From Bacteroidales bacterium (lineage in GTDB: Bacteria > Bacteroidota > Bacteroidia > Bacteroidales > UBA932), in assembly GCA_017458265.1 (NCBI GenBank), contig JAFTFV010000010.1:1-55023 (forward strand): a DNA stretch of 55,023 nt, in the 5' to 3' direction. The position numbers were made by a program, and so were the translations under genes. The notes beneath the pieces are model-generated. The model was not told the DNA's origin. It ran no database searches and saw nothing but the letters and a program-made list of their open reading frames with translations. This document shows, one piece after another, positions 1 through 55,023 of the stretch. Positions within the stretch are counted from its first letter, which is position 1, and each line of letters starts with the position of its first letter.

Positions 1-117
1 ATCTTGTTCTTTATCATTGTGTCGGGCTTTTATATGCCCGGCAAAGTTCGGCTTTTTGTCTAACAAGGTGGCTCAGTTTTCAGTGATTATGGTGGCTCAG
101 TTCTTAATGACTATACA
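1..117 (-). mobile_element. Left end of an IS21-like insertion sequence (partial, runs off the window)
   Basis: Read on the minus strand, the DNA changes abruptly near 117 to a sequence opening with TG, the usual IS21 terminus, followed by two tandem 24-bp repeats and then an ATG at 17 that would begin a protein M-I-K-N-K, a plausible istA start about 100 bases inside the end. Multiple subterminal repeats and TG...CA ends are known traits of IS21. Only the first five codons of the putative transposase are visible and the family call is inference. The element truncates the neighbouring small gene. Confidence 0.5.
67..114. repeat. Two tandem 24-bp direct repeats, subterminal in the IS21-like element
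   Basis: Positions 67-90 and 91-114 both begin GGTGGCTCAGTT and end in TAT; they match at about 20 of 24 positions with no spacer. They fit the transposase-binding repeats found inside IS21-family termini. Confidence 0.7.
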
Positions 118-342
118 CATCCAGATACCGGTTTTGCGCCAGGTGTTGTTCCTTTTCCACTGGGCTGTGAAGTCCTGGCCGTTTATATCCGAGAGGAAAA
201 CAGTCTGCTGCTCTTGAGTGAGTCTTTCGCCGTCAATATTGATATGGCCGCCACTGCGTTTTGCAGTACCGCTCGGAACATATTGGGCAGATGCAGCAAA
301 ACATGCAGTCATCAGTGCCAGGGCAAGTAAAAGTTTCTTCAT
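97..342 (-). CDS. Small secreted protein, C-terminus probably replaced by IS sequence
   Basis: The 81-residue product starts with a clear signal peptide (MKKLLLALALMTACFAASAQ, likely cleaved after ASA) followed by a hydrophilic stretch GGHINIDGERLTQEQQ. I do not recognise the family. The last six or so residues and the TGA stop lie inside the IS21-like end, so the reading frame ends in foreign DNA and the original protein was probably longer. It begins three bases after the stop of the ABC ATPase gene and is likely the last gene of that leftward operon. Because the signal peptide is intact, a truncated periplasmic or outer-membrane product could still be made, but a pseudogene is as likely. 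Confidence 0.55.
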   Translation of the reverse strand: MKKLLLALALMTACFAASAQYVPSGTAKRSGGHINIDGERLTQEQQTVFLSDINGQDFTAQWKRNNTWRKTGIWMCIVIKN

Positions 343-345
343 GAC

Positions 346-975
346 TTATAGTTTTAATGTGGGGAAGGCTTTCAGGAGCGCTTCCTCCCTGTTCTCTTTA
401 TTAGATTCAAATAAGGTCCCGTTTGTTGCAAAGGTAAGAACTCTGTGGCACACTTCCAAGGAATCATGCAGGTCATGAGAGGTGAAAAGGATGGAGATGC
501 CGGTCTTTTCCGAGATTTCTCTCAAGGTTTTAAGGACCATGATTCTGTTGTCAACGTCCAGAAAGGCAGTAGGTTCGTCCAGCATGAGGAATGTGCCGCC
601 CATGCAGAGACCAGCCGCGATGGCACATTTCTGAAACTCTCCGTCACTGAGGCGGGATATATCCCTGAGACGAAGATCCGTGAGCCCAAGAAGGCTCAGG
701 GCCCATGCGAGTTTATCGTCGAATGCCATGTTGTGGCGGCCGGCCCAGTCGCTCTGCCTGTAGCATGCAGTACGTATGAATTCTTCTACCGTGAAACCCT
801 GTATCTTGGAAATTCCGGAAGGGATGAGGACTCCCAAATCGGCCAGAGCTTTGAGGAGTGTGGTTTTCCCGCATCCGTTGGGGCCGGCAAGAAGTATGCA
901 TTCTCCAGGCGCAATGCTGAAGGATACCTCCCTTACGGTGCCATAAGGCAGCTTCAGTCCTTTGATCTCAATCAT
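346..975 (-). CDS. ABC transporter ATP-binding protein, FecE/BtuD type
   Basis: This 209-residue ATPase would energise uptake of an iron chelate, heme or corrinoid across the inner membrane. Walker A is GPNGCGKTT at residues 31-39, the ABC signature is LSDGE near 109-113, Walker B is FLMLDEP near 129-135, and the switch His lies in TSHD near 167. The start was set at MIEIKG rather than further upstream because this gives the normal N-terminus and a 4-bp ATGA overlap with the permease gene stop. No substrate-binding protein or TonB-dependent receptor is present in the window, so the substrate cannot be named. At 209 residues it is shorter than typical FecE proteins (about 250). Confidence 0.88.
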   Translation of the reverse strand: MIEIKGLKLPYGTVREVSFSIAPGECILLAGPNGCGKTTLLKALADLGVLIPSGISKIQGFTVEEFIRTACYRQSDWAGRHNMAFDDKLAWALSLLGLTDLRLRDISRLSDGEFQKCAIAAGLCMGGTFLMLDEPTAFLDVDNRIMVLKTLREISEKTGISILFTSHDLHDSLEVCHRVLTFATNGTLFESNKENREEALLKAFPTLKL

Positions 976-1892
976 ATCCTTCTCCTCCACAGCAGTACAA
1001 GAATCAGAGGAATGCCGATTATTGCCATCGTGCTTCCCACAGGCAGGGGATGCCTGCCGATATGTGCGATGATGTCGGCTCCGACGGCAAGGCTGGCCCC
1101 GCAGAGAGGGGAGAGTGGAATGACAACCCTGTGCACAGACGTTCCTTCCATCCGCCTTACGATGTGTGGCGCCACTATGCCCACGAAGCCTATCGGCCCG
1201 CAGAATGCGGTAACGGCGCCGGCAAGAAGCGCACATCCCGTCATTACAAGAAAGCGCAGCCTCCTGAGACTGAGCCCGGAAAGCGCAGCGAACTCATCAC
1301 CAAAAAGGACCAGATCCAGTCCCTTTCCAACGCTTACTGCAATCCCAAGGCCGATGAGAAAAGCCGTCCCCATGACGATGAGACCGGCACTGCCAACGCT
1401 TCCGAAACTGCCGGCCATCCAGCTGTAAAACAGCTTGAGGCTCTCTTCCGTTGCTGAATACTGCAGTATCGAAGACAGCGCGCTGAACACGAACCCCAGC
1501 ATAACTCCAGTAAGAAGCAGGGTCCCTGTAGAATGTATCCGTGCCGATATCCACACCACCAGAAGTCCGGTCAGAAAGGCCCCTGCAAATGCTGCCGACA
1601 CCAGCGTAAAGGTGGACCCTGTGACGGCAAGCGCGGCGATTGATGCACCAAGGCCTGCCCCGCCGGAAACACCCATGATATGAGGATCTGCAAGGGGGTT
1701 TCTGAAAAGGGCCTGCATCTGGGCTCCCGCAAGTGCAAGCGAGCCTCCTGCAAGGACGGCTGCAAGCATCCTTGGGAATCTAAGCTTCCAGAGAATATCT
1801 CCTCCGGCGGGCGAAAAACCGTCCGAAACTATCAGGTCAAGCAAGCAGAGGGCGATCAGAGCCAGACACCAGAGCAGCGTGCGGGGTTTCAT
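972..1892 (-). CDS. FecCD-family ABC transporter permease
   Basis: The 306-residue protein is a polytopic inner-membrane permease of the BtuC/FecCD family, which imports iron complexes, heme or vitamin B12. The family hallmark near residues 35-85 is visible: LRFPRMLAAVLAGGSLALAG, then QALFRNPLADPHIMGVSGGA. Several hydrophobic helices follow, and GPIGFVGIVAPHIVRR, the conserved loop contacting the ATPase, lies near residue 230. It is somewhat shorter than the usual 330-350 residues, mainly at the N-terminus. It overlaps both neighbours by ATGA, which suggests translational coupling with the upstream LolC/E-type permease gene and the downstream ATPase. Confidence 0.9.
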   Translation of the reverse strand: MKPRTLLWCLALIALCLLDLIVSDGFSPAGGDILWKLRFPRMLAAVLAGGSLALAGAQMQALFRNPLADPHIMGVSGGAGLGASIAALAVTGSTFTLVSAAFAGAFLTGLLVVWISARIHSTGTLLLTGVMLGFVFSALSSILQYSATEESLKLFYSWMAGSFGSVGSAGLIVMGTAFLIGLGIAVSVGKGLDLVLFGDEFAALSGLSLRRLRFLVMTGCALLAGAVTAFCGPIGFVGIVAPHIVRRMEGTSVHRVVIPLSPLCGASLAVGADIIAHIGRHPLPVGSTMAIIGIPLILVLLWRRRI

Positions 1893-3082
1893 ATCTTGCG
1901 TGAAGGAATAAGTGCAATCAGGTAACCCACAACAGCAACTCCTCCTGCAATCAGAATAAGATCTGTGAACTTGAGAACCACCGGATATGATTCCACCAGG
2001 AAGTTTCCGGGCATTGGAACTATCCCGAATCTTGCCTGTACGATTACCAGTACTACTCCAATCAGGAGTCCGGCCAGCATTCCGAGCATTGAAACCAGCA
2101 AGCCTTCATACAGGAAGACTTTCCTGAGCATTTGTTCAGGAGCACCCATCGAGCGCAGCGTTCCCATGTCATACTGTTTTTCGATCACAAGCATCTTCAG
2201 GGAACTGTAAATGTTGAAGGCAATTATTATGACGACGAATATGAGTATGAGGTAAATGGCAAGTTTTTCATAACTCATCATCTTGAATACAGATTCGTTC
2301 TGATGGAAGCGGTCAAGCACCTTGAAACCGTCACCAATCTGCTCATGAATGGTTTTCACAGTGTTTCCGGCCTCTCCAGGAGCAGTCCAAAGCTCGAGTG
2401 AGGAAACCTCTGTCTCATATTCCAGGAGTTCCCTCACGGTGCCGATGGGGACTATCAGGGTGTTTGCGTCAATCTCTGAGCCGGAAGAGAACACCCCGGT
2501 GCAAAGGACCCTGGCCTTGCGTAGAGAAGCGGCCGGATTCGCCATCGAAACAGCTTCCTTGCGGGAAGGATAAAAGATATCGATGGGAGTAACGAAACTT
2601 GGATTCGCACCGATTGAATGGGCAAGGCCTGCGCCGAAAACGGCCCCCGGATAGCTTCCTTTACGGAACGACCATGAGCCGCTGACCACCTTGTCCTTCA
2701 TGGACCATTCTTCTTGTTCAACTTCGTCTATCCCCTTTACCCTTGCAAGGCTCTGCTGCCCTTCAAGTGAGATGAAAACCTGCTCCTGTATGGTGCTGGA
2801 AAGGGTTATTACGTCAGGATTGGCAAGGACGGGTGCAAAGAGTGCACTGTCCGGCGTGAAGACTTTTCCGCTTGCAGGAAGGATGACAATATCAGCGGAA
2901 GTTTCGCCGAAGCTTTCGCTCACTATCTTGTTGAATCCGTTGAAGACGGAGAGGATGATGACAAGCGCCGCCGTCCCTACGGCCATACCCAGCGCCCCGA
3001 TTCCGGAAATCCAGTTTATTACATTGTAGGATTTCCTGGCAAACAGGTATCGCAGTGCAAACCGTAACGGAACATTTGCCAT
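1889..3082 (-). CDS. LolC/LolE-type FtsX-like permease (lipoprotein release)
   Basis: The 397-residue protein has the MacB/LolCE layout. An N-terminal transmembrane helix near residues 25-48 (FARKSYNVINWISGIGALGM) is followed by a large periplasmic domain of about 200 residues. Three further helices lie in the C-terminal third, in the FtsX domain (LILIFVVIIIAFNIYSSL, then LRSMGA). LolCDE extracts lipoproteins from the inner membrane for delivery to the outer membrane; no LolD ATPase is adjacent. The start codon lies at the end of a dispersed repeat that fills the 20-base gap after rbfA. Assignment to the family is firm, to LolC versus LolE not possible. Confidence 0.88.
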   Translation of the reverse strand: MANVPLRFALRYLFARKSYNVINWISGIGALGMAVGTAALVIILSVFNGFNKIVSESFGETSADIVILPASGKVFTPDSALFAPVLANPDVITLSSTIQEQVFISLEGQQSLARVKGIDEVEQEEWSMKDKVVSGSWSFRKGSYPGAVFGAGLAHSIGANPSFVTPIDIFYPSRKEAVSMANPAASLRKARVLCTGVFSSGSEIDANTLIVPIGTVRELLEYETEVSSLELWTAPGEAGNTVKTIHEQIGDGFKVLDRFHQNESVFKMMSYEKLAIYLILIFVVIIIAFNIYSSLKMLVIEKQYDMGTLRSMGAPEQMLRKVFLYEGLLVSMLGMLAGLLIGVVLVIVQARFGIVPMPGNFLVESYPVVLKFTDLILIAGGVAVVGYLIALIPSRKI

Positions 3083-3103
3083 TTCGAGCGAAGTCGAGAA
3101 ATC
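3080..3103 (-). repeat. 24-bp dispersed repeat, copy 1, spanning the gap between rbfA and the LolC/E-type gene
   Basis: On the minus strand this reads GATTTCTCGACTTCGCTCG followed by AAATG. It is identical over 24 bases to positions 22123-22146. Its first base is the last base of the rbfA TAG stop and its final ATG is the start codon of the next gene, so the repeat is the entire intergenic region. Confidence 0.85.
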
Positions 3104-3453
3104 TATTTCTTCAGAAGCTCTTCAATGTGCTCTGCATAGTCCAGCGTAGTATCAAGCAGGAAAGACAGTTCCGGAACGATGCGGAACTGCTTTGCAACCA
3201 CGCGGCCAAGTTCACCGCGGAGGGTGCGCTTCTCATCTTCGAGCAGCTGCATTACGGGGCCTTGCTTTTCAGAGGGGAAAACGCTTACGAACACCTTGGC
3301 AAGGGAAAGGTCGGGGCTCACGCGCACTTCGCTCACGGTGACAAGTGCACCGCCGAATGCGCCCATGCCTTTGGCCCTGATTATCTCTGCCAGGTCTTTC
3401 TGCAACTCGCGTGCAACCTTGAGCTGCCTTGTGCTTGCCGGTTTGTTGTCCAT
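3103..3453 (-). CDS. rbfA: 30S ribosome-binding factor A
   Basis: RbfA binds immature 30S subunits and aids 16S rRNA 5'-end maturation and cold adaptation. The 116-residue length is normal. The N-terminal RQLKVARELQKDLAEII helix, the central VTVSEVRVSPDLSLAKVFVS strand pair and the C-terminal ELSFLLDTTLDYAEHIEELL are all characteristic of the KH-like fold. It shares one base with the tyrS stop (TAATG), so it is translationally coupled to tyrS. It ends in TAG, which shows that TAG is used as a normal stop in this genome. Confidence 0.95.
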   Translation of the reverse strand: MDNKPASTRQLKVARELQKDLAEIIRAKGMGAFGGALVTVSEVRVSPDLSLAKVFVSVFPSEKQGPVMQLLEDEKRTLRGELGRVVAKQFRIVPELSFLLDTTLDYAEHIEELLKK

Positions 3454-4739
3454 TAGATAATATTGATAATGAAATAGTTCTTCTTGCCCTTCTGTGCAAG
3501 GATGTAGTGACCGTTGACGATGTCTGACTCGGTTACATCGGCATTGATGTCGGTAACCTTGTCCTTATTGATGGCGATGCCGTTTCCCTGCACCATCTTG
3601 CGGGCTTCACCCTTGGAGGGGAGGATGTTGGTCTTTACGGCCAGGAAGTCAAGGATGTTTACCGGAAGTTCGGCCTTTGGAAGGTCGAAGGAGGGAACAT
3701 CGGCAAAGACGGCGAGGAAGGTGCGCTCGTCGAGTTTCCTGAGGGCCTCTGAATTGCCGCCGAAGAGCATCTGGGATGCTGCGAGGGCGTTTTCGTAGGC
3801 TTCTTCCCCGTGGCACATGACGGTTACTTCCTTGGCGAGGACCTTCTGGAGTTCGCGGGCGCCGGGGTTCTCCCTGTGGCGCTGGATGAGGCTTTCGATG
3901 GTCTCACGGTCCAGGAGGGTGAAAATCTTGATGTAGCGTTCAGCGTCGTCATCGGCAACGTTGAGCCAGAACTGGTAGAATTCGTAGGGGGAGGTGCGCT
4001 CTGCGTCAAGCCAGATGTTGCCCTTTTCGGTCTTGCCGAACTTGGTTCCGTCCGCCTTGCGGATGAGAGGGCAGGTGAGGGCGAAGGCCTCGCCGCCGTC
4101 CATGCGGCGGATGAGCTCGCTGCCGGTGGTGATGTTTCCCCACTGGTCGCTGCCGCCAAGCTGGAGGATGCAGCCCTTGTTCTTCCAGAGCCAGTAGAAA
4201 TCGTAGCCCTGCATGAGCTGGTAGCTGAATTCGGTGAAGGACATGCCTTCGGAAGAATCCCTGGAAAGACGCTTCTTCACTGAATCCTTTGCCATCATGT
4301 AATTGACAGTGATATGCTATCCGATATCACGGATGAAGTTGATGAAAGAGTAGTCCTTCATCCAGTCGTAGTTGTTTACGAGCTCTGCCTTGTTGGGGGC
4401 GTCGGAGTCGAAGTCCAGGAAACGTGCGAGCTGAGCCTTGATGCATGCGACGTTGTGATTCAGGGTCTCCTCGTCCAGGAGATTCCTTTCTGCCGATTTC
4501 ATGGAGGGGTCTCCAATCATGCCGGTTGCGCCGCCGACCAGTGCGTACGGCTTATGTCCGCAACTCTGGAAATGCTTCAGTATCATTACGCTTACAAGAT
4601 GGCCGATGTGCAGTGAGTCTGCCGTGGGGTCAATTCCTACATAAGCCGCCTTGGGGCCTTCCATAAGTTTCTCTTCTGTTCCGGGCATGATATCCTGGAT
4701 CATGCCTCTCCAACGCAGTTCTTCTACGAAATTCTTCAT
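3453..4739 (-). pseudogene. tyrS: Tyrosyl-tRNA synthetase interrupted by one in-frame TAG
   Basis: TyrRS charges tRNA-Tyr and is normally essential. The N-terminal part (4739-4320) holds the HIGH motif (LHIGHL) and the C-terminal part (4316-3453) holds the KMSKS-like KFGKT and an S4-like RNA-binding tail. The two halves are in the same frame and are separated only by a TAG at 4319-4317. The protein would read FIRDIG[12 protein letters not shown], where the family has FxRDIGKHFxVNxM, so a Lys codon (AAG) became TAG by one base change. There is no indel. Two ATG codons (4298, 4295) follow the stop by about 20 bases. Upstream lies an AAAGGAA ribosome-binding site, which favours the start at 4739 over the ATG at 4757. 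The cause could be a sequencing error, a real inactivating mutation with a second tyrS elsewhere, readthrough, or a split enzyme. Confidence 0.88.
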
Positions 4740-4758
4740 ATATAATTCCTTTAACATG

Positions 4759-4766
4759 CAAAGGTA
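4759..4766 (-). promoter_or_regulatory. -7 box of the tyrS operon promoter
   Basis: TACCTTTG on the minus strand matches the Bacteroidota -7 consensus TAnnTTTG, 20 bases before the chosen tyrS start. No convincing TTTG -33 box was found at the usual spacing. Confidence 0.65.
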
Positions 4767-4778
4767 GTCATTTTTTGC

Positions 4779-4786
4779 TATATTTG
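4779..4786 (+). promoter_or_regulatory. -7 box of the dehydrogenase promoter, divergent from tyrS
   Basis: TATATTTG matches TAnnTTTG and lies 40 bases before the chosen start at 4826. The two divergent -7 boxes are only 12 bases apart, so the two promoters probably compete for polymerase. Confidence 0.6.
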
Positions 4787-4825
4787 GACGAGATTAAGGT
4801 TATTTGCAAATCCAAGGTTTTAGGT

Positions 4826-7636
4826 ATGGATGAATACAAATCTTTCATTCAGGGCGTAAAGTCCTTTTTGCCCAAGGACAGAATCTATACTGATGAACTG
4901 CGCACGCTTGCATGGGGAACGGATGCGGGGGAGTACAGGCTTGTCCCCAAGGCGGTATTGCGGGCAAAGGATGAGGATGAAGTGTCCAGAGTCCTTGCCC
5001 TGGCAAGCGCTAACGGAGTCCACGTAACCTTCAGGGCTGCGGGGACGTCCCTTTCCGGGCAGGCTATATCGGACAGCGTGCTCCTTGTCGCAGGAAAGAA
5101 CTGGGAAAAGTCCCGTTATAACCCGGAAGACCATTCCGTTACGCTCCAGCCGGGAATCGTCGGGCGGGAAGTGAACCGCCGCCTTGCCGCTTATGGCCGA
5201 TATTTCGGTCCTGATCCAGCCTCCATCGGAAGTTGCATGGTGGGAGGCATCGTGAGCAACAACGCCTCCGGAATGAGCTGCGGGGTGCACGCAAATTCGG
5301 ACAAAACGCTCCTCAGCGCCCGCATAGTCCTTGCCGACGGCACCGTCCTCGATACCGGCGCCGAATCCTCCAGGGCGGCCTTCCTCAGCAGCCATCCCGC
5401 CTTTGTCCGCGAGATCGAGAAACTACGGGACGACGTTCTCTCGAATGAGACTCTACGCCGCCGCATTGAGCACAAATACTCCATAAAGAACGTCACCGGG
5501 CTCAACCTGAGGCCGCTGGTGGCTTATTCAGACCCGTTCGACATTATAGCCCACCTCATGGTTGGCGCAGAGGGCACCCTAGGCTTCCTTTCAGAAGTCA
5601 CCATGGCAACCCTTCCAGTGAAGCCCTACAAGGCATCGGCCATGATTTATTTTGCCGATATCGTATCGGCCGCAAAGGCGGTGGTGGCGCTGAGGGACGT
5701 GAATCTGAGCGCGGCGGAACTCCTTGACTACCGTTCGCTTACGTCAGTCGGAGACAAGCATCTCACTCCGGAAACACCTGATCTCACGGCTCTTCTTACA
5801 GAGGTTCAGGCCGAAACTCCGGAGGAGCTCGATGCCCTGGCATCTTCCGTATCGGCTGCCTTGAAGCCTTTCGGCGTCGAAGTGAGTTTTACCGATGATC
5901 CGGAAATCACTGCCGGATACTGGGCTATCCGCTCCGGCATTTTTCCAACGGTCGGAGGCTTGAGGGAGGAGGGGACTACCTGTCTTATAGAGGACGTCGC
6001 CTTCCATGTGGAGTCGCTTCCTGAAGCAACGGCAGACTTGTCGGCCCTTCTGGACCGTCACGGATATAAGGACTCATGCATCTACGGACACACCCTCGAA
6101 GGAAACTTCCATTTTATTATAAATCAGAGGTTTGACACTCCGGAAGATGTTGCCCGTTACGATGCTATGATAAAGGATGTGGTGCGCCTTGTGGTGGAAA
6201 AATATGACGGCTCCCTCAAGGCCGAACACGGCACAGGCCGCAACATGGCCTCCTTCGTAGAGTACGAGTGGGGGAGCGAGGCCTTTGCCTTCATGAAGCG
6301 TATAAAGGCTCTGTTCGACCCTCTTGGCATCCTCAACCCGGGTGTCATCTTCAACGAAGACAGGGAGTGCTATCTCAAAAACCTCAAGCAAATCCCCGTC
6401 CTGACACCTCAGAATGCCGATATGGCAGAGTCTTACCGCCAGATTAACAAATGCATCGAGTGCGGCTTCTGCGAGGTCAACTGCACATCCTGCGGTTTTA
6501 CCCTTTCTTCCCGTACACGTATTGTGGCAAGGCGTGAGATTGCCCGACGCAAAAGGGCCGGAGAGCCCTACGAGGCGCTTGAAAAGGCCTTCAATTATCC
6601 CGGCAAGGTCACCTGCGCAGGGGACGGCCTCTGCTCAATGTCCTGCCCTATGGGAATCAACGTTGCCGATATGACTCACCAGCTGCGCCGGGAGAGCATC
6701 GGCCCTGCCGGTAACTATGCCGGAGAATGGGTGGCGAACCATTTCCAAGGGACCAAGAGTGTTCTTCGCGGAGTCCTTGGACTTGCCGATGCCGCTCATG
6801 CCGTGCTGGGAGACAAGGCCATGAGCGCAGTCGGCAAGGGCCTCCATGCCGTTGGGCTTCCGCTTTGGACACCTCAGACACCGCGTGCTTATCGGCCTAA
6901 AGGGCTCAATGCCGGGAGCAGCGACCTCAAGGTGGTGTATTTCCCCAGCTGCCTTAACCAGATGATGGGCCCAGCGCCCAAGGACAAGGTGAGACCGCTG
7001 GTAGAAGAGACCGTGGAATTATTGAAAAAAGCCGGCTATGAGGTTATTTTTCCTCCCCGGATGGACAGTCTCTGCTGCGGTACCATCTGGGAGAGCAAGG
7101 GCCTTCCGGAAATAGCAGACCGCAAGGTGCGCGAACTTGAAGACGCCCTCTGGCAAGCCTCTTCCGAAGGCCGATACCCTGTCCTCTGCGACCAGAGTCC
7201 CTGCCTGCACCGCATGAGACAGCATATAAAGAAAATGCGCCTGTACGAGCCTGCAGAGTTTATTTGGGAGTTTCTTCGTGATAAGTTGGAGTTCCATCCG
7301 ATTGATGCCCCGGTTGCCGTTCACATTACCTGTTCCACTAAACTCATGGGCCTTGGGGACAAACTGCTTGGACTTGCGCGTCTGTGCTCCACCAATGTCA
7401 TTGTTCCCGAAGGAGTAGGATGCTGCGCCTTTGCCGGAGACAAAGGCATGACCAATCCCGAGCTCAACGCCTGGGCCCTTCGCAAGCTTCGCCCCGCCCT
7501 TGAAGCACAAGGCGCCCGTGAAGGCTTCTCCAACAGCCGCACCTGCGAAATCGGCCTCTCCCACCACGGCGGCGTCCCCTACCGCTCCATCGTCTATCTT
7601 GTCAACCGAGTCACCTCGAAGTCTTCCCCTCAATGA
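4826..7636 (+). CDS. FAD-binding and Fe-S (CCG domain) dehydrogenase, D-lactate/glycolate/2-hydroxyacid type
   Basis: The 936-residue protein is a fusion that would oxidise a 2-hydroxyacid such as D-lactate and pass electrons through Fe-S clusters to the quinone pool. The N-terminal FAD-binding domain shows TFRAAGTSLSGQA and IGSCMVGGIVSNNASGMS, and a FAD-oxidase C-terminal domain follows to about residue 520. Then come two ferredoxin-type motifs (CIECGFCEVNC near 541, CSMSCPMG near 602) and two CCG domains (SLCCGTIWESKG near 748, GVGCCAFAGDKG near 863) as in GlpC/LldE. The start MDEYKSF was chosen because it lies beyond the promoter; an upstream ATG at 4775 precedes the -7 box. The substrate is inferred from the family only. 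The last codons are duplicated downstream. Confidence 0.88.
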   Translation: MDEYKSFIQGVKSFLPKDRIYTDELRTLAWGTDAGEYRLVPKAVLRAKDEDEVSRVLALASANGVHVTFRAAGTSLSGQAISDSVLLVAGKNWEKSRYNPEDHSVTLQPGIVGREVNRRLAAYGRYFGPDPASIGSCMVGGIVSNNASGMSCGVHANSDKTLLSARIVLADGTVLDTGAESSRAAFLSSHPAFVREIEKLRDDVLSNETLRRRIEHKYSIKNVTGLNLRPLVAYSDPFDIIAHLMVGAEGTLGFLSEVTMATLPVKPYKASAMIYFADIVSAAKAVVALRDVNLSAAELLDYRSLTSVGDKHLTPETPDLTALLTEVQAETPEELDALASSVSAALKPFGVEVSFTDDPEITAGYWAIRSGIFPTVGGLREEGTTCLIEDVAFHVESLPEATADLSALLDRHGYKDSCIYGHTLEGNFHFIINQRFDTPEDVARYDAMIKDVVRLVVEKYDGSLKAEHGTGRNMASFVEYEWGSEAFAFMKRIKALFDPLGILNPGVIFNEDRECYLKNLKQIPVLTPQNADMAESYRQINKCIECGFCEVNCTSCGFTLSSRTRIVARREIARRKRAGEPYEALEKAFNYPGKVTCAGDGLCSMSCPMGINVADMTHQLRRESIGPAGNYAGEWVANHFQGTKSVLRGVLGLADAAHAVLGDKAMSAVGKGLHAVGLPLWTPQTPRAYRPKGLNAGSSDLKVVYFPSCLNQMMGPAPKDKVRPLVEETVELLKKAGYEVIFPPRMDSLCCGTIWESKGLPEIADRKVRELEDALWQASSEGRYPVLCDQSPCLHRMRQHIKKMRLYEPAEFIWEFLRDKLEFHPIDAPVAVHITCSTKLMGLGDKLLGLARLCSTNVIVPEGVGCCAFAGDKGMTNPELNAWALRKLRPALEAQGAREGFSNSRTCEIGLSHHGGVPYRSIVYLVNRVTSKSSPQ

Positions 7637-7757
7637 TAAGGAACGGACTCTGGTTCAAAAAAATAAAGCAGGGTCGCGACAAGGTTAAGGGAGGGGAGTT
7701 TGAGTGGTCTTCCCCTCAATGAGTGAAACGGAATCTGGTTCAAAAACTAAAGCAGGG
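7621..7757 (+). repeat. 86-bp-period duplication covering the 3' end of the dehydrogenase gene
   Basis: Positions 7621-7673 and 7707-7757 are near-identical: both start GTCTTCCCCTCAATGA and end TAAAGCAGGG, with TCTGGTTCAAAAA inside. The first copy contains the last codons and TGA stop of the dehydrogenase; the second forms the left arm of the terminator. This occupies much of the 308-base gap before the next gene. Confidence 0.85.
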
Positions 7758-7777
7758 AAACCCCTGCTTTAGTTTTT
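7742..7777. terminator. Bidirectional intrinsic terminator between the dehydrogenase and tRNA-Thr
   Basis: AAAAACTAAAGCAGGG pairs perfectly with CCCTGCTTTAGTTTTT over 16 bp around a 4-base AAAC loop. The A-run on one side and T-run on the other make it usable from both directions: for the rightward dehydrogenase and the leftward tRNA. Confidence 0.9.
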
Positions 7778-7779
7778 GA

Positions 7780-7851
7780 GCCACTCATCAGGCTCGAACT
7801 GACGACCTGCGCGTTACGAATGCGCTGCTCTACCGACTGAGCTAAAGTGGC
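7780..7851 (-). tRNA. tRNA-Thr (anticodon CGT)
   Basis: The 72-base cloverleaf has acceptor arms GCCACTT and GAGTGGC, a D-loop with CAGTCGGTAGAGC, anticodon loop TTCGTAA (CGT, reading ACG) and a T-arm GTTCGAGCC. No 3' CCA is encoded. The terminator stem begins two bases after the acceptor stem. Confidence 0.95.
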
Positions 7852-7899
7852 AAGCCGACTTCAAATGAATCGGGACTGCAAATATACGATAATTTTTTG

Positions 7900-7907
7900 T
7901 ATTTTTG
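7900..7907 (+). promoter_or_regulatory. -7 box of the M16 protease promoter
   Basis: TATTTTTG matches TAnnTTTG and stands 37 bases upstream of the start codon, after the tRNA gene. No -33 TTTG is evident at the usual spacing. Confidence 0.6.
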
Positions 7908-7944
7908 TAATTCACAAAGAAAACAACTAACACATTTTTATAGA

Positions 7945-10830
7945 ATGAAACGTTTACTTATCTTTCTTGCAGCTGCCGCAGCGGTGCTTGCCGGCTGCTC
8001 AAAGTACGAGACCGTGAAGGGCGATCCCCTGAATGCAAAAATATACACCCTTTCCAACGGTCTCAAGGTTTACATGACCGTGAACAAGGATGAGCCGCGA
8101 ATTCAGACCTACATCGCCGTGAATGCAGGCGGAAAGGATGATCCTGCCGACAATACCGGCCTCGCCCACTATCTGGAGCACATGATGTTCAAGGGTACGG
8201 AAACATTCGGCACGCAGGATTACGAGGCCGAAAAACCTCTCCTTGCACAGATCGACTCCCTTTTCGAAGTCTACCGCACTCTTACGGACCCTCAGGAAAG
8301 GGCAGACCTTTACGCCAAGATTGACGCCATCAGCTACGAGGCATCCAAGCTTGCCATTCCCAACGAGTATGACAAGCTTATGTCCATAATTGGCTCCGAA
8401 GGAACCAACGCATTCACCTCAAATGACGTCACTTGCTATGTAGAGGAGATACCTTCCAACCAGATTGAAAACTGGGCCCGCATCGAAGCCGACCGCTTCA
8501 AAAACTGCGTCTTCCGCGGTTTCCACACGGAGCTCGAGGCCGTTTATGAGGAAAAGAACATGGGTCTTGCCGATGATTCCGAAAAGTGCATCGACGCCCT
8601 TGATTCCATGCTTTTCGTAAACCATCCCTACGGCACCCAGACCGTCATCGGCACGCAGGATCACCTGAAGAATCCTTCACTGAAGGCTATCCGCTACCAG
8701 AAAGATACCTATTACGTTCCCAACAACATGGCCATCTGCCTCTCCGGAGACTTCGACCCCGACGAGATGGTGAAGATAATCGAGAAGTACTTCGGTGACT
8801 GGAAAGCCAATCCCAACCTGCCCAAGAGGAACTTCGGCACGGAAGAGCCTATCACCGCCCCCAAGGTGAAGGACGTCTACGGCTACGAGGCCGAAATGGT
8901 TCTCTTCGGCTGGAGGACTCCCGGCACCTCCTGCAAGGAAAGCGAGATCGGCGAGATTGCATCGGCAATACTCTATAACGGCCAGGCCGGCCTTGTGGAT
9001 ACCGACTGCATTCGCACCCAGAATATCCTCGGAGGCGCTTTCTTCAATTACGACCGCACCGACTGGGGCATCATGCTTGCCCAGGGCATGCCCAAGGAAG
9101 GACAGAGCCTGGAGGAGGTGAAGGACATCCTCATGGCCGAAGTTGCAAAGCTTCGCAGCGGCGACTTCCCCGAGAGCCTTCTCGAGGCGGCCAAGGCAAA
9201 CTACAAGCTCGACTATATGCGCGGTCTGGTCTCAAATCAGGCCCGCACCAGGCTCTTCATGAACTCATTCATCGCCGGAACATCCTGGAAGGACGAAGTG
9301 GGCAAGATCGGAAGGATAGAGAAGATAACAAAGGACGATATTGTGGCCTGGGCTCAGAAATACCTTGGAGAAAACAGCTACGCCCTTGTTTACAAGCATT
9401 TCGGCGAGGATAAGTCCATCAAGAAAATCGACGCTCCCAAGATTACCCCTATCGTCACCAACCGTGACAAGCAGAGCGCCTTCCTTGCAGAGATCGCAGC
9501 ATCTGAACCCGCTCCCATCGAACCCGTCTTCGTCGATTTCGAGAAGGACATGACCGTTTCTTCCGTGGGAGACCTCAAACTCCTTTACAAGAAGAATGAC
9601 AAGAACGATATCGCCACCCTTACCTTCCGTTATGACATGGGCAGCGACAACAATCCCGTCCTTGACATCGCCGCCGATTATGCCAGCTACCTTGGCTCTG
9701 CGGACATGACCGGAGAAGAGTATGCGGTGAAGCTGTACGAACTTGCATGCAGCGCAGATCCCCGTATCGGCGGAAACACTTCAAATATATCTGTAAGCGG
9801 CCTCAGCGAAAACCTTGAGGAGGCCCTTCAGCTGGCAGAAAACCATCTCTCCACCCTCGTGGGAGACGAGGAAATCCTTGCCGGTCTCAAGGCCGATATC
9901 TTCCGCGCCCGCCTGGACGGCAAGAAGAACCAGAGGGCCTGCAGCAGCGCAATCCAGCGTTACCTCACCTACGGTCCCGAGTATATCAAGCAGGGCACCC
10001 TTACCAACACCCAGGTCCAGAACCTCACTTCTGACGATGTCCTCGCTTCCCTGAGCGACCTGATGTCCTGTTCCCATACCATATTATATTATGGTCCCGC
10101 ATCGCTGGATGAAGTCAAGGCCATGCTCGGACGCTCCCATAAGTGCGAAGGGCTGAAGCCGCTGCAGAAAACTCATGCCGTAAAGCGCCTCACCCCCACC
10201 ACACAGGTGTTTGTCGCACACTACGATGCCCGTCAGTTCAATTATGTACAGTATTCCGACCGCGGTGAAAAGCTCGACCTCGCAGAAGACCCTCTGATCG
10301 ACCTCTTCAACGAATACTACGGCGGCGGCATGAATGCCATCGTATTCCAGGAGATGAGGGAATCCCGCGCCCTTGCTTACGGCGCCGGCGCATATCTGAG
10401 CGGCCCTTCATATGCCGATGACACCTATTCCTTCAGGGCTTATATCGCATCACAGAACGACAAGCTCCAGAAGGCCGTCGAGGGCTTTGACGAGATTATC
10501 GAAACCCTTCCCGAAGCCCCCGAGAACCTGGAAATCGCAAAGGCTTCCATCCTTGGAAAGCTCCGTACCCAGAGGGTTACCGGCCAGAGCGTCCTCTACA
10601 GCTATCTGCAGGCACAGGAACTTGGTCTCAAGGAACCCCGCGAGAAGAAGGTCTATGAGACGGTGGCATCCCTCACCATGGATGACCTCCTTGCAACCCA
10701 CGCAAAGTGGATCAAGGGCCGTACCTACAACTATTCCGTACTGGGAGATACCAAAGATATGGACATGAGCTTCCTCCGCACCCTTGGCCCGGTTAAGATT
10801 CTCACACTTGAAGATATTTTCGGTTATTGA
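7945..10830 (+). CDS. M16 (insulinase/pitrilysin) family zinc peptidase lipoprotein
   Basis: The 961-residue protein begins with a lipoprotein signal (MKRLLIFLAAAAAVLAGC; the lipobox Cys is residue 18), so it should be anchored in a membrane facing the periplasm or surface. The first half contains the inverted zinc motif HYLEH at residues 75-79 with a downstream acidic segment (EAVYEEKNMG near 197-206). Two M16 halves follow, the second lacking the motif, as is usual in clam-shell pitrilysins. The arrangement suggests degradation of peptides or signal-sequence fragments. The start at MKRLL was chosen over an upstream in-frame ATG because only it gives a clean lipoprotein signal and follows the promoter. 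It shares one base (TGATG) with the next gene. Confidence 0.92.
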   Translation: MKRLLIFLAAAAAVLAGCSKYETVKGDPLNAKIYTLSNGLKVYMTVNKDEPRIQTYIAVNAGGKDDPADNTGLAHYLEHMMFKGTETFGTQDYEAEKPLLAQIDSLFEVYRTLTDPQERADLYAKIDAISYEASKLAIPNEYDKLMSIIGSEGTNAFTSNDVTCYVEEIPSNQIENWARIEADRFKNCVFRGFHTELEAVYEEKNMGLADDSEKCIDALDSMLFVNHPYGTQTVIGTQDHLKNPSLKAIRYQKDTYYVPNNMAICLSGDFDPDEMVKIIEKYFGDWKANPNLPKRNFGTEEPITAPKVKDVYGYEAEMVLFGWRTPGTSCKESEIGEIASAILYNGQAGLVDTDCIRTQNILGGAFFNYDRTDWGIMLAQGMPKEGQSLEEVKDILMAEVAKLRSGDFPESLLEAAKANYKLDYMRGLVSNQARTRLFMNSFIAGTSWKDEVGKIGRIEKITKDDIVAWAQKYLGENSYALVYKHFGEDKSIKKIDAPKITPIVTNRDKQSAFLAEIAASEPAPIEPVFVDFEKDMTVSSVGDLKLLYKKNDKNDIATLTFRYDMGSDNNPVLDIAADYASYLGSADMTGEEYAVKLYELACSADPRIGGNTSNISVSGLSENLEEALQLAENHLSTLVGDEEILAGLKADIFRARLDGKKNQRACSSAIQRYLTYGPEYIKQGTLTNTQVQNLTSDDVLASLSDLMSCSHTILYYGPASLDEVKAMLGRSHKCEGLKPLQKTHAVKRLTPTTQVFVAHYDARQFNYVQYSDRGEKLDLAEDPLIDLFNEYYGGGMNAIVFQEMRESRALAYGAGAYLSGPSYADDTYSFRAYIASQNDKLQKAVEGFDEIIETLPEAPENLEIAKASILGKLRTQRVTGQSVLYSYLQAQELGLKEPREKKVYETVASLTMDDLLATHAKWIKGRTYNYSVLGDTKDMDMSFLRTLGPVKILTLEDIFGY

Positions 10831-11873
10831 TGAAACACAATCACATCGTTATAATGGCAGGCGGTGTGGGGAGCAGGCTTTGGCCTCTCTCCACACCCGA
10901 AACGCCAAAGCAGTTCATTGACGTCCTGGGCGTTGGCAAAACCCTCATCCAGCTCACTGTAGAACGTTTCATCCCGGTTTGCTCCCCGGAGAATTTCTGG
11001 GTGGTCACCGGAGAGAAGTATGTAGATCTTGTCAAGGAACAGATTCCCGGTATTCCGGAGGACCAGATCCTTGCAGAACCTGAAGGCCGCAACACCGCTC
11101 CGTGCATTGCCTATGCATCATGGAAGATAGCCTTGAAGGACCCGGACGCCAACATCGTCGTAACCCCGGCCGACGCCCTTGTCCTCAAGACTTCGGATTT
11201 CGCCGATGCAATCGGCAAGGCGCTGGCCTTTACGGAGAATTCAGACGCCATAGTCACTGTAGGCATCGCCCCCACAAGGCCTGAGACCGGATACGGGTAT
11301 ATTCACGCATCCGAGGCTGTACGCGGAAAGATAGTAAAGGTCTCCGAATTCAAGGAAAAACCATCTCTGGAGACCGCCGAAGCCTATCTTGCCGATGGCC
11401 ACTACTTCTGGAATGCCGGTATCTTCGTGTGGAACGTAAAGACTATCGTAAAAGAACTGCGCGCCTTTGCTCCGCAGATATCGGCCGTCATGGACGAGCT
11501 CAAGCCATCCCTTTTCACCTCTTCCGAACAGACTCAGCTCCGCCGCCTCTTCCCGACCTGCGACAAAATCTCCATCGACTACGCCGTCATGGAAAAGAGC
11601 CGCAGCATCTACGTCATTGCCGACGACCTTGCCTGGAGCGACCTTGGCAGCTGGGGTTCCGTCAAGGGCCACATCAAGGCCGATGAAGCCGGAAATGTAG
11701 TAGTAGGAGGCGACGTGCGCCTTTTCGGATGCAAGGACTGCTTCGTCCACGCCGCTTCCGAAAAGCGCGTAGTCCTGGAAGGCCTTGACGGATACATAGT
11801 TTCAGAATCCGACGGCCGCCTCCTCGTCTGCCGCCTTTCCGAGGAACAGCACATCAAAGAATTTTCGGCCTAA
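10830..11873 (+). CDS. manC: Mannose-1-phosphate guanylyltransferase
   Basis: The enzyme makes GDP-mannose from mannose-1-phosphate and GTP, feeding capsule, O-antigen and GDP-fucose synthesis. The 347-residue protein shows the nucleotidyltransferase signature MAGGVGSRLWPLS at residues 9-21, TPKQF, and EFKEKPSLETA near 172-182. It lacks the C-terminal phosphomannose isomerase (cupin) domain of bifunctional proteins, as is usual for Bacteroidota. The ATG overlaps the M16 stop by one base, so the two genes are likely co-transcribed, although no functional link is obvious. The symbol is a family-level choice. Confidence 0.9.
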   Translation: MKHNHIVIMAGGVGSRLWPLSTPETPKQFIDVLGVGKTLIQLTVERFIPVCSPENFWVVTGEKYVDLVKEQIPGIPEDQILAEPEGRNTAPCIAYASWKIALKDPDANIVVTPADALVLKTSDFADAIGKALAFTENSDAIVTVGIAPTRPETGYGYIHASEAVRGKIVKVSEFKEKPSLETAEAYLADGHYFWNAGIFVWNVKTIVKELRAFAPQISAVMDELKPSLFTSSEQTQLRRLFPTCDKISIDYAVMEKSRSIYVIADDLAWSDLGSWGSVKGHIKADEAGNVVVGGDVRLFGCKDCFVHAASEKRVVLEGLDGYIVSESDGRLLVCRLSEEQHIKEFSA

Positions 11874-11890
11874 AATTTTTTTAAAAAAGT

Positions 11891-11921
11891 TTTGGAACTT
11901 CAAAAATAGTTTGTACCTTTG
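11891..11921 (+). promoter_or_regulatory. Promoter of the tRNA-Lys pair
   Basis: TTTG at 11891-11894, a 19-base spacer and TACCTTTG at 11914-11921 form a textbook Bacteroidota sigma-ABfr promoter, 40 bases before the first tRNA. The 376-base gap 11874-12249 otherwise holds the two tRNAs, a terminator and the hydE promoter. Confidence 0.8.
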
Positions 11922-11961
11922 CAATCCCGAAAACGGGGAGGGCCCTAAGGGGCAAACGGAA

Positions 11962-12034
11962 GACTCGTTAGCTCAGTAGGTAGAGCACATCCCTTTTAAG
12001 GATGGGGTCTCGGGTTCGAGCCCCGAACGGGTCA
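11962..12034 (+). tRNA. tRNA-Lys (anticodon TTT)
   Basis: The 73-base cloverleaf has acceptor GACTCGT/ACGGGTC with discriminator A, anticodon loop CTTTTAA (TTT) and T-arm CGGGTTCGAGCCCCG. No CCA is encoded. A 9-bp inverted repeat (11959-11967 with 12042-12050) encloses it and includes six bases of the acceptor 5' strand. Confidence 0.96.
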
Positions 12035-12072
12035 CAAGAAGCGAGTCTTCTAAAAAACAAACCAGACTGAAT

Positions 12073-12145
<73 letters not shown>

Positions 12146-12146
12146 C

Positions 12147-12178
12147 AAGGCGGCAGTCCAATTCGGATTGCCGCCTTA
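12147..12178 (+). terminator. Intrinsic terminator after the tRNA-Lys pair
   Basis: AAGGCGGCAGTCC and GGATTGCCGCCTT form a long stem with one G-T wobble and a short AATTC loop, followed by ATTTTT. Confidence 0.88.
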
Positions 12179-12201
12179 TTTTTCCAGTAGCTCCAAAAGT
12201 T

Positions 12202-12232
12202 TTTGAAATTCCCCGTACAATTCTTAATTTTG
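12202..12232 (+). promoter_or_regulatory. Promoter of the hydE-hydG-hydF operon
   Basis: TTTG at 12202-12205, a 19-base spacer and TAATTTTG at 12225-12232 match the Bacteroidota consensus, 17 bases before the hydE start. The leader is very short. Confidence 0.75.
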
Positions 12233-12249
12233 CTTAAAATGAGTTTGTA

Positions 12250-13278
12250 ATGGATTTGGTGGATGAACTTGCGCAAAGGCGGGACCTTCCGGACGAAGGC
12301 CTCCGTGAGCTTCTGACATCTGCCAATGACGTTCTGCCCGGCTGTCTGTTCAGGAAGGCAAGGGAAACAGCGGCGGAGCATTTTGGCAGGGAGATCTATA
12401 TCCGTGCGCTCATAGAGTGGAGCAACTCCTGCCGCAACGACTGCTACTATTGCGGTATTCGCCGCAGTAACCGTGCGCTCGAACGTTACTGCCTGAATGA
12501 AGAAGAGATTCTGCAGTGCTGTAAGCGGGCTCATGAGGACGGAATCAGAACCTTTGTACTGCAAGGCGGAGAGAATCCGGCAAAGGCCGCGGAACTTGTC
12601 GGCATTGTTGCAAGAATAAGGAAAACGTATCCGGACAGCGCAATCACCCTTTCACTCGGCGAGCTTCCCACAGAACTTTATGCTGCGCTAAGGAAGGCCG
12701 GGGCAGACCGCTATCTCCTGAGGCATGAGACTGCCACTCCGTCGCATTACGCCATGCTCCACCCAAAGGAAATGTCGCTTGAGAACCGGCTGGAATGCCT
12801 TCATGAACTCAGAAAGCTCGGCTTCCAGACCGGGATGGGCATGATGGTGGGAAGCCCGTTCCAGACGATTGATCATTTGATTGCAGACCTTCGCCTTATC
12901 CGGTCTTTCCGCCCGGAGATGGTAGGCCTTGGGCCTTTCGTTCCCCAGAAGGATACGCCCTTCGGCACTTATCCGGCAGGAAGTGCAGACTTGACACTGC
13001 GCCTTTATGCCATCATTCGCCTGATGCTTCCCGAAGCCGGAATACCCGCCACCACGGCTCTTTCCTCCATAATTCCCAACGGACATATCCGCGGAATAGA
13101 ATCTGGAGCAAACGTAATCATGCCAAATTATACCCCTTTGTCAAGGGGAAAACAATATGTCCTGTACGACAACAAGTCAAGGCAGGATTTCTATAAGATA
13201 AAAACGGAACTCAATGCGGCCGGGTACGTCGTGAACCCTTCCCGCGGCGATTTCAAAACCAAACAATACCATGTATAA
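12250..13278 (+). CDS. hydE: [FeFe]-hydrogenase maturase HydE (radical SAM)
   Basis: HydE is a radical SAM enzyme that processes the [2Fe] precursor of the hydrogenase H-cluster. The SAM cluster motif CRNDCYYC (CxxxCxxC) is at residues 61-68, followed by GIRRSN and the glycine-rich FVLQGGE typical of the family. The BATS-type C-terminal segment is present. The length of 342 residues is normal. The gene has its own promoter and overlaps hydG by 8 bases, so the three maturases form one operon. It points toward the structural hydrogenase genes, which are read from the opposite strand. Confidence 0.95.
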   Translation: MDLVDELAQRRDLPDEGLRELLTSANDVLPGCLFRKARETAAEHFGREIYIRALIEWSNSCRNDCYYCGIRRSNRALERYCLNEEEILQCCKRAHEDGIRTFVLQGGENPAKAAELVGIVARIRKTYPDSAITLSLGELPTELYAALRKAGADRYLLRHETATPSHYAMLHPKEMSLENRLECLHELRKLGFQTGMGMMVGSPFQTIDHLIADLRLIRSFRPEMVGLGPFVPQKDTPFGTYPAGSADLTLRLYAIIRLMLPEAGIPATTALSSIIPNGHIRGIESGANVIMPNYTPLSRGKQYVLYDNKSRQDFYKIKTELNAAGYVVNPSRGDFKTKQYHV

Positions 13279-14686
13279 TCCAAGTTCCCCGCATGCGCAG
13301 GAGTTTATAGACCATACCGAGGTCCTGGAGACGCTGGAAGAAGCCTCCCGTGAGAGCAAAAACCACAGCCGCGTCCTCCAGATACTGGAAAAGGCGGCAA
13401 AGTGCAAGGGCCTCACTCACCGTGAGGCTGCAATCCTCATGGATTGTGACGATCCTGAACTGGAAGAGAAAATCTATGCCCTTGCCCTGGAAATAAAGCA
13501 GAAGTTCTATGGAAACCGCATAGTTCTCTTTGCCCCTCTGTACCTGTCGAATTACTGCATAAACGGCTGTGTATATTGCCCTTATCATGCAAAGAACCGT
13601 ACCATTCCAAGGCGTAAGCTTTCCCAGGAAGAAATAGAGGCAGAGGTCAGGGCCCTTATCCGTACCGGCCACAAGCGCCTTGCGGTTGAGGCAGGAGAGG
13701 ACCCCAGGAACAATCCTCTGGAGTATATCCTGGATTCCATCCGTACTATTTACAGCGTCCGGGAGGGCGGTAATTCCATACGCCGTGTAAACGTGAACAT
13801 CGCCGCTACGGATGTGGATTCTTACCGGAAACTCAAGGCTGCCGGCATCGGCACGTATATCCTTTTCCAGGAGACGTACAACAAGGAACAGTATGAAAAA
13901 CTGCACCCCACCGGCCCCAAGAGCGATTACTGCTGGCATACAGAGGCCATGGACCGCGCTCAGGAAGGCGGCTGTGACGACGTCGGGATAGGCGTCCTCT
14001 TCGGCCTTAACAACTACCGCTATGAACTGGCCGCCATCCTCATGCATGCAGAGCACCTGGAAGCCCGCTTCGGCGTTGGGCCCCACACGATCAGCGTCCC
14101 GCGCATCTGTCCTGCCGATGATATCGACACCGGAGATTTCCCGGATGCCCTGCCGGACAGGATTTTCCGCAAGCTGGTGGCCGTCCTGAGGGTATCTGTC
14201 CCTTATACGGGGATGATAGTGTCCACCAGGGAATCGGCAAGGATGAGGGCGCAGCTTCTGGACTGCGGCATCTCCCAGATAAGCGGCGGCTCAAGGACCA
14301 GCGTGGGCGGCTATACCAGCGTCGAGCGCCATGACGAAACGGCCCAGTTCGACGTTTCCGACACCCGTCCCCTTGACGATGTGGTGCGCTGGCTTCTGGA
14401 AAGCGGCCATATCCCCAGTTTCTGCACCGCCTGCTACCGTGAAGGCCGTACCGGAGACCGTTTCATGAGCCTCTGCAAAAGCGGCAAAATAGGCCTCTGC
14501 TGCACTCCCAACGCGATTATGACCCTCAAGGAATACCTTATGGATTACGCTTCGGCCGATACCCGCCGCCTTGGGGAGAATCTCATTGAAAAGAGTCTTG
14601 CCGATATCCCCTCTGAAAAGGTCAGGGACATAACTGCCCGGCACCTCAGGGAAATTGAGGAAGGGAAAAGGGATTTCAGGTTTTAG
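13271..14686 (+). CDS. hydG: [FeFe]-hydrogenase maturase HydG (tyrosine lyase)
   Basis: HydG cleaves tyrosine to supply CO and cyanide as Fe(CO)(CN) units for the H-cluster. The radical SAM motif CINGCVYC is at residues 96-103 with the HydG-type YLSNYC before it. The C-terminal auxiliary cluster motif CTACYREGRTG followed by a third Cys in IGLCCTPNA lies near residues 384-412. The length (471) is normal. ThiH lacks the C-terminal CxxC, so HydG is the right member of the family. It starts inside the end of hydE and is followed five bases later by hydF. Confidence 0.96.
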   Translation: MYNPSSPHAQEFIDHTEVLETLEEASRESKNHSRVLQILEKAAKCKGLTHREAAILMDCDDPELEEKIYALALEIKQKFYGNRIVLFAPLYLSNYCINGCVYCPYHAKNRTIPRRKLSQEEIEAEVRALIRTGHKRLAVEAGEDPRNNPLEYILDSIRTIYSVREGGNSIRRVNVNIAATDVDSYRKLKAAGIGTYILFQETYNKEQYEKLHPTGPKSDYCWHTEAMDRAQEGGCDDVGIGVLFGLNNYRYELAAILMHAEHLEARFGVGPHTISVPRICPADDIDTGDFPDALPDRIFRKLVAVLRVSVPYTGMIVSTRESARMRAQLLDCGISQISGGSRTSVGGYTSVERHDETAQFDVSDTRPLDDVVRWLLESGHIPSFCTACYREGRTGDRFMSLCKSGKIGLCCTPNAIMTLKEYLMDYASADTRRLGENLIEKSLADIPSEKVRDITARHLREIEEGKRDFRF

Positions 14687-14691
14687 GCTGT

Positions 14692-15720
14692 ATGGAACGT
14701 ATCTACATAGCGGTAGCGGGCCCCGTGAACAGCGGCAAGTCGACGCTTGTCAATGCCCTTTGCGGACAGGAGGTGTCTCTTGTGAGCCCTGTCGCCGGCA
14801 CCACTACAGACCCTGTGAGAAAAGCTGCGGAACTGCCGGGTATCGGGCCGTGCATAATCATCGACACCCCCGGCCTTGAAGATACATCCCCCTTGGGCCC
14901 CGAACGCATTCGCCGCGCCATGGCCGCCCTTGACGAGGCCGATATAATCGTGGAGATGTCGAAGGGTGCCGCCGGGCCATTGCAGACTCCGCGCGTGACA
15001 TATACCCCGGGAGAACCTCTCGACAGCCTCCTTAAAAGGATCAAAGATGCCCTCCCGAAAGAAGAGGAAAAATATCTTACCGGAAACCTTGTAAAGCCCG
15101 GAGACAAAGTGGTCCTTGTGATGCCCCAGGACTCCGAGGCGCCCAAGGGCCGAATCATACTTCCTCAGGTGCAGGTTATCCGGGAGCTTCTGGACAGGGG
15201 CTGCATACCGGTTTGCTGTACTCTTGAGAACCTTCAAAAGGCAGTTGAAACGGCCCCGAGCCTTGTCATCACCGATTCCCAGGTATTCCGCGAGGTGAAT
15301 TCAGCCATTCCCTCTACGCTCCCTCTTACCTCTTTTTCGGTGCTTCTTGCCGGAGCAAAGGGCGACCTCAAAACCTACGTGGAAGGTGCTGCAGCCATAG
15401 ACAGGCTGCAGGACGGAGACCGCGTCCTCATTGCCGAAGCCTGCACCCATGTCCCGGACACTGAAGATATCGGCCGTGTCAAGATTCCGGCGCTTCTGAG
15501 GAAAAGGGCTCAGGTAGAGGTGGACGTCGCCGCCGGGAACGATTTTCCTGAAGACCTCTCCGTCTACAGCCTCATCATACACTGCGGAGCCTGTGTCGCC
15601 GGACGGCAGCTGGTGCGCTCCCGCATAAAAAAGGCACTCCGCGGGGGAGTGCCAATCACAAACTACGGGATAGCCATTGCAGCCCTGCAGGGCATTCTCC
15701 AAAGGATAGTGATACCTTAG
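14692..15720 (+). CDS. hydF: [FeFe]-hydrogenase maturation GTPase HydF, shortened G domain
   Basis: HydF is the scaffold that carries the assembled [2Fe] subcluster to apo-HydA. G1 (AGPVNSGKST) lies at residues 9-18 and G3 (DTPG) near 57. The cluster-binding set is intact: CTH near 251 and HCGAC near 297, with the conserved EDIGRVKIP between. The protein is 342 residues against about 400 for the family. After ADIIVEMSKG it runs straight into the segment that normally follows the G domain. No NKxD (G4) or G5-like SA motif can be found, an apparent in-frame loss of roughly 60 residues. Nucleotide binding is therefore doubtful while scaffold function may be kept. It converges on, and overlaps by four bases, the NuoE-like gene. 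Confidence 0.92.
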   Translation: MERIYIAVAGPVNSGKSTLVNALCGQEVSLVSPVAGTTTDPVRKAAELPGIGPCIIIDTPGLEDTSPLGPERIRRAMAALDEADIIVEMSKGAAGPLQTPRVTYTPGEPLDSLLKRIKDALPKEEEKYLTGNLVKPGDKVVLVMPQDSEAPKGRIILPQVQVIRELLDRGCIPVCCTLENLQKAVETAPSLVITDSQVFREVNSAIPSTLPLTSFSVLLAGAKGDLKTYVEGAAAIDRLQDGDRVLIAEACTHVPDTEDIGRVKIPALLRKRAQVEVDVAAGNDFPEDLSVYSLIIHCGACVAGRQLVRSRIKKALRGGVPITNYGIAIAALQGILQRIVIP

Positions 15721-16196
15721 TCTGCGTATTCGGCTACGATTTTCTTGATGTCTGAAGGATTCAGCCTGCCGTATACCTTGTCGCCGACGGTGGCTACAGG
15801 GGCCAGTCCGCACGCACCCACGCAGCGGAGGCAGTCCAGCGAGAACTTTCCGTCCGGGGTGGTTTCACCCACATCGATATTGAGGACGCGCTTGAATTCT
15901 TCCAGGAGTTTGTCGGCCCCGCGTACGTAGCAGGCGGTTCCGAGGCATACTGAGATTGGAATCCTGCCTTTGGGCGTCATGGTGAAGAAGGAGTAGAACG
16001 TTACCACTCCGTACACCTTCTGGGGCGCTATGCCGAGTTTCCCGGCTATGATTCTCTGGACGGGTTCCGGCAGATATCCAAGCTTTGACTGTGTCTCATG
16101 AAGGATGCTTATGAGTTCTCCGGGGTCGTTATGGAATTTTTCACAGATCTCTTCCACCTCGCGGGCGGCTTCACATGAAAGTTTGAATTCACTCAT
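15717..16196 (-). CDS. hydC: NuoE-like [2Fe-2S] subunit of the bifurcating hydrogenase (HydC/HndA type)
   Basis: The 159-residue thioredoxin-fold protein binds one [2Fe-2S] cluster through four cysteines visible as CLGTACY (residues about 80-86) and CLRCVGAC (about 121-128). It corresponds to the 24-kDa subunit of complex I and to HydC of trimeric electron-bifurcating hydrogenases. The gene starts two bases after the HydA stop and is the last of the leftward trimer operon; its end overlaps the hydF stop region by four bases, so the two transcripts are antisense there. Names differ between organisms (HndA in Desulfovibrio). Confidence 0.93.
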   Translation of the reverse strand: MSEFKLSCEAAREVEEICEKFHNDPGELISILHETQSKLGYLPEPVQRIIAGKLGIAPQKVYGVVTFYSFFTMTPKGRIPISVCLGTACYVRGADKLLEEFKRVLNIDVGETTPDGKFSLDCLRCVGACGLAPVATVGDKVYGRLNPSDIKKIVAEYAD

Positions 16197-16198
16197 GG

Positions 16199-17959
16199 CT
16201 ATTTGATGCTTTTGTCGAAATAATGGGTGTGGAGAAGCTGATGCGAGCGTTCGCTCAGCGGCTCGCCCAGGAATTCCTTGTAGAGTTTCTGTATGTCCGG
16301 ATTCTCATGGCTCTTGCGGATGGGCTTTCCGGAATCTTCGGCATAAATTGCCTTGGCCCTGGCCTTGATGATGTCCACGTTGCCGTGATGGTAGGGCTGG
16401 CCGCCTCCGTCTATGCAGCCGCCGGGGCAGGCCATGACTTCCACGACATGGTAGGGAAGGTCGCCTGCGCGCAGCTTGTCCATGAGGATACGTGCGTTGC
16501 CAAGGGTATGCGCCACGCAGACCTTGAGCTTGAAGCCATTAAGGTCAATCTCCGCCTCTTTGATGCCGTCGAGGCCGCGGACCTCCGTGAACTCGATGCG
16601 GGGAAGGGTCTTGCCGGTATATACCTCATATACAGTGCGAAGGGCAGCCTCCATGACGCCTCCTGTTGCGCCGAAGATTGCCGCTGCGCCGGAAGACTCT
16701 CCAAGGGGCTTGTCAAAATCTTCGTCGGGGAGTTTGTTCCAGTCGATATTGGAACGCTTGATGAGGCGGGCGAGTTCGCGGGTTGAAATGGAATAATCCA
16801 CGTCCGGATTGCCGTTAACCTTGAATTCTTCCCTTTCGCATTCGTATTTCTTCGCAAGGCAGGGCATGACAGACACCACCACCAGTTTCTCCCTTGGAAT
16901 GCCCATCTTCTGTGCCCAGTAGGTCTTTGCGATTGCGCCGAACATCTGAGCCGGAGATTTTGCCGATGAAGGATATTCCAGGAGATCCGGGTAGTTGTGC
17001 TCGTAGAAATTCACCCATGCAGGGCAGCAGGACGTCATGATCGGCAGTTTGACGCTCTTGTCCCCGCCAAGGAAAGCCTTGAGCCTGTGAAGGATTTCGG
17101 CCCCTTCTTCCATGATGGTAAGGTCTGCGCCGAAGTCGGTGTCAAAGACATAGTCAAAGCCAAGGGCCCTTAGGGAGGCGGCAAGCTTTCCGGTGACGAT
17201 GGTTCCGGGCTTCATGCCGAATTCTTCCCCGAGTGCGACGCGAACTGCAGGGGCAGGCTGGGCGATGACTATCTTGTCCGGATTGTTGAGGTCTTCAAGG
17301 AGGCGGTCTGTGTTGTCTCTCTCCGTGAGGGCGCCGGTAGGGCATACAGCTACGCACTGGCCGCAGTAGGTGCAGTCAGTTTCGGAGAACATCCTGTCGA
17401 ATGTGGGGGCAATTGTGGTCTCGAAACCGCGTTTAACGGCCCCCAGCACTCCAACCGTCTGGACATTGTTGCACATGCTCTCGCAGCGGCGGCAGAGGAT
17501 GCACTTGTCCATGTTGCGGGTAATGGCGGCGGTAACTTCCTTTTTGCGCTCTGACTGTTCGCCCTTGTAGGGCATTTCCCTGATGTTGAAGCGTGTAACC
17601 AGCTGCTGAAGTTCGCAGTGATTGCACTTGGGGCAGGTGAGACAGTCGTTTGGATGGTCGGAGAGGATGAGTTCGGCCACGGTCTTGCGGGCGCGGACCA
17701 CCCTTGCCGAGTTGGTGCTTACCACCATTCCCTCCGTTACCATGGTGGCGCAGGAGGGGGCAAGGTTCCGGCGGCCTTCAATCTCTACCACGCAGATTCG
17801 GCAGGCAGCCGGCGAGCTCTTTACGCACGTGCCCTTGAGGTCCATGTGGCACAGTGCAGGTATATTTATGCCGATTGAAGCGGCTGCATCAAGGACCGTA
17901 GTACCTTTGGGCACGCTCACCGGACGCTTGTCTATAAGAAGGTTTATCATGTTTTCCAT
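16199..17959 (-). CDS. hydA: [FeFe]-hydrogenase catalytic subunit, NADH-linked bifurcating type (HydA/HndD)
   Basis: The 586-residue enzyme makes or oxidises H2 at the H-cluster. N-terminal [2Fe-2S] ligands (CHMDLKGTC, CRIC) are followed by a His-Cys3 site (HPNDCLTCPKC) and two [4Fe-4S] motifs (CILCRRCESMC, CTYCGQCVAVCP). The three H-cluster motifs are complete: TSCCPAW near 306, MPCLAKKYE near 363 and MACPGGCIDGGGQP near 507. A short C-terminal domain follows. This layout is the M3 type found in trimeric enzymes that couple ferredoxin and NADH oxidation to H2 formation. It lies between the NuoF-like and NuoE-like genes with gaps of 10 and 2 bases. Cytoplasmic; no signal peptide. Confidence 0.97.
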   Translation of the reverse strand: MENMINLLIDKRPVSVPKGTTVLDAAASIGINIPALCHMDLKGTCVKSSPAACRICVVEIEGRRNLAPSCATMVTEGMVVSTNSARVVRARKTVAELILSDHPNDCLTCPKCNHCELQQLVTRFNIREMPYKGEQSERKKEVTAAITRNMDKCILCRRCESMCNNVQTVGVLGAVKRGFETTIAPTFDRMFSETDCTYCGQCVAVCPTGALTERDNTDRLLEDLNNPDKIVIAQPAPAVRVALGEEFGMKPGTIVTGKLAASLRALGFDYVFDTDFGADLTIMEEGAEILHRLKAFLGGDKSVKLPIMTSCCPAWVNFYEHNYPDLLEYPSSAKSPAQMFGAIAKTYWAQKMGIPREKLVVVSVMPCLAKKYECEREEFKVNGNPDVDYSISTRELARLIKRSNIDWNKLPDEDFDKPLGESSGAAAIFGATGGVMEAALRTVYEVYTGKTLPRIEFTEVRGLDGIKEAEIDLNGFKLKVCVAHTLGNARILMDKLRAGDLPYHVVEVMACPGGCIDGGGQPYHHGNVDIIKARAKAIYAEDSGKPIRKSHENPDIQKLYKEFLGEPLSERSHQLLHTHYFDKSIK

Positions 17960-17969
17960 AGGGCGGTTC

Positions 17970-19874
17970 TCAGTAAACTTTGATGGCTCCGAACTTGCAC
18001 CTGGAGATGCACATTCCGCAGCGGATGCACTTGTCCGGATTGATAGAGAAAGGTTTGCGGACTTCTCCGGTGATGGCCTCGGCAGGGCAGCCGCGGGCGC
18101 AGGCGCTGCAGCCTTTGCAGAGCACGGGGTCGATGGCGTAAGTCAGCAGGGCCTTGCACTTGTGGGCGCGGCAGACGTGATCCTTCACATGTTCCTCATA
18201 CTCTTCCCTGAAATTCGCGAGCGTGGAAAGCACCGGGTTGGGAGATGTCTGTCCCAGGCCGCAGAGGGCGGTGTCCTTGATGACCTTGGCAAGGTTTTCC
18301 AGCTTGTCGATGTCTTCCATGGTACCGCGGCCGTCCGTGATGCGTTCCAGGATTTCCAGCATGCGCTTGTTCCCGATGCGGCACGGAGTACATTTGCCGC
18401 AGGATTCGCCCACAGTGAACTCCAGGAAGAACTTTGCCACTGAGACCATGCAGTCGTCCTCGTCCATGACTATCATGCCGCCTGAGCCCATCATGGAACC
18501 GGCGGCCGCCAGGCTTTCGTAGTCGATAGGTATGTCAAGATGCTTTTCCGTGAGGCAGCCGCCGGAGGGGCCGCCGGTCTGGACAGCCTTGAATTTCTTT
18601 CCGTTTTTCACCCCGCCGCCGACGTCATAGATGATTTCGCGCAGGGTTGTTCCCATGGGAACTTCTATGAGGCCGACATTATTGATTTTTCCGGCCAGGG
18701 CGAATACCTTCGTTCCCTTGGACTTCTCCGTGCCGATGGAAGAGAACCATGCCGGTCCCTTGGTCAGAATTACGGGCACGTTGGCCAGGGTTTCTACATT
18801 GTTTACGTTGGTGGGATTGCCGAAGTAGCCGGCCTCTGCAGGGAACGGGGGCTTGAGTGTGGGCTCGCCGCGTTTCCCTTCCATGGAGTGGATGAGGGCG
18901 GTTTCCTCGCCGCAGACAAAGGCGCCTGCTCCGTAGCGGATTTCTATGTCGAAACTGAAACCGGTCCCGAGGATATTCTCTCCGAGGAGCCCGTATTCGC
19001 GGGCCTGGGCGATTGCTACCTGGAGGCGGTGCACAGCAAGAGGATACTCTGCACGTATATATATAAGGCCGTGGTTGGCATTTATGCAGTAGCCGCAGAT
19101 CATCATGGCTTCAATGACGGAGTTGGGGTCTCCTTCCATGATGGAACGGTCCATGAATGCGCCCGGGTCTCCTTCATCGGCATTGCACACCACGTACTTG
19201 TGGGGGGCGTTGAACTTGCGGGCTATTTCCCACTTGACTCCGGTGGGGAAGCCTGCTCCGCCGCGGCCGCGGAGACCGCTGGCCTTGATGTCGGCAAGGA
19301 CTTCCAGGCTGTCCCTCTGAAGGCTGTCGGCAAGGGCTTTGTAGCCGTCGCGCGCTATGTAGTCGAGGATGTTTTCCGGGTCGATGAAACCGCAGTTCCG
19401 CAGTGCTATGCGCATCTGCTTGCGGTAGAAATTCATGTGCTTGGAGTCGCTTATGCGCTTGCCGCTGCCCGGGTCTGTGTAGAGAAGGCGTTCCACCCTT
19501 TCCCCGCCGATGATATGGGAAACCACGATTTCTTCCACGTCTTCGGGACGGACCGAGGTATAGAACGTATTGTCCGGGACAATTTTGACGATAGGACCTT
19601 TCTCGCAGAAGCCAAAGCAGCCGGGAACTATGACTTTGACTTTGTCGGCAATGCCATGGGCCGCAAGGGCCTGGTTGAAGTTATCGACGATTTTGGAACT
19701 TTCGGAGGCCTTGCAACCGGTACCGCCGCAACAGAGAATTTCCATGTGCGGGGTGCCTTTGTCCAGTCCGGAAGCGCTTTCCAGTACGGATGAGTTGGCT
19801 TCCTCTCTGACGGAAAGGGCTTTCAGAGCCTCCCTTCTGATGCTTTCGAGTGCATCGGCAGAGCGTATTTTCAT
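17970..19874 (-). CDS. hydB: NuoF-like FMN/NADH subunit of the bifurcating hydrogenase (HydB/HndC type)
   Basis: The 634-residue subunit carries the flavin thought to bifurcate electrons between NAD and ferredoxin. An N-terminal thioredoxin-like [2Fe-2S] domain shows ILCCGGTGCKASESSKI near 46-62. The NuoF core follows with the NADH/FMN-binding GLRGRGGAGFPTGVKWE near 195-211 and GAFVCGEETALIHSMEG. A [4Fe-4S] site CGKCTPCRIGNKRMLE lies near 490. Two C-terminal ferredoxin motifs (CKGCSACARGCP near 588, CIRCGMCISRC near 617) complete it. All expected cofactor sites are present. It is the first gene of the trimer operon and has its own promoter divergent from the flavoprotein gene at 20012. Confidence 0.96.
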   Translation of the reverse strand: MKIRSADALESIRREALKALSVREEANSSVLESASGLDKGTPHMEILCCGGTGCKASESSKIVDNFNQALAAHGIADKVKVIVPGCFGFCEKGPIVKIVPDNTFYTSVRPEDVEEIVVSHIIGGERVERLLYTDPGSGKRISDSKHMNFYRKQMRIALRNCGFIDPENILDYIARDGYKALADSLQRDSLEVLADIKASGLRGRGGAGFPTGVKWEIARKFNAPHKYVVCNADEGDPGAFMDRSIMEGDPNSVIEAMMICGYCINANHGLIYIRAEYPLAVHRLQVAIAQAREYGLLGENILGTGFSFDIEIRYGAGAFVCGEETALIHSMEGKRGEPTLKPPFPAEAGYFGNPTNVNNVETLANVPVILTKGPAWFSSIGTEKSKGTKVFALAGKINNVGLIEVPMGTTLREIIYDVGGGVKNGKKFKAVQTGGPSGGCLTEKHLDIPIDYESLAAAGSMMGSGGMIVMDEDDCMVSVAKFFLEFTVGESCGKCTPCRIGNKRMLEILERITDGRGTMEDIDKLENLAKVIKDTALCGLGQTSPNPVLSTLANFREEYEEHVKDHVCRAHKCKALLTYAIDPVLCKGCSACARGCPAEAITGEVRKPFSINPDKCIRCGMCISRCKFGAIKVY

Positions 19875-19904
19875 TGTTGCTATGTGGTTTAGTCTTATTG
19901 TGCT

Positions 19905-19935
19905 GCAAGATACGAATTATCCGTGATAATGCAAA
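19905..19935 (-). promoter_or_regulatory. Promoter of the hydrogenase structural operon
   Basis: On the minus strand TTTG (19935-19932), a 19-base spacer and TATCTTGC (19912-19905) resemble the Bacteroidota promoter; the -7 box deviates by one base (TTGC for TTTG). It lies 30 bases before the NuoF-like subunit start. Confidence 0.6.
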
Positions 19936-19984
19936 GTCTTGGGCCAATTTAGCAGCGAAAATTGCTTTGCATTGATAAAATCCC

Positions 19985-19992
19985 TATTTTTG
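19985..19992 (+). promoter_or_regulatory. -7 box for the flavoprotein/FKBP/pnuC/recR/queC operon
   Basis: TATTTTTG matches TAnnTTTG, 19 bases before the ATG at 20012. A TTTG at 19966-19969 is closer (15 bases) than the usual -33 spacing. Confidence 0.55.
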
Positions 19993-20011
19993 TACTCCAT
20001 TTATTTAAAGT

Positions 20012-21514
20012 ATGAAATCTGACATTGTTGTGATTGGCGGAGGAGCCGCCGGACTGGCAGCAGCCATAGGCGCGGCAGAGATTCTTGCCGGCAGTGAAAA
20101 CGGCGGAACCGTCACCGTTCTTGAGAAAATGCCCAAGGCCGGGCGCAAGGTAATGATTACCGGCAAAGGCCGATGCAACTTTACCAACGTGAAGCCCTGG
20201 GAAGACTTTCAGGCGCGGATAAGCTCAGACCCGCAGTTCCTCAGTCCGGCATGGCACAACCTTACTCCTGAAGGGGTAATAGAACTCTTCAGGAAAAACG
20301 GCATGCGCTCCGTGGTGGAAAGGGGAGACAGGGCTTTTCCCGCTTCACACAATGCAGGTGACGTCGTCGATACGCTTCTGAGGGCATGCACCCTCTCTGG
20401 CGTAAAGGTGGTGACCGACTGTGAGGTCAAGACCATCGACGTGGTGAAAAACGGCTTCAGCCTTGACTGCGTGCAGACCTCCAGAAAGCAGGTCAGAATT
20501 CCTGTGGACGATCCCAGAAAGCTCCGTCCCGGAAAGCCCGCTCCCACGCGTGAGGAAATCACAATTGAGCCGGTGGAATACAACTGCAGGAAACTTATAA
20601 TTGCAACCGGCGGCCTGTCCTATCCGGGTACTGGTTCAACGGGAGACGGCTATATGTGGGCAGAAGAACTGGGGCACAGCATCGAGCCCTGCTATCCTTC
20701 GCTTACGGCATTGGTGCCAGCGGGGTACAAGTCCGACAATCCTGTCCAGGCAGAAATCAAAAATGCATTCCGCCGCGGCAAAACTGTATATGGGAAGACA
20801 AAGGAGCGCAAGATTGCTCCGCTTCCTTCTTGGTATCCGAAATTCCCTGCCCACATTGAGAGGATTACGCCGATGTCTCCGCTCGGGGAGCTTTTCAACG
20901 GGAACACACTTGAAAATGTACAGCTCAGCCTCAATATCGGCGGGAATACCGTGCAGTCTGAATTCGGTGACATCGAATTTACCGACGGGGGCCTTGAGGG
21001 CCCGCTCGGATTCATGGTGAGCCGAAAGGCCGTGAAGGCCCTCAACGACGGTCAGAAGGTCTCCGTGACCATCGACCTCAAGCCCGCGGTCCAGCTGGAG
21101 AAACTTGACGAAGATATACACCGCATCTGGGAAGAGGTCATTCACGATGAGCGCTCCAAGGGCCAGAGTTTCCAGAGGCTCTTCCGCATAATGCTAGGAA
21201 AGCTCATGCCCTGGAATCTCACACTTGCATTCCTTGACACCAACTCCAATGTGAGTGTGGATACCCTTGCCGAAGCCATGAAAAACTGGAAACTGGACAT
21301 TGCCGGCTTCGTGGGCTTCGAAAGGAGCGTCGTCACCGCCGGAGGTGTGAGCACGTCGGAGGTGGTTGCAAAGACCCTGGAATCCAAGAAGCAGCCGGGT
21401 CTCTATTTTGCCGGAGAAGTACTTGACATAGATTGCAATACAGGCGGATACAACCTGCAGTCTGCCTTCTCTACCGGTTATCTTGCAGGTGAAAGTGCAG
21501 CGAAATCATTATAA
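20012..21514 (+). CDS. HI0933/YhiN-family FAD-dependent oxidoreductase (BaiN-like)
   Basis: The 500-residue flavoprotein starts with a Rossmann motif VVIGGGAAGLAAAIGAAE and then the family hallmark GRKVMITGKGRCNFTN near residues 46-61. C-terminal GGVSTSEVV and GLYFAGEVLDIDCNTGGYNLQ are also diagnostic of the HI0933 group. The physiological substrate of the group is not settled; one clostridial member (BaiN) was proposed to act on bile-acid intermediates, but I would not transfer that function. It is about 80 residues longer than the typical 400-420, with inserts near residues 170-195. It heads an operon: the FKBP gene starts three bases after its stop. Confidence 0.88.
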   Translation: MKSDIVVIGGGAAGLAAAIGAAEILAGSENGGTVTVLEKMPKAGRKVMITGKGRCNFTNVKPWEDFQARISSDPQFLSPAWHNLTPEGVIELFRKNGMRSVVERGDRAFPASHNAGDVVDTLLRACTLSGVKVVTDCEVKTIDVVKNGFSLDCVQTSRKQVRIPVDDPRKLRPGKPAPTREEITIEPVEYNCRKLIIATGGLSYPGTGSTGDGYMWAEELGHSIEPCYPSLTALVPAGYKSDNPVQAEIKNAFRRGKTVYGKTKERKIAPLPSWYPKFPAHIERITPMSPLGELFNGNTLENVQLSLNIGGNTVQSEFGDIEFTDGGLEGPLGFMVSRKAVKALNDGQKVSVTIDLKPAVQLEKLDEDIHRIWEEVIHDERSKGQSFQRLFRIMLGKLMPWNLTLAFLDTNSNVSVDTLAEAMKNWKLDIAGFVGFERSVVTAGGVSTSEVVAKTLESKKQPGLYFAGEVLDIDCNTGGYNLQSAFSTGYLAGESAAKSL

Positions 21515-21517
21515 CTT

Positions 21518-22120
21518 ATGGATAAAAAATCTTACGCATTTGGAATGAGCGTAGCTTCCAGCTTCTATCAGCAGGGAATACGCGTAAAGAACGTCGATGA
21601 CTTTATTGCAGGTCTCAGGGACATGCTCACGGGGGCAAAGCCCGCAATGAGCCTTGAAGAGGCAGGAAACGCACTCGAGGCGTTCTATAAAGAACTTGAG
21701 GACGAGGCTGCAGAGCGCAATGCCGCTGCCGGTGCCGCCGCAAAGGAAGAGGGCGAGAAGTTCCTTGCCTCCATGGCCAAGGACCCCGAGGTGAAGATGA
21801 CAGGGAGCGGTCTTATGTACAAGGTTGTGAAGGAAGGCACCGGCCGCAAGCCCAAGGCTACGGATAAGGTATACTGCCACTATGAGGGCACATTCCCCAA
21901 CGGCCAGGTCTTTGACAGCTCATACAAGAGGGGAGAGCCCATCGAGTTTGGTCTCAACCAGGTTATCAAGGGCTGGACTGAAGGTCTTCAGCTCATGAGC
22001 GAAGGTGCAAAATATGAGCTTTATCTGCCCTATCACCTTGCTTATGGTGAGACCGGTACCGGCGGAATCCCTCCGTACAGTGCTCTCAAGTTCGTGGTGG
22101 AGCTGATTGAAGTGAGGTAG
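21518..22120 (+). CDS. FKBP-type peptidyl-prolyl isomerase, Mip/FkpA-like
   Basis: The 200-residue protein has an N-terminal helical dimerisation region (residues 1-90, Ala/Glu-rich) and a C-terminal FKBP domain. The domain shows VYCHYEGTFPNGQVFDSSY, VIKGWTEGLQLM and YGETGTGGIPPYSAL. It catalyses proline isomerisation during protein folding. Unlike most Mip/FkpA proteins it has no signal peptide or lipobox, so it should be cytoplasmic. It is tightly linked to the upstream flavoprotein gene. The TAG stop is followed two bases later by a dispersed repeat. Confidence 0.93.
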   Translation: MDKKSYAFGMSVASSFYQQGIRVKNVDDFIAGLRDMLTGAKPAMSLEEAGNALEAFYKELEDEAAERNAAAGAAAKEEGEKFLASMAKDPEVKMTGSGLMYKVVKEGTGRKPKATDKVYCHYEGTFPNGQVFDSSYKRGEPIEFGLNQVIKGWTEGLQLMSEGAKYELYLPYHLAYGETGTGGIPPYSALKFVVELIEVR

Positions 22121-22122
22121 GA

Positions 22123-22173
22123 GATTTCTCGACTTCGCTCGAAATGACAGAGTGAGAAGCTCGAAATGACAGA
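22123..22173 (+). repeat. 24-bp dispersed repeat, copy 2, with a partial tandem copy that supplies the pnuC start
   Basis: 22123-22146 is identical to the minus-strand copy at 3080-3103. A 15-base portion, GCTCGAAATGACAGA, occurs at 22137-22151 and again at 22159-22173. The ATG in the first runs into TGA after three codons; the ATG in the second (22166) is the pnuC start codon. Confidence 0.85.
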
Positions 22174-22753
22174 TATTATTCAGGCGATAGAGGTTTTTGC
22201 GATGGTTACCGGGGTGGCGTATGTCATTCTGGAGATATTGCAGAAGAACTCTATGTGGATTGTGGGGATACTCACCGGTGCGGCGTGTGCGTTCAGTTTC
22301 GCCGTTCAGCATGTGTGGGCGTCAATGGGCCTGAATATATATTATATGGTCATATCGGTAATCGGCCTTTATAAGTGGAAGAAGGACAGCGGGAAGGTTG
22401 AGGCGGGGGAAATCCATCTGGGGCGGCTTGACGGGAGGACGGCGGCAGTGTCGGCACTGCTCACAATCGCAGGGACGGTGGCCTTCACTTTCATCCTCAG
22501 AACTACGGGGGACCCGGCCCCGGTGCTCGACGCCTTTGCGGTAATCCTCAGCGCGGTTGCCACGTGGTGGCTTGCGATGTCATACGTGGAGCAGTGGATT
22601 CTCTGGATTATTGCCGATATCATCACCACCGTCCTGTGCGTGGTTACCGGCCAGTATCTGCTGGCTCTGATGTATCTCGTCTATGTCGGCGGTGCCGTAT
22701 ATGGATACATTCATTGGAAACGTCACGGAAAAGTAGTAACTTCGGCGGAATGA
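22166..22753 (+). CDS. pnuC: PnuC-family vitamin-precursor transporter (nicotinamide riboside type)
   Basis: The 195-residue membrane protein has about seven hydrophobic helices and the family signatures ILQKNSMWIVGILTG near the N-terminus and YVEQWILWIIADIITTVL near residue 140. PnuC proteins are facilitators that trap nicotinamide riboside by phosphorylation inside; close relatives carry thiamine (PnuT) or riboflavin (PnuX). No TPP or other riboswitch-like leader is seen in front, which slightly favours nicotinamide riboside. The start codon derives from the dispersed repeat. The stop overlaps the following kinase-like gene by ATGA, hinting that the kinase may act on the imported compound. 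Confidence 0.88.
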   Translation: MTDIIQAIEVFAMVTGVAYVILEILQKNSMWIVGILTGAACAFSFAVQHVWASMGLNIYYMVISVIGLYKWKKDSGKVEAGEIHLGRLDGRTAAVSALLTIAGTVAFTFILRTTGDPAPVLDAFAVILSAVATWWLAMSYVEQWILWIIADIITTVLCVVTGQYLLALMYLVYVGGAVYGYIHWKRHGKVVTSAE

Positions 22754-23535
22754 AACTCATCGTAGACTGCGGCGCCACCAAGGCCGACTGGGCTCTCCAG
22801 GGCGGCCTGCGTTTCCGTACGGAGGGCATCAACCTTGCCCACTGCCCGGCAGAAAAGCTCGCTGCCGTGATGGATGAAGCTGCGGTAAAAATCGGCCCCG
22901 GCGTTACTGAGGTGCATTTCTATGCTGCCGGCCTTGTGGGCGAAAGTCCGCTGGACCTGGGCCGATGGTTCCCCGGCGCTTCAATCGAGTATAGCTCTGA
23001 CATGGTAGCTGCGGCAAGGGCTGTCTGCGGCCATGGGAAGGGGATTGCCGCCATTATCGGCACCGGGGCTAATACCTGCCTCTGGGACGGAGAGAAGATT
23101 TCAGCGCAGCTGCGCTCCGGCGGTTATGTCATCGGCGATGAGGGCAGCGCTTCCGTGCTTGGAAAGCTTTTCCTTGCCGATTATATCAAGGGCCTCGTCC
23201 CCGAAGAGATTGCCTCGGAATATGGCGCCTCTTATGAAGAGGTGGTGAAACTGGTTTATGGCTCCGGCACACCTGCAAGGAGCCTTGGCAGTATCGCGCC
23301 CTTCCTCCTTGAGAACTATTCCGTCCCTTATGTCAAGAGACTTGTGGACGGCAATTTCCGCGCCCTTTTCGAAAGGGCTCTTTGCCGATACGGGAATTAC
23401 CCCGTTGGCGTTGTAGGCGGTTTCGGATTTGCCGCTCAGGATGTGCTGAGGGAAATCGGCAAGGATTATGGAACTGTTTTTTCCGTTTTCATGAAATCCC
23501 CCCTGGAAGGGCTTCTTGAATATCATGGCATATAA
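22750..23535 (+). CDS. BadF/BadG/BcrA/BcrD-type ATPase, N-acetylglucosamine-kinase-like
   Basis: The 261-residue protein has the ASKHA sugar-kinase fold: phosphate-1 loop IVDCGATKADWAL at residues 3-15, phosphate-2 IAAIIGTGANTCLWDG near 97-112 with GGYVIGDEGSA following, and adenosine loop VGVVGGFGFAA near 222-232. Relatives phosphorylate N-acetylglucosamine or act as ATPase activators. The start at 22750 gives the canonical N-terminus and an ATGA overlap with pnuC; it also overlaps recR by 11 bases. The substrate is unknown; an amino sugar is the default guess, a pyridine riboside the contextual one. Confidence 0.82.
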   Translation: MKLIVDCGATKADWALQGGLRFRTEGINLAHCPAEKLAAVMDEAAVKIGPGVTEVHFYAAGLVGESPLDLGRWFPGASIEYSSDMVAAARAVCGHGKGIAAIIGTGANTCLWDGEKISAQLRSGGYVIGDEGSASVLGKLFLADYIKGLVPEEIASEYGASYEEVVKLVYGSGTPARSLGSIAPFLLENYSVPYVKRLVDGNFRALFERALCRYGNYPVGVVGGFGFAAQDVLREIGKDYGTVFSVFMKSPLEGLLEYHGI

Positions 23536-24136
23536 AGAGAACTATCCCTCAGAACTGCTTTCCACCGCGGTGGAAGCCATTTCCTCACTCCCCGGCGTGG
23601 GGCGCAGGAGCGCGCTCAGGCTTGCCCTGCACCTGCTTCGCCAGAGTCCGGAGAGGGTCCACCATATTACGGACTCCATCAACAACCTGAGGGACAACGT
23701 GTGCTACTGTTCCCGCTGCCGCATGATTTCCGACAGCGAAATATGCTCCATCTGCTCCGACACAAAACGCGATCAGGGTACAATCTGCGTGGTGGAGAGC
23801 GTACGGGATGTCATGAGTATAGAAGCCACAGGACAGTATCATGGTGTATATCACGTACTTGGCGGTATCATCTCCCCAATTGCCGGAACCGGCCCTTCAG
23901 ACCTCACTATAAGTGAACTGACAGCACGGGTTCCGCAGGCACGAGAGGTCATCCTAGCTCTTCCCGGTGACGTGGAAGGGGAGACCACCGCGTTTTACAT
24001 TTACCGGCAGATTGAATCCAGCGGAGTCCTGGTTTCATCGCTTGCCCGCGGTCTCGGCTTCGGGGATGCCCTTGAATATGCCGATTCCCTCACTCTTGGA
24101 AGGTCAATAGTAAACAGACAGATATTCAAACCATGA
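23525..24136 (+). CDS. recR: Recombination mediator RecR
   Basis: RecR works with RecO and RecF to load RecA onto gapped DNA. The 203-residue protein shows the helix-hairpin-helix SLPGVGRRSALRLALHLL near 22-39. The zinc finger CYCSRCRMISDSEICSIC lies near 58-75 and the Toprim domain begins with ICVVESVRDVMSIE near 85. The C-terminal ARGLGFGDALEYADSLTLGR region is also typical. The start MAYKENYP was chosen because an upstream TTG gives only three extra residues. It overlaps the preceding gene by 11 bases and the following one by ATGA. Confidence 0.96.
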   Translation: MAYKENYPSELLSTAVEAISSLPGVGRRSALRLALHLLRQSPERVHHITDSINNLRDNVCYCSRCRMISDSEICSICSDTKRDQGTICVVESVRDVMSIEATGQYHGVYHVLGGIISPIAGTGPSDLTISELTARVPQAREVILALPGDVEGETTAFYIYRQIESSGVLVSSLARGLGFGDALEYADSLTLGRSIVNRQIFKP

Positions 24137-25329
24137 CTGATAACCATTCCGAGGCCCTTCGCTGCCTCCTTTGCAAAAAACCGAAATGCGCCCTTCAGGG
24201 CTGTCCTGTCCATACTCCCGTTCCGGAATGCATGGCCCTTTACCGTGAAGGCCGGCTTGAAGAAGCCGGTGCTATGTTGTTTGAGAACAACCCCTTGTCT
24301 TCAATCACATCCCTCGTATGTGACTGGAAGCAGTTCTGCTTTGGCCACTGCGTCCTCAATGTGAAGCAGGCACCTGTCCGCTGGTACAGCGTCGAGCAGG
24401 AGATTTCCGGGCAGTACCTTCGCAAAGTGGTGCTGGAAAGGCGTTCTTCCGAACTCGAAGGCAGGCGCATTGCAATTGTCGGTGCCGGCCCTGCCGGTAT
24501 AGCTGCAGCCGTGTGGCTGTATGAAAAAGGCGCATCAATAGTGCTCATCGATGCAAATGAGCGCCTTGGAGGCGTCCTTCGGTATGGTATTCCGGCATTC
24601 AGGCTGGACAGGTCCCTTGTTGACGAATATGAGCGCATCCTTAATGTTCCAGGGATTGAGTTCAAGTTCGGAGAGCACGTAAAGTCTGTAAAGGATCTCT
24701 CTGCCGCGTATGATACTGTCATTGTATGTGCCGGTGCTGAAAAGCCCGCGACACTGCGTATCCCGGGTGAGGAGTCAGCCATCCAGGCGCTTGATTTCCT
24801 GAAGGATCCGGAAAAGTTCAATATCGGCAGGAAAGCAATCGTCATCGGCGGCGGAAACGTGGCCATGGACGCATGCCGTACTGCTCACCGCCAGGGTGCC
24901 GAGACCTGGGTTTACTACCGCAAGACCTTCGAAAACATGCCTGCAAACCCTCTTGAGGTGGAAGAGGCCCGTTCCGAGGGCGTTCAGTTTGCTGTGTTCG
25001 AGGCCCCCGTTGAGGTGCGTCAGGGCGGAGTAGTCTTCCGCAAATGCGAGAATGTCGTCCCCGAAGACGGCGGCAGGGTAGTAACCCGCATTATTGACGG
25101 AACAGACCATTTTGTTGAATGTGACAGCCTTATTACGGCAATTTCAGAAAAACCGGAATTCGGCCTTCTGGAAGGTGCCGTCTTTGGAGAAGACCGCTGG
25201 CCGATAGTTGCTGAAAACGGTCTTGTCTCCGGCTTTGACAATGTTTATGTTGCCGGCGATTTCCGCCTTGGCCCCAAGACTGTGGTAGAGGCAGTCGCAT
25301 CGGCGCGTTTAGTTGTAGATTCTCTATGA
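24133..25329 (+). CDS. GltD/PreT-like FAD-dependent NAD(P) oxidoreductase
   Basis: The 398-residue protein resembles the small subunit of glutamate synthase. An N-terminal cysteine-rich region (CLLCKKPKCALQGCP, CDWKQFCFGHC) would bind two [4Fe-4S] clusters. It is followed by an FAD Rossmann motif AIVGAGPAGIAAA near 115-127 and an NAD(P) motif VIGGGNVAMDACRTAHRQGA near 237-256. Such modules deliver electrons to partners such as GltB, PreA or an NfnA-type subunit. No partner is encoded nearby, so its acceptor is unknown. ATGA overlaps on both sides put it in the recR-queC operon. Confidence 0.88.
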   Translation: MTDNHSEALRCLLCKKPKCALQGCPVHTPVPECMALYREGRLEEAGAMLFENNPLSSITSLVCDWKQFCFGHCVLNVKQAPVRWYSVEQEISGQYLRKVVLERRSSELEGRRIAIVGAGPAGIAAAVWLYEKGASIVLIDANERLGGVLRYGIPAFRLDRSLVDEYERILNVPGIEFKFGEHVKSVKDLSAAYDTVIVCAGAEKPATLRIPGEESAIQALDFLKDPEKFNIGRKAIVIGGGNVAMDACRTAHRQGAETWVYYRKTFENMPANPLEVEEARSEGVQFAVFEAPVEVRQGGVVFRKCENVVPEDGGRVVTRIIDGTDHFVECDSLITAISEKPEFGLLEGAVFGEDRWPIVAENGLVSGFDNVYVAGDFRLGPKTVVEAVASARLVVDSL

Positions 25330-25967
25330 AAGCAGTTCTGATATATTCCGGAGGGCTTGACAGCACCACTCTCCTTTATGAATACAGGGAGAGTATTGCT
25401 CTGGCAGTGAGTTTTGACTATGGCTCAAAGCACAATGAGCGGGAAATAGCGTGCGCCTCGGAAAATTGCAGGCGGCTTGGAATCGAGCATCTTGTGATTC
25501 CTCTGGATTTTATGCAGAAGTATTTCAGGAGCAGCTTGTTAAAGGGTGGGGACGATATACCCGAAGGCAGTTATGACGACAGCAACATGCAGTCGACAGT
25601 GGTTCCTTTTCGCAACGGAATCATGCTTGCGGTTGCTGCCGGGCTTGCGGAAAGCCGCGGCCTCGATGCTGTGATGATGGCAAATCACGGCGGAGACCAT
25701 GCCATCTATCCTGACTGCCGTCCCGAGTTTGTGGATGCATTCGGAAAGGCGGTTGAGGCAGGCACCTACAACGGCGTCAAGCTTCTTTCTCCATACTGCA
25801 ATATCACAAAACGGGACATAGCCCTCCGCGGCAAAGCTCTTGGAATTGACTATTCGCTCACTTATTCCTGCTACAAGGGCGGTGAAAAGCACTGCGGCAA
25901 ATGCGGTACATGTACGGAAAGAAGGGAAGCGCTTGAAGGATTTGACCCTACTGAGTACGAAGAATAA
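25326..25967 (+). CDS. queC: 7-cyano-7-deazaguanine synthase QueC
   Basis: QueC converts 7-carboxy-7-deazaguanine to preQ0 using ATP and ammonia, a step toward queuosine in tRNA. The 213-residue protein has the PP-loop SGGLDSTTL near residues 8-16, a conserved QSTVVPFRNGIML segment, and the zinc-binding CYKGGEKHCGKCGTC near 182-196. Other queuosine genes (queD, queE, queF) are not in the window, and no preQ1 riboswitch is expected because the gene is internal to an operon. It overlaps the GltD-like gene by ATGA and is the last gene of this operon. Confidence 0.95.
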   Translation: MKAVLIYSGGLDSTTLLYEYRESIALAVSFDYGSKHNEREIACASENCRRLGIEHLVIPLDFMQKYFRSSLLKGGDDIPEGSYDDSNMQSTVVPFRNGIMLAVAAGLAESRGLDAVMMANHGGDHAIYPDCRPEFVDAFGKAVEAGTYNGVKLLSPYCNITKRDIALRGKALGIDYSLTYSCYKGGEKHCGKCGTCTERREALEGFDPTEYEE

Positions 25968-25977
25968 GGCTGTCGAC

Positions 25978-26007
25978 TTGTAATTTCGGGATTTTTTCTT
26001 ACTTTTG
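25978..26007 (+). promoter_or_regulatory. Promoter of corA
   Basis: TTG at 25978-25980, a 19-base spacer and TACTTTTG at 26000-26007. The -7 box is only 9 bases from the ATG, so the transcript would be almost leaderless. Confidence 0.7.
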
Positions 26008-26016
26008 CGCTTTGGT

Positions 26017-26982
26017 ATGCTCAGTGTTTTCTACAGAAAAGACGGGAAGATAATCCTCTCACAGGATCAGAAGATCTTCTCCACGCTGCGTCTCGAAGAC
26101 GTGGTGTGGATAGACCTTGTCCAGCCTACGGGCGACGAGAAACGTCTTGTGGAAGGCTTCCTGGGAACCGAAATACAGAGCCGTGCGCAGGCAGAGGAAA
26201 TCGAGTCTTCATCCCGTTACTTTGAAACGGATGATGCCATTTTCGCGAACACCAACTTCCTTACTCCCGGTCCGGAAGAATATGGCGAGCAGGCCGTTTC
26301 CTTCACGATTGTGGACAGAACCCTCACAACCCTCCGCGAGGTGCCGCTCCGCTCTTTCACAGACCTTCAGCGAAGGATGCAGGTCAATCCCAGGCAGTAT
26401 CCCTCCGGTTTCAGCGTCTTCGCCAGCATATTGGACCAGCGTGTCGACCTCGATGCCGATATGATCGAGCTCCTCTCCAAGGAGATTTCCCAGTATGCAA
26501 AGCAGATCAACGACCAGGAAGACATCGACCAGGAACTCCTCATCGATATTTCCCAGATGCAGGAAAACACCATGGTGGTGCGCGAGAACGTCGTCGACAA
26601 GCAGCGCCTCATCTCCAACCTGATGCGCTCCACCAAGGTCCCGCGCTCCCTGGAGAACCGCCTTAACGTTCTCCTGCAGGATATTTCATCACTTCTGAGC
26701 CACACGAACTTCTGCTTCGAGCGTCTTGAGTATCTTCAGGATACCGTAGTGGGTCTTATCAACCTGGAGCAGAACAAGATCATGAAGATTCTGGCCGTGG
26801 TGTCGGTTTTCCTAATGCCTCCAACCCTCATAGCCGGTTTTTACGGCATGAACGTGCGCCTGCCGATAATCGCAGCTGATGCGCCCAATGCCAATTTCTG
26901 GAACTGGGTCATCATCATCGGCCTCATGGCCCTCAGCTGCATTCTGGTCTGGATACTGTTCCGCAGGAAGAAACTGCTTTAA
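26017..26982 (+). CDS. corA: CorA-family magnesium/divalent cation channel
   Basis: The 321-residue protein has the CorA layout: a soluble N-terminal domain, a long helix through residues 140-250, and two C-terminal transmembrane segments (KILAVVSVFLMPPTLIAG and WVIIIGLMALSCILVWILF). The signature GMN sits in FYGMNVRLP between them, and the tail RRKKLL faces the cytoplasm. The ATG at 26017 was chosen over a TTG four codons upstream because the TTG overlaps the -7 promoter box. It is transcribed on its own between the queC operon and rpsA. Confidence 0.93.
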   Translation: MLSVFYRKDGKIILSQDQKIFSTLRLEDVVWIDLVQPTGDEKRLVEGFLGTEIQSRAQAEEIESSSRYFETDDAIFANTNFLTPGPEEYGEQAVSFTIVDRTLTTLREVPLRSFTDLQRRMQVNPRQYPSGFSVFASILDQRVDLDADMIELLSKEISQYAKQINDQEDIDQELLIDISQMQENTMVVRENVVDKQRLISNLMRSTKVPRSLENRLNVLLQDISSLLSHTNFCFERLEYLQDTVVGLINLEQNKIMKILAVVSVFLMPPTLIAGFYGMNVRLPIIAADAPNANFWNWVIIIGLMALSCILVWILFRRKKLL

Positions 26983-27014
26983 TTTGCATAATCAAATAAT
27001 AATCACTATATTTG
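26983..27014 (+). promoter_or_regulatory. Promoter of rpsA
   Basis: TTTG at 26983-26986, a 20-base spacer and TATATTTG at 27007-27014 fit the Bacteroidota consensus well. The leader of about 85 bases contains a GC hairpin, CGCGCA (27033-27038) with TGCGCG (27047-27052), which could serve autoregulation by S1. Confidence 0.75.
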
Positions 27015-27103
27015 CGCGCTTTTTTCCCGAAGCGCGCATTTGCGTATGCGCGGGAAAGGCTCAAGAAATAATGTTAAACTACTAGTTACTAAAAAGTTAA
27101 ACT

Positions 27104-28882
27104 ATGTCAGAAGAAATCAAGAAAGCACTCAATGCTTCAGTAGCACCCGAGGATTTTGACTGGGAAGCCTTTGAAAACGAAGGCGTAGAGGCATCCAAGA
27201 GGGATGAAACCATCGCCCAGTACGAGCAGACCCTCTCCAAGGTCACTGAAAATGAGGTTGTTGAAGGTGTAGTTACCTCCATCAACAAGCGCGAAGTTGT
27301 CGTCAACATCGGCGCAAAGAGCGAAGGTGTCATTTCCGCACCCGAGTTCCGTTACAATCCGGACCTCAAGGTAGGTGACAAGGTAGAGGTTCTCGTCGAG
27401 TCTGCAGAAGACCGCAAGGGACAGCTCGTCATCTCCCACCGCAAGGCCCGCCAGCTCAAATCCTGGGATATGGTCAATGCCGCCTACGAAAGCGGTGAGA
27501 TCGTCAAGGGTTATGTAAAGACCCGCACCAAGGGCGGTATGATCGTGGACGTGTTCGGTATCGAGGCCTTCCTCCCCGGCTCCCAGATCGACATCAAGCC
27601 CATCCGTGACTACGATGTGTTCGTAGACACTACAATGGATTTCAAGATTGTCAAGATCAATCAGGAATTCAAGAACGTGGTTGTTTCCCACAAGGCTCTC
27701 CTCGAGGCAGAGCAGGAACTCAAGAGGGCAGACCTCATCTCCCGTCTGGAGAAGGGTCAGGTTCTCGAAGGCGTTGTCAAGAACATCACCAACTACGGTG
27801 TATTCGTTGACCTCGGCGGCGTGGACGGTCTCATCCACATCACAGACCTCAGTTGGGGCCGCATCTCCCATCCGGAAGAAGTTGTCGCCCTTGATCAGAA
27901 GATCAACGTCGTCGTCCTCGACTTCAACGAGCAGCAGAAGCGCATCGCCCTCGGTCTCAAGCAGCTTACTCCCCATCCTTGGGAGGCTCTCTCCCCTGAC
28001 CTCAAGGTTGGTGATACTGTTACCGGCAAGGTGGTTGCAGTTGCAGACTACGGTGCATTCGTAGAGGTAGAGCCCGGTGTTGAGGGTCTCGTACATGTGA
28101 GCGAAATGAGCTGGAGCCCCCGTCTCCACAGCGCACAGGAATTCCTCAAGATGGGTGACGAGGTTCAGGCCGTTATCCTCACCCTCGACCGCGAAGCCCG
28201 CAAGATGTCCCTCGGCATCAAGCAGCTCACTGTCAATCCTTGGGATTCCATCCGTGAGAAGTACCCTGTAGGAAGCCAGCACAAGGCTACCGTACGCAAC
28301 ATCACCAACTTCGGCGTGTTCGCAGAACTCGAAGACGGTGTTGAGGGTCTCATCCACATCTCCGACCTCTCCTGGAACAAGATCAAGCATCCTTCAGAGA
28401 TGGTCCAGAGCGGTGACGTCATCGACGTTGTCATCCTTGACTTCGACGAGAACTCCCACAAGCTTTCCCTCGGTCACAAGCAGCTCACTCCCAACCCTTG
28501 GGATGAACTCGAGGCCAAGTATCCTGTCGGCACAGTTGTCGATGCTACCGTTACCGCAGCAAACGACAAGAACGTCACCGTTACCCTTCCCGACGGCACC
28601 GAGGCAACAGCCTTCGCCCGTGAAATGGTCAAGGAAGACGGCAAGGCCGCAGTTGCAGGTGAGGTTCTCCCTGTAAAGGTTACCGATCTCCGCCGCAGCA
28701 CCCGCAGCATCCGCGTTTCCCATCTCCGTACTTATCAGGAGGCAAAGGCCGCCCGTGAGAATGCCGAGGTTGAAAGCGCAAAGAAGGCCATCAAGAAGGT
28801 TCAGACTTCCGTAGAGAAGACCACCCTTGGTGACATCTCCGCTCTTGCTGCACTCAAGGACAAACTCGAAAAGGGTGAGTAA
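27104..28882 (+). CDS. rpsA: 30S ribosomal protein S1
   Basis: S1 brings mRNA to the 30S subunit. The 592-residue protein contains about six S1 (OB-fold) repeats, beginning near residues 50, 127, 215, 300, 387 and 475. The central ones are the most regular, with repeats of GVVKNITNYGVFVDLGGVDG and HISDLSWNKIKHPSE type. An acidic N-terminal extension of about 48 residues binds the ribosome in the family. Codon use is strongly biased to C-ending codons, as expected for a highly expressed gene. The end overlaps the likely RNase Z start by 8 bases. Confidence 0.96.
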   Translation: MSEEIKKALNASVAPEDFDWEAFENEGVEASKRDETIAQYEQTLSKVTENEVVEGVVTSINKREVVVNIGAKSEGVISAPEFRYNPDLKVGDKVEVLVESAEDRKGQLVISHRKARQLKSWDMVNAAYESGEIVKGYVKTRTKGGMIVDVFGIEAFLPGSQIDIKPIRDYDVFVDTTMDFKIVKINQEFKNVVVSHKALLEAEQELKRADLISRLEKGQVLEGVVKNITNYGVFVDLGGVDGLIHITDLSWGRISHPEEVVALDQKINVVVLDFNEQQKRIALGLKQLTPHPWEALSPDLKVGDTVTGKVVAVADYGAFVEVEPGVEGLVHVSEMSWSPRLHSAQEFLKMGDEVQAVILTLDREARKMSLGIKQLTVNPWDSIREKYPVGSQHKATVRNITNFGVFAELEDGVEGLIHISDLSWNKIKHPSEMVQSGDVIDVVILDFDENSHKLSLGHKQLTPNPWDELEAKYPVGTVVDATVTAANDKNVTVTLPDGTEATAFAREMVKEDGKAAVAGEVLPVKVTDLRRSTRSIRVSHLRTYQEAKAARENAEVESAKKAIKKVQTSVEKTTLGDISALAALKDKLEKGE

Positions 28883-29801
28883 TAACCCAAACATTTTTAA
28901 GCTTACTTTACTGGGCACGGCATCTGCCATGCCCGTAAAGGAGCGGAATCAAAGCGCCCAGGCACTTCAAGTGCACGGGCGCTTGTTCCTTATTGATTGC
29001 GGAGAGGGCACCCAGTATCGCTTTGTACAGGAGCATGTGCCCATGATGAAACTGGATTCCGTTTTCATCTCCCATATTCACGGAGACCACGTCTTCGGCA
29101 TTTTCGGCCTGCTGTCAACTCTTGGCATGAAAGGCAGGCAGACTCCGCTGAACATCTTCGCTCCCAATAATTTCGGCCCCATCCTCAAGTTCTTCCTTAG
29201 CTACTACGGAGACGGCATCCCATTCGAAATAAGGTTCACGCCTCTGAAGATGAAATCCCCGGAGACCGTCCTTGAGACGAAATCCACCGAGGTGCTTGCA
29301 TTCCCGCTGAACCACGGCATCGACACGTTCGGTTTCCTGTTCCGTGAAAAAGAACCATTGTATAATATAAGGAAGGAATGCCTGGAGGAGTACGGGCTGT
29401 CGCTTACGGAAATCGGCACCCTCAAAAGAGGGGAGGACGTTGTCCGGGCCGACGGAACCGTCATCCCCGTTTCTGCCGCAGCTTACAAGCCGTATGTCCC
29501 GCGCAGCTATGCATACTGCTCAGACACTGCACCCTTCCCTGAGGAGGCCGACTGGGTAAGGGGAGTGGACCTCCTCTATCATGAGACAACTTACCCGCTG
29601 GAGTTTGCCGATGAAGGCCGCAAGCGCGGGCACTCGACAACCCATGATGCCGCACAGCTTGCCGTCAAAGCCGGGGTGAAGAAACTCATTGTGGGCCATT
29701 TCACTTCCAGGGACGTTCCCCGTAAGGTTTTTGAGGAAGAATGCCGCAGCATTTTCCCAGAAACTTTTTTGGCCGATGACGGCGATGTCTACGAAATTTG
29801 A
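28875..29801 (+). CDS. rnz: Ribonuclease Z (tRNA 3'-processing endonuclease)
   Basis: RNase Z cleaves tRNA precursors after the discriminator base, which matters here because the three tRNAs in the window lack an encoded CCA. The 308-residue metallo-beta-lactamase protein shows the zinc motif SHIHGDHVFG near 61-70, a conserved DCGEGTQYRF near 38-47, and HSTTHDAAQLA and GHFTSRD in the C-terminal half. A GTG start at 28875 (MSNNPNIFKLTLLGT) gives the normal N-terminus; an in-frame ATG at 28827 would add 16 residues inside rpsA and is less likely. Confidence 0.93.
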   Translation: MSNNPNIFKLTLLGTASAMPVKERNQSAQALQVHGRLFLIDCGEGTQYRFVQEHVPMMKLDSVFISHIHGDHVFGIFGLLSTLGMKGRQTPLNIFAPNNFGPILKFFLSYYGDGIPFEIRFTPLKMKSPETVLETKSTEVLAFPLNHGIDTFGFLFREKEPLYNIRKECLEEYGLSLTEIGTLKRGEDVVRADGTVIPVSAAAYKPYVPRSYAYCSDTAPFPEEADWVRGVDLLYHETTYPLEFADEGRKRGHSTTHDAAQLAVKAGVKKLIVGHFTSRDVPRKVFEEECRSIFPETFLADDGDVYEI

Positions 29802-29812
29802 AAAATTATTTC

Positions 29813-29820
29813 TAACTTTG
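29813..29820 (+). promoter_or_regulatory. -7 box for the glucosaminidase-mltG-rel-uvrB operon
   Basis: TAACTTTG matches TAnnTTTG, 22 bases before the ATG at 29843. No properly spaced TTTG was found. Confidence 0.55.
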
Positions 29821-29842
29821 AAAATTGTTAAAGGTTAAAACA

Positions 29843-30826
29843 ATGAGGAAGGTTAGAATCATAGCGCTGGCGGTCCTCTGCACCCTGGCCGTTGCAAGTA
29901 CGGCCCAGCAGAAGCCAAGGGGCAACACCCCCCAGGAAAGATATATTTACACGTATTCAGACATCGCCGTTGCAGAAATGCAGCGCACCGGTGTGCCTGC
30001 AAGTATCACGCTTGCCCAGGGCATCATCGAGTCCGGATCCGGCCTTTCCACTCTTGCTGTGAACGGGAACAACCACTTTGGCATAAAATGCCACAATTCC
30101 TGGAAAGGCGGTACCATGAAAATGGACGATGACAGGAAAAACGAATGTTTCCGCACCTACGACACTCCCGAAGAGAGTTTCCGCGACCATTCGGATTTCC
30201 TCCGCTACCGTGACCGCTACAAATTCCTCTTCGACCTTGACAGACGTGACTACAAAGGCTGGGCTTTCGGCCTCAAGCAGGCAGGTTATGCAACAGACCC
30301 TTCCTATGCATCAAAGCTCATCCGCACCATCGAAGAGTACGACCTCTCCCGCTTCGACTTCCTTACAAACGAGGAACTGTCCTCCCTGCCTGCATCTCCA
30401 AGCAAGCTTGAAGAGCCTGTCGCAGTGAGAACAGGCAGCAGTACCGGTCCTGCCCCCGTCCAGGAGGAATTCCGCTTCTCCCTGAGCCGTGTCATGTATT
30501 CCCTCAATGACGTTGCTTTCGTGTATGCAGGGGAGAATGACACTTACAAATCCATTGCAAAGGAGCACAACCTTTTCCTTTTTGAGATTCTCCGTTTCAA
30601 CGAGGTGAAAAAGGGTGCTGTAGTGAAGCCCGGAGACATCGTCTACCTGGAAGCAAAGAAAAAGAAGGCTCCCAAGGGCCTTGAGATGTATATCGTTTCC
30701 GAGGACGGCGAGAATCTGCATGATATCTGCCAGCGTTTTGCCGTAAAGGAAAGCGCCATCAGGACACTCAACAAACTCGATGCAAACGCTTCACTCCTCG
30801 AAGGAGACGTAATAAAATTGCGCTAG
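29843..30826 (+). CDS. Glucosaminidase (FlgJ/LytG-type) with C-terminal LysM repeats
   Basis: This 327-residue exported protein should cleave peptidoglycan glycan strands. A signal peptide (MRKVRIIALAVLCTLAVAST-AQ) is followed by a glucosaminidase domain, with TLAQGIIESGSGLSTLAVNGNNHFGIKC near 55-80 containing the catalytic Glu (IIESG) and a YDTPEESFRDHSDFL segment. Two LysM-like peptidoglycan-binding units lie at the C-terminus (AGENDTYKSIAKEHNLFLFEIL and SEDGENLHDICQRFAVKESAIR). The start at 29843 gives the clean signal peptide; the ATG six codons upstream does not. mltG follows after four bases, a functional pairing in cell-wall turnover. Confidence 0.92.
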   Translation: MRKVRIIALAVLCTLAVASTAQQKPRGNTPQERYIYTYSDIAVAEMQRTGVPASITLAQGIIESGSGLSTLAVNGNNHFGIKCHNSWKGGTMKMDDDRKNECFRTYDTPEESFRDHSDFLRYRDRYKFLFDLDRRDYKGWAFGLKQAGYATDPSYASKLIRTIEEYDLSRFDFLTNEELSSLPASPSKLEEPVAVRTGSSTGPAPVQEEFRFSLSRVMYSLNDVAFVYAGENDTYKSIAKEHNLFLFEILRFNEVKKGAVVKPGDIVYLEAKKKKAPKGLEMYIVSEDGENLHDICQRFAVKESAIRTLNKLDANASLLEGDVIKLR

Positions 30827-30830
30827 GAAA

Positions 30831-31835
30831 ATGAAGAAAGTCCTTGTTGGAATTCTTATGGTGGCGCTCCTTGCGGGCGCCATCGTCGGTTATGGGGTTT
30901 TTTATGACCGCAAGGTCCCCAATTTCAAGGGAACCGCAGACCTTTTTGTATATCCCGGAATGGATGTAGGTGAGGTAACGGACAGCATCCTCGCAAGCGG
31001 CTGCGTGAAGAAGCCGCGCAGTCTCAGGCGTGCCATGTCAACTGTCAACGAGATTGCACCGGGGCACTACACGATCGATTCTACATGCACAAGCATGTAT
31101 GTTTCCCGCATGATTCATGGAGGCTGGCAGACTCCTGTCATGCTCACTCTTTCCGGCAGCATCCGCACATACAGGGCGCTTGCAAGGAAAATCGGCAGCC
31201 AGATGCTTGCCGATTCCGCATCAATCGCGTCCTTCTGCGCGGATTCGCTTGGCTCTTTTGGCCTTGACACCGCGATGCTCTTTACCCGCATCATCCCGGA
31301 TTCCTACCAGATGAAGTGGACATCGGCCCCGAGGGCTATATTTGACCGCCTCACAAAAGAGGCCGATGCATGGTGGACGCCCGAACGCCTGGCTGCTGCA
31401 AAGAAACAGGGGCTTACTCGCAATGAGGCAATCACGCTCGCTTCAATAGTAGACGGCGAAACCCGTTATGTGCCGGAGCAGCCCACCATTGCAGGCGTTT
31501 ACCTGAACCGCCTTCACACCGGAATGAAGCTCCAGGCAGATCCTACCATCGCCTATTGCTATGGCTATACCCTGAGCCGCATACTCAAGGTCCATCTCCA
31601 GGTGGATTCGCCTTACAACACATACAGAAATTACGGCCTTCCTCCGGGACCGATATCTTGTCCTCCCAAGAGCTGCCTTGAGGCCGTACTGCATCCGGCA
31701 TCGCACAATTACATCTTCTTCTGTGCCGATCCCTCTTTCAACGGTTCCCACCGTTTTGCCGCAACCTATGCGGAACATCTTCTGAATGCACGCGCCTTCC
31801 AGAAAGCGCTTACTGAACGTCAGAAAAACAGATAA
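30831..31835 (+). CDS. mltG: Endolytic murein transglycosylase MltG (YceG)
   Basis: MltG cuts nascent peptidoglycan and ends glycan-strand synthesis. The 334-residue protein has a single N-terminal membrane anchor (VLVGILMVALLAGAIVGYGV), a LysM-like region and the catalytic YceG domain with NRLHTGMKLQADPTIAY and YNTYRNYGLPPGPI. The active-site motif usually written ASIVEKET reads ASIVDGET near residues 203-210, so one of the two conserved acidic positions is Asp. It lies between the glucosaminidase and rel genes, spaced by 4 and 0 bases. Confidence 0.93.
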   Translation: MKKVLVGILMVALLAGAIVGYGVFYDRKVPNFKGTADLFVYPGMDVGEVTDSILASGCVKKPRSLRRAMSTVNEIAPGHYTIDSTCTSMYVSRMIHGGWQTPVMLTLSGSIRTYRALARKIGSQMLADSASIASFCADSLGSFGLDTAMLFTRIIPDSYQMKWTSAPRAIFDRLTKEADAWWTPERLAAAKKQGLTRNEAITLASIVDGETRYVPEQPTIAGVYLNRLHTGMKLQADPTIAYCYGYTLSRILKVHLQVDSPYNTYRNYGLPPGPISCPPKSCLEAVLHPASHNYIFFCADPSFNGSHRFAATYAEHLLNARAFQKALTERQKNR

Positions 31836-33932
31836 ATGGAGACCACCCTCACCGAAAAAGCCAGGGCCTGCGCCCTGGATGCGCTCAAGGATTTCACGCG
31901 ATATGACGGAACCCCTTTCATCGGGCATCCGGATGCAGTCGTGCGCATAGTCAGTGAGGAAATCGGCCTTCCTGACGAGTGCACTGCAGCCGTGTATCTG
32001 CACGAGGCAAGCCGCATGGCCGGTTTTATGGTCGAGCCGTCTGTCTGGGGGGATACCATCTGCACTCTTGTGGACGGCCTTAACAACATTTCCACCATCA
32101 AGCCCAAGGATACCCGCCTTGAGGCAGAGAACTACAAGAAACTCATCATCCAGTATTCTGCAGACCCCCGCGTAACGGTGCTCAAACTTGCAGACCGCCT
32201 GGAAATAATGCGCTCCCTCAAGATTTTTCCCAAGGCCGACCGCGAACGCAAGCAGCTTGAGACTCTGATGCTCTATATCCCGCTTGCCCATCAGCTTGGC
32301 CTGTACAATATGAAGCGGGAGATGGAGGATATATACCTGTCCTATGCAGAGCCGGAAAAATACCGTCTAATTACGAACAAGCTCAAGGCAACAGAGAAGG
32401 ACAGGGAAAAACTCATGGCAGAGTTCATTGAGCCCCTCAAATCCAAACTGGATGCAGCCGGAATCAAGTATAAACTGAAAATCCGCACCAAGGCCGCATA
32501 TTCGATATGGGCCAAGATGGAAAAGCAGAAAGTGCCGTTTGAGGGTGTATATGACGTTTTTGCCATCCGTTTTATCATAGACTGTGACGGCGAAGACCAT
32601 AAGCTGGAGAAGGATTTGTGCTGGCAGGTGTATTCCTTCGTTACGGAAGAGTATGAACCTGATACCAGGCGCCTCAGGGATTGGATTTCCAATCCCAAGC
32701 CAAACGGCTACGAAAGTCTCCACATCACTGTCAAGAACAGGGAGGGAGCTTATCTGGAGGTTCAGATCCGCACAAAGAGGATGGATGACATCGCTGAAAA
32801 CGGCTTTGCATCCCACTGGTCCTATAAAGGCATCCGCCGGGAAGAGACCATGGCGGCATGGCTGGGCTCCGTGCGTTATGCACTGGAGCATCCTGGGTCA
32901 GGCAGCAGTGAAGACCTCCCTCAGCCGCCATCCAAGGAGATATTCGTCTTTACGCCATCAGGAGAGCTCAGAATCCTTGCTGCGGGCTCTTCAGTGCTGG
33001 ATTTCGCCTTCGGGATACATACCAATATCGGCGCGCACTGCGTAGGCGCAAAGGTGAATGGCAAGGCGGTCTCCATCAGGGAAAAGCTCCAGACCGGAGA
33101 CGTTGTGGAGATTCTTACCTCCAAGAACCAGCGCCCCAATCAGGACTGGCTTGGCTGGGTGGTATCCTCGAAGGCCCGTTCAAAGGTAAAGCAGGCACTG
33201 GCTACCCAGGAACAGTCTCGCGCGGCAGATGGCAGGGAACTGCTTGAAAGGCGCCTGAGAAACTGGAAACTGGAGCTTCCGGACGATATGCTCACCGAAT
33301 TCCGCAAGAAGTACGGGTATGCAACGCTCACAAACTTCTATGCGGCAATAGGGGAGGAGTCCCTTGACGTCAATACGGTGAAGGACTTCATCCTGTCAGA
33401 GGCTCAGCGCCGCGCCGAATCCATCGAAGCGGCAGAGGCCGCCCAGGCCGCTGCAAAGGCATCCCGAAGTTTCGAATCCAAGGACGATATCCTTGTCCTT
33501 AATGCCCGCGACGTCAAGGGCATCGACTACAAGATGGCCCGTTGCTGCAATCCTGTATTCGGAGACGACGTGTTCGGCTTTGTGACAAGGACGGACGGCA
33601 TCAAGATTCACAGAATCACATGTCCCAACGCTTCAAGGCTTCTGGAAATGTTCCCGTACCGCATCCAGAAGGTGCGCTGGGCCGATTCCTCCTCCGGTAA
33701 TTTCCAGGTTACCCTCAAGGTCATTGCCGATGAAGAAAGCGCATCGGCAAGGATACTGGAAGTTATCGGTCAGTTCAAAGCATCAATCAGAAGCTTTGCG
33801 GTGAATGAAAACAGGCGCAGCGGCACATGGGAGATGTCCCTGAAGATTTCAGTCCCGTCCAATCTTGAACTGGACAAGGTGGTTTCACAGCTGCGCGCTG
33901 CAAGGCATGTGGTGAAAGTGTCAAGAATATGA
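31836..33932 (+). CDS. RelA/SpoT-family (p)ppGpp synthetase with degenerate hydrolase domain
   Basis: The 698-residue long RSH protein makes the alarmone (p)ppGpp. The domain order is HD hydrolase (about 1-170), synthetase (about 215-330), TGS (about 370-430) and ACT (about 620-698). Synthetase residues look intact: [32 protein letters not shown] and EVQIRT. In the hydrolase domain the HDxxED motif reads HEASRM and LADRLHNMRT reads [10 protein letters not shown], so the hydrolase is very likely inactive, as in E. coli RelA. A second, active hydrolase must then exist elsewhere. The ATG follows the mltG stop immediately; the end overlaps uvrB by ATGA. Confidence 0.92.
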
Positions 33933-36127
33933 ATTTCAGGATAAACTCGCAGTATAAGCCCTCCGGAGACCAGCCGGAAGCCATTGACGGCCTTGTGAAG
34001 GCTCTTAGCCAGGGTGTGAACGACGTCACGCTCCTTGGCGTGACCGGCAGCGGCAAGACTTTTACCATGGCAAACGTAATCGAGCGCCTGCAGCGTCCGG
34101 CGCTTATTTTGAGCCATAACAAGACCCTTGCGGCGCAGCTATACGGCGAATTCAAAGCGTTTTTTCCCGACAATGCTGTTGAGTATTTCGTCTCCTATTA
34201 TGATTATTACCAGCCGGAAGCTTACATTCCCACGACTGACACCTATATCGAGAAAGATCTATCCATCAACGACAAGATAGACGAACTCAGGGTCAGTGCG
34301 GCATCGGCACTTATGTCCGGGAGGAGGGACGTGATAGTGATTTCGTCGGTGTCCTGCCTTTACGGAATCGGCAATCCGGAAGATTTTCACGACCAGACGG
34401 TTACGGTGCAGAAAGGCCAGGCCATGTCAATGACCAGGCTGCTGTACAAGCTGGTGGATGCCCTCTATTACAGGACTGAGGCCGACTTCAAACGAGGCAG
34501 TTTCCGCGTGCGCGGGGATACAGTCGACATTTTCCTTGGCGGTGCCGATTATGCCGTGCGCATCGAGTTTTTCGGTGACGAGGTTGACGGAATAGCGCTT
34601 ATAGACCCCGTGACAGGAGCTATTTTCGAGAGGCTGGAGAAAATCGATCTGTATCCGGCCAAGAACTTCATAACCTCTAAGGAAAAGGGTGCAAAGGCGG
34701 TGATGCAGATTCAGGACGACCTTATAAAGCAGGTGGAGTATTTCGAGTCCATCGGCAAGTTCCTTGAGGCCAAACGTCTGAAACAGAGGGTGGAGTACGA
34801 TATGGAGATGATCAAGGAGATGGGCTACTGCCCCGGCGTGGAGAATTATTCCCGCTATTTTGACGGCCGCAAGCCAGGGGAGAGGCCTTTCACCCTTATC
34901 GATTATTTTCCCAAGGATTTCTTGTGCTTCATCGACGAAAGCCATGTGACGCTCCCTCAAATCAGGGCCATGTTCGGCGGAGACCATTCCCGCAAGGAGA
35001 CCCTGGTGGAATACGGTTTCCGTCTTCCTGCGGCAAGTGACAACAGGCCTCTGACCTTCGATGAATTCGAGGCCGTGACCGGCCAGAAGGTCTACGTCAG
35101 TGCCACCCCTGCCGATTATGAACTCGAAAAGAGCGAAGGCCTTGTCGTGGAGCAGATAGTGAGGCCAACCGGCCTTCTTGACCCACCCATCGAGGTGCGT
35201 CCCACCAAGAATCAGGTGGATGACCTCATGGAAGAGATACGAGTCCGTGCTTCAAAGGATGAGCGGGTGCTCGTCACTACGCTCACAAAGCGCATGGCCG
35301 AAGAACTTGACAGTTACTTCACAAAGATGGGAGTGCGCTGCCGATATATACATTCAGACGTTGACACGGCCGAACGCGTGGAAATCATCGAGGATTTCAA
35401 GAACGGCCTCTTCGATGTGCTCATCGGCGTAAACCTTCTTCGCGAAGGCCTCGATATACCTACGGTGTCCCTTGTTGCCATCCTTGATGCCGACAAGGAA
35501 GGCTTCCTGCGCAGCGGCAGGGCCCTTACCCAGACAGCCGGCCGTGCCGCCCGCAACGTGAACGGCCTCGTTATCATGTATGCCGATACCGTAACCCGCT
35601 CGATGGATGAGACAATCCGTGAGACGGCCCGCCGCCGTGCAAAGCAGCAGGAATACAACCAGGTGCACGGCATAACACCCACCCAGGTGCAGGTACGCTC
35701 CAACATACTTGTGAGCGAGCTTGTAACGTCCAAGGAAGACACTTCGCATATCAGCGGTTTCCTGAATCCGGTGCTGAAGAACAGCGTTACCGGTCACGTG
35801 AGCGCCAGGGATTCCGTATCGGACCCTACATACGTTCCGAGCGCAAGCGAACTTGGCTCCGGAGACATTTCCGTTGGACTTGGACATGATGCCGTGAGGG
35901 AGAATAAATCGGCGTATGTGGACGGCTACATTGCGGCAGACCTTGCCGCAGTCCTCCAGGACCCTGTAATTCGTTCTATGTCACGCGAACAGGTAGAAAA
36001 ATCCGCTGCTGAATCGCGCCGGAAGATGCAGAAGGCAGCAGCAGATCTTGATTTCACGGCCGCAGCGCGTTACCGTGACGAGATGTGGGCGCTTGAAGAA
36101 TACCTCAAAGTATGGAATAAATATTAA
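33929..36127 (+). CDS. uvrB: UvrABC system protein B
   Basis: UvrB verifies DNA damage and nicks with UvrC in nucleotide excision repair. The 732-residue protein shows Walker [15 protein letters not shown] near 37-50, the DNA-clamping beta-hairpin [15 protein letters not shown] near 90-104, a DESH box (FIDESH), motif [11 protein letters not shown] and a C-terminal UVR helix pair near 685-725 ([20 protein letters not shown]). It exceeds the usual 660-680 residues because the linker between the helicase core and the UVR domain is about 95 residues, Ser/Asp-rich and not recognisable. It is the last gene of the glucosaminidase-mltG-rel operon. Confidence 0.96.
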
Positions 36128-36143
36128 AAATTTTTCAAATAAG

Positions 36144-36175
36144 TTTGGTAGTGTGAAAAATAATGTGTACTTTTG
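36144..36175 (+). promoter_or_regulatory. Promoter of the OmpA-family gene
   Basis: TTTG at 36144-36147, a 20-base spacer and TACTTTTG at 36168-36175. The A/T-rich upstream stretch (36125-36143) suggests a strong promoter with an UP-like element. Confidence 0.75.
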
Positions 36176-36222
36176 CGCTTGTAGTGACTAAAAGGCAAAA
36201 CTAAAAAACATTATACTCAATT

Positions 36223-37464
36223 ATGAAAAGTATGAAAACAATCTTCGGAGTTCTTGCTGCAGCAAGCCTCCTCTTCTCCGTGAACGCTTTCGCTCAGGAG
36301 AATGGAAATCGTGACGAGAACGGCAACGTCGTTCGTGGTCCCTATGAAACCAACGCCTTTGGCGACAACTGGTTTGTCGGCGGTGGTATCGGTCTGAACT
36401 CTGGTTTTAACACTGGAAATGGTAGTGACATTAAGTGGTTCACCTTCCCTGGTCTTGGCCTTGACATTTATGGCGGTAAGATGCTTACTCCTGAATATGG
36501 TCTTCGTCTTTCTTATCATGGCTTGACAAACCAGTCTACCTTGAAGCCCTTTGATATTTATAAGAAGGTTCAGCATTTCGTAGGTCTTGATGTTCTCTTT
36601 GATCTCAGCACTCTTATTGATGGTTATGTAGAGACTCGCAAGTGGAGTTGGCTCGCTTATCCTTCAGCCGGTCTCAGCCTTGTTGATGTTCCCGGCGACG
36701 GAGCAAAAGCAAATCCCGGTTGGGCACTGGGTGCAGGTCTCATCGCAAAGAAGTATGCTTTCCTTGGCAATGAGAAACTCGATATGATTATCGAAGGTCG
36801 CGTTCTTGCCGTTGCAGATAAGGATGGTTATAACTGGAATGACTCTGGTGCCGGTTTCCCTGCACAGATTTCTTTCCCTCTTTCACTCACTTGGGGTGTA
36901 GCTTATAAGCTTGGAAAGCAGGGTTTCCAGCGTCACAGCAGCGTAGTTCCTGCTATCATCCCTGTTCCTTTCACCACCGAGCAGTATGAAGACCTCAGCG
37001 GTAAGGTTGCAGAGCTTGAGAAGGAAAACGCCGAACTTAAGGACAAGATCGCAGCCCTCGAGAACGAGGTCGCTCCTCTCCGCCAGCTCGTAAATGGCCA
37101 GACCTACCTCTACGACAATGGCACCTTCACTGCAGTTGATGCAGCCGCCGGCGCCCCTGTCACCCTCTACTTCGACTGCGGCAGCGCTACCCTCAGCGCA
37201 CGTGAAAAGGCTCACTTCGAGTACTTCACCAAGAACGTTGTCAACGAGAACACCAAGCTCTCCGTCAACGGTTACGCAGACAAGCAGACCGGTTCCGCAA
37301 AGCGCAACCAGCAGCTCTCCGAGCAGCGTGTCAAGACTGTTGTCGACCTCCTCAAGAAGGCAGGCGCAGCTGAAGAAAACATCGAGAGCGCAGCTCACGG
37401 TGCAACCGTACAGCCTTTCGACAGCGCAGCTAAGAACCGCGTAGTTACCATCGAGGTTAAGTAA
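36223..37464 (+). CDS. OmpA-family outer membrane protein
   Basis: The 413-residue protein has a signal peptide (MKTIFGVLAAASLLFSVNAFA after a second Met), an N-terminal region of about 230 residues rich in aromatic alternating strands that probably forms a beta-barrel, a short coiled coil (VAELEKENAELKDKIAALEN near 262-281) and a C-terminal OmpA/MotB domain that binds peptidoglycan (VTLYFDCGSATLSAREKAHF, then NGYADKQTGSAKRNQQLSEQR). It would tether the outer membrane to the wall. Its strong promoter and dedicated terminator suggest a highly expressed monocistronic gene. Confidence 0.92.
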   Translation: MKSMKTIFGVLAAASLLFSVNAFAQENGNRDENGNVVRGPYETNAFGDNWFVGGGIGLNSGFNTGNGSDIKWFTFPGLGLDIYGGKMLTPEYGLRLSYHGLTNQSTLKPFDIYKKVQHFVGLDVLFDLSTLIDGYVETRKWSWLAYPSAGLSLVDVPGDGAKANPGWALGAGLIAKKYAFLGNEKLDMIIEGRVLAVADKDGYNWNDSGAGFPAQISFPLSLTWGVAYKLGKQGFQRHSSVVPAIIPVPFTTEQYEDLSGKVAELEKENAELKDKIAALENEVAPLRQLVNGQTYLYDNGTFTAVDAAAGAPVTLYFDCGSATLSAREKAHFEYFTKNVVNENTKLSVNGYADKQTGSAKRNQQLSEQRVKTVVDLLKKAGAAEENIESAAHGATVQPFDSAAKNRVVTIEVK

Positions 37465-37486
37465 TTTAACTCAAGATTACATTTAA

Positions 37487-37518
37487 AAGCATCTCCTTCG
37501 GGAGGTGCTTTTTTTTTA
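37487..37518 (+). terminator. Intrinsic terminator of the OmpA-family gene
   Basis: AAAGCATCTCC, a TTCG tetraloop and GGAGGTGCTTT form a stem with one wobble pair, followed by eight further T residues. Confidence 0.92.
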
Positions 37519-37519
37519 C

Positions 37520-37527
37520 TATCTTTG
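37520..37527 (+). promoter_or_regulatory. -7 box of the HAD/aguB operon
   Basis: TATCTTTG lies two bases after the T-run of the preceding terminator and 7 bases before the ATG at 37535. Any -33 contact would fall inside the terminator hairpin, so termination and initiation signals are interleaved. Confidence 0.6.
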
Positions 37528-37534
37528 CAGCGTT

Positions 37535-38374
37535 ATGAGAAGAAAACCAATAGTTGCACTTATTTACGACTTTGACGGGACTCTTTCCCCCGGCAATATG
37601 CAGGAGTTTGGCTTTATCCAGGCAATCGGCCAGACTCCGGAAGAGTTCTGGTCCAAAAGCGACGGAATAGCTAAGGGGCAGGACGCCTCCAACATCCTGG
37701 CATACATGAAACTCATGTTCGATGAGGCCAGAAAGAACGGCATCAAGCTCACGAGAGAAGATTTCAAAAAATATGGTGCAGATATCAAGCTTTACGATGG
37801 CGTCCGTGACTGGTTCCGCAACGTAAAGGAATACGGCAAAGCCCACGGAGTAATTGTAGAACACTACATCAATTCTTCCGGCCTTACGGAGATCATCGAA
37901 GGTTCTCCCATCGCCAGGGAATTCAAGCACATATTTGCCGGCAGTTTCATATATGACGAGAACGGAGAAGCAGAATGGCCCGGCATTGCAGTAGACTACA
38001 CGGCCAAGACGCAGTATCTTTTCAAAATCCAGAAAGGCATCTTTTCATCCCGCGACGCCGTAAAGGTGAACGAATCCCTTGCCGATGACGCCAAGCGCAT
38101 ACCATTTACCAATATGATATACTTCGGCGACGGAGAGACTGACGTCCCTTCCATGAAGCTTGTGAATATGTTCGGAGGCAACGCAATTGCCGTTTTCGAC
38201 CCTTCCCGTCCGGGTAAGAAGGAAAACGCCCGCAAACTCCTCCGCCAGGGCAGGGCTAATTTCATCACACCGGCAAGTTATACCAAAGATTCCAGGACAT
38301 TCCGTCTTGTGTGTGCCATCATAGACAAAGTCAAGGCCGACACAGAACTCAAACAGTTTACAAGGTACAAATGA
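37535..38374 (+). CDS. HAD-family hydrolase
   Basis: The 279-residue protein is a haloacid-dehalogenase-type phosphatase. Motif I is IYDFDGTLSP near residues 8-17 and motif IV is IYFGDGETDVPSMKLV near 189-204, with a helical cap between. The substrate is unknown. The start MRRKPIV was chosen because the upstream ATG at 37505 lies within the terminator. It overlaps the aguB start by ATGA, but a link to polyamine synthesis is not established. Confidence 0.85.
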   Translation: MRRKPIVALIYDFDGTLSPGNMQEFGFIQAIGQTPEEFWSKSDGIAKGQDASNILAYMKLMFDEARKNGIKLTREDFKKYGADIKLYDGVRDWFRNVKEYGKAHGVIVEHYINSSGLTEIIEGSPIAREFKHIFAGSFIYDENGEAEWPGIAVDYTAKTQYLFKIQKGIFSSRDAVKVNESLADDAKRIPFTNMIYFGDGETDVPSMKLVNMFGGNAIAVFDPSRPGKKENARKLLRQGRANFITPASYTKDSRTFRLVCAIIDKVKADTELKQFTRYK

Positions 38375-39255
38375 GAAAGTTGAAAGTAGGACTCGTACAG
38401 CAAAGCTGCACTTCCTCCACTCAGGACAATATCAAGAAACTTGAAGCCAATATAAGAACAGCTGCAGATAGCGGCGCAGAACTCGTTGTCCTTCAAGAAC
38501 TTCACAACAGCCTGTACTTCTGTCAGGAAGAGAATGCAAAGCTCTGCGATCTGGCCGAACCCATCCCCGGGCCTTCTACAGAGCGCTTCGGCGCGCTTGC
38601 AAAGGAACTGGGTATAGTGCTGGTGCTCTCGCTGTTCGAGCGCCGCGCTCCCGGTATTTATCATAATACAGCAGTCGTTCTTGAAAAGGATGGGACGATA
38701 GCCGGCAAATACCGCAAGATGCACATCCCGGACGACCCTCTCTTTTACGAGAAGTTCTACTTCACTCCCGGCGACCTTGGCTTCGAGCCCATCAGAACAT
38801 CCGTGGGTACATTAGGCGTTCTGGTATGCTGGGATCAGTGGTATCCGGAAGCAGCCCGTCTTATGGCTCTGAGCGGGGCGGAAATGCTCATCTATCCTAC
38901 TGCCATCGGCGGTGTGCCCACAGATCCCGACTGGGAACAGGTGCAGCAGAGACAGGCCTGGCAACTTGTCCAGAGAGGACACGCCGTGGCCAACGGGCTC
39001 CCTGTCATAACCGCAAACCGCACCGGTGTGGAACCGGATCCTACAGGCCACTCTACTGGCATCGATTTCTGGGGCCATTCATTTATAACAGGAGCCCAGG
39101 GAGAACTTTTAACAGAGTTTGAGAAGTCTGAGGAAGGCGTTCATGTAGTAGAGCTTGACCTTGAACAGTGTGAATACGTACGCCGTGGCTGGCCGTTCCT
39201 CAGGGACCGCCGCATTGATGCCTATGATAATCTGCTCAAGCGCTACGCCAAGTAG
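38371..39255 (+). CDS. aguB: N-carbamoylputrescine amidase
   Basis: AguB hydrolyses N-carbamoylputrescine to putrescine, ammonia and CO2. The 294-residue nitrilase-superfamily protein carries the catalytic Glu (VVLQELHNSLYF near 38-49), Lys (GKYRKMHIPDDP near 112-123) and Cys (LVCWDQWYPEAARL near 149-162). The long PTAIGG and FITGAQGELL segments match the plant/bacterial AguB clade. It overlaps the HAD gene by ATGA and converges on aguA, the preceding pathway step, with a 13-base overlap of the coding ends. Confidence 0.93.
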   Translation: MRKLKVGLVQQSCTSSTQDNIKKLEANIRTAADSGAELVVLQELHNSLYFCQEENAKLCDLAEPIPGPSTERFGALAKELGIVLVLSLFERRAPGIYHNTAVVLEKDGTIAGKYRKMHIPDDPLFYEKFYFTPGDLGFEPIRTSVGTLGVLVCWDQWYPEAARLMALSGAEMLIYPTAIGGVPTDPDWEQVQQRQAWQLVQRGHAVANGLPVITANRTGVEPDPTGHSTGIDFWGHSFITGAQGELLTEFEKSEEGVHVVELDLEQCEYVRRGWPFLRDRRIDAYDNLLKRYAK

Positions 39256-40283
39256 CCTTCCGGATAGTTCATGGTTATGCAGTGAAGCCCGCCGTGGCCT
39301 GAAAGAAGCGGCCTGCAGTCTATAGCTTCCACCTTACGCTCCGGGAATACCTTCTGGAGCGTTTCTTTTACGATATCATCCTTGGCCGAACCGGACCCCG
39401 GGACCAGAACAGCGCCGTTGATGATAAGGAAATTGGCGTATGAACCGGGAAGGCGGTAGCCGTCAAGATACATTGCGTCGGGTAGCGGCAGCGGCACCAG
39501 TTTGTATGGTTTCCCGTCAAGGGTCCGGAAGGACCGGAGCTGCTCTTCCATGGCTTTCAATGGTGCGTAATTCTCGTCGGAGGGGTCTTCGCAGCAGGTG
39601 TACGCAATGGTATCACGGCTGCAAAAACGGGCCAGGATGTCAACGTGGCTGTCGGTGTCGTCGCCCGCTATGGTACCATGGTCAAGCCATAGTATGCGCT
39701 TGAGACCAAATGCTTTTGAGAGATGATTCTCAATCTCTTCTTTAGACAGATACTCATTCCTGTTAAGGGAAGTGAGGCATTCCGTGGTGGTTAGAAGTGT
39801 TCCTTCGCCGTCCGTGTCTATGCTGCCTCCTTCAAGGACATACGGCCTCATGTCCACGAGATTTACGTCGTGGGCAAAAATGCCCTTGGAGAACATTCTG
39901 CGTGTGATTTGATTGTCAAGGTCTGAGGCGAACTTGAGCCCCCAGCCGTTGAAAACGAAGTCCAGAACGTGTTTGCTGCCATCGGCCCCGATGACAGATA
40001 TTCCGCCATGGTCCCTGGCCCAGGTGTCGTTTATTTCGCATTCTGCATAGCGGATTGCGTCGAGATCCAGTGAAAGGCCAAGCTTCTCAGCGCAGCGGGC
40101 AAGGTCACGGCGGCATTCGGCCTCTGACCTTCCAACTATTACCAGCGGCTCATACCTTAGAATTGCCTCTGCAATTTTTGTGTAACACTGCTGAACTTTT
40201 TCCACTTCATACCAAAGTGAATCCCTGTGAGGCCATGTGAGCTGCACACAGCCTTGCTTTTCCCATTCTGCCGGTAGTCTCAT
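39243..40283 (-). CDS. aguA: Agmatine deiminase
   Basis: AguA converts agmatine to N-carbamoylputrescine, the substrate of AguB. The 346-residue peptidyl-arginine-deiminase-like protein shows INDTWARDHGGI near 87-98 (substrate and catalytic acid), DSHVDILARF near 214-223 and the catalytic Cys in GHGGLHCITMNYP near 327-339. Together with aguB it makes putrescine from agmatine; the arginine decarboxylase that would supply agmatine is not in the window. It has its own promoter only 7 bases upstream of the ATG. Confidence 0.94.
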   Translation of the reverse strand: MRLPAEWEKQGCVQLTWPHRDSLWYEVEKVQQCYTKIAEAILRYEPLVIVGRSEAECRRDLARCAEKLGLSLDLDAIRYAECEINDTWARDHGGISVIGADGSKHVLDFVFNGWGLKFASDLDNQITRRMFSKGIFAHDVNLVDMRPYVLEGGSIDTDGEGTLLTTTECLTSLNRNEYLSKEEIENHLSKAFGLKRILWLDHGTIAGDDTDSHVDILARFCSRDTIAYTCCEDPSDENYAPLKAMEEQLRSFRTLDGKPYKLVPLPLPDAMYLDGYRLPGSYANFLIINGAVLVPGSGSAKDDIVKETLQKVFPERKVEAIDCRPLLSGHGGLHCITMNYPEGYLA

Positions 40284-40290
40284 AACGGTG

Positions 40291-40298
40291 CAAAGATA
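40291..40298 (-). promoter_or_regulatory. -7 box of aguA
   Basis: TATCTTTG on the minus strand, 7 bases from the aguA ATG, so the mRNA should be nearly leaderless. Confidence 0.6.
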
Positions 40299-40318
40299 AT
40301 CATTTTCAAAAAAATTAC

Positions 40319-40326
40319 TATATTTG
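40319..40326 (+). promoter_or_regulatory. -7 box of the acyl-CoA ligase gene
   Basis: TATATTTG, 24 bases before the ATG at 40351 and divergent from the aguA promoter 20 bases away. Confidence 0.6.
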
Positions 40327-40350
40327 TGGATGTACTAAACTGAAACAGCT

Positions 40351-41997
40351 ATGTCCAATTATCCGCATTATCTCAAGAGGCTGCAGGACGCAACCCGCAA
40401 GTTTTGGGACAAACCCGCACTGAATACCATCGGCGGTGATTCTTTCACTTATGCCCAGATGGCTACTGATATTGCCCGCTTCCATATAGTTTTCGAAAAA
40501 GCAGGCTTCAAGAAAGGCGACAAGATTGCCCTTTGTGCAAATAACGGCGCCCGATGGGGCTTCGCATATCTTGCCGTTAACACGTATGAAACCGTTATCG
40601 TCCCTATCCTCGCAGACTTCACTCCTGAAAGCGTCATGGGACTCGTCAACCATTCGGATAGTATCGCGCTCTTTACCAATGCGGCACGCTGGGCCAAGAT
40701 GGATCCCGAAAAGATGCCGGCACTGAAAGTGGTGTTTGATGTCGACAACTGGAAAGTTCTCCTTTGCCGTGACGCCAAAATCCAGGATGCTGTTGACAAT
40801 CTGGACAAACTCTTTGCAGAGAAATATCCCAATGGCTTCGGCCCCGAGGATGTCGTCTTCCCTACTGACAACTGGGACGATCTTTCCACCATCAACTATA
40901 CCTCAGGCTCAACAGGAGATCCCAAGGGCGTAATGCTCACTTACAGGAATTTCAGCGCCAATGTGGATTACAGCCAGCGCCATGTCCCTGCAGGAGACAA
41001 GATGGTTTCCATGCTCCCGATGGCCCACATGTACGGCCTCGTGATTGAATTCCTCTATCCTCTGTGCAACGGTACCTCCATCTACTGGATGGCAAAGGCC
41101 CCCACTCCGGCTGCCCTTCTCAAGGCATTTGCCGAAGTGAAGCCTTATCTCCTTATCACCGTGCCTCTGGTGATGGAAAAGATTTACAAGAGCAAGGTGA
41201 AGCCCACTCTTGACAAGCCTCTCATCAAGTTCCTTACAAAGATTCCCGGTATCAACAATATCATCTACAATAAGGTAAAGGACGGGCTTGTACAGGCATT
41301 CGGCGGCAACGTGCAGGAATTCATCATGGGTGGTGCCGCCCTCAATCCTGAGGTGGAGCGCCTCTTCAAGAAGATCAAGTTCCCTTATCTGGTGGGATAT
41401 GGCATGACAGAGGCCTGCCCTCTGCTTGCATACGAACACTGGACCAAGTACGTGGCCGGAAGCTGCGGAAAGGCCGTAGACGTTGCCCAGGTCCGCATCG
41501 ACTCCGATGACCCTCAGCACGTTGTAGGCGAGATCCAGGCCAAGGGAGAGAATATCACTATCGGCTATTATAAGAACCCGGAGGCAACGGCCAACGCCTT
41601 TACGGAGGATGGCTGGCTCCGTACCGGAGACCTCGGTATCATCGATGCCGATGGCAACATCTTCATCCGCGGCCGCTCCAAGAACATGATTCTCGGCCCT
41701 TCCGGACAGAACATCTATCCCGAAGAGCTTGAAGCCGTCGTGAACAACCAGCCCTATGTGATGGAGTCTGTGGTCGTGGACCGTGGCGGCAAACTTGTTG
41801 CCCTTGTGTTCCTTGATGAGCAGGCAATAGCCAAGTCCCTCCTTGACCCCGAGGCCAAGGCAGAGATTCCGGAAAACATCCGTCTGGGTGCAAACCGCCA
41901 GTTCCCCTCATACAGCCAGATTGCAAAGGTTGAGCTCATGGACAAGCCTTTCGAAAAGACTCCTAAGATGTCCATCCGCCGCTTCCTTTACAAGTAA
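40351..41997 (+). CDS. AMP-dependent acyl-CoA ligase (long-chain fatty acid type)
   Basis: The 548-residue enzyme activates a carboxylic acid, probably a fatty acid, through an acyl-adenylate. The P-loop YTSGSTGDPKGVMLT near 190-204, the A5 motif GYGMTEACPLL near 349-359, TGDLG near 427-431 and the C-terminal catalytic Lys context EKTPKMSIRRF are all present. It is shorter than typical FadD (about 560-600) but complete. It is flanked by a divergent promoter and a strong terminator, so it is monocistronic. Confidence 0.9.
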   Translation: MSNYPHYLKRLQDATRKFWDKPALNTIGGDSFTYAQMATDIARFHIVFEKAGFKKGDKIALCANNGARWGFAYLAVNTYETVIVPILADFTPESVMGLVNHSDSIALFTNAARWAKMDPEKMPALKVVFDVDNWKVLLCRDAKIQDAVDNLDKLFAEKYPNGFGPEDVVFPTDNWDDLSTINYTSGSTGDPKGVMLTYRNFSANVDYSQRHVPAGDKMVSMLPMAHMYGLVIEFLYPLCNGTSIYWMAKAPTPAALLKAFAEVKPYLLITVPLVMEKIYKSKVKPTLDKPLIKFLTKIPGINNIIYNKVKDGLVQAFGGNVQEFIMGGAALNPEVERLFKKIKFPYLVGYGMTEACPLLAYEHWTKYVAGSCGKAVDVAQVRIDSDDPQHVVGEIQAKGENITIGYYKNPEATANAFTEDGWLRTGDLGIIDADGNIFIRGRSKNMILGPSGQNIYPEELEAVVNNQPYVMESVVVDRGGKLVALVFLDEQAIAKSLLDPEAKAEIPENIRLGANRQFPSYSQIAKVELMDKPFEKTPKMSIRRFLYK

Positions 41998-42049
41998 TCT
42001 GCCAATTTGTCAGCATAAGAGCCATTGGCTTGAGATTTGACTTATCAAA

Positions 42050-42080
42050 AGCCGGTCCTGCAGAAGGACCGGCTTATTTG
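42050..42080 (+). terminator. Intrinsic terminator after the acyl-CoA ligase gene
   Basis: AGCCGGTCCT and AGGACCGGCT form a perfect 10-bp stem around GCAGA, followed by TATTTG. Confidence 0.85.
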
Positions 42081-42099
42081 ATACTAAAACAAAAGATAT

Positions 42100-44100
42100 A
42101 TGGCAAACAAAGGACAGATCGGCGTAACAACCGAAAACATTTTTCCGGTAATCAAGCAGTTCCTCTATTCAGACCATGAAATATTCCTCAGGGAACTTGT
42201 GGCAAATGCAGTTGATGCAACGCAGAAACTCAAGGCTCTTGCCGCCTCGGGAGACCTCAAGGAGGAAATCGGGGACCTGAAGGTAACCATCGGCCTTGAC
42301 ACAAAGGAGAACACACTCACAATTGCCGATGAAGGCATCGGCATGACTGAAGAGGAGGTTGACAAATACATCAACCAGATTGCTTTCTCATCGGCAGGGG
42401 AGTTCCTGGAGAAGTATAAGGATCAAATCGGCAATATCATCGGCCACTTCGGCCTTGGTTTTTACAGCGCTTTCATGGTCTCAAAGAAGGTGACTATCGA
42501 GACGCTGTCCTGGAAAGAAGGTGCAAAGGCGGTGAAATGGACCTGCGACGGTTCTCCTGAATATACCATGGAGCCTTGCGAAAAGGCCTCACGCGGCACA
42601 GTCATCACCCTTTATCTTGACGACGATTCCAAGGAATACGCAGAGAAATCCCGTATCGAAGGCCTTCTCCAGAAATACTGCAAGTTCATGCCTGTGCCGA
42701 TTATCTTCGGCAAGGAGCAGGAATGGAAGGACGGCAAATATGTGGATACAGACAAGGACAAGGTCATCAACTCCGTCGAGCCTCTTTGGACCAAGGCTCC
42801 GTCAGAACTCAAGGACGAAGATTACAAGTCCTTCTACCGTACCCTGTTCCCCATGAACGAAGAGCCTTTGTTCTGGATTCACCTGAACGTGGACTATCCG
42901 TTCAATCTTACGGGTATCCTCTATTTCCCCAAGCTCAAGGACCGCGTTGCAGTTGAGAGGAACAAGATTTCACTTTACTGCAACCAGATGTTCGTTACGG
43001 ATCATGTAGACAACATCGTTCCGGACTTCATGACGCTGCTTCACGGTGTGATTGATTCCCCGGATATTCCGCTGAATGTATCCAGGAGTTATCTCCAGAG
43101 CGATGCCTCAGTGAAGAAGATTTCCACCTACATCACAAAGAAGGTCGCAGACCGCCTGGAAAGCATCTTCAAGGAACAAAGGGCGCAGCTGGAAGAGAAG
43201 TGGGACAATCTCAAGCTCTTCATTGAGTACGGCATGCTTTCCGACGAAAAGTTCTGCGAAAGGGCCCTCAAGTTCGCGCTCCTCAAGAATGTGGACGGGA
43301 AGTACTTCAGCTTCGATGAGTATAAGACAGCTGTTGAAAGTGCCCAGACAGACAAGGACAAGAAACTCGTATACCTTTACGCCACCAAGGCCGAAGATCA
43401 GTATTCATACATCCAGGCCGCAAAGGACAAGGGCTACGATGTCCTTCTCATGGACTGCGAACTGGATGCCCATTATGTGAATCTCCTGGAGCAGAAACTC
43501 ACCGACATCCGCTTTGCCCGCGTTGACTCGGACGCCGTAGAGAATCTCATCCCCAAGGAGGACAGGATCAAGCCTGAAATGAAGGAAGATGAGAGGTATG
43601 ACCTTGAGAATCTCTTCAAGGCTGTTCTTCCCGCAGGCAATGACTATTATGTAGTAGGGGAGAACCTTGGTGCTTCATCTGCCCCGATTCTGATTACCCA
43701 GAATGAGTTTATGCGCCGTTACCGCGAAATGAGCGCCCTTGGCGGCGGAATGAATTTCTACGGTTCCATGCCGGAGAGCTACAATATCACCGTGAACATG
43801 GAGAACCCTCTGGTCTCCAAGATCTGGGAAGCCAAGCTTGCCGATGTCGCCCCTCAGGCAGAACTTCCTGCCGAAGCCCCCTCTGACGCCTCCGAGGAAG
43901 AGAAGACCAAGGCACGCGAAGCCCGTGAGGCCGTGCGCAAAGCCCACCGTGCCGATGTGGAATCCTTCGCTGCCGGCAATGAGATTCTCCATCAGATAGT
44001 GGACCTTGCCCTCCTTGGTAATGGAATGCTAAAGGGCAAAGCCCTGGCCGATTTCATCGCCAGAAGTCAGAAAGTGGTTCAGGACGCATATTTGAAGTAA
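42100..44100 (+). CDS. htpG: Molecular chaperone HtpG (Hsp90)
   Basis: The 666-residue cytosolic chaperone has the GHKL ATPase domain at the N-terminus: FLRELVANAVDATQKLK near 30-46 (usually NASDA, here NAVDA), DEGIGMTEEEV near 76-86 and IGHFGLGFYSAFM near 112-124. Middle and C-terminal domains follow. A charged insert near 590-625 (EEEKTKAREAREAVRKAHR) is typical of Bacteroidota members. No clear promoter box was found in the 100 bases upstream apart from the preceding terminator. A paired-hairpin region separates it from folE. Confidence 0.96.
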   Translation: MANKGQIGVTTENIFPVIKQFLYSDHEIFLRELVANAVDATQKLKALAASGDLKEEIGDLKVTIGLDTKENTLTIADEGIGMTEEEVDKYINQIAFSSAGEFLEKYKDQIGNIIGHFGLGFYSAFMVSKKVTIETLSWKEGAKAVKWTCDGSPEYTMEPCEKASRGTVITLYLDDDSKEYAEKSRIEGLLQKYCKFMPVPIIFGKEQEWKDGKYVDTDKDKVINSVEPLWTKAPSELKDEDYKSFYRTLFPMNEEPLFWIHLNVDYPFNLTGILYFPKLKDRVAVERNKISLYCNQMFVTDHVDNIVPDFMTLLHGVIDSPDIPLNVSRSYLQSDASVKKISTYITKKVADRLESIFKEQRAQLEEKWDNLKLFIEYGMLSDEKFCERALKFALLKNVDGKYFSFDEYKTAVESAQTDKDKKLVYLYATKAEDQYSYIQAAKDKGYDVLLMDCELDAHYVNLLEQKLTDIRFARVDSDAVENLIPKEDRIKPEMKEDERYDLENLFKAVLPAGNDYYVVGENLGASSAPILITQNEFMRRYREMSALGGGMNFYGSMPESYNITVNMENPLVSKIWEAKLADVAPQAELPAEAPSDASEEEKTKAREAREAVRKAHRADVESFAAGNEILHQIVDLALLGNGMLKGKALADFIARSQKVVQDAYLK

Positions 44101-44103
44101 ATT

Positions 44104-44138
44104 GATAAAGGTTGGCTTTTATGGAGCCAACCTTTATC
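44104..44138. terminator. Terminator hairpin after htpG
   Basis: GATAAAGGTTGGCT pairs with AGCCAACCTTTATC over about 14 bp. It starts three bases after the htpG stop. A sister hairpin lies 28 bases further on. Confidence 0.75.
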
Positions 44139-44165
44139 GCATTTCTGCGTTCTGTACGTTCTGTT

Positions 44166-44200
44166 GATGAAGGTTGGTATGATAAAAACCAACCTTTATC
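44166..44200. terminator. Second, sequence-related hairpin, at the end of folE
   Basis: GATGAAGGTTGGT pairs with ACCAACCTTTATC (one G-T wobble). It shares the stem sequence of the 44104-44138 hairpin and ends two bases before the folE stop codon, so it probably terminates the leftward folE transcript. Confidence 0.7.
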
Positions 44201-44202
44201 GT

Positions 44203-44793
44203 TTATCGGCCTATGAGTTCCAGGAATTCGTTCCTGGTTTTCTGGCTTTTGAGGAAAATTCCGGAGAATGCGCTGGTGGTTGTAATGGCGTTGGATTTCT
44301 GGACACCACGCATTGACATGCAGGTGTGCATGGCTTCGATGACGACAGCTACGCCAAGGGGATGGAGGGAATTCTGGATGCAGTCACGAATCTGCTCCGT
44401 GAGGCGTTCCTGGACCTGGAGACGGCGGGCGTAAGTCTCTACTACGCGGGCAATTTTGCTGAGGCCGGTAATCTCCCCGTTGGGAATATATGCAACATGG
44501 ACCTTGCCGATGAAGGGGAGCATGTGGTGCTCACAGAGCGAGAAAAGCTCAATGTCCTTGACTATGACCATGTGATTGTAGGGCTCGTTGAATACGGCGC
44601 TCTTAACGATGGCCTCTCCGTCCTGGAAATAGCCCTGGGTAAGGAACTGCCAGGCCTTGGCAACTCTTTCAGGGGTCTTTATCAGTCCTTCTCTCTCCGG
44701 GTCTTCACCAAGCAGTTCCAGTATGGCTTTTACGTGTTTCTGGAGCTCTTTTGTGGTCTCTTCGTCATATTGCTCTATCTTCTTATATGCCAT
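44203..44793 (-). CDS. folE: GTP cyclohydrolase I, cut off from its promoter by an IS4-family insertion
   Basis: FolE converts GTP to dihydroneopterin triphosphate, the first step of folate synthesis. The 196-residue protein has the zinc ligands in [13 protein letters not shown] near 84-96 and [11 protein letters not shown] near 155-165, with the substrate-binding [20 protein letters not shown] between. The native start is MAYKKIEQ at 44793. An IS is inserted immediately upstream and its 9-bp target duplication is ATGGCATAT, the first three codons of folE. The reading frame is intact; the IS end adds another ATG three bases upstream (44796). Expression now depends on readthrough from the co-directional transposase gene or on a promoter in the IS end. 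Confidence 0.94.
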
Positions 44794-44831
44794 CATTGCT
44801 GTCCACTAAAAGTTGTGGACGGATTTAAAAG

Positions 44832-45995
44832 TTAAACATCAAACAACGTGGGTTCATAGAACCCGTCAAGTTCTTTGTCAATATTGAGGTTAGATTTGTT
44901 GAAGAGGTCTTCAAGAGGTGTCGTATCCGTGAGCGAGATTCCAAGAACCTGGAGCGTGTTGTAGACCGACATCTGAAGCTTCAGTTTGTGGTGAACAACG
45001 GCTACCAGACAGTATGAGATGATCGCTGTGTAGATCTGAATGCGGACTGCGTTTTCGGAGTCTCCCCAGAACTTCTTGATCTTCAGATGCTGCTTCACCC
45101 ATTTGAAGAACAGCTCCACGGACCAACGGTTCTTGTAAAGGAGCGCTACTTCTAAAGCGGTGATATCCATTGCATTAGTCAAGAAAACGAAGTATCTGTC
45201 CTGCTCCTCATCGTAGTACTCAACACGCCGGAGTTGCGCCGGATAGTCGTTGTGACTCTTGTACGTAGTAAGCTCGATGATGGAGTCAGACAATACGTTT
45301 TGGGGCATCCTTCTCTTCCATTTGACCGCCTTGTACTGGAGGTTCTTCTTGGCTCTCACCACGAAGAAAGCACCTGCACAATGGAACCTGTAGAGCTGCG
45401 CAAAGAAGTTGTACGCACGGTCAAAGATGTAGTAGGAACCGGACTCAACCGGTATCTCCTTCATCGCCTGGGAGTCATGGACGGACGCAGTCGTTATATG
45501 GAAAAACGCCGGCACCTGAGCCTCGACATCGTAGAGAGTATGGATTTTTATCCCGCCTTTCTTCTTGCGGAACTTCGCCCAGCAGAAGACTGCGAGGCAA
45601 AGTTCGACGGTTGTGGAATCGAAGGCATAGACCGTTCCACCGAGGTTGAATATCTTCGTATCGTTCAGATTACGAGCGAGTTCCATCATGTAGAAAGCAT
45701 ACTCTTCGAAGATGCGGCAGTCTCGGTTCTGGTTCGCTTTTGCCAAGTTGCTACGCGTCACGGAGTCCCCGAAACCGAGGAACTTAGCCTTGCCGCTATG
45801 GGCCTCCACCGCCACGATCAAATCGCGTAAACTTTCACGTCGGGAGAGTTGACCGAACATAAGGACTTTGAGCTGATTCCAACATGAGAAGACCTTTATG
45901 TAGCTGTCACCCTGATACTTAGCAACGATGCGATTAAACTTGCTCCTGTTAAGGTGCGAAGCTAATTGAGCAAAAACGAACGACTGATTATGCAT
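44832..45995 (-). CDS. IS4-family transposase
   Basis: The 387-residue DDE transposase shows the three acidic positions: YAFDSTTVEL, YYIFDRAYNFF and the YREK-like YKNRWSVELFFKWVKQHL with the catalytic Glu. The N-terminus MHNQSFVFAQLASHLNR is typical of this IS4 subgroup; the ATG 17 codons upstream (46046) was not chosen because the -7 box TAACTTTG (46021-46014) lies between the two. The gene appears intact, so the element may be active. It reads toward folE. Confidence 0.93.
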   Translation of the reverse strand: MHNQSFVFAQLASHLNRSKFNRIVAKYQGDSYIKVFSCWNQLKVLMFGQLSRRESLRDLIVAVEAHSGKAKFLGFGDSVTRSNLAKANQNRDCRIFEEYAFYMMELARNLNDTKIFNLGGTVYAFDSTTVELCLAVFCWAKFRKKKGGIKIHTLYDVEAQVPAFFHITTASVHDSQAMKEIPVESGSYYIFDRAYNFFAQLYRFHCAGAFFVVRAKKNLQYKAVKWKRRMPQNVLSDSIIELTTYKSHNDYPAQLRRVEYYDEEQDRYFVFLTNAMDITALEVALLYKNRWSVELFFKWVKQHLKIKKFWGDSENAVRIQIYTAIISYCLVAVVHHKLKLQMSVYNTLQVLGISLTDTTPLEDLFNKSNLNIDKELDGFYEPTLFDV

Positions 45996-46013
45996 AACTA
46001 TCTGATTTACAGA

Positions 46014-46021
46014 CAAAGTTA
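46014..46021 (-). promoter_or_regulatory. -7 box of the IS4-family transposase gene
   Basis: TAACTTTG on the minus strand, 18 bases before the chosen start; a TTTG lies 22 bases upstream of it. Transcripts from here would continue into folE. Confidence 0.55.
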
Positions 46022-46165
46022 CGATTGAAAACCGTTCGCCCCTCAAACACCTCCTAACTATCTAACTATCAATATTTTCAAAGACCTATATATAAATTTT
46101 TAGTGGACACTAATGATATGCCATGGCCTGTAATTTGTTGCAAATAATTTCAAAGTTTTGGGATG

Positions 46166-46173
46166 CAAAATTA
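46166..46173 (-). promoter_or_regulatory. Orphaned native folE promoter (-7 box)
   Basis: TAATTTTG on the minus strand, 41 bases before the ATG at 46124 that was the folE start before insertion. It now drives only M-A-Y-H followed by a TAG contributed by the IS end. Confidence 0.6.
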
Positions 46174-46205
46174 GTGAAAAATATTCATTATATCATTTTT
46201 TTATC

Positions 46206-46213
46206 TATCTTTG
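46206..46213 (+). promoter_or_regulatory. -7 box of the DUF2795 gene
   Basis: TATCTTTG, 62 bases before the ATG at 46276 and divergent from the folE promoter. Confidence 0.6.
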
Positions 46214-46275
46214 CAGCCCCAAACGGAATAAGTAAAGCTTAAAACACTGATTATTAACTATAAAACGCACGATAT

Positions 46276-46497
46276 ATGTTTTGGACACTTGAACTTGCCA
46301 GCAGCCTGGACGACGCACCGTGGCCCGCAACCAAGGATGAGCTCATAGATTACGCCACCCGCTCCTGCGCCCCCGAGGAAGTAATCGAAAACCTCGAAGA
46401 ACTTGACGACGACACCGAAATCTACGAATCCATCGAAGACATCTGGCCCGATTATCCCACCAAGGAAGATTTTATGTGGAATGAGGAAGAATATTAG
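46276..46497 (+). CDS. Small acidic DUF2795-like protein
   Basis: The 73-residue protein is strongly acidic, starts MFWTLELASSLDDAPWPATK and contains ATRSCAPEEVIENLEEL and WPDYPTKEDFMWNEEEY. I recognise it as the short DUF2795-type protein common in Bacteroidales, function unknown. It has no signal peptide or membrane segment. Its own promoter and a downstream hairpin make it a single-gene unit. It is the last chromosomal gene before the integrated element. Confidence 0.75.
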   Translation: MFWTLELASSLDDAPWPATKDELIDYATRSCAPEEVIENLEELDDDTEIYESIEDIWPDYPTKEDFMWNEEEY

Positions 46498-46531
46498 GGG
46501 CTTAACTAACTGAAATACAGAGAATTAACTC

Positions 46532-46565
46532 GGATGGGTGCCATTTTAGCGAATGCTGCCCATCC
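46532..46565 (+). terminator. Hairpin after the DUF2795 gene
   Basis: GGATGGG (46532-46538) pairs with CCCATCC (46559-46565), followed by TCATTTTAT. It probably ends the DUF2795 transcript and may lie near the left attachment site. Confidence 0.6.
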
Positions 46566-46605
46566 TCATTTTATCGCATTCTGTCGCATCCTGTCGAAAC
46601 GAAAG

Positions 46606-46641
46606 TTAACACAATACTTAACACAAAACTTAACACAATTT
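46606..46641 (+). repeat. Three tandem 12-bp repeats upstream of the integrase gene
   Basis: TTAACACAATAC, TTAACACAAAAC and TTAACACAATTT follow one another without spacers. A 10-bp repeat (TCGCATTCTG, TCGCATCCTG) precedes them at 46574-46593. These are placed like integrase arm-type sites or a regulatory iteron. Confidence 0.8.
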
Positions 46642-46681
46642 TGTAAGAGGAATAGTAACGTTAACTTAAAAAGACAGCACT

Positions 46682-48028
46682 ATGGGTTCAGTAAAACCAA
46701 GAATTCCCTCAGGAAAATTCGTCGTCCTGAACCGGGTCAACACAAAAGGCGAAACCGTTATTCATCTCCGGTACTTCTGGGGAACCTATCTTAAACGTTC
46801 TACGGGAATTGCAATCCCACCTTCGGCATGGGATGAAGCCCGCTGCTGCGTAAAACCATCCTACCCTGATTCGGCAAGAATCAACGCCCAGCTGCAAAAT
46901 CTCAAATGCGAGATTGACAACAAACTTCTTGCTTATGAGGGCGAGATGAACAAAACTGTGCTTAACTTCATTCTGAACGGCGGAGATCCTGTGAACGAGG
47001 GCGATTTGCCGGACGAATCTCCCACCCAGGTGGTCAACAAAAAAACCAACTTCGTGGAGTATGCCCACCGGGTCAACGATTTGAACTATGGCAAGAAGGA
47101 GTACGGATATTCGCTCTGGTACAACAAGCAAAAGTTGATTGAGCAGTTTGAAACATTCCTTGTTCACTGGCGCAAAACGCCCAAGTTCGCACTGAAAGAC
47201 CTCAGGCAGGATGTTTTTGACGAATATGTCCAGTACCGTTTTACCGTGCGTAAGAACAACAACAAAGAGGCCATCAACAAGGCGCTCGTCCCTCTCTATG
47301 TGGCTATAAAGGCCGCCATTACAAACGGTATCCTCGATCAAGGAACATACGGTCCCGTCGCCGAGAACTATCTGGATACAAGAGAAACAGAGTATCGCCC
47401 GGATATGGAGGAAACGGTATTAGAAAAAGTGCGTTTTCTTACCCCGGAGCAGATTGTTCAGCTCAAGGATTACTACGAGAAGTGCAAGAATCCTCGTTCC
47501 AAGGAGATTCTGGACATGTGGTTTTTTGCCTATTATGCTTGCGGGCTTCGTCTGTCAGACATTCTGACCCTTGAATGGAAACATATTGACTGGGATGCGA
47601 AGGTAATCAAGAAAGTCCAGTTCAAAACCAAGCGGCTTCCTGACGTCCTACCACCTCTCGGGAAATCTGCTATAGAGATATTGGAACGCTGGAAGGAAAA
47701 AGGGAGGAATGACAAGTTTGTCTTTGACCTCCTTCCGGAGGACTACGACCTCACGGATCAAAAAAGGCTGTTCATGGACCGCAATTCCAAGGACAAGACT
47801 TTCAATACGTCCCTGAATGTGGCCAGGATGACACTTCGTTTCGATTTCCCGCTCACCATGCACGTTGCCAGACATAGTTTCGCCGTTATGTGCATCAACA
47901 ATGGAATGAATATCTTCCTACTCAGCAAGCTACTGGGACATTCCACGATTGCATCTACGCAGCGGACCTATGCGCAGTTCCTGAAAGAAACTGTGGAGTC
48001 CGAGACTAAATTTATCCGCGACCTCTAG
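46682..48028 (+). CDS. int: Tyrosine recombinase (integrase) of the mobilizable element
   Basis: The 448-residue site-specific recombinase has an N-terminal arm-binding domain, a SAM-like core-binding domain (about 120-220) and the catalytic domain. Catalytic residues are visible: Arg in ACGLRLSDILTLEW near 290, HVARHSFAVM near 397 (His-x-x-Arg), GHSTIASTQRTYAQF with the second His and the Tyr nucleophile near 432. It resembles the Bacteroides Tn4555/NBU-type integrases. The end overlaps the convergent HTH gene by 17 bases. Confidence 0.94.
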   Translation: MGSVKPRIPSGKFVVLNRVNTKGETVIHLRYFWGTYLKRSTGIAIPPSAWDEARCCVKPSYPDSARINAQLQNLKCEIDNKLLAYEGEMNKTVLNFILNGGDPVNEGDLPDESPTQVVNKKTNFVEYAHRVNDLNYGKKEYGYSLWYNKQKLIEQFETFLVHWRKTPKFALKDLRQDVFDEYVQYRFTVRKNNNKEAINKALVPLYVAIKAAITNGILDQGTYGPVAENYLDTRETEYRPDMEETVLEKVRFLTPEQIVQLKDYYEKCKNPRSKEILDMWFFAYYACGLRLSDILTLEWKHIDWDAKVIKKVQFKTKRLPDVLPPLGKSAIEILERWKEKGRNDKFVFDLLPEDYDLTDQKRLFMDRNSKDKTFNTSLNVARMTLRFDFPLTMHVARHSFAVMCINNGMNIFLLSKLLGHSTIASTQRTYAQFLKETVESETKFIRDL

Positions 48029-48305
48029 GTTTAATGGTGATTGCCGTAGCTTTATGATGGATGCCGAGGAGAAATGCCTCGACATCCTCTTTGCTATAGA
48101 AATAGGTGTCTCCCACCTGTGAATAACCCAGCAGGCCGGCGTCACGCCATTTCTTGATGGTGGCGGTGGACGTGTCCAGCAGTTTCATCAGCTCGGCGTT
48201 GGTATATACGGGCTTGTGGGCGCTCAGTCCCATCTTCAAATCTTTCACTTCGTCGGCCAGCCTCTCCAGCTGGCGGGCAATATCGTTTCGCTCACTCGGT
48301 GTCAT
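48012..48305 (-). CDS. HTH protein, MerR/excisionase-like
   Basis: The 97-residue protein has an N-terminal coiled segment (RQLERLADEVKDLKMGLSA) and a winged helix-turn-helix of the HTH_17 type (YTNAELMKLLDTSTATIKKW, then GLLGYSQVGDTYFYSKEDVE). Such proteins act as excisionases or regulators of excision in Bacteroidota elements. It overlaps the primase stop by ATGA and is translated with it. Its 3' end is antisense to the last 17 bases of int, which could let the two transcripts interfere. Confidence 0.85.
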   Translation of the reverse strand: MTPSERNDIARQLERLADEVKDLKMGLSAHKPVYTNAELMKLLDTSTATIKKWRDAGLLGYSQVGDTYFYSKEDVEAFLLGIHHKATAITIKPRGRG

Positions 48306-49213
48306 ATGCTTGGTGTAAGTTTCATTTCAGCGGTATAGCCCCGGGAGTCCTGGAGCATTTCATTGAGGTCCTTGTACTTGCCGTACAAGTCGGACATATC
48401 GGTAACCCTGCCCGGGAAAGCCCTCTCCAGTGCAGACTGACACTTCTGACCGGCCTCGTCGTTGTCCAGGAAGCCGGTTATTATGTCGTGTTTGCCGATA
48501 TAGTCCATAGCTTTCCTGAGGTTGTTAACGGAATTCAGCACTACCACATCACAGGAGGGCCTGGTGCTGCCCTGCATCACCTGCCAGGAAAGAAAATCCC
48601 AGAAACCTTCGAAGACGACAACGCTTTTCGCGCCCGGTTTCTGACTGAACGTCCCCTCATTACTTATAGTGGTAACATCGGCCTTGTTGGTGGACTTATA
48701 GCCGCTGGGTGCAGACATAGCCCAGGCTCCGGCATTGTTCGGAATTCCCACCAGCGTGAAGTTCAAGCCCTTCTGCGGATTATAGACGATAATCTCCTTG
48801 AGGTGTTTTCGGGCCAGCTCCAGTGGAATCTTCCGGGATGAGAGATAGTTTTTCAGATAATCGCTCCTGATATCACGGACCCTTCTGATTTCGCATTTGC
48901 TGCCCGTGGCTGTGGCAGCATTTGGCCGATAGCTGGTCTGCTGGGCAGGGACAGCCGACGGGTCAAGGGCCTTGACATAGTTCTCCGCCTCTCGGCAGCC
49001 GCAGTGCTTTACCATCATGATCAGCTTGATGATGCTCCCTCCGTCCCCGGTGCCGTGGTCATACCAGAGGTTCTTGCTCCTATCGATATGGAAGGAGGCT
49101 TCGGATTCTTCCCGTAGCGGCGAGAACCACATATCCCGCCCCGGTCCCTTGCGGCACCCCAAGGCTTCCATTACCTTATCAATGGGATAGTTGTATATCT
49201 CCTTCTGGAACAT
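48302..49213 (-). CDS. Toprim-domain primase of the mobilizable element
   Basis: The 303-residue protein has an N-terminal DnaG-like zinc-ribbon remnant (WFSPLREESEASFHIDRSKN, then DHGTGDGGSIIKLIM) in which the usual zinc cysteines are absent, and a C-terminal Toprim domain (VVVFEGFWDFLSW with the catalytic Glu near 205, FLDNDEAGQK near 250). It likely primes the complementary strand after transfer or replicates the excised circle. It has its own promoter with a palindromic operator and is followed by the HTH gene. Confidence 0.88.
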   Translation of the reverse strand: MFQKEIYNYPIDKVMEALGCRKGPGRDMWFSPLREESEASFHIDRSKNLWYDHGTGDGGSIIKLIMMVKHCGCREAENYVKALDPSAVPAQQTSYRPNAATATGSKCEIRRVRDIRSDYLKNYLSSRKIPLELARKHLKEIIVYNPQKGLNFTLVGIPNNAGAWAMSAPSGYKSTNKADVTTISNEGTFSQKPGAKSVVVFEGFWDFLSWQVMQGSTRPSCDVVVLNSVNNLRKAMDYIGKHDIITGFLDNDEAGQKCQSALERAFPGRVTDMSDLYGKYKDLNEMLQDSRGYTAEMKLTPSI

Positions 49214-49222
49214 TTCAGCAAA

Positions 49223-49279
49223 AGTTTGTCGAATTTTGTCGCAAAATATCGTATTTTGTCAAAAATTTGCGTACCTTTG
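49223..49279 (+). promoter_or_regulatory. Phased TTTTGTC repeats and the -7 box of the 104-residue protein gene
   Basis: (A)TTTTGTC-like motifs recur at 10-base steps (GTTTGTC 49224-49230, ATTTTGTC 49233-49240, ATTTTGTC 49253-49260), one forming the palindrome ATTTTG-TCG-CAAAAT at 49233-49247. TACCTTTG at 49272-49279 is a rightward -7 box about 117 bases before the gene at 49396. Confidence 0.55.
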
Positions 49280-49341
49280 TAAAAGCGATTGCGTCCATGT
49301 TCGACTGATAGTCGGATTAAGACAAAAATAATTTTACAAGA

Positions 49342-49367
49342 GTAAACAAATTGTTTACGCAAAGATA
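49342..49367 (-). promoter_or_regulatory. Primase promoter -7 box with an adjoining perfect palindrome (operator)
   Basis: TATCTTTG on the minus strand (49367-49360) is followed one base later by GTAAACAA-A-TTGTTTAC at 49342-49358, a perfect 8-bp inverted repeat lying over the transcription start. It looks like a repressor site controlling the primase-HTH operon. Confidence 0.65.
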
Positions 49368-49395
49368 AGACATTTTATTTGAAATTTGCAAGTAT

Positions 49396-49710
49396 ATGGC
49401 CAAGAAAGTTGAAACGGAAGCCGCTCCCGTGCAGGAGAAAGAAGTCAAGAAGCGCCCCAATTATCAGCGCAAGATGCCCATCCAGTATGGGCCCAAGCGC
49501 GGCAAGCGCCTGGCGCCGGTACTGATGTATCTCTTTCAGGAAGGCATTTCCATCGCTAATTTGGCCGACCGTCTGGGCCTGTCCCGTCAGGGCATAAGCA
49601 CACGTTTCGTGCGTGACAACTGCTCCATGAAGGATATGGAAGAGATGGCCGCAGCAGCCGGTTACAAGTTCGTCTGGAGTTGGGAAAAGGTCGAGAAGGA
49701 CGAAGACTAA
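49396..49710 (+). CDS. Small basic HTH-type DNA-binding-like protein
   Basis: The 104-residue protein has a Lys/Arg-rich N-terminal tail (KKRPNYQRKMPIQYGPKRGK) and a C-terminal region, FQEGISIANLADRLGLSRQG, that reads as a helix-turn-helix, like a Cro/C1-type repressor. I do not recognise a named family. It is read divergently from the primase, has its own -7 box and converges on the MobC-type gene with a 4-base overlap. It is a candidate regulator of the adjacent palindromic operator. Confidence 0.7.
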   Translation: MAKKVETEAAPVQEKEVKKRPNYQRKMPIQYGPKRGKRLAPVLMYLFQEGISIANLADRLGLSRQGISTRFVRDNCSMKDMEEMAAAAGYKFVWSWEKVEKDED

Positions 49711-51596
49711 GCCGGGTTGTTCTGCTCCTTGAAGAGCAGGTTCAAGATGTCCAGGCGGATCTTCCGGTAGTTCTTCTCCACTTCCATCTCCATCTGTTCC
49801 GGCGTCATCCGGAGGATTTGTGGAATCTGCTCATTATGCTTGGGTTTCCCGCATGCCTTTACCTCCCCGCAGAAGATTTTCGGATTGACCTTCTGGTTGA
49901 AAGTATCGGCTACATAGCCGCAAAAGGAGCCCTGTGACAGGGCTTCAATCTTATTCGGTGGCAGCACGTCCCTCAATTGGTATGAGTACGTGACATGGTC
50001 ACTGGATGCGCCCTCCTGGTAGGAGCGCATTTCTCTTTCCACCTTGCCGAACGACTTACTCAGCATCTCGGCCGTCTTTCCTTTCACGGCTCCTGAAAAC
50101 ACGTTACCTACCGTGTTGAAGATTACTTCGGACTCCTTCTGGTCATAGTCTTTGACCAGCTGAGACTTGTCCTGAGCGCCGATGACTACGGCCACCTTGT
50201 TCTCGCGCGCGGTATTGATAAGGTTGTCCAGCCCCTTCAGATAGATGGTGGGCAGTTCGTCGATGAGAACGGCCGAATGGCGTTTCCCGGGCACATTGAT
50301 AATCTTGAAAAGCTGGCTCATCAGCATTGCCAGCGTAGTTCCATACACGCTCTGGCGCCTGGGATTGTTGCCCACACAGATGATTTTTGGCTGGTCCGGG
50401 TTGTTGATATCCAGCGAGAAATCATCCCCAGAAAGCGTCCAGTAGAGGGTTTTCGAGGCAAATCGGTTCAGCGGAACGCGGGCCGAAGCTATCTGGCCCT
50501 GCAGTTGTTCGAACGCCTGGTCCTTGATGGCATCGGCAAAGGTGTTGCGCTTGACTTCCAGCTCGTCGAACTTCTTCAGAATCTCAAATACAGAGCGGTA
50601 ATCCTGCCCCATGAGTTCAATCAGATGCGGGAAGGTGCAGTAGCGGCCACCGTCGTAAATCTTCAGGAACCAGATGAGAAGGTCCACATAGCACCGGGCC
50701 GACAGCGAGAAGAAATCGTCCCCCTTAGCATTCTCCCGGTTGGCGTTTTTCAGTATGACTTCTGCAATCTCCGTGGCATCCACGGGGTCGGTCAGATATC
50801 TGGGATGGATGGGATTGAAGCGGTGCGAGTGCAACGGGTCATCGAAATTGACGATATAGAGCTTGGGCTTGATGTCATAGCAGCCGTAGTTGTCCAGCAG
50901 CTCGTTCATCACCAGACGGGTCAGGCTGGGATACTTGTAGTCGTAGACAAACATCGCGTAGCCCTTCTGCATCATATGCCGGATGAAGGCGGCGTAGATA
51001 CTGGCCGTCTTACCGGAACCGGGGGTGCCGATGACCATACATCCGCGCTGCGGAGCCACGCAATTGATATAGCCGTTATGGAGTTTTCCCTCATACTGGT
51101 AGGTCATAGGAATATTGACACTGTACTCGTTCTCAATTAGCTCCCTGCATTGTTCGAACGTGTCCCAATACTCGGGAAGATGGGCATCGAAACTCCGCAC
51201 CATCCTCCCCAGCAGGATGGCTCCCACCAGATACATCACATAACCGGCCAGCGTCAGGAACACATAGAGCCAGCCGTTGCCGCAGAGCTGAGCACCAAAG
51301 AACAGCAGCAGCCCGGCCAGAAGCGGCAGCAGAATCTCCAGCCAGGATGACTGCTTGGAACTGCCGCTCCGCACTACCACCGACAACGTGGTAAAAAACA
51401 GACAGACGAACTTTACTGACAGCTGAGACCGGAATACCCCTGACCGGTGCACATCCAGCATCAGTGAATCCGTCATTCCGGAACGCAGTCCCACCGCTGT
51501 CCAGAAGGGATACGCATAGTAGTAAAGTATCAGCGCCAGAATCCCGCCCGACAGCAGCAGGAACATCGAATACATCGGTTTTGTCTTTGCATCCAT
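49707..51596 (-). CDS. mobC: MobC-type coupling protein (VirD4/TraG family ATPase)
   Basis: The 629-residue protein links the relaxosome to a transfer channel. Several N-terminal membrane segments lie within residues 8-130 (for example MFLLLSGGILALILYYYAYP and WLYVFLTLAGYVMYLVGAIL). Walker A is MVIGTPGSGKTAS near 188-200 and Walker B is SAVLIDELPTIY near 439-450, with the TraM-recognition NTARENKVAVVIGAQDKSQL after it. It resembles the Bacteroides MobC proteins. The element has no secretion-channel genes, so it must dock onto a helper type IV system. It starts one base after the relaxase stop. Confidence 0.9.
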   Translation of the reverse strand: MDAKTKPMYSMFLLLSGGILALILYYYAYPFWTAVGLRSGMTDSLMLDVHRSGVFRSQLSVKFVCLFFTTLSVVVRSGSSKQSSWLEILLPLLAGLLLFFGAQLCGNGWLYVFLTLAGYVMYLVGAILLGRMVRSFDAHLPEYWDTFEQCRELIENEYSVNIPMTYQYEGKLHNGYINCVAPQRGCMVIGTPGSGKTASIYAAFIRHMMQKGYAMFVYDYKYPSLTRLVMNELLDNYGCYDIKPKLYIVNFDDPLHSHRFNPIHPRYLTDPVDATEIAEVILKNANRENAKGDDFFSLSARCYVDLLIWFLKIYDGGRYCTFPHLIELMGQDYRSVFEILKKFDELEVKRNTFADAIKDQAFEQLQGQIASARVPLNRFASKTLYWTLSGDDFSLDINNPDQPKIICVGNNPRRQSVYGTTLAMLMSQLFKIINVPGKRHSAVLIDELPTIYLKGLDNLINTARENKVAVVIGAQDKSQLVKDYDQKESEVIFNTVGNVFSGAVKGKTAEMLSKSFGKVEREMRSYQEGASSDHVTYSYQLRDVLPPNKIEALSQGSFCGYVADTFNQKVNPKIFCGEVKACGKPKHNEQIPQILRMTPEQMEMEVEKNYRKIRLDILNLLFKEQNNPA

Positions 51597-51597
51597 A

Positions 51598-52836
51598 TCA
51601 ATTGGGTCCCCTTCGCCCCTTTTTCATTATTGCCTCATCCTCACCCCGGCGGCTCCTTTCCGCACCCAGCGCCGCCACGAAGAGGTCGGCCGCCTCCTCT
51701 GCAGCGCTTTTTTCTTTTTCAGCGTTTTCCTCTTTCTTTCCTTCCTCCGGAGGCCATTTCTCTGCCCTGGCCTTCTCGAACTCCGCAGCACTGATGCCGT
51801 GAAGGTCGCTTACCTTGAATACGCACCGTGTCTGGTGGTCGATAAGCGTCACTCCAAAGATTTTCCCGTCCTTAGACTTGGAAAGTTTCAGACCGATATT
51901 GAACTTTCGGAGGATTCTTCTGGTGTGCAGTTCCGACGTTCCGTGCTCCAATGCCACCCGGGCCAGATTCGCCGCCCGTTTGCCCTCCTTCGTGCGCAGC
52001 TCTTTCCTACAATCCATCGCACGCTGGCGCACATCCTCCAGTGAAGCGGCATTCAGGTCCTTGCCGATAATGGGCGCCGTGCATTTGTGCTGCGTCTTCG
52101 GATCGATGCCGGTAAAGGTCAGATAGATTTTCCGCCCAACCTTGGCGTGTCCCACTTCCACGCCGAACTCGCGCATCAGCATCTTGAACTGCTCCGTGGT
52201 GATGAAGTAGTATTTCATCGCCTGGGCCACCAGTTCCTCCATCTGCTTCATGTACTCGCCCCGGACAGGGTCGAAACGCTGATAGTCCACTTTCTTGGGA
52301 CCGTCATCTTTCTCCTTGGCTTCACCCATGTCCTTGGTCTCTTCCGGCTTAGCCCCTTCCGCTTTCGTCTCCTTCTCAGGTTTGTCCGCCAGGCCGACGG
52401 TAAATCCATACTTCTGCTCCAGTTCCTTCATGATTTCATTGCATCGCCGCCCTTCCTGCCGTTCAGGTATCTTCCTTCCGTCCTTATCCACTCGCACTGA
52501 TACCAGATGATAATGGATCCGGCCAATGTCATCGTGCCTGTATATTATATATGGTTGGTCGCCGTATCCCAGGCGCTCCATTAGTTCCTTTGTGAAAGCG
52601 ATAACCTTTTCCTGCGTCATATTGTCTGCCTTCGCGGGATTGATGGAAGCGTGAAAGGACATCTTTTCACAGCGACGGCTGCCGCGCTCATACTCGGAGA
52701 AGGTTTCCATCGGCTTCTTCGGGTCTGCAATCTTAGAGGAGAAGACCGCCTCGGCTTTACCCTCGGCGACCTTCCTCTCATTGTACTGCACGGCCGAGCT
52801 GCAACTTGGTGCCGGCGGTTTGATTTTGACTACCAT
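51598..52836 (-). CDS. mobB: MobB-type relaxase
   Basis: The 412-residue relaxase would nick oriT and pilot the strand. The metal-binding three-His motif is visible in YRHDDIGRIHYHLVSVRVD near residues 98-116 (H-x6-H-x-H). The N-terminal KMSFHASINPAKADNMT segment matches Bacteroides MobB-type relaxases. The middle and C-terminal parts are highly charged (Lys/Glu-rich near 155-185 and 365-400). It is transcribed with mobA and ssb upstream and the mobC-type gene downstream. Confidence 0.88.
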   Translation of the reverse strand: MVVKIKPPAPSCSSAVQYNERKVAEGKAEAVFSSKIADPKKPMETFSEYERGSRRCEKMSFHASINPAKADNMTQEKVIAFTKELMERLGYGDQPYIIYRHDDIGRIHYHLVSVRVDKDGRKIPERQEGRRCNEIMKELEQKYGFTVGLADKPEKETKAEGAKPEETKDMGEAKEKDDGPKKVDYQRFDPVRGEYMKQMEELVAQAMKYYFITTEQFKMLMREFGVEVGHAKVGRKIYLTFTGIDPKTQHKCTAPIIGKDLNAASLEDVRQRAMDCRKELRTKEGKRAANLARVALEHGTSELHTRRILRKFNIGLKLSKSKDGKIFGVTLIDHQTRCVFKVSDLHGISAAEFEKARAEKWPPEEGKKEENAEKEKSAAEEAADLFVAALGAERSRRGEDEAIMKKGRRGPN

Positions 52837-52874
52837 TGCAGGGACTGAAAGTCAATGGTGAATTCCCTGAGGAT

Positions 52875-53180
52875 TCAGTCCTTGCCCGCTGGAGCCAGAT
52901 CAATGTTCGACACCCACACGTCCAGGTTCACAAAGGTCTTGTCATCCTTTACGTTGGTTGACACTTTGAGTCTTCCGCTCACGGACACATAACGCCCTTT
53001 CTTGAGGTAGTCTGCCAGGCCGGTTTTGGCCATACGACAGTTGTAGTACGTGGGCTTTTCATCGCTGCCAGCCTTGGCATCGTTCACAGCCACGTTGAAG
53101 CGGACGAACTCGGCATCGTCCTTCCCTTTGACAATCTCGCAATCTGCTGCCAGATTACCGGTAATGAAAATGATTTGCAT
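52875..53180 (-). CDS. ssb: Small single-stranded DNA-binding protein
   Basis: The 101-residue protein has an SSB OB-fold: IIFITGNLAADCEIV, FVRFNVAVNDA, YYNCRMAKTGLADYLKKGRYVSVSGRL and LDVWVSNIDL. It lacks the acidic C-terminal tail of cellular SSB, a common trait of element-encoded versions. Set between mobA and mobB, it probably coats the transferred strand or serves the element primase. Confidence 0.9.
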   Translation of the reverse strand: MQIIFITGNLAADCEIVKGKDDAEFVRFNVAVNDAKAGSDEKPTYYNCRMAKTGLADYLKKGRYVSVSGRLKVSTNVKDDKTFVNLDVWVSNIDLAPAGKD

Positions 53181-53205
53181 AACGGTTTTGATTAAGTTTG
53201 AAATG

Positions 53206-53595
53206 TTATTGAACGTCCTCCTCTACGAGTCGGACCTTTTCTAGAATCTCATTCATCATGGCCTTCATATCCGCCAGATCCGTACGGACCATCCCCGCCG
53301 TCACGACAGGCCGGCCGCTCTTGTCACGGAGTTTTGCCAGCGTGTTCAGCGCCTTTACCTTTTGATTATAGTTGTTGCCGATACGGACAATCTCCGCCTT
53401 CAGAAGGGCCAGTTGTTTGGTGAAGTTCGCTTCCGTGCGGTGGAAATTCCGCCGCTGGATCCGTTTGACCAGAAGGGTCTCCCTGATATACTTGGACTTG
53501 TTGCGATACCCCTCCAGGAGCATCTGGGCATTGAGTTTCTCGAACTCGTTGTCCGAGAGCCTCAGTGAAATGACGTGTTTTCTTACCTTACTCAC
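53206..53595 (-). CDS. mobA: MobA-type ribbon-helix-helix mobilization protein
   Basis: The 129-residue relaxosome accessory protein has an N-terminal ribbon-helix-helix (RKHVISLRLSDNEFEKLNAQ, then GYRNKSKYIRETLL) and the mobilization motif IVRIGNNYNQKVKALNTLAK near 71-90. It probably binds oriT and recruits the relaxase. The start is a GTG at 53595, preceded by a strong AGAGGAG ribosome-binding site about seven bases upstream. It is the first gene of the leftward mob operon, directly beside the candidate oriT. Confidence 0.87.
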   Translation of the reverse strand: MSKVRKHVISLRLSDNEFEKLNAQMLLEGYRNKSKYIRETLLVKRIQRRNFHRTEANFTKQLALLKAEIVRIGNNYNQKVKALNTLAKLRDKSGRPVVTAGMVRTDLADMKAMMNEILEKVRLVEEDVQ

Positions 53596-53778
53596 AGTTC
53601 TATCTCCTCTAACACTTTATGGGCGCAGCCCAAAGCGAGCGACTCCGGAGCGAGCAATGCCCGCCGCAGGCGCACGAGATGGGACCGGGGACCGGGCCTC
53701 GCGTTCGGATGTAATACGAACGCCCATCTCGCAGTTTGCCCCTAAGGTCAAACGGTTTCACCCCTTTGGTCTGCGTTG
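53596..53778. other. Candidate origin of transfer (oriT), palindrome-rich, within the mob operon leader
   Basis: CGAGATGG (53675-53682) pairs with CCATCTCG (53724-53731). Nested against its right arm is the hairpin GCGTTCG (53701-53707) with CGAACGC (53717-53723). Direct repeats of GACCGGG lie between, and short palindromes (CTCCGGAG, GGGCGCAGCCC) lie toward mobA. Position beside mobA and the GC-rich structure suggest oriT, by analogy with Bacteroides mobilizable elements. No nick-site consensus was identified. Together with 53779-53986 this accounts for the 391 bases without a gene. Confidence 0.55.
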
Positions 53779-53811
53779 CAAAGATAGCAAAATATTTCTT
53801 ACTAATGCAAA
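53779..53811 (-). promoter_or_regulatory. Promoter of the mob operon
   Basis: On the minus strand TTTG (53811-53808), a 21-base spacer and TATCTTTG (53786-53779). Transcripts would run through the candidate oriT into mobA, giving a leader of about 180 bases. Confidence 0.7.
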
Positions 53812-53841
53812 ATTATTGTTTACGATATGCAAAATTATAGT

Positions 53842-53849
53842 TACATTTG
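53842..53849 (+). promoter_or_regulatory. -7 box of the RHH-like gene
   Basis: TACATTTG matches TAnnTTTG. It sits just before the 8-bp repeat array, so the array would occupy the whole leader of the transcript. Confidence 0.55.
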
Positions 53850-53864
53850 CGCGGAATTACAAAT

Positions 53865-53984
53865 GCGTAAATCTACAAAAGCGTAATTGAGTAATCCTGT
53901 ATTTGCGTAAGTGAGCAAATGAGCAAAAGCACAAATGAGCATTTGAGTAATTGAGTAAATGCGTAAACGAGTAAACGAATAAAA
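53865..53984 (+). repeat. Array of fifteen 8-bp repeats in exact register, consensus GAGTAAAT
   Basis: Cut every 8 bases, the segment yields GCGTAAAT, CTACAAAA, GCGTAATT, GAGTAATC, CTGTATTT, GCGTAAGT, GAGCAAAT, GAGCAAAA, GCACAAAT, GAGCATTT, GAGTAATT, GAGTAAAT, GCGTAAAC, GAGTAAAC, GAATAAAA. Position 5 is A in all fifteen, position 1 is G in thirteen and position 6 is A in thirteen. There is no indel over 120 bases. TTACAAAT and GCGCGGAA extend the register upstream. It ends two bases before the start codon at 53987. Confidence 0.92.
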
Positions 53985-53986
53985 CC

Positions 53987-54280
53987 ATGACACAACTGGA
54001 CGATTTCAAGAGAGTGCTGGGACTGGACGAGAATTTCCAGGAAGAGACAGTGGCACCCCAGCCCAAGAAGGAACAAGCGGTGAAAAAGGAAAAGCAGGAT
54101 GCCACCCGTCGGACGGTTTCCATCCCCGGTGACCTGCATACCCGGATTTGCCTGCTGGGGCTATGGATGAACAACGCAGGTATCCAGGACAATCCAAAAA
54201 TGTACGAGATTATCGATTCCTTGTTGGAAAGCTATCTTGAGCGTTATCCGGATGCTGCCAAGTTCGTAAAGAAAGCGTAG
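53987..54280 (+). CDS. Small ribbon-helix-helix-like protein (DUF3408-like) of the mobilizable element
   Basis: The 97-residue protein has a variable, charged N-terminal half (residues 1-42, Gln/Lys/Glu-rich) and a C-terminal segment RRTVSIPGDLHTRICLLGLW then MYEIIDSLLESYLERYPD. This reads as a beta-strand followed by two helices, a ribbon-helix-helix pattern like that of DUF3408/TraB proteins in Bacteroides elements. Its gene is preceded directly by the 8-bp repeat array, and RHH dimers are known to tile short tandem repeats, so it may bind its own leader. There is no ribosome-binding site, as the array runs up to the ATG. No ParA-type ATPase is adjacent. It is probably the last gene of the element. 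Confidence 0.68.
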   Translation: MTQLDDFKRVLGLDENFQEETVAPQPKKEQAVKKEKQDATRRTVSIPGDLHTRICLLGLWMNNAGIQDNPKMYEIIDSLLESYLERYPDAAKFVKKA

Positions 54281-54315
54281 GGAAACCGCGGTCCGGTTTG
54301 AGCATGTCGGGGAAA

Positions 54316-54939
54316 ATGACTAAATTTGAGGTCATGTTCGACGGACTGCTAAAATATGACCTGGGGGCTGGTGTGGAAGCTTTTTCCACACAGCGGGATG
54401 CCGTCCTTCCCTATGAAGTGACGCAGGGCCATCAGGTCCACGGCAGCCGCGTCGCCATTATCAAAAGGTCTGGCATGACGCGGGAAGAGTTGGAGGGTTA
54501 CGATGCATTTATCACCAAACTTCCCGGCGTTGCCATCGGAGTCCGCACGGCCGATTGCGTACCGATACTGCTTTACGACCCGGTGAAAAGGGTTATCGCC
54601 GCCGTCCATGCAGGCTGGAAAGGAACCGTCCTGCACATCGCTCAAGGAACTATCGCTGCGATGGCGCAAGTCTTCAAGTGCAACCCGGCCGACACGAAAG
54701 CGGTTATCGGTCCCGGCATCGGTCCGGACAGTTTCCAGGTGGGCGAAGAAGTGGCCACGCAGTTCAAGGAAACAGGATTCCCGATGGATGACATTTGGTC
54801 ATTCCGTGGCGCCGGTGACGGGACCCCCATTGTTTTAGCCGGTAAAAACCGAGCATTTTTTCATTTTATTTTCAACATCCGGCTCAATGGGGCATTCTGC
54901 CCCAGCCGCCGTGGCTTACCCCTGAGAAGTTTTTCATAG
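54316..54939 (+). pseudogene. pgeF: Peptidoglycan editing factor PgeF (YfiH), 3' end replaced by IS3-family DNA
   Basis: PgeF is a laccase-fold enzyme that removes misincorporated residues from peptidoglycan precursors. Conserved metal ligands are present: QGHQVHGSRV, VRTADCVPILLYD and AAVHAGWKGTVLHIAQG, followed by VIGPGIGPDSFQVGEEV. After SFRGAGDG the sequence no longer resembles the family, and the remaining 38 or so codons to the stop at 54939 are IS-derived. The C-terminal quarter, with the final HIDL-type and CTY-type motifs, is lost, so the protein is probably inactive. The ATG at 54316 follows a GGGGA; an in-frame ATG at 54304 is an alternative. Its native promoter may have been displaced by the mobilizable element. 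Confidence 0.85.
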
Positions 54940-55023
54940 AGTTTGGCTGGCTTACGCCACCTTTCTCTCGTATTCTTCTCGATACTCGAGCGGGGATTTA
55001 TACCCGAGCCTATAGATCAACCA
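54831..55023 (-). mobile_element. End of an IS3-family insertion sequence (partial, runs off the window)
   Basis: The minus strand carries the C-terminus of an IS3-type transposase, and homology of pgeF stops near 54825-54835. A TG dinucleotide at 54831 is a plausible IS terminus, but the other end and any target duplication lie outside the window, so the exact limit is inferred. Confidence 0.65.
54952..55023 (-). CDS. IS3-family transposase, C-terminal fragment
   Basis: Read from the right edge, 23 codons give WLIYRLGYKSPLEYREEYER then KVA and a TAA stop. The LGYKSPLEY core matches the integrase-domain C-terminus of IS3-family OrfB proteins (LGYxTPxEY). The rest of the gene lies beyond the window. 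It is too short for subgroup assignment. Confidence 0.75.
   Translation of the reverse strand, partial: WLIYRLGYKSPLEYREEYERKVA

Follow-up and report, generated by a model that had tools for sequence, protein, structure and literature searches.

A phased array of 8-bp units before a gene for an RHH-like protein, beside an oriT-like site in a predicted integrative mobilizable element of Bacteroidales

The window, by which we mean the whole stretch of 55,023 nucleotides of a Bacteroidales contig analysed here, carries a gene for a 97-residue protein at one side of an apparent integrative mobilizable element. The prediction rests on gene content, since an integrase, a relaxase, a coupling protein and an oriT-like site are all present; none of the ten proteins scanned belongs to a mating-pore set. 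The other genes of the element lie to the left of the 97-residue protein gene. From left to right the features are:

46682-48028, plus strand: tyrosine integrase of the element (family match)
48012-48305, minus strand: HTH_17/MerR, excisionase-like protein (family match)
48302-49213, minus strand: Toprim/primase-like protein (family match)
49396-49710, plus strand: HTH-like protein of the element (HTH matches weak, below cut-off)
49707-51596, minus strand: MobC-type coupling protein, T4CP (family match)
51598-52836, minus strand: MobB-type relaxase, PF03432 (family match)
52875-53180, minus strand: single-strand-binding protein, SSB (family match)
53206-53595, minus strand: MobA-type relaxosome accessory protein, MobC_2/NikA-like (family match)
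53701-53723, plus strand: oriT-like hairpin GCGTTCG...CGAACGC, between MobA and the array
53725-53732, plus strand: nic-like CATCTCGC, directly after the hairpin (conserved motif)
53842-53849, plus strand: TACATTTG, -7-type promoter box (motif); the predicted transcribed leader after the box is the array
53857-53984, plus strand: array of sixteen degenerate 8-bp units, consensus about GNGTAAAT, a proposed operator or centromere-like binding array (unit cut, periodogram, unit fit)
53987-54280, plus strand: 97-residue RHH-like protein with an N-terminal MxQLDxFRxxL, a variable linker and a C-terminal RHH-like part (family alignment, PDB profile search)
54303-54319, plus strand: junction with a chromosomal pgeF-like gene, the likely integration site, its edge approximate (neighbourhood)

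The pgeF-like gene to the right of the 97-residue protein gene also flanks the homologue in genome G782 and, by eye, in G816; a second copy of the pgeF-side core was not found within the window. Within 54298-55023, the pgeF-like frame runs to about 54838 and is followed by unrelated sequence until the window ends, and pgeF seems to be cut near this point, perhaps by another insertion. Directly left of the element, a frame at 44832-46046 resembles an IS transposase by eye.

The phased 8-bp array before the 97-residue protein gene is real. Cut into 8-mers, positions 53857-53984 yield sixteen degenerate units that share a single register. Unit position 5 is A in all sixteen and position 4 is a pyrimidine (C or T) throughout; position 6 is A in 14 of the units and position 1 is G in 13. 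The array stops two bases (CC) short of the ATG at 53987. The cut bears out what the initial annotation gave for the coordinates, the 8-base register, the constant A and the 2-bp distance to the ATG; of the fifteen perfect units described there the register stands and the count does not, as sixteen units fit and the sequence before them is more degenerate. The array begins shortly after TACATTTG (53842-53849), which we take, from its motif, to be a -7-type promoter box. Over the 120 bp before the ATG, period 8 reaches z = 9.2 and period 16 z = 6.9 against 500 dinucleotide shuffles, with z = 0.6 for the next-ranked period (10). TRF picks up no more than the better-preserved part of the array (period 8 over 53907-53983, 9.6 copies), owing to the degeneracy of the units.

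An 8-bp array before this gene is a trait of the family. We compared 21 leaders of homologous genes, namely that of the window, that of record L005 and 19 from genomes of the same genus; weak or broken-frame matches (L002-L004, L031, G646), a 47-residue fragment (G659, period 8 z 2.4 in a 200-bp window) and a homologue with neither ATG nor array (G687) were left out of the counts. Clear 8-bp arrays of 10 to 33 units are found in 18 of the 21, and in most leaders the array spans the interval from close behind the -7-type box to the start codon or its vicinity. The initial annotation had raised the possibility that an 8-bp-register array always precedes the gene in relatives even when the units differ: this is borne out in these 18, is marginal in G710, and fails in G676, where the spacing is 17 bp, and in G505, where the signal is not above the null. 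A unit-fitting model scores above the best of 20 mononucleotide shuffles in 20/21 leaders and, at equal iterations, above the best of 20 dinucleotide shuffles in 20/21 as well; G505 fails both nulls, G710 barely passes them (27 vs 26 and 25) and G676 passes with irregular spacing. The fit penalises steps other than 8, so that its spacing counts are partly built in and the periodograms are the independent support. In a first set of ten intact homologues, period 8 or 16 is the best in nine over the 120 bp before the gene, the tenth being G676 (17), and the best period of G505 in a 200-bp window is 10. Among 15 MobA-linked loci that hold the gene, the top period is 8 or 16 in 13, 17 in L043 (G676) and 20 in L051 (G710). 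These 15 belong to a set of 29 MobA loci other than the window's own (3 further MobA matches lie outside the set) and have the RHH-like gene within 1.5 kb; two more are cut by contig ends, two have cargo adjoining mobA, and the ten without the gene have a MobA of 34% identity or less. The 17-bp period that stands before the G676 homologue in place of an 8-bp one can be seen at 9850-10020 of L025.

Bacteroidales genomes do hold simple repeats before other genes, for example in L107 of genome G017, and the array could in principle be a generic, functionless low-complexity repeat of the lineage. We find this hardly credible: in the window and L017-L027 (244,057 bp, loci chosen for holding the gene or a match to it), all seven strong period-8 stretches (at least 50% self-match at period 8 over 88 bp) adjoin the 5' side of this gene, and the units, while degenerate, stay in register, with protein and word varying together. 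Other periods from 5 to 24 give 52 regions in the same 244,057 bp, which include these arrays at multiples of 8 and many places away from them. Among 176 control regions upstream of ORFs of at least 200 residues, z8 reaches 2.4 in two and 3 in none. Plain low-complexity background is thus disfavoured by the 244-kb scan, by the 176-region control and by a 93-region control in ParA/DUF3408 loci (below). A pattern made from the window's word (18 fixed bases) matches 42 stretches of viral contigs, and among the neighbouring reading frames printed none resembles this gene by eye; in 99 genomes of the order it matches the window's own genome and two others, in the latter never before this gene. A reversed control of the pattern matches in four genomes, far more often in one, so the pattern itself is not specific. 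In viral contigs L064 (707-807) and L086 (266-366), near-perfect AGAGTAAA repeats end at the starts of other frames, unrelated by eye.

As the array coincides with the inferred leader in most loci, it could also act as RNA, a repeated 5' leader that controls translation, as the initial annotation had proposed as an alternative. Six leaders or parts of leaders were folded, giving z of -0.71, 1.58, -1.06, -0.43, -2.39 and -1.80, with no shared structure seen; for one of the six, a part from L024, only 2 of 200 shuffles fold as stably. The words moreover differ strongly between elements, and the leaders belong to genes for RHH-like proteins. We regard a role as RNA as very unlikely and reject it for want of a shared structure in the six.

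What, then, might the array bind? Q3, F7 and L11 are invariant in the protein family and form the N-terminal motif; a variable linker connects it to a C-terminal part with an RHH pattern. The window protein has no Pfam or NCBIfam match. The best PDB matches of the family profile are weak (omega repressor 1irq, E 0.065, and 2bnw, E 0.33; E73 4aai, E 0.37), the matches ranked 4-7 are not named as RHH, and a profile from the first ten sequences retrieves only E73 (E 0.51), which we take to be an RHH protein. Pfam ParG (PF09274) matches one of the 21 family members (E 0.13) and DUF3408 (PF11888) likewise one (E 0.0083), the window protein matching neither. The RHH-like character proposed earlier for the protein is supported at the sequence level only, by the weak omega and E73 matches together with a profile match to DUF3408 (below), evidence that is weak and yet consistent with an RHH fold. 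Weak matches aside, the family was found only in the window's genus and in L005 (RUG11937), presumably of rumen origin, going by its name. The window protein is absent from the plasmids and viral contigs searched, the family profile has no match in the viral contigs, and the G505 homologue has none in plasmids or phages.

Binding of the array by the 97-residue protein is supported indirectly, by the way in which the word tracks the protein. The repeated 8-bp word differs between elements while the pitch is constant, and over 20 leaders (all but G676) words are more alike where the RHH-like parts are more nearly identical, with a Mantel r of 0.62, a value that 0 of 2000 permutations reach; r drops to 0.23 among the 181 pairs below 70% identity, much of the signal coming from near relatives. 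The L005 protein is 84% identical to that of the window, and between the two loci the 250-bp flank is 95% identical, the gene 81% and the array 68%, with the register kept. The array has likewise diverged more than the flank in G814/G798 (90% vs 99%), and such an excess is clearly absent in three other pairs (array vs flank 95 vs 96 in G865/G782, 97 vs 94 in G865/G816 and 97 vs 95 in G824/G895). Two of six close pairs show gaps in the array, three in all, of 8, 16 and 56 bp; the other four show none. An R-Y-A core ranks top of 144 patterns over 13 words and is their commonest shared feature, bearing in mind that it was chosen after viewing the window, itself one of the 13; it fits the G776/G814 and G710 words poorly.

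The array also lies beside a putative origin of transfer. The motif CATCT(C/T)GC, which we take, like CATCTCGC of the window, to resemble MOBP-type nic sites, stands 111-188 bp before the -7 box in 21/21 leaders, which supports the link of the array to oriT suggested earlier; an exact hairpin of at least 5 bp precedes it directly in 17/21, the exceptions being G767b, G676, G824 and G895. If this site is a MOBP-type nic, the array and its gene would be on the first DNA that enters the recipient. In one genome (G644), about 5.8 kb separates mobA from the RHH-like gene, and the sole hairpin-plus-nic match of the locus stays beside the array. The interval between mobA and the oriT-like site there (L020, 3888-9388) is about 5.5 kb, with the block of oriT, array and gene intact.

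This arrangement invites a reading in which array and protein assist the relaxosome, folding or marking the oriT region for transfer in the manner of StbA of R388 or ParR of NAH7. Besides the nic-like site in every leader, it can draw on published precedents: StbA acts on direct repeats (stbDRs) beside oriT and its ParA-like partner StbB is unneeded for stability (PMC3098194), and NAH7 ParR binds oriT and aids transfer. Against it, the element already encodes an accessory protein of the MobA type; we hold such a role to be possible, at odds somewhat short of even. The units might also be iterons at an origin from which the excised circle replicates, which would fit with the primase-like gene and the SSB of the element; however, the ten proteins scanned include no recognisable replication initiator, and in related loci the array goes with the RHH-like gene, which leaves this idea highly improbable.

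Another proposal, which we consider tenable though with a chance below one half, is that the array is an operator for autorepression and nothing else, the protein sensing its own level and shutting its promoter without any part in stability or transfer. The position of the array in most leaders, from shortly after the -7-type box to at or near the start codon, is what a roadblock operator would be expected to show, and in better-known systems ParG (plasmid TP228, ParF-ParG) represses its own operon and omega sites overlap promoters. Yet the 10 to 33 units of the 18 clear arrays exceed the need of a simple operator, and the G644 module has stayed with its oriT-like site though parted from mobA; it is one case, and the block being kept together points to an oriT-linked role.

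We favour, at a probability of about 0.6, a combined reading in which the array is a row of tandem sites for the adjoining RHH-like protein that would serve both autorepression and, beside oriT, as a centromere-like or anchoring patch for the excised and transferred element. By analogy with omega and ParG, dimers of the protein would fill the row, one per 8-bp unit; co-operative filling would repress the protein's own promoter, and the filled row would form a nucleoprotein patch beside oriT that may help to keep or handle the excised circle. The array is best read as akin to those of ParG-parH or omega-parS, an operator or centromere-like row for an RHH protein, here in a mobilizable element and lacking a ParA of its own. 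The statement in the initial annotation that no system of this form has been described was too strong, ParG/parH and omega/parS being close published analogues. In parH, an ACTC box and a 4-bp spacer together give an 8-bp pitch. Related ParG proteins can have unrelated repeats, as reported for pMET1 (PMC2262945). Unlike in ParF-ParG of TP228, no gene for a ParF-like ATPase adjoins the present gene by motif scan, and the present array is downstream of a -7-type box, beside an oriT-like site and in an integrase-bearing element. In omega/parS of pSM19035, an RHH dimer binds each short, non-palindromic repeat, 7-10 of them in a row, and the repeats overlap promoters and serve as centromere (PMC9499535); omega is also the best PDB profile match of the present family, but its sites are 7-bp units with a ParA partner (delta), whereas the present units are 8 bp and no such partner was found by motif scan. 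StbA with its stbDRs is likened by arrangement, a DNA-binding protein with direct repeats beside oriT, the repeats there being 9 bp spaced by two and the present units 8 bp. R388 StbA shows that a protein and its repeats beside oriT can keep a plasmid stable when the ParA-like partner is absent. Lacking a motor, the present elements are not assured of partition as usually understood.

When frames of at least 100 residues of the window, L005 and L017-L061 were scanned for [KR]GGx[GA]K[ST], no ParA motif was found beside this gene family; the sole ParA motif of the scan is in L052, which lacks the family, and the scan would miss divergent motifs such as that of StbB. In L052, a more distant MobA locus, a protein that is RHH-like by eye is followed by a ParA-type gene, with no clear 8-bp array seen. 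The likely origin of the module is a ParA + RHH partition cassette, of a type that some related conjugation loci still have at this position. An hhalign comparison of the RHH-like parts of the family with those of 12 DUF3408 proteins gives E 5.6e-4 and a probability of 30 over 44 columns, with a score of 26.5 where none of 20 column shuffles exceeds 12.7, a match that suggests kinship; the DUF3408 profile has no match in the PDB. DUF3408 was found in 5/80 genomes of the order, and 12 of 16 matches were used as operon or gene starts, with L125 and L115 excluded (within the operons of L122 and L118), as were L114 and L126 (TGA in frame); L112/L123 and L111/L119 are near duplicates, and four of the 12 (L111, L119, L113, L120) have no ParA motif in the fetched flank. 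At eight of the 12 starts z8 is at least 2.4 in at least one window (6/8 with a ParA motif nearby, 2/4 without); of the other four, L117, L118 and L120 have no periodic signal and L113 has one at 9 bp. In L121 period 4 outscores 8. The 93-region control covers the ORF upstream regions of L111-L133: 14 have z8 of at least 2.4 and all are ParA or DUF3408 starts, the 14 coming from overlapping loci that hold 8 distinct starts. In L127, L128 and L132 the layout resembles that of the window, with MobB-MobA, a gap, an 8-bp periodic leader and, divergent from MobB-MobA, an operon that encodes ParA and a DUF3408 protein. These operons differ in that they encode ParA and have weaker arrays, at 8/12 starts; no TAnnTTTG box stands at the array start in L127, L128, L129 or L132, and L133, the larger locus of L118, has a divergent MobB relaxase and no array. 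Upstream of DUF3408 in L113, the 9-bp period (z 3.3-3.7) takes the place of the 8-bp one.

RHH-bound rows of short repeats and ParG relatives with unrelated repeats are already known. What seems new is a motor-less form that occurs in integrase-bearing mobilizable elements, where it is linked to oriT, takes up the predicted leader and uses many words at one pitch; in the open-licence literature we found no paper on arrays of this kind before DUF3408 or IME genes. The constant 8-bp pitch with its many word turnovers is a natural data set on how RHH specificity changes, and the combined reading suggests that integrated mobilizable elements carry motor-less, partition-derived modules beside oriT, which, if the nic reading is right, would put such a module on the part that first enters the recipient. 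Having no ParA of its own, the element might instead borrow one: array and adaptor would then be an orphan centromere that keeps MxQLDxFRxxL for ParA docking, and a ParA supplied by the host or by a resident conjugative element would partition the element or deliver it to the mating pore. On this reading, frequent change of word would stop co-resident elements from competing for each other's protein. We think this reading rather unlikely. The likeness of MxQLDxFRxxL to the N-terminus of ParA-linked DUF3408 proteins was judged by eye only. SGI1 is comparable, an integrative mobilizable element whose centromere-like, parS-like sites rely on the partition system of its helper, IncC ParABS (PMC10954446); SGI1, however, mimics the parS of its helper, whereas the present elements each carry their own binding protein and their own word. 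With an ICE-type ParA as query, the window's genome has one weak place (E 1.7e-4), where there is also a strong AAA_31 match, and ICE-type ParA-like genes (E below 1e-13) lie elsewhere in three of the eight genomes searched (G782, G505 and G676).
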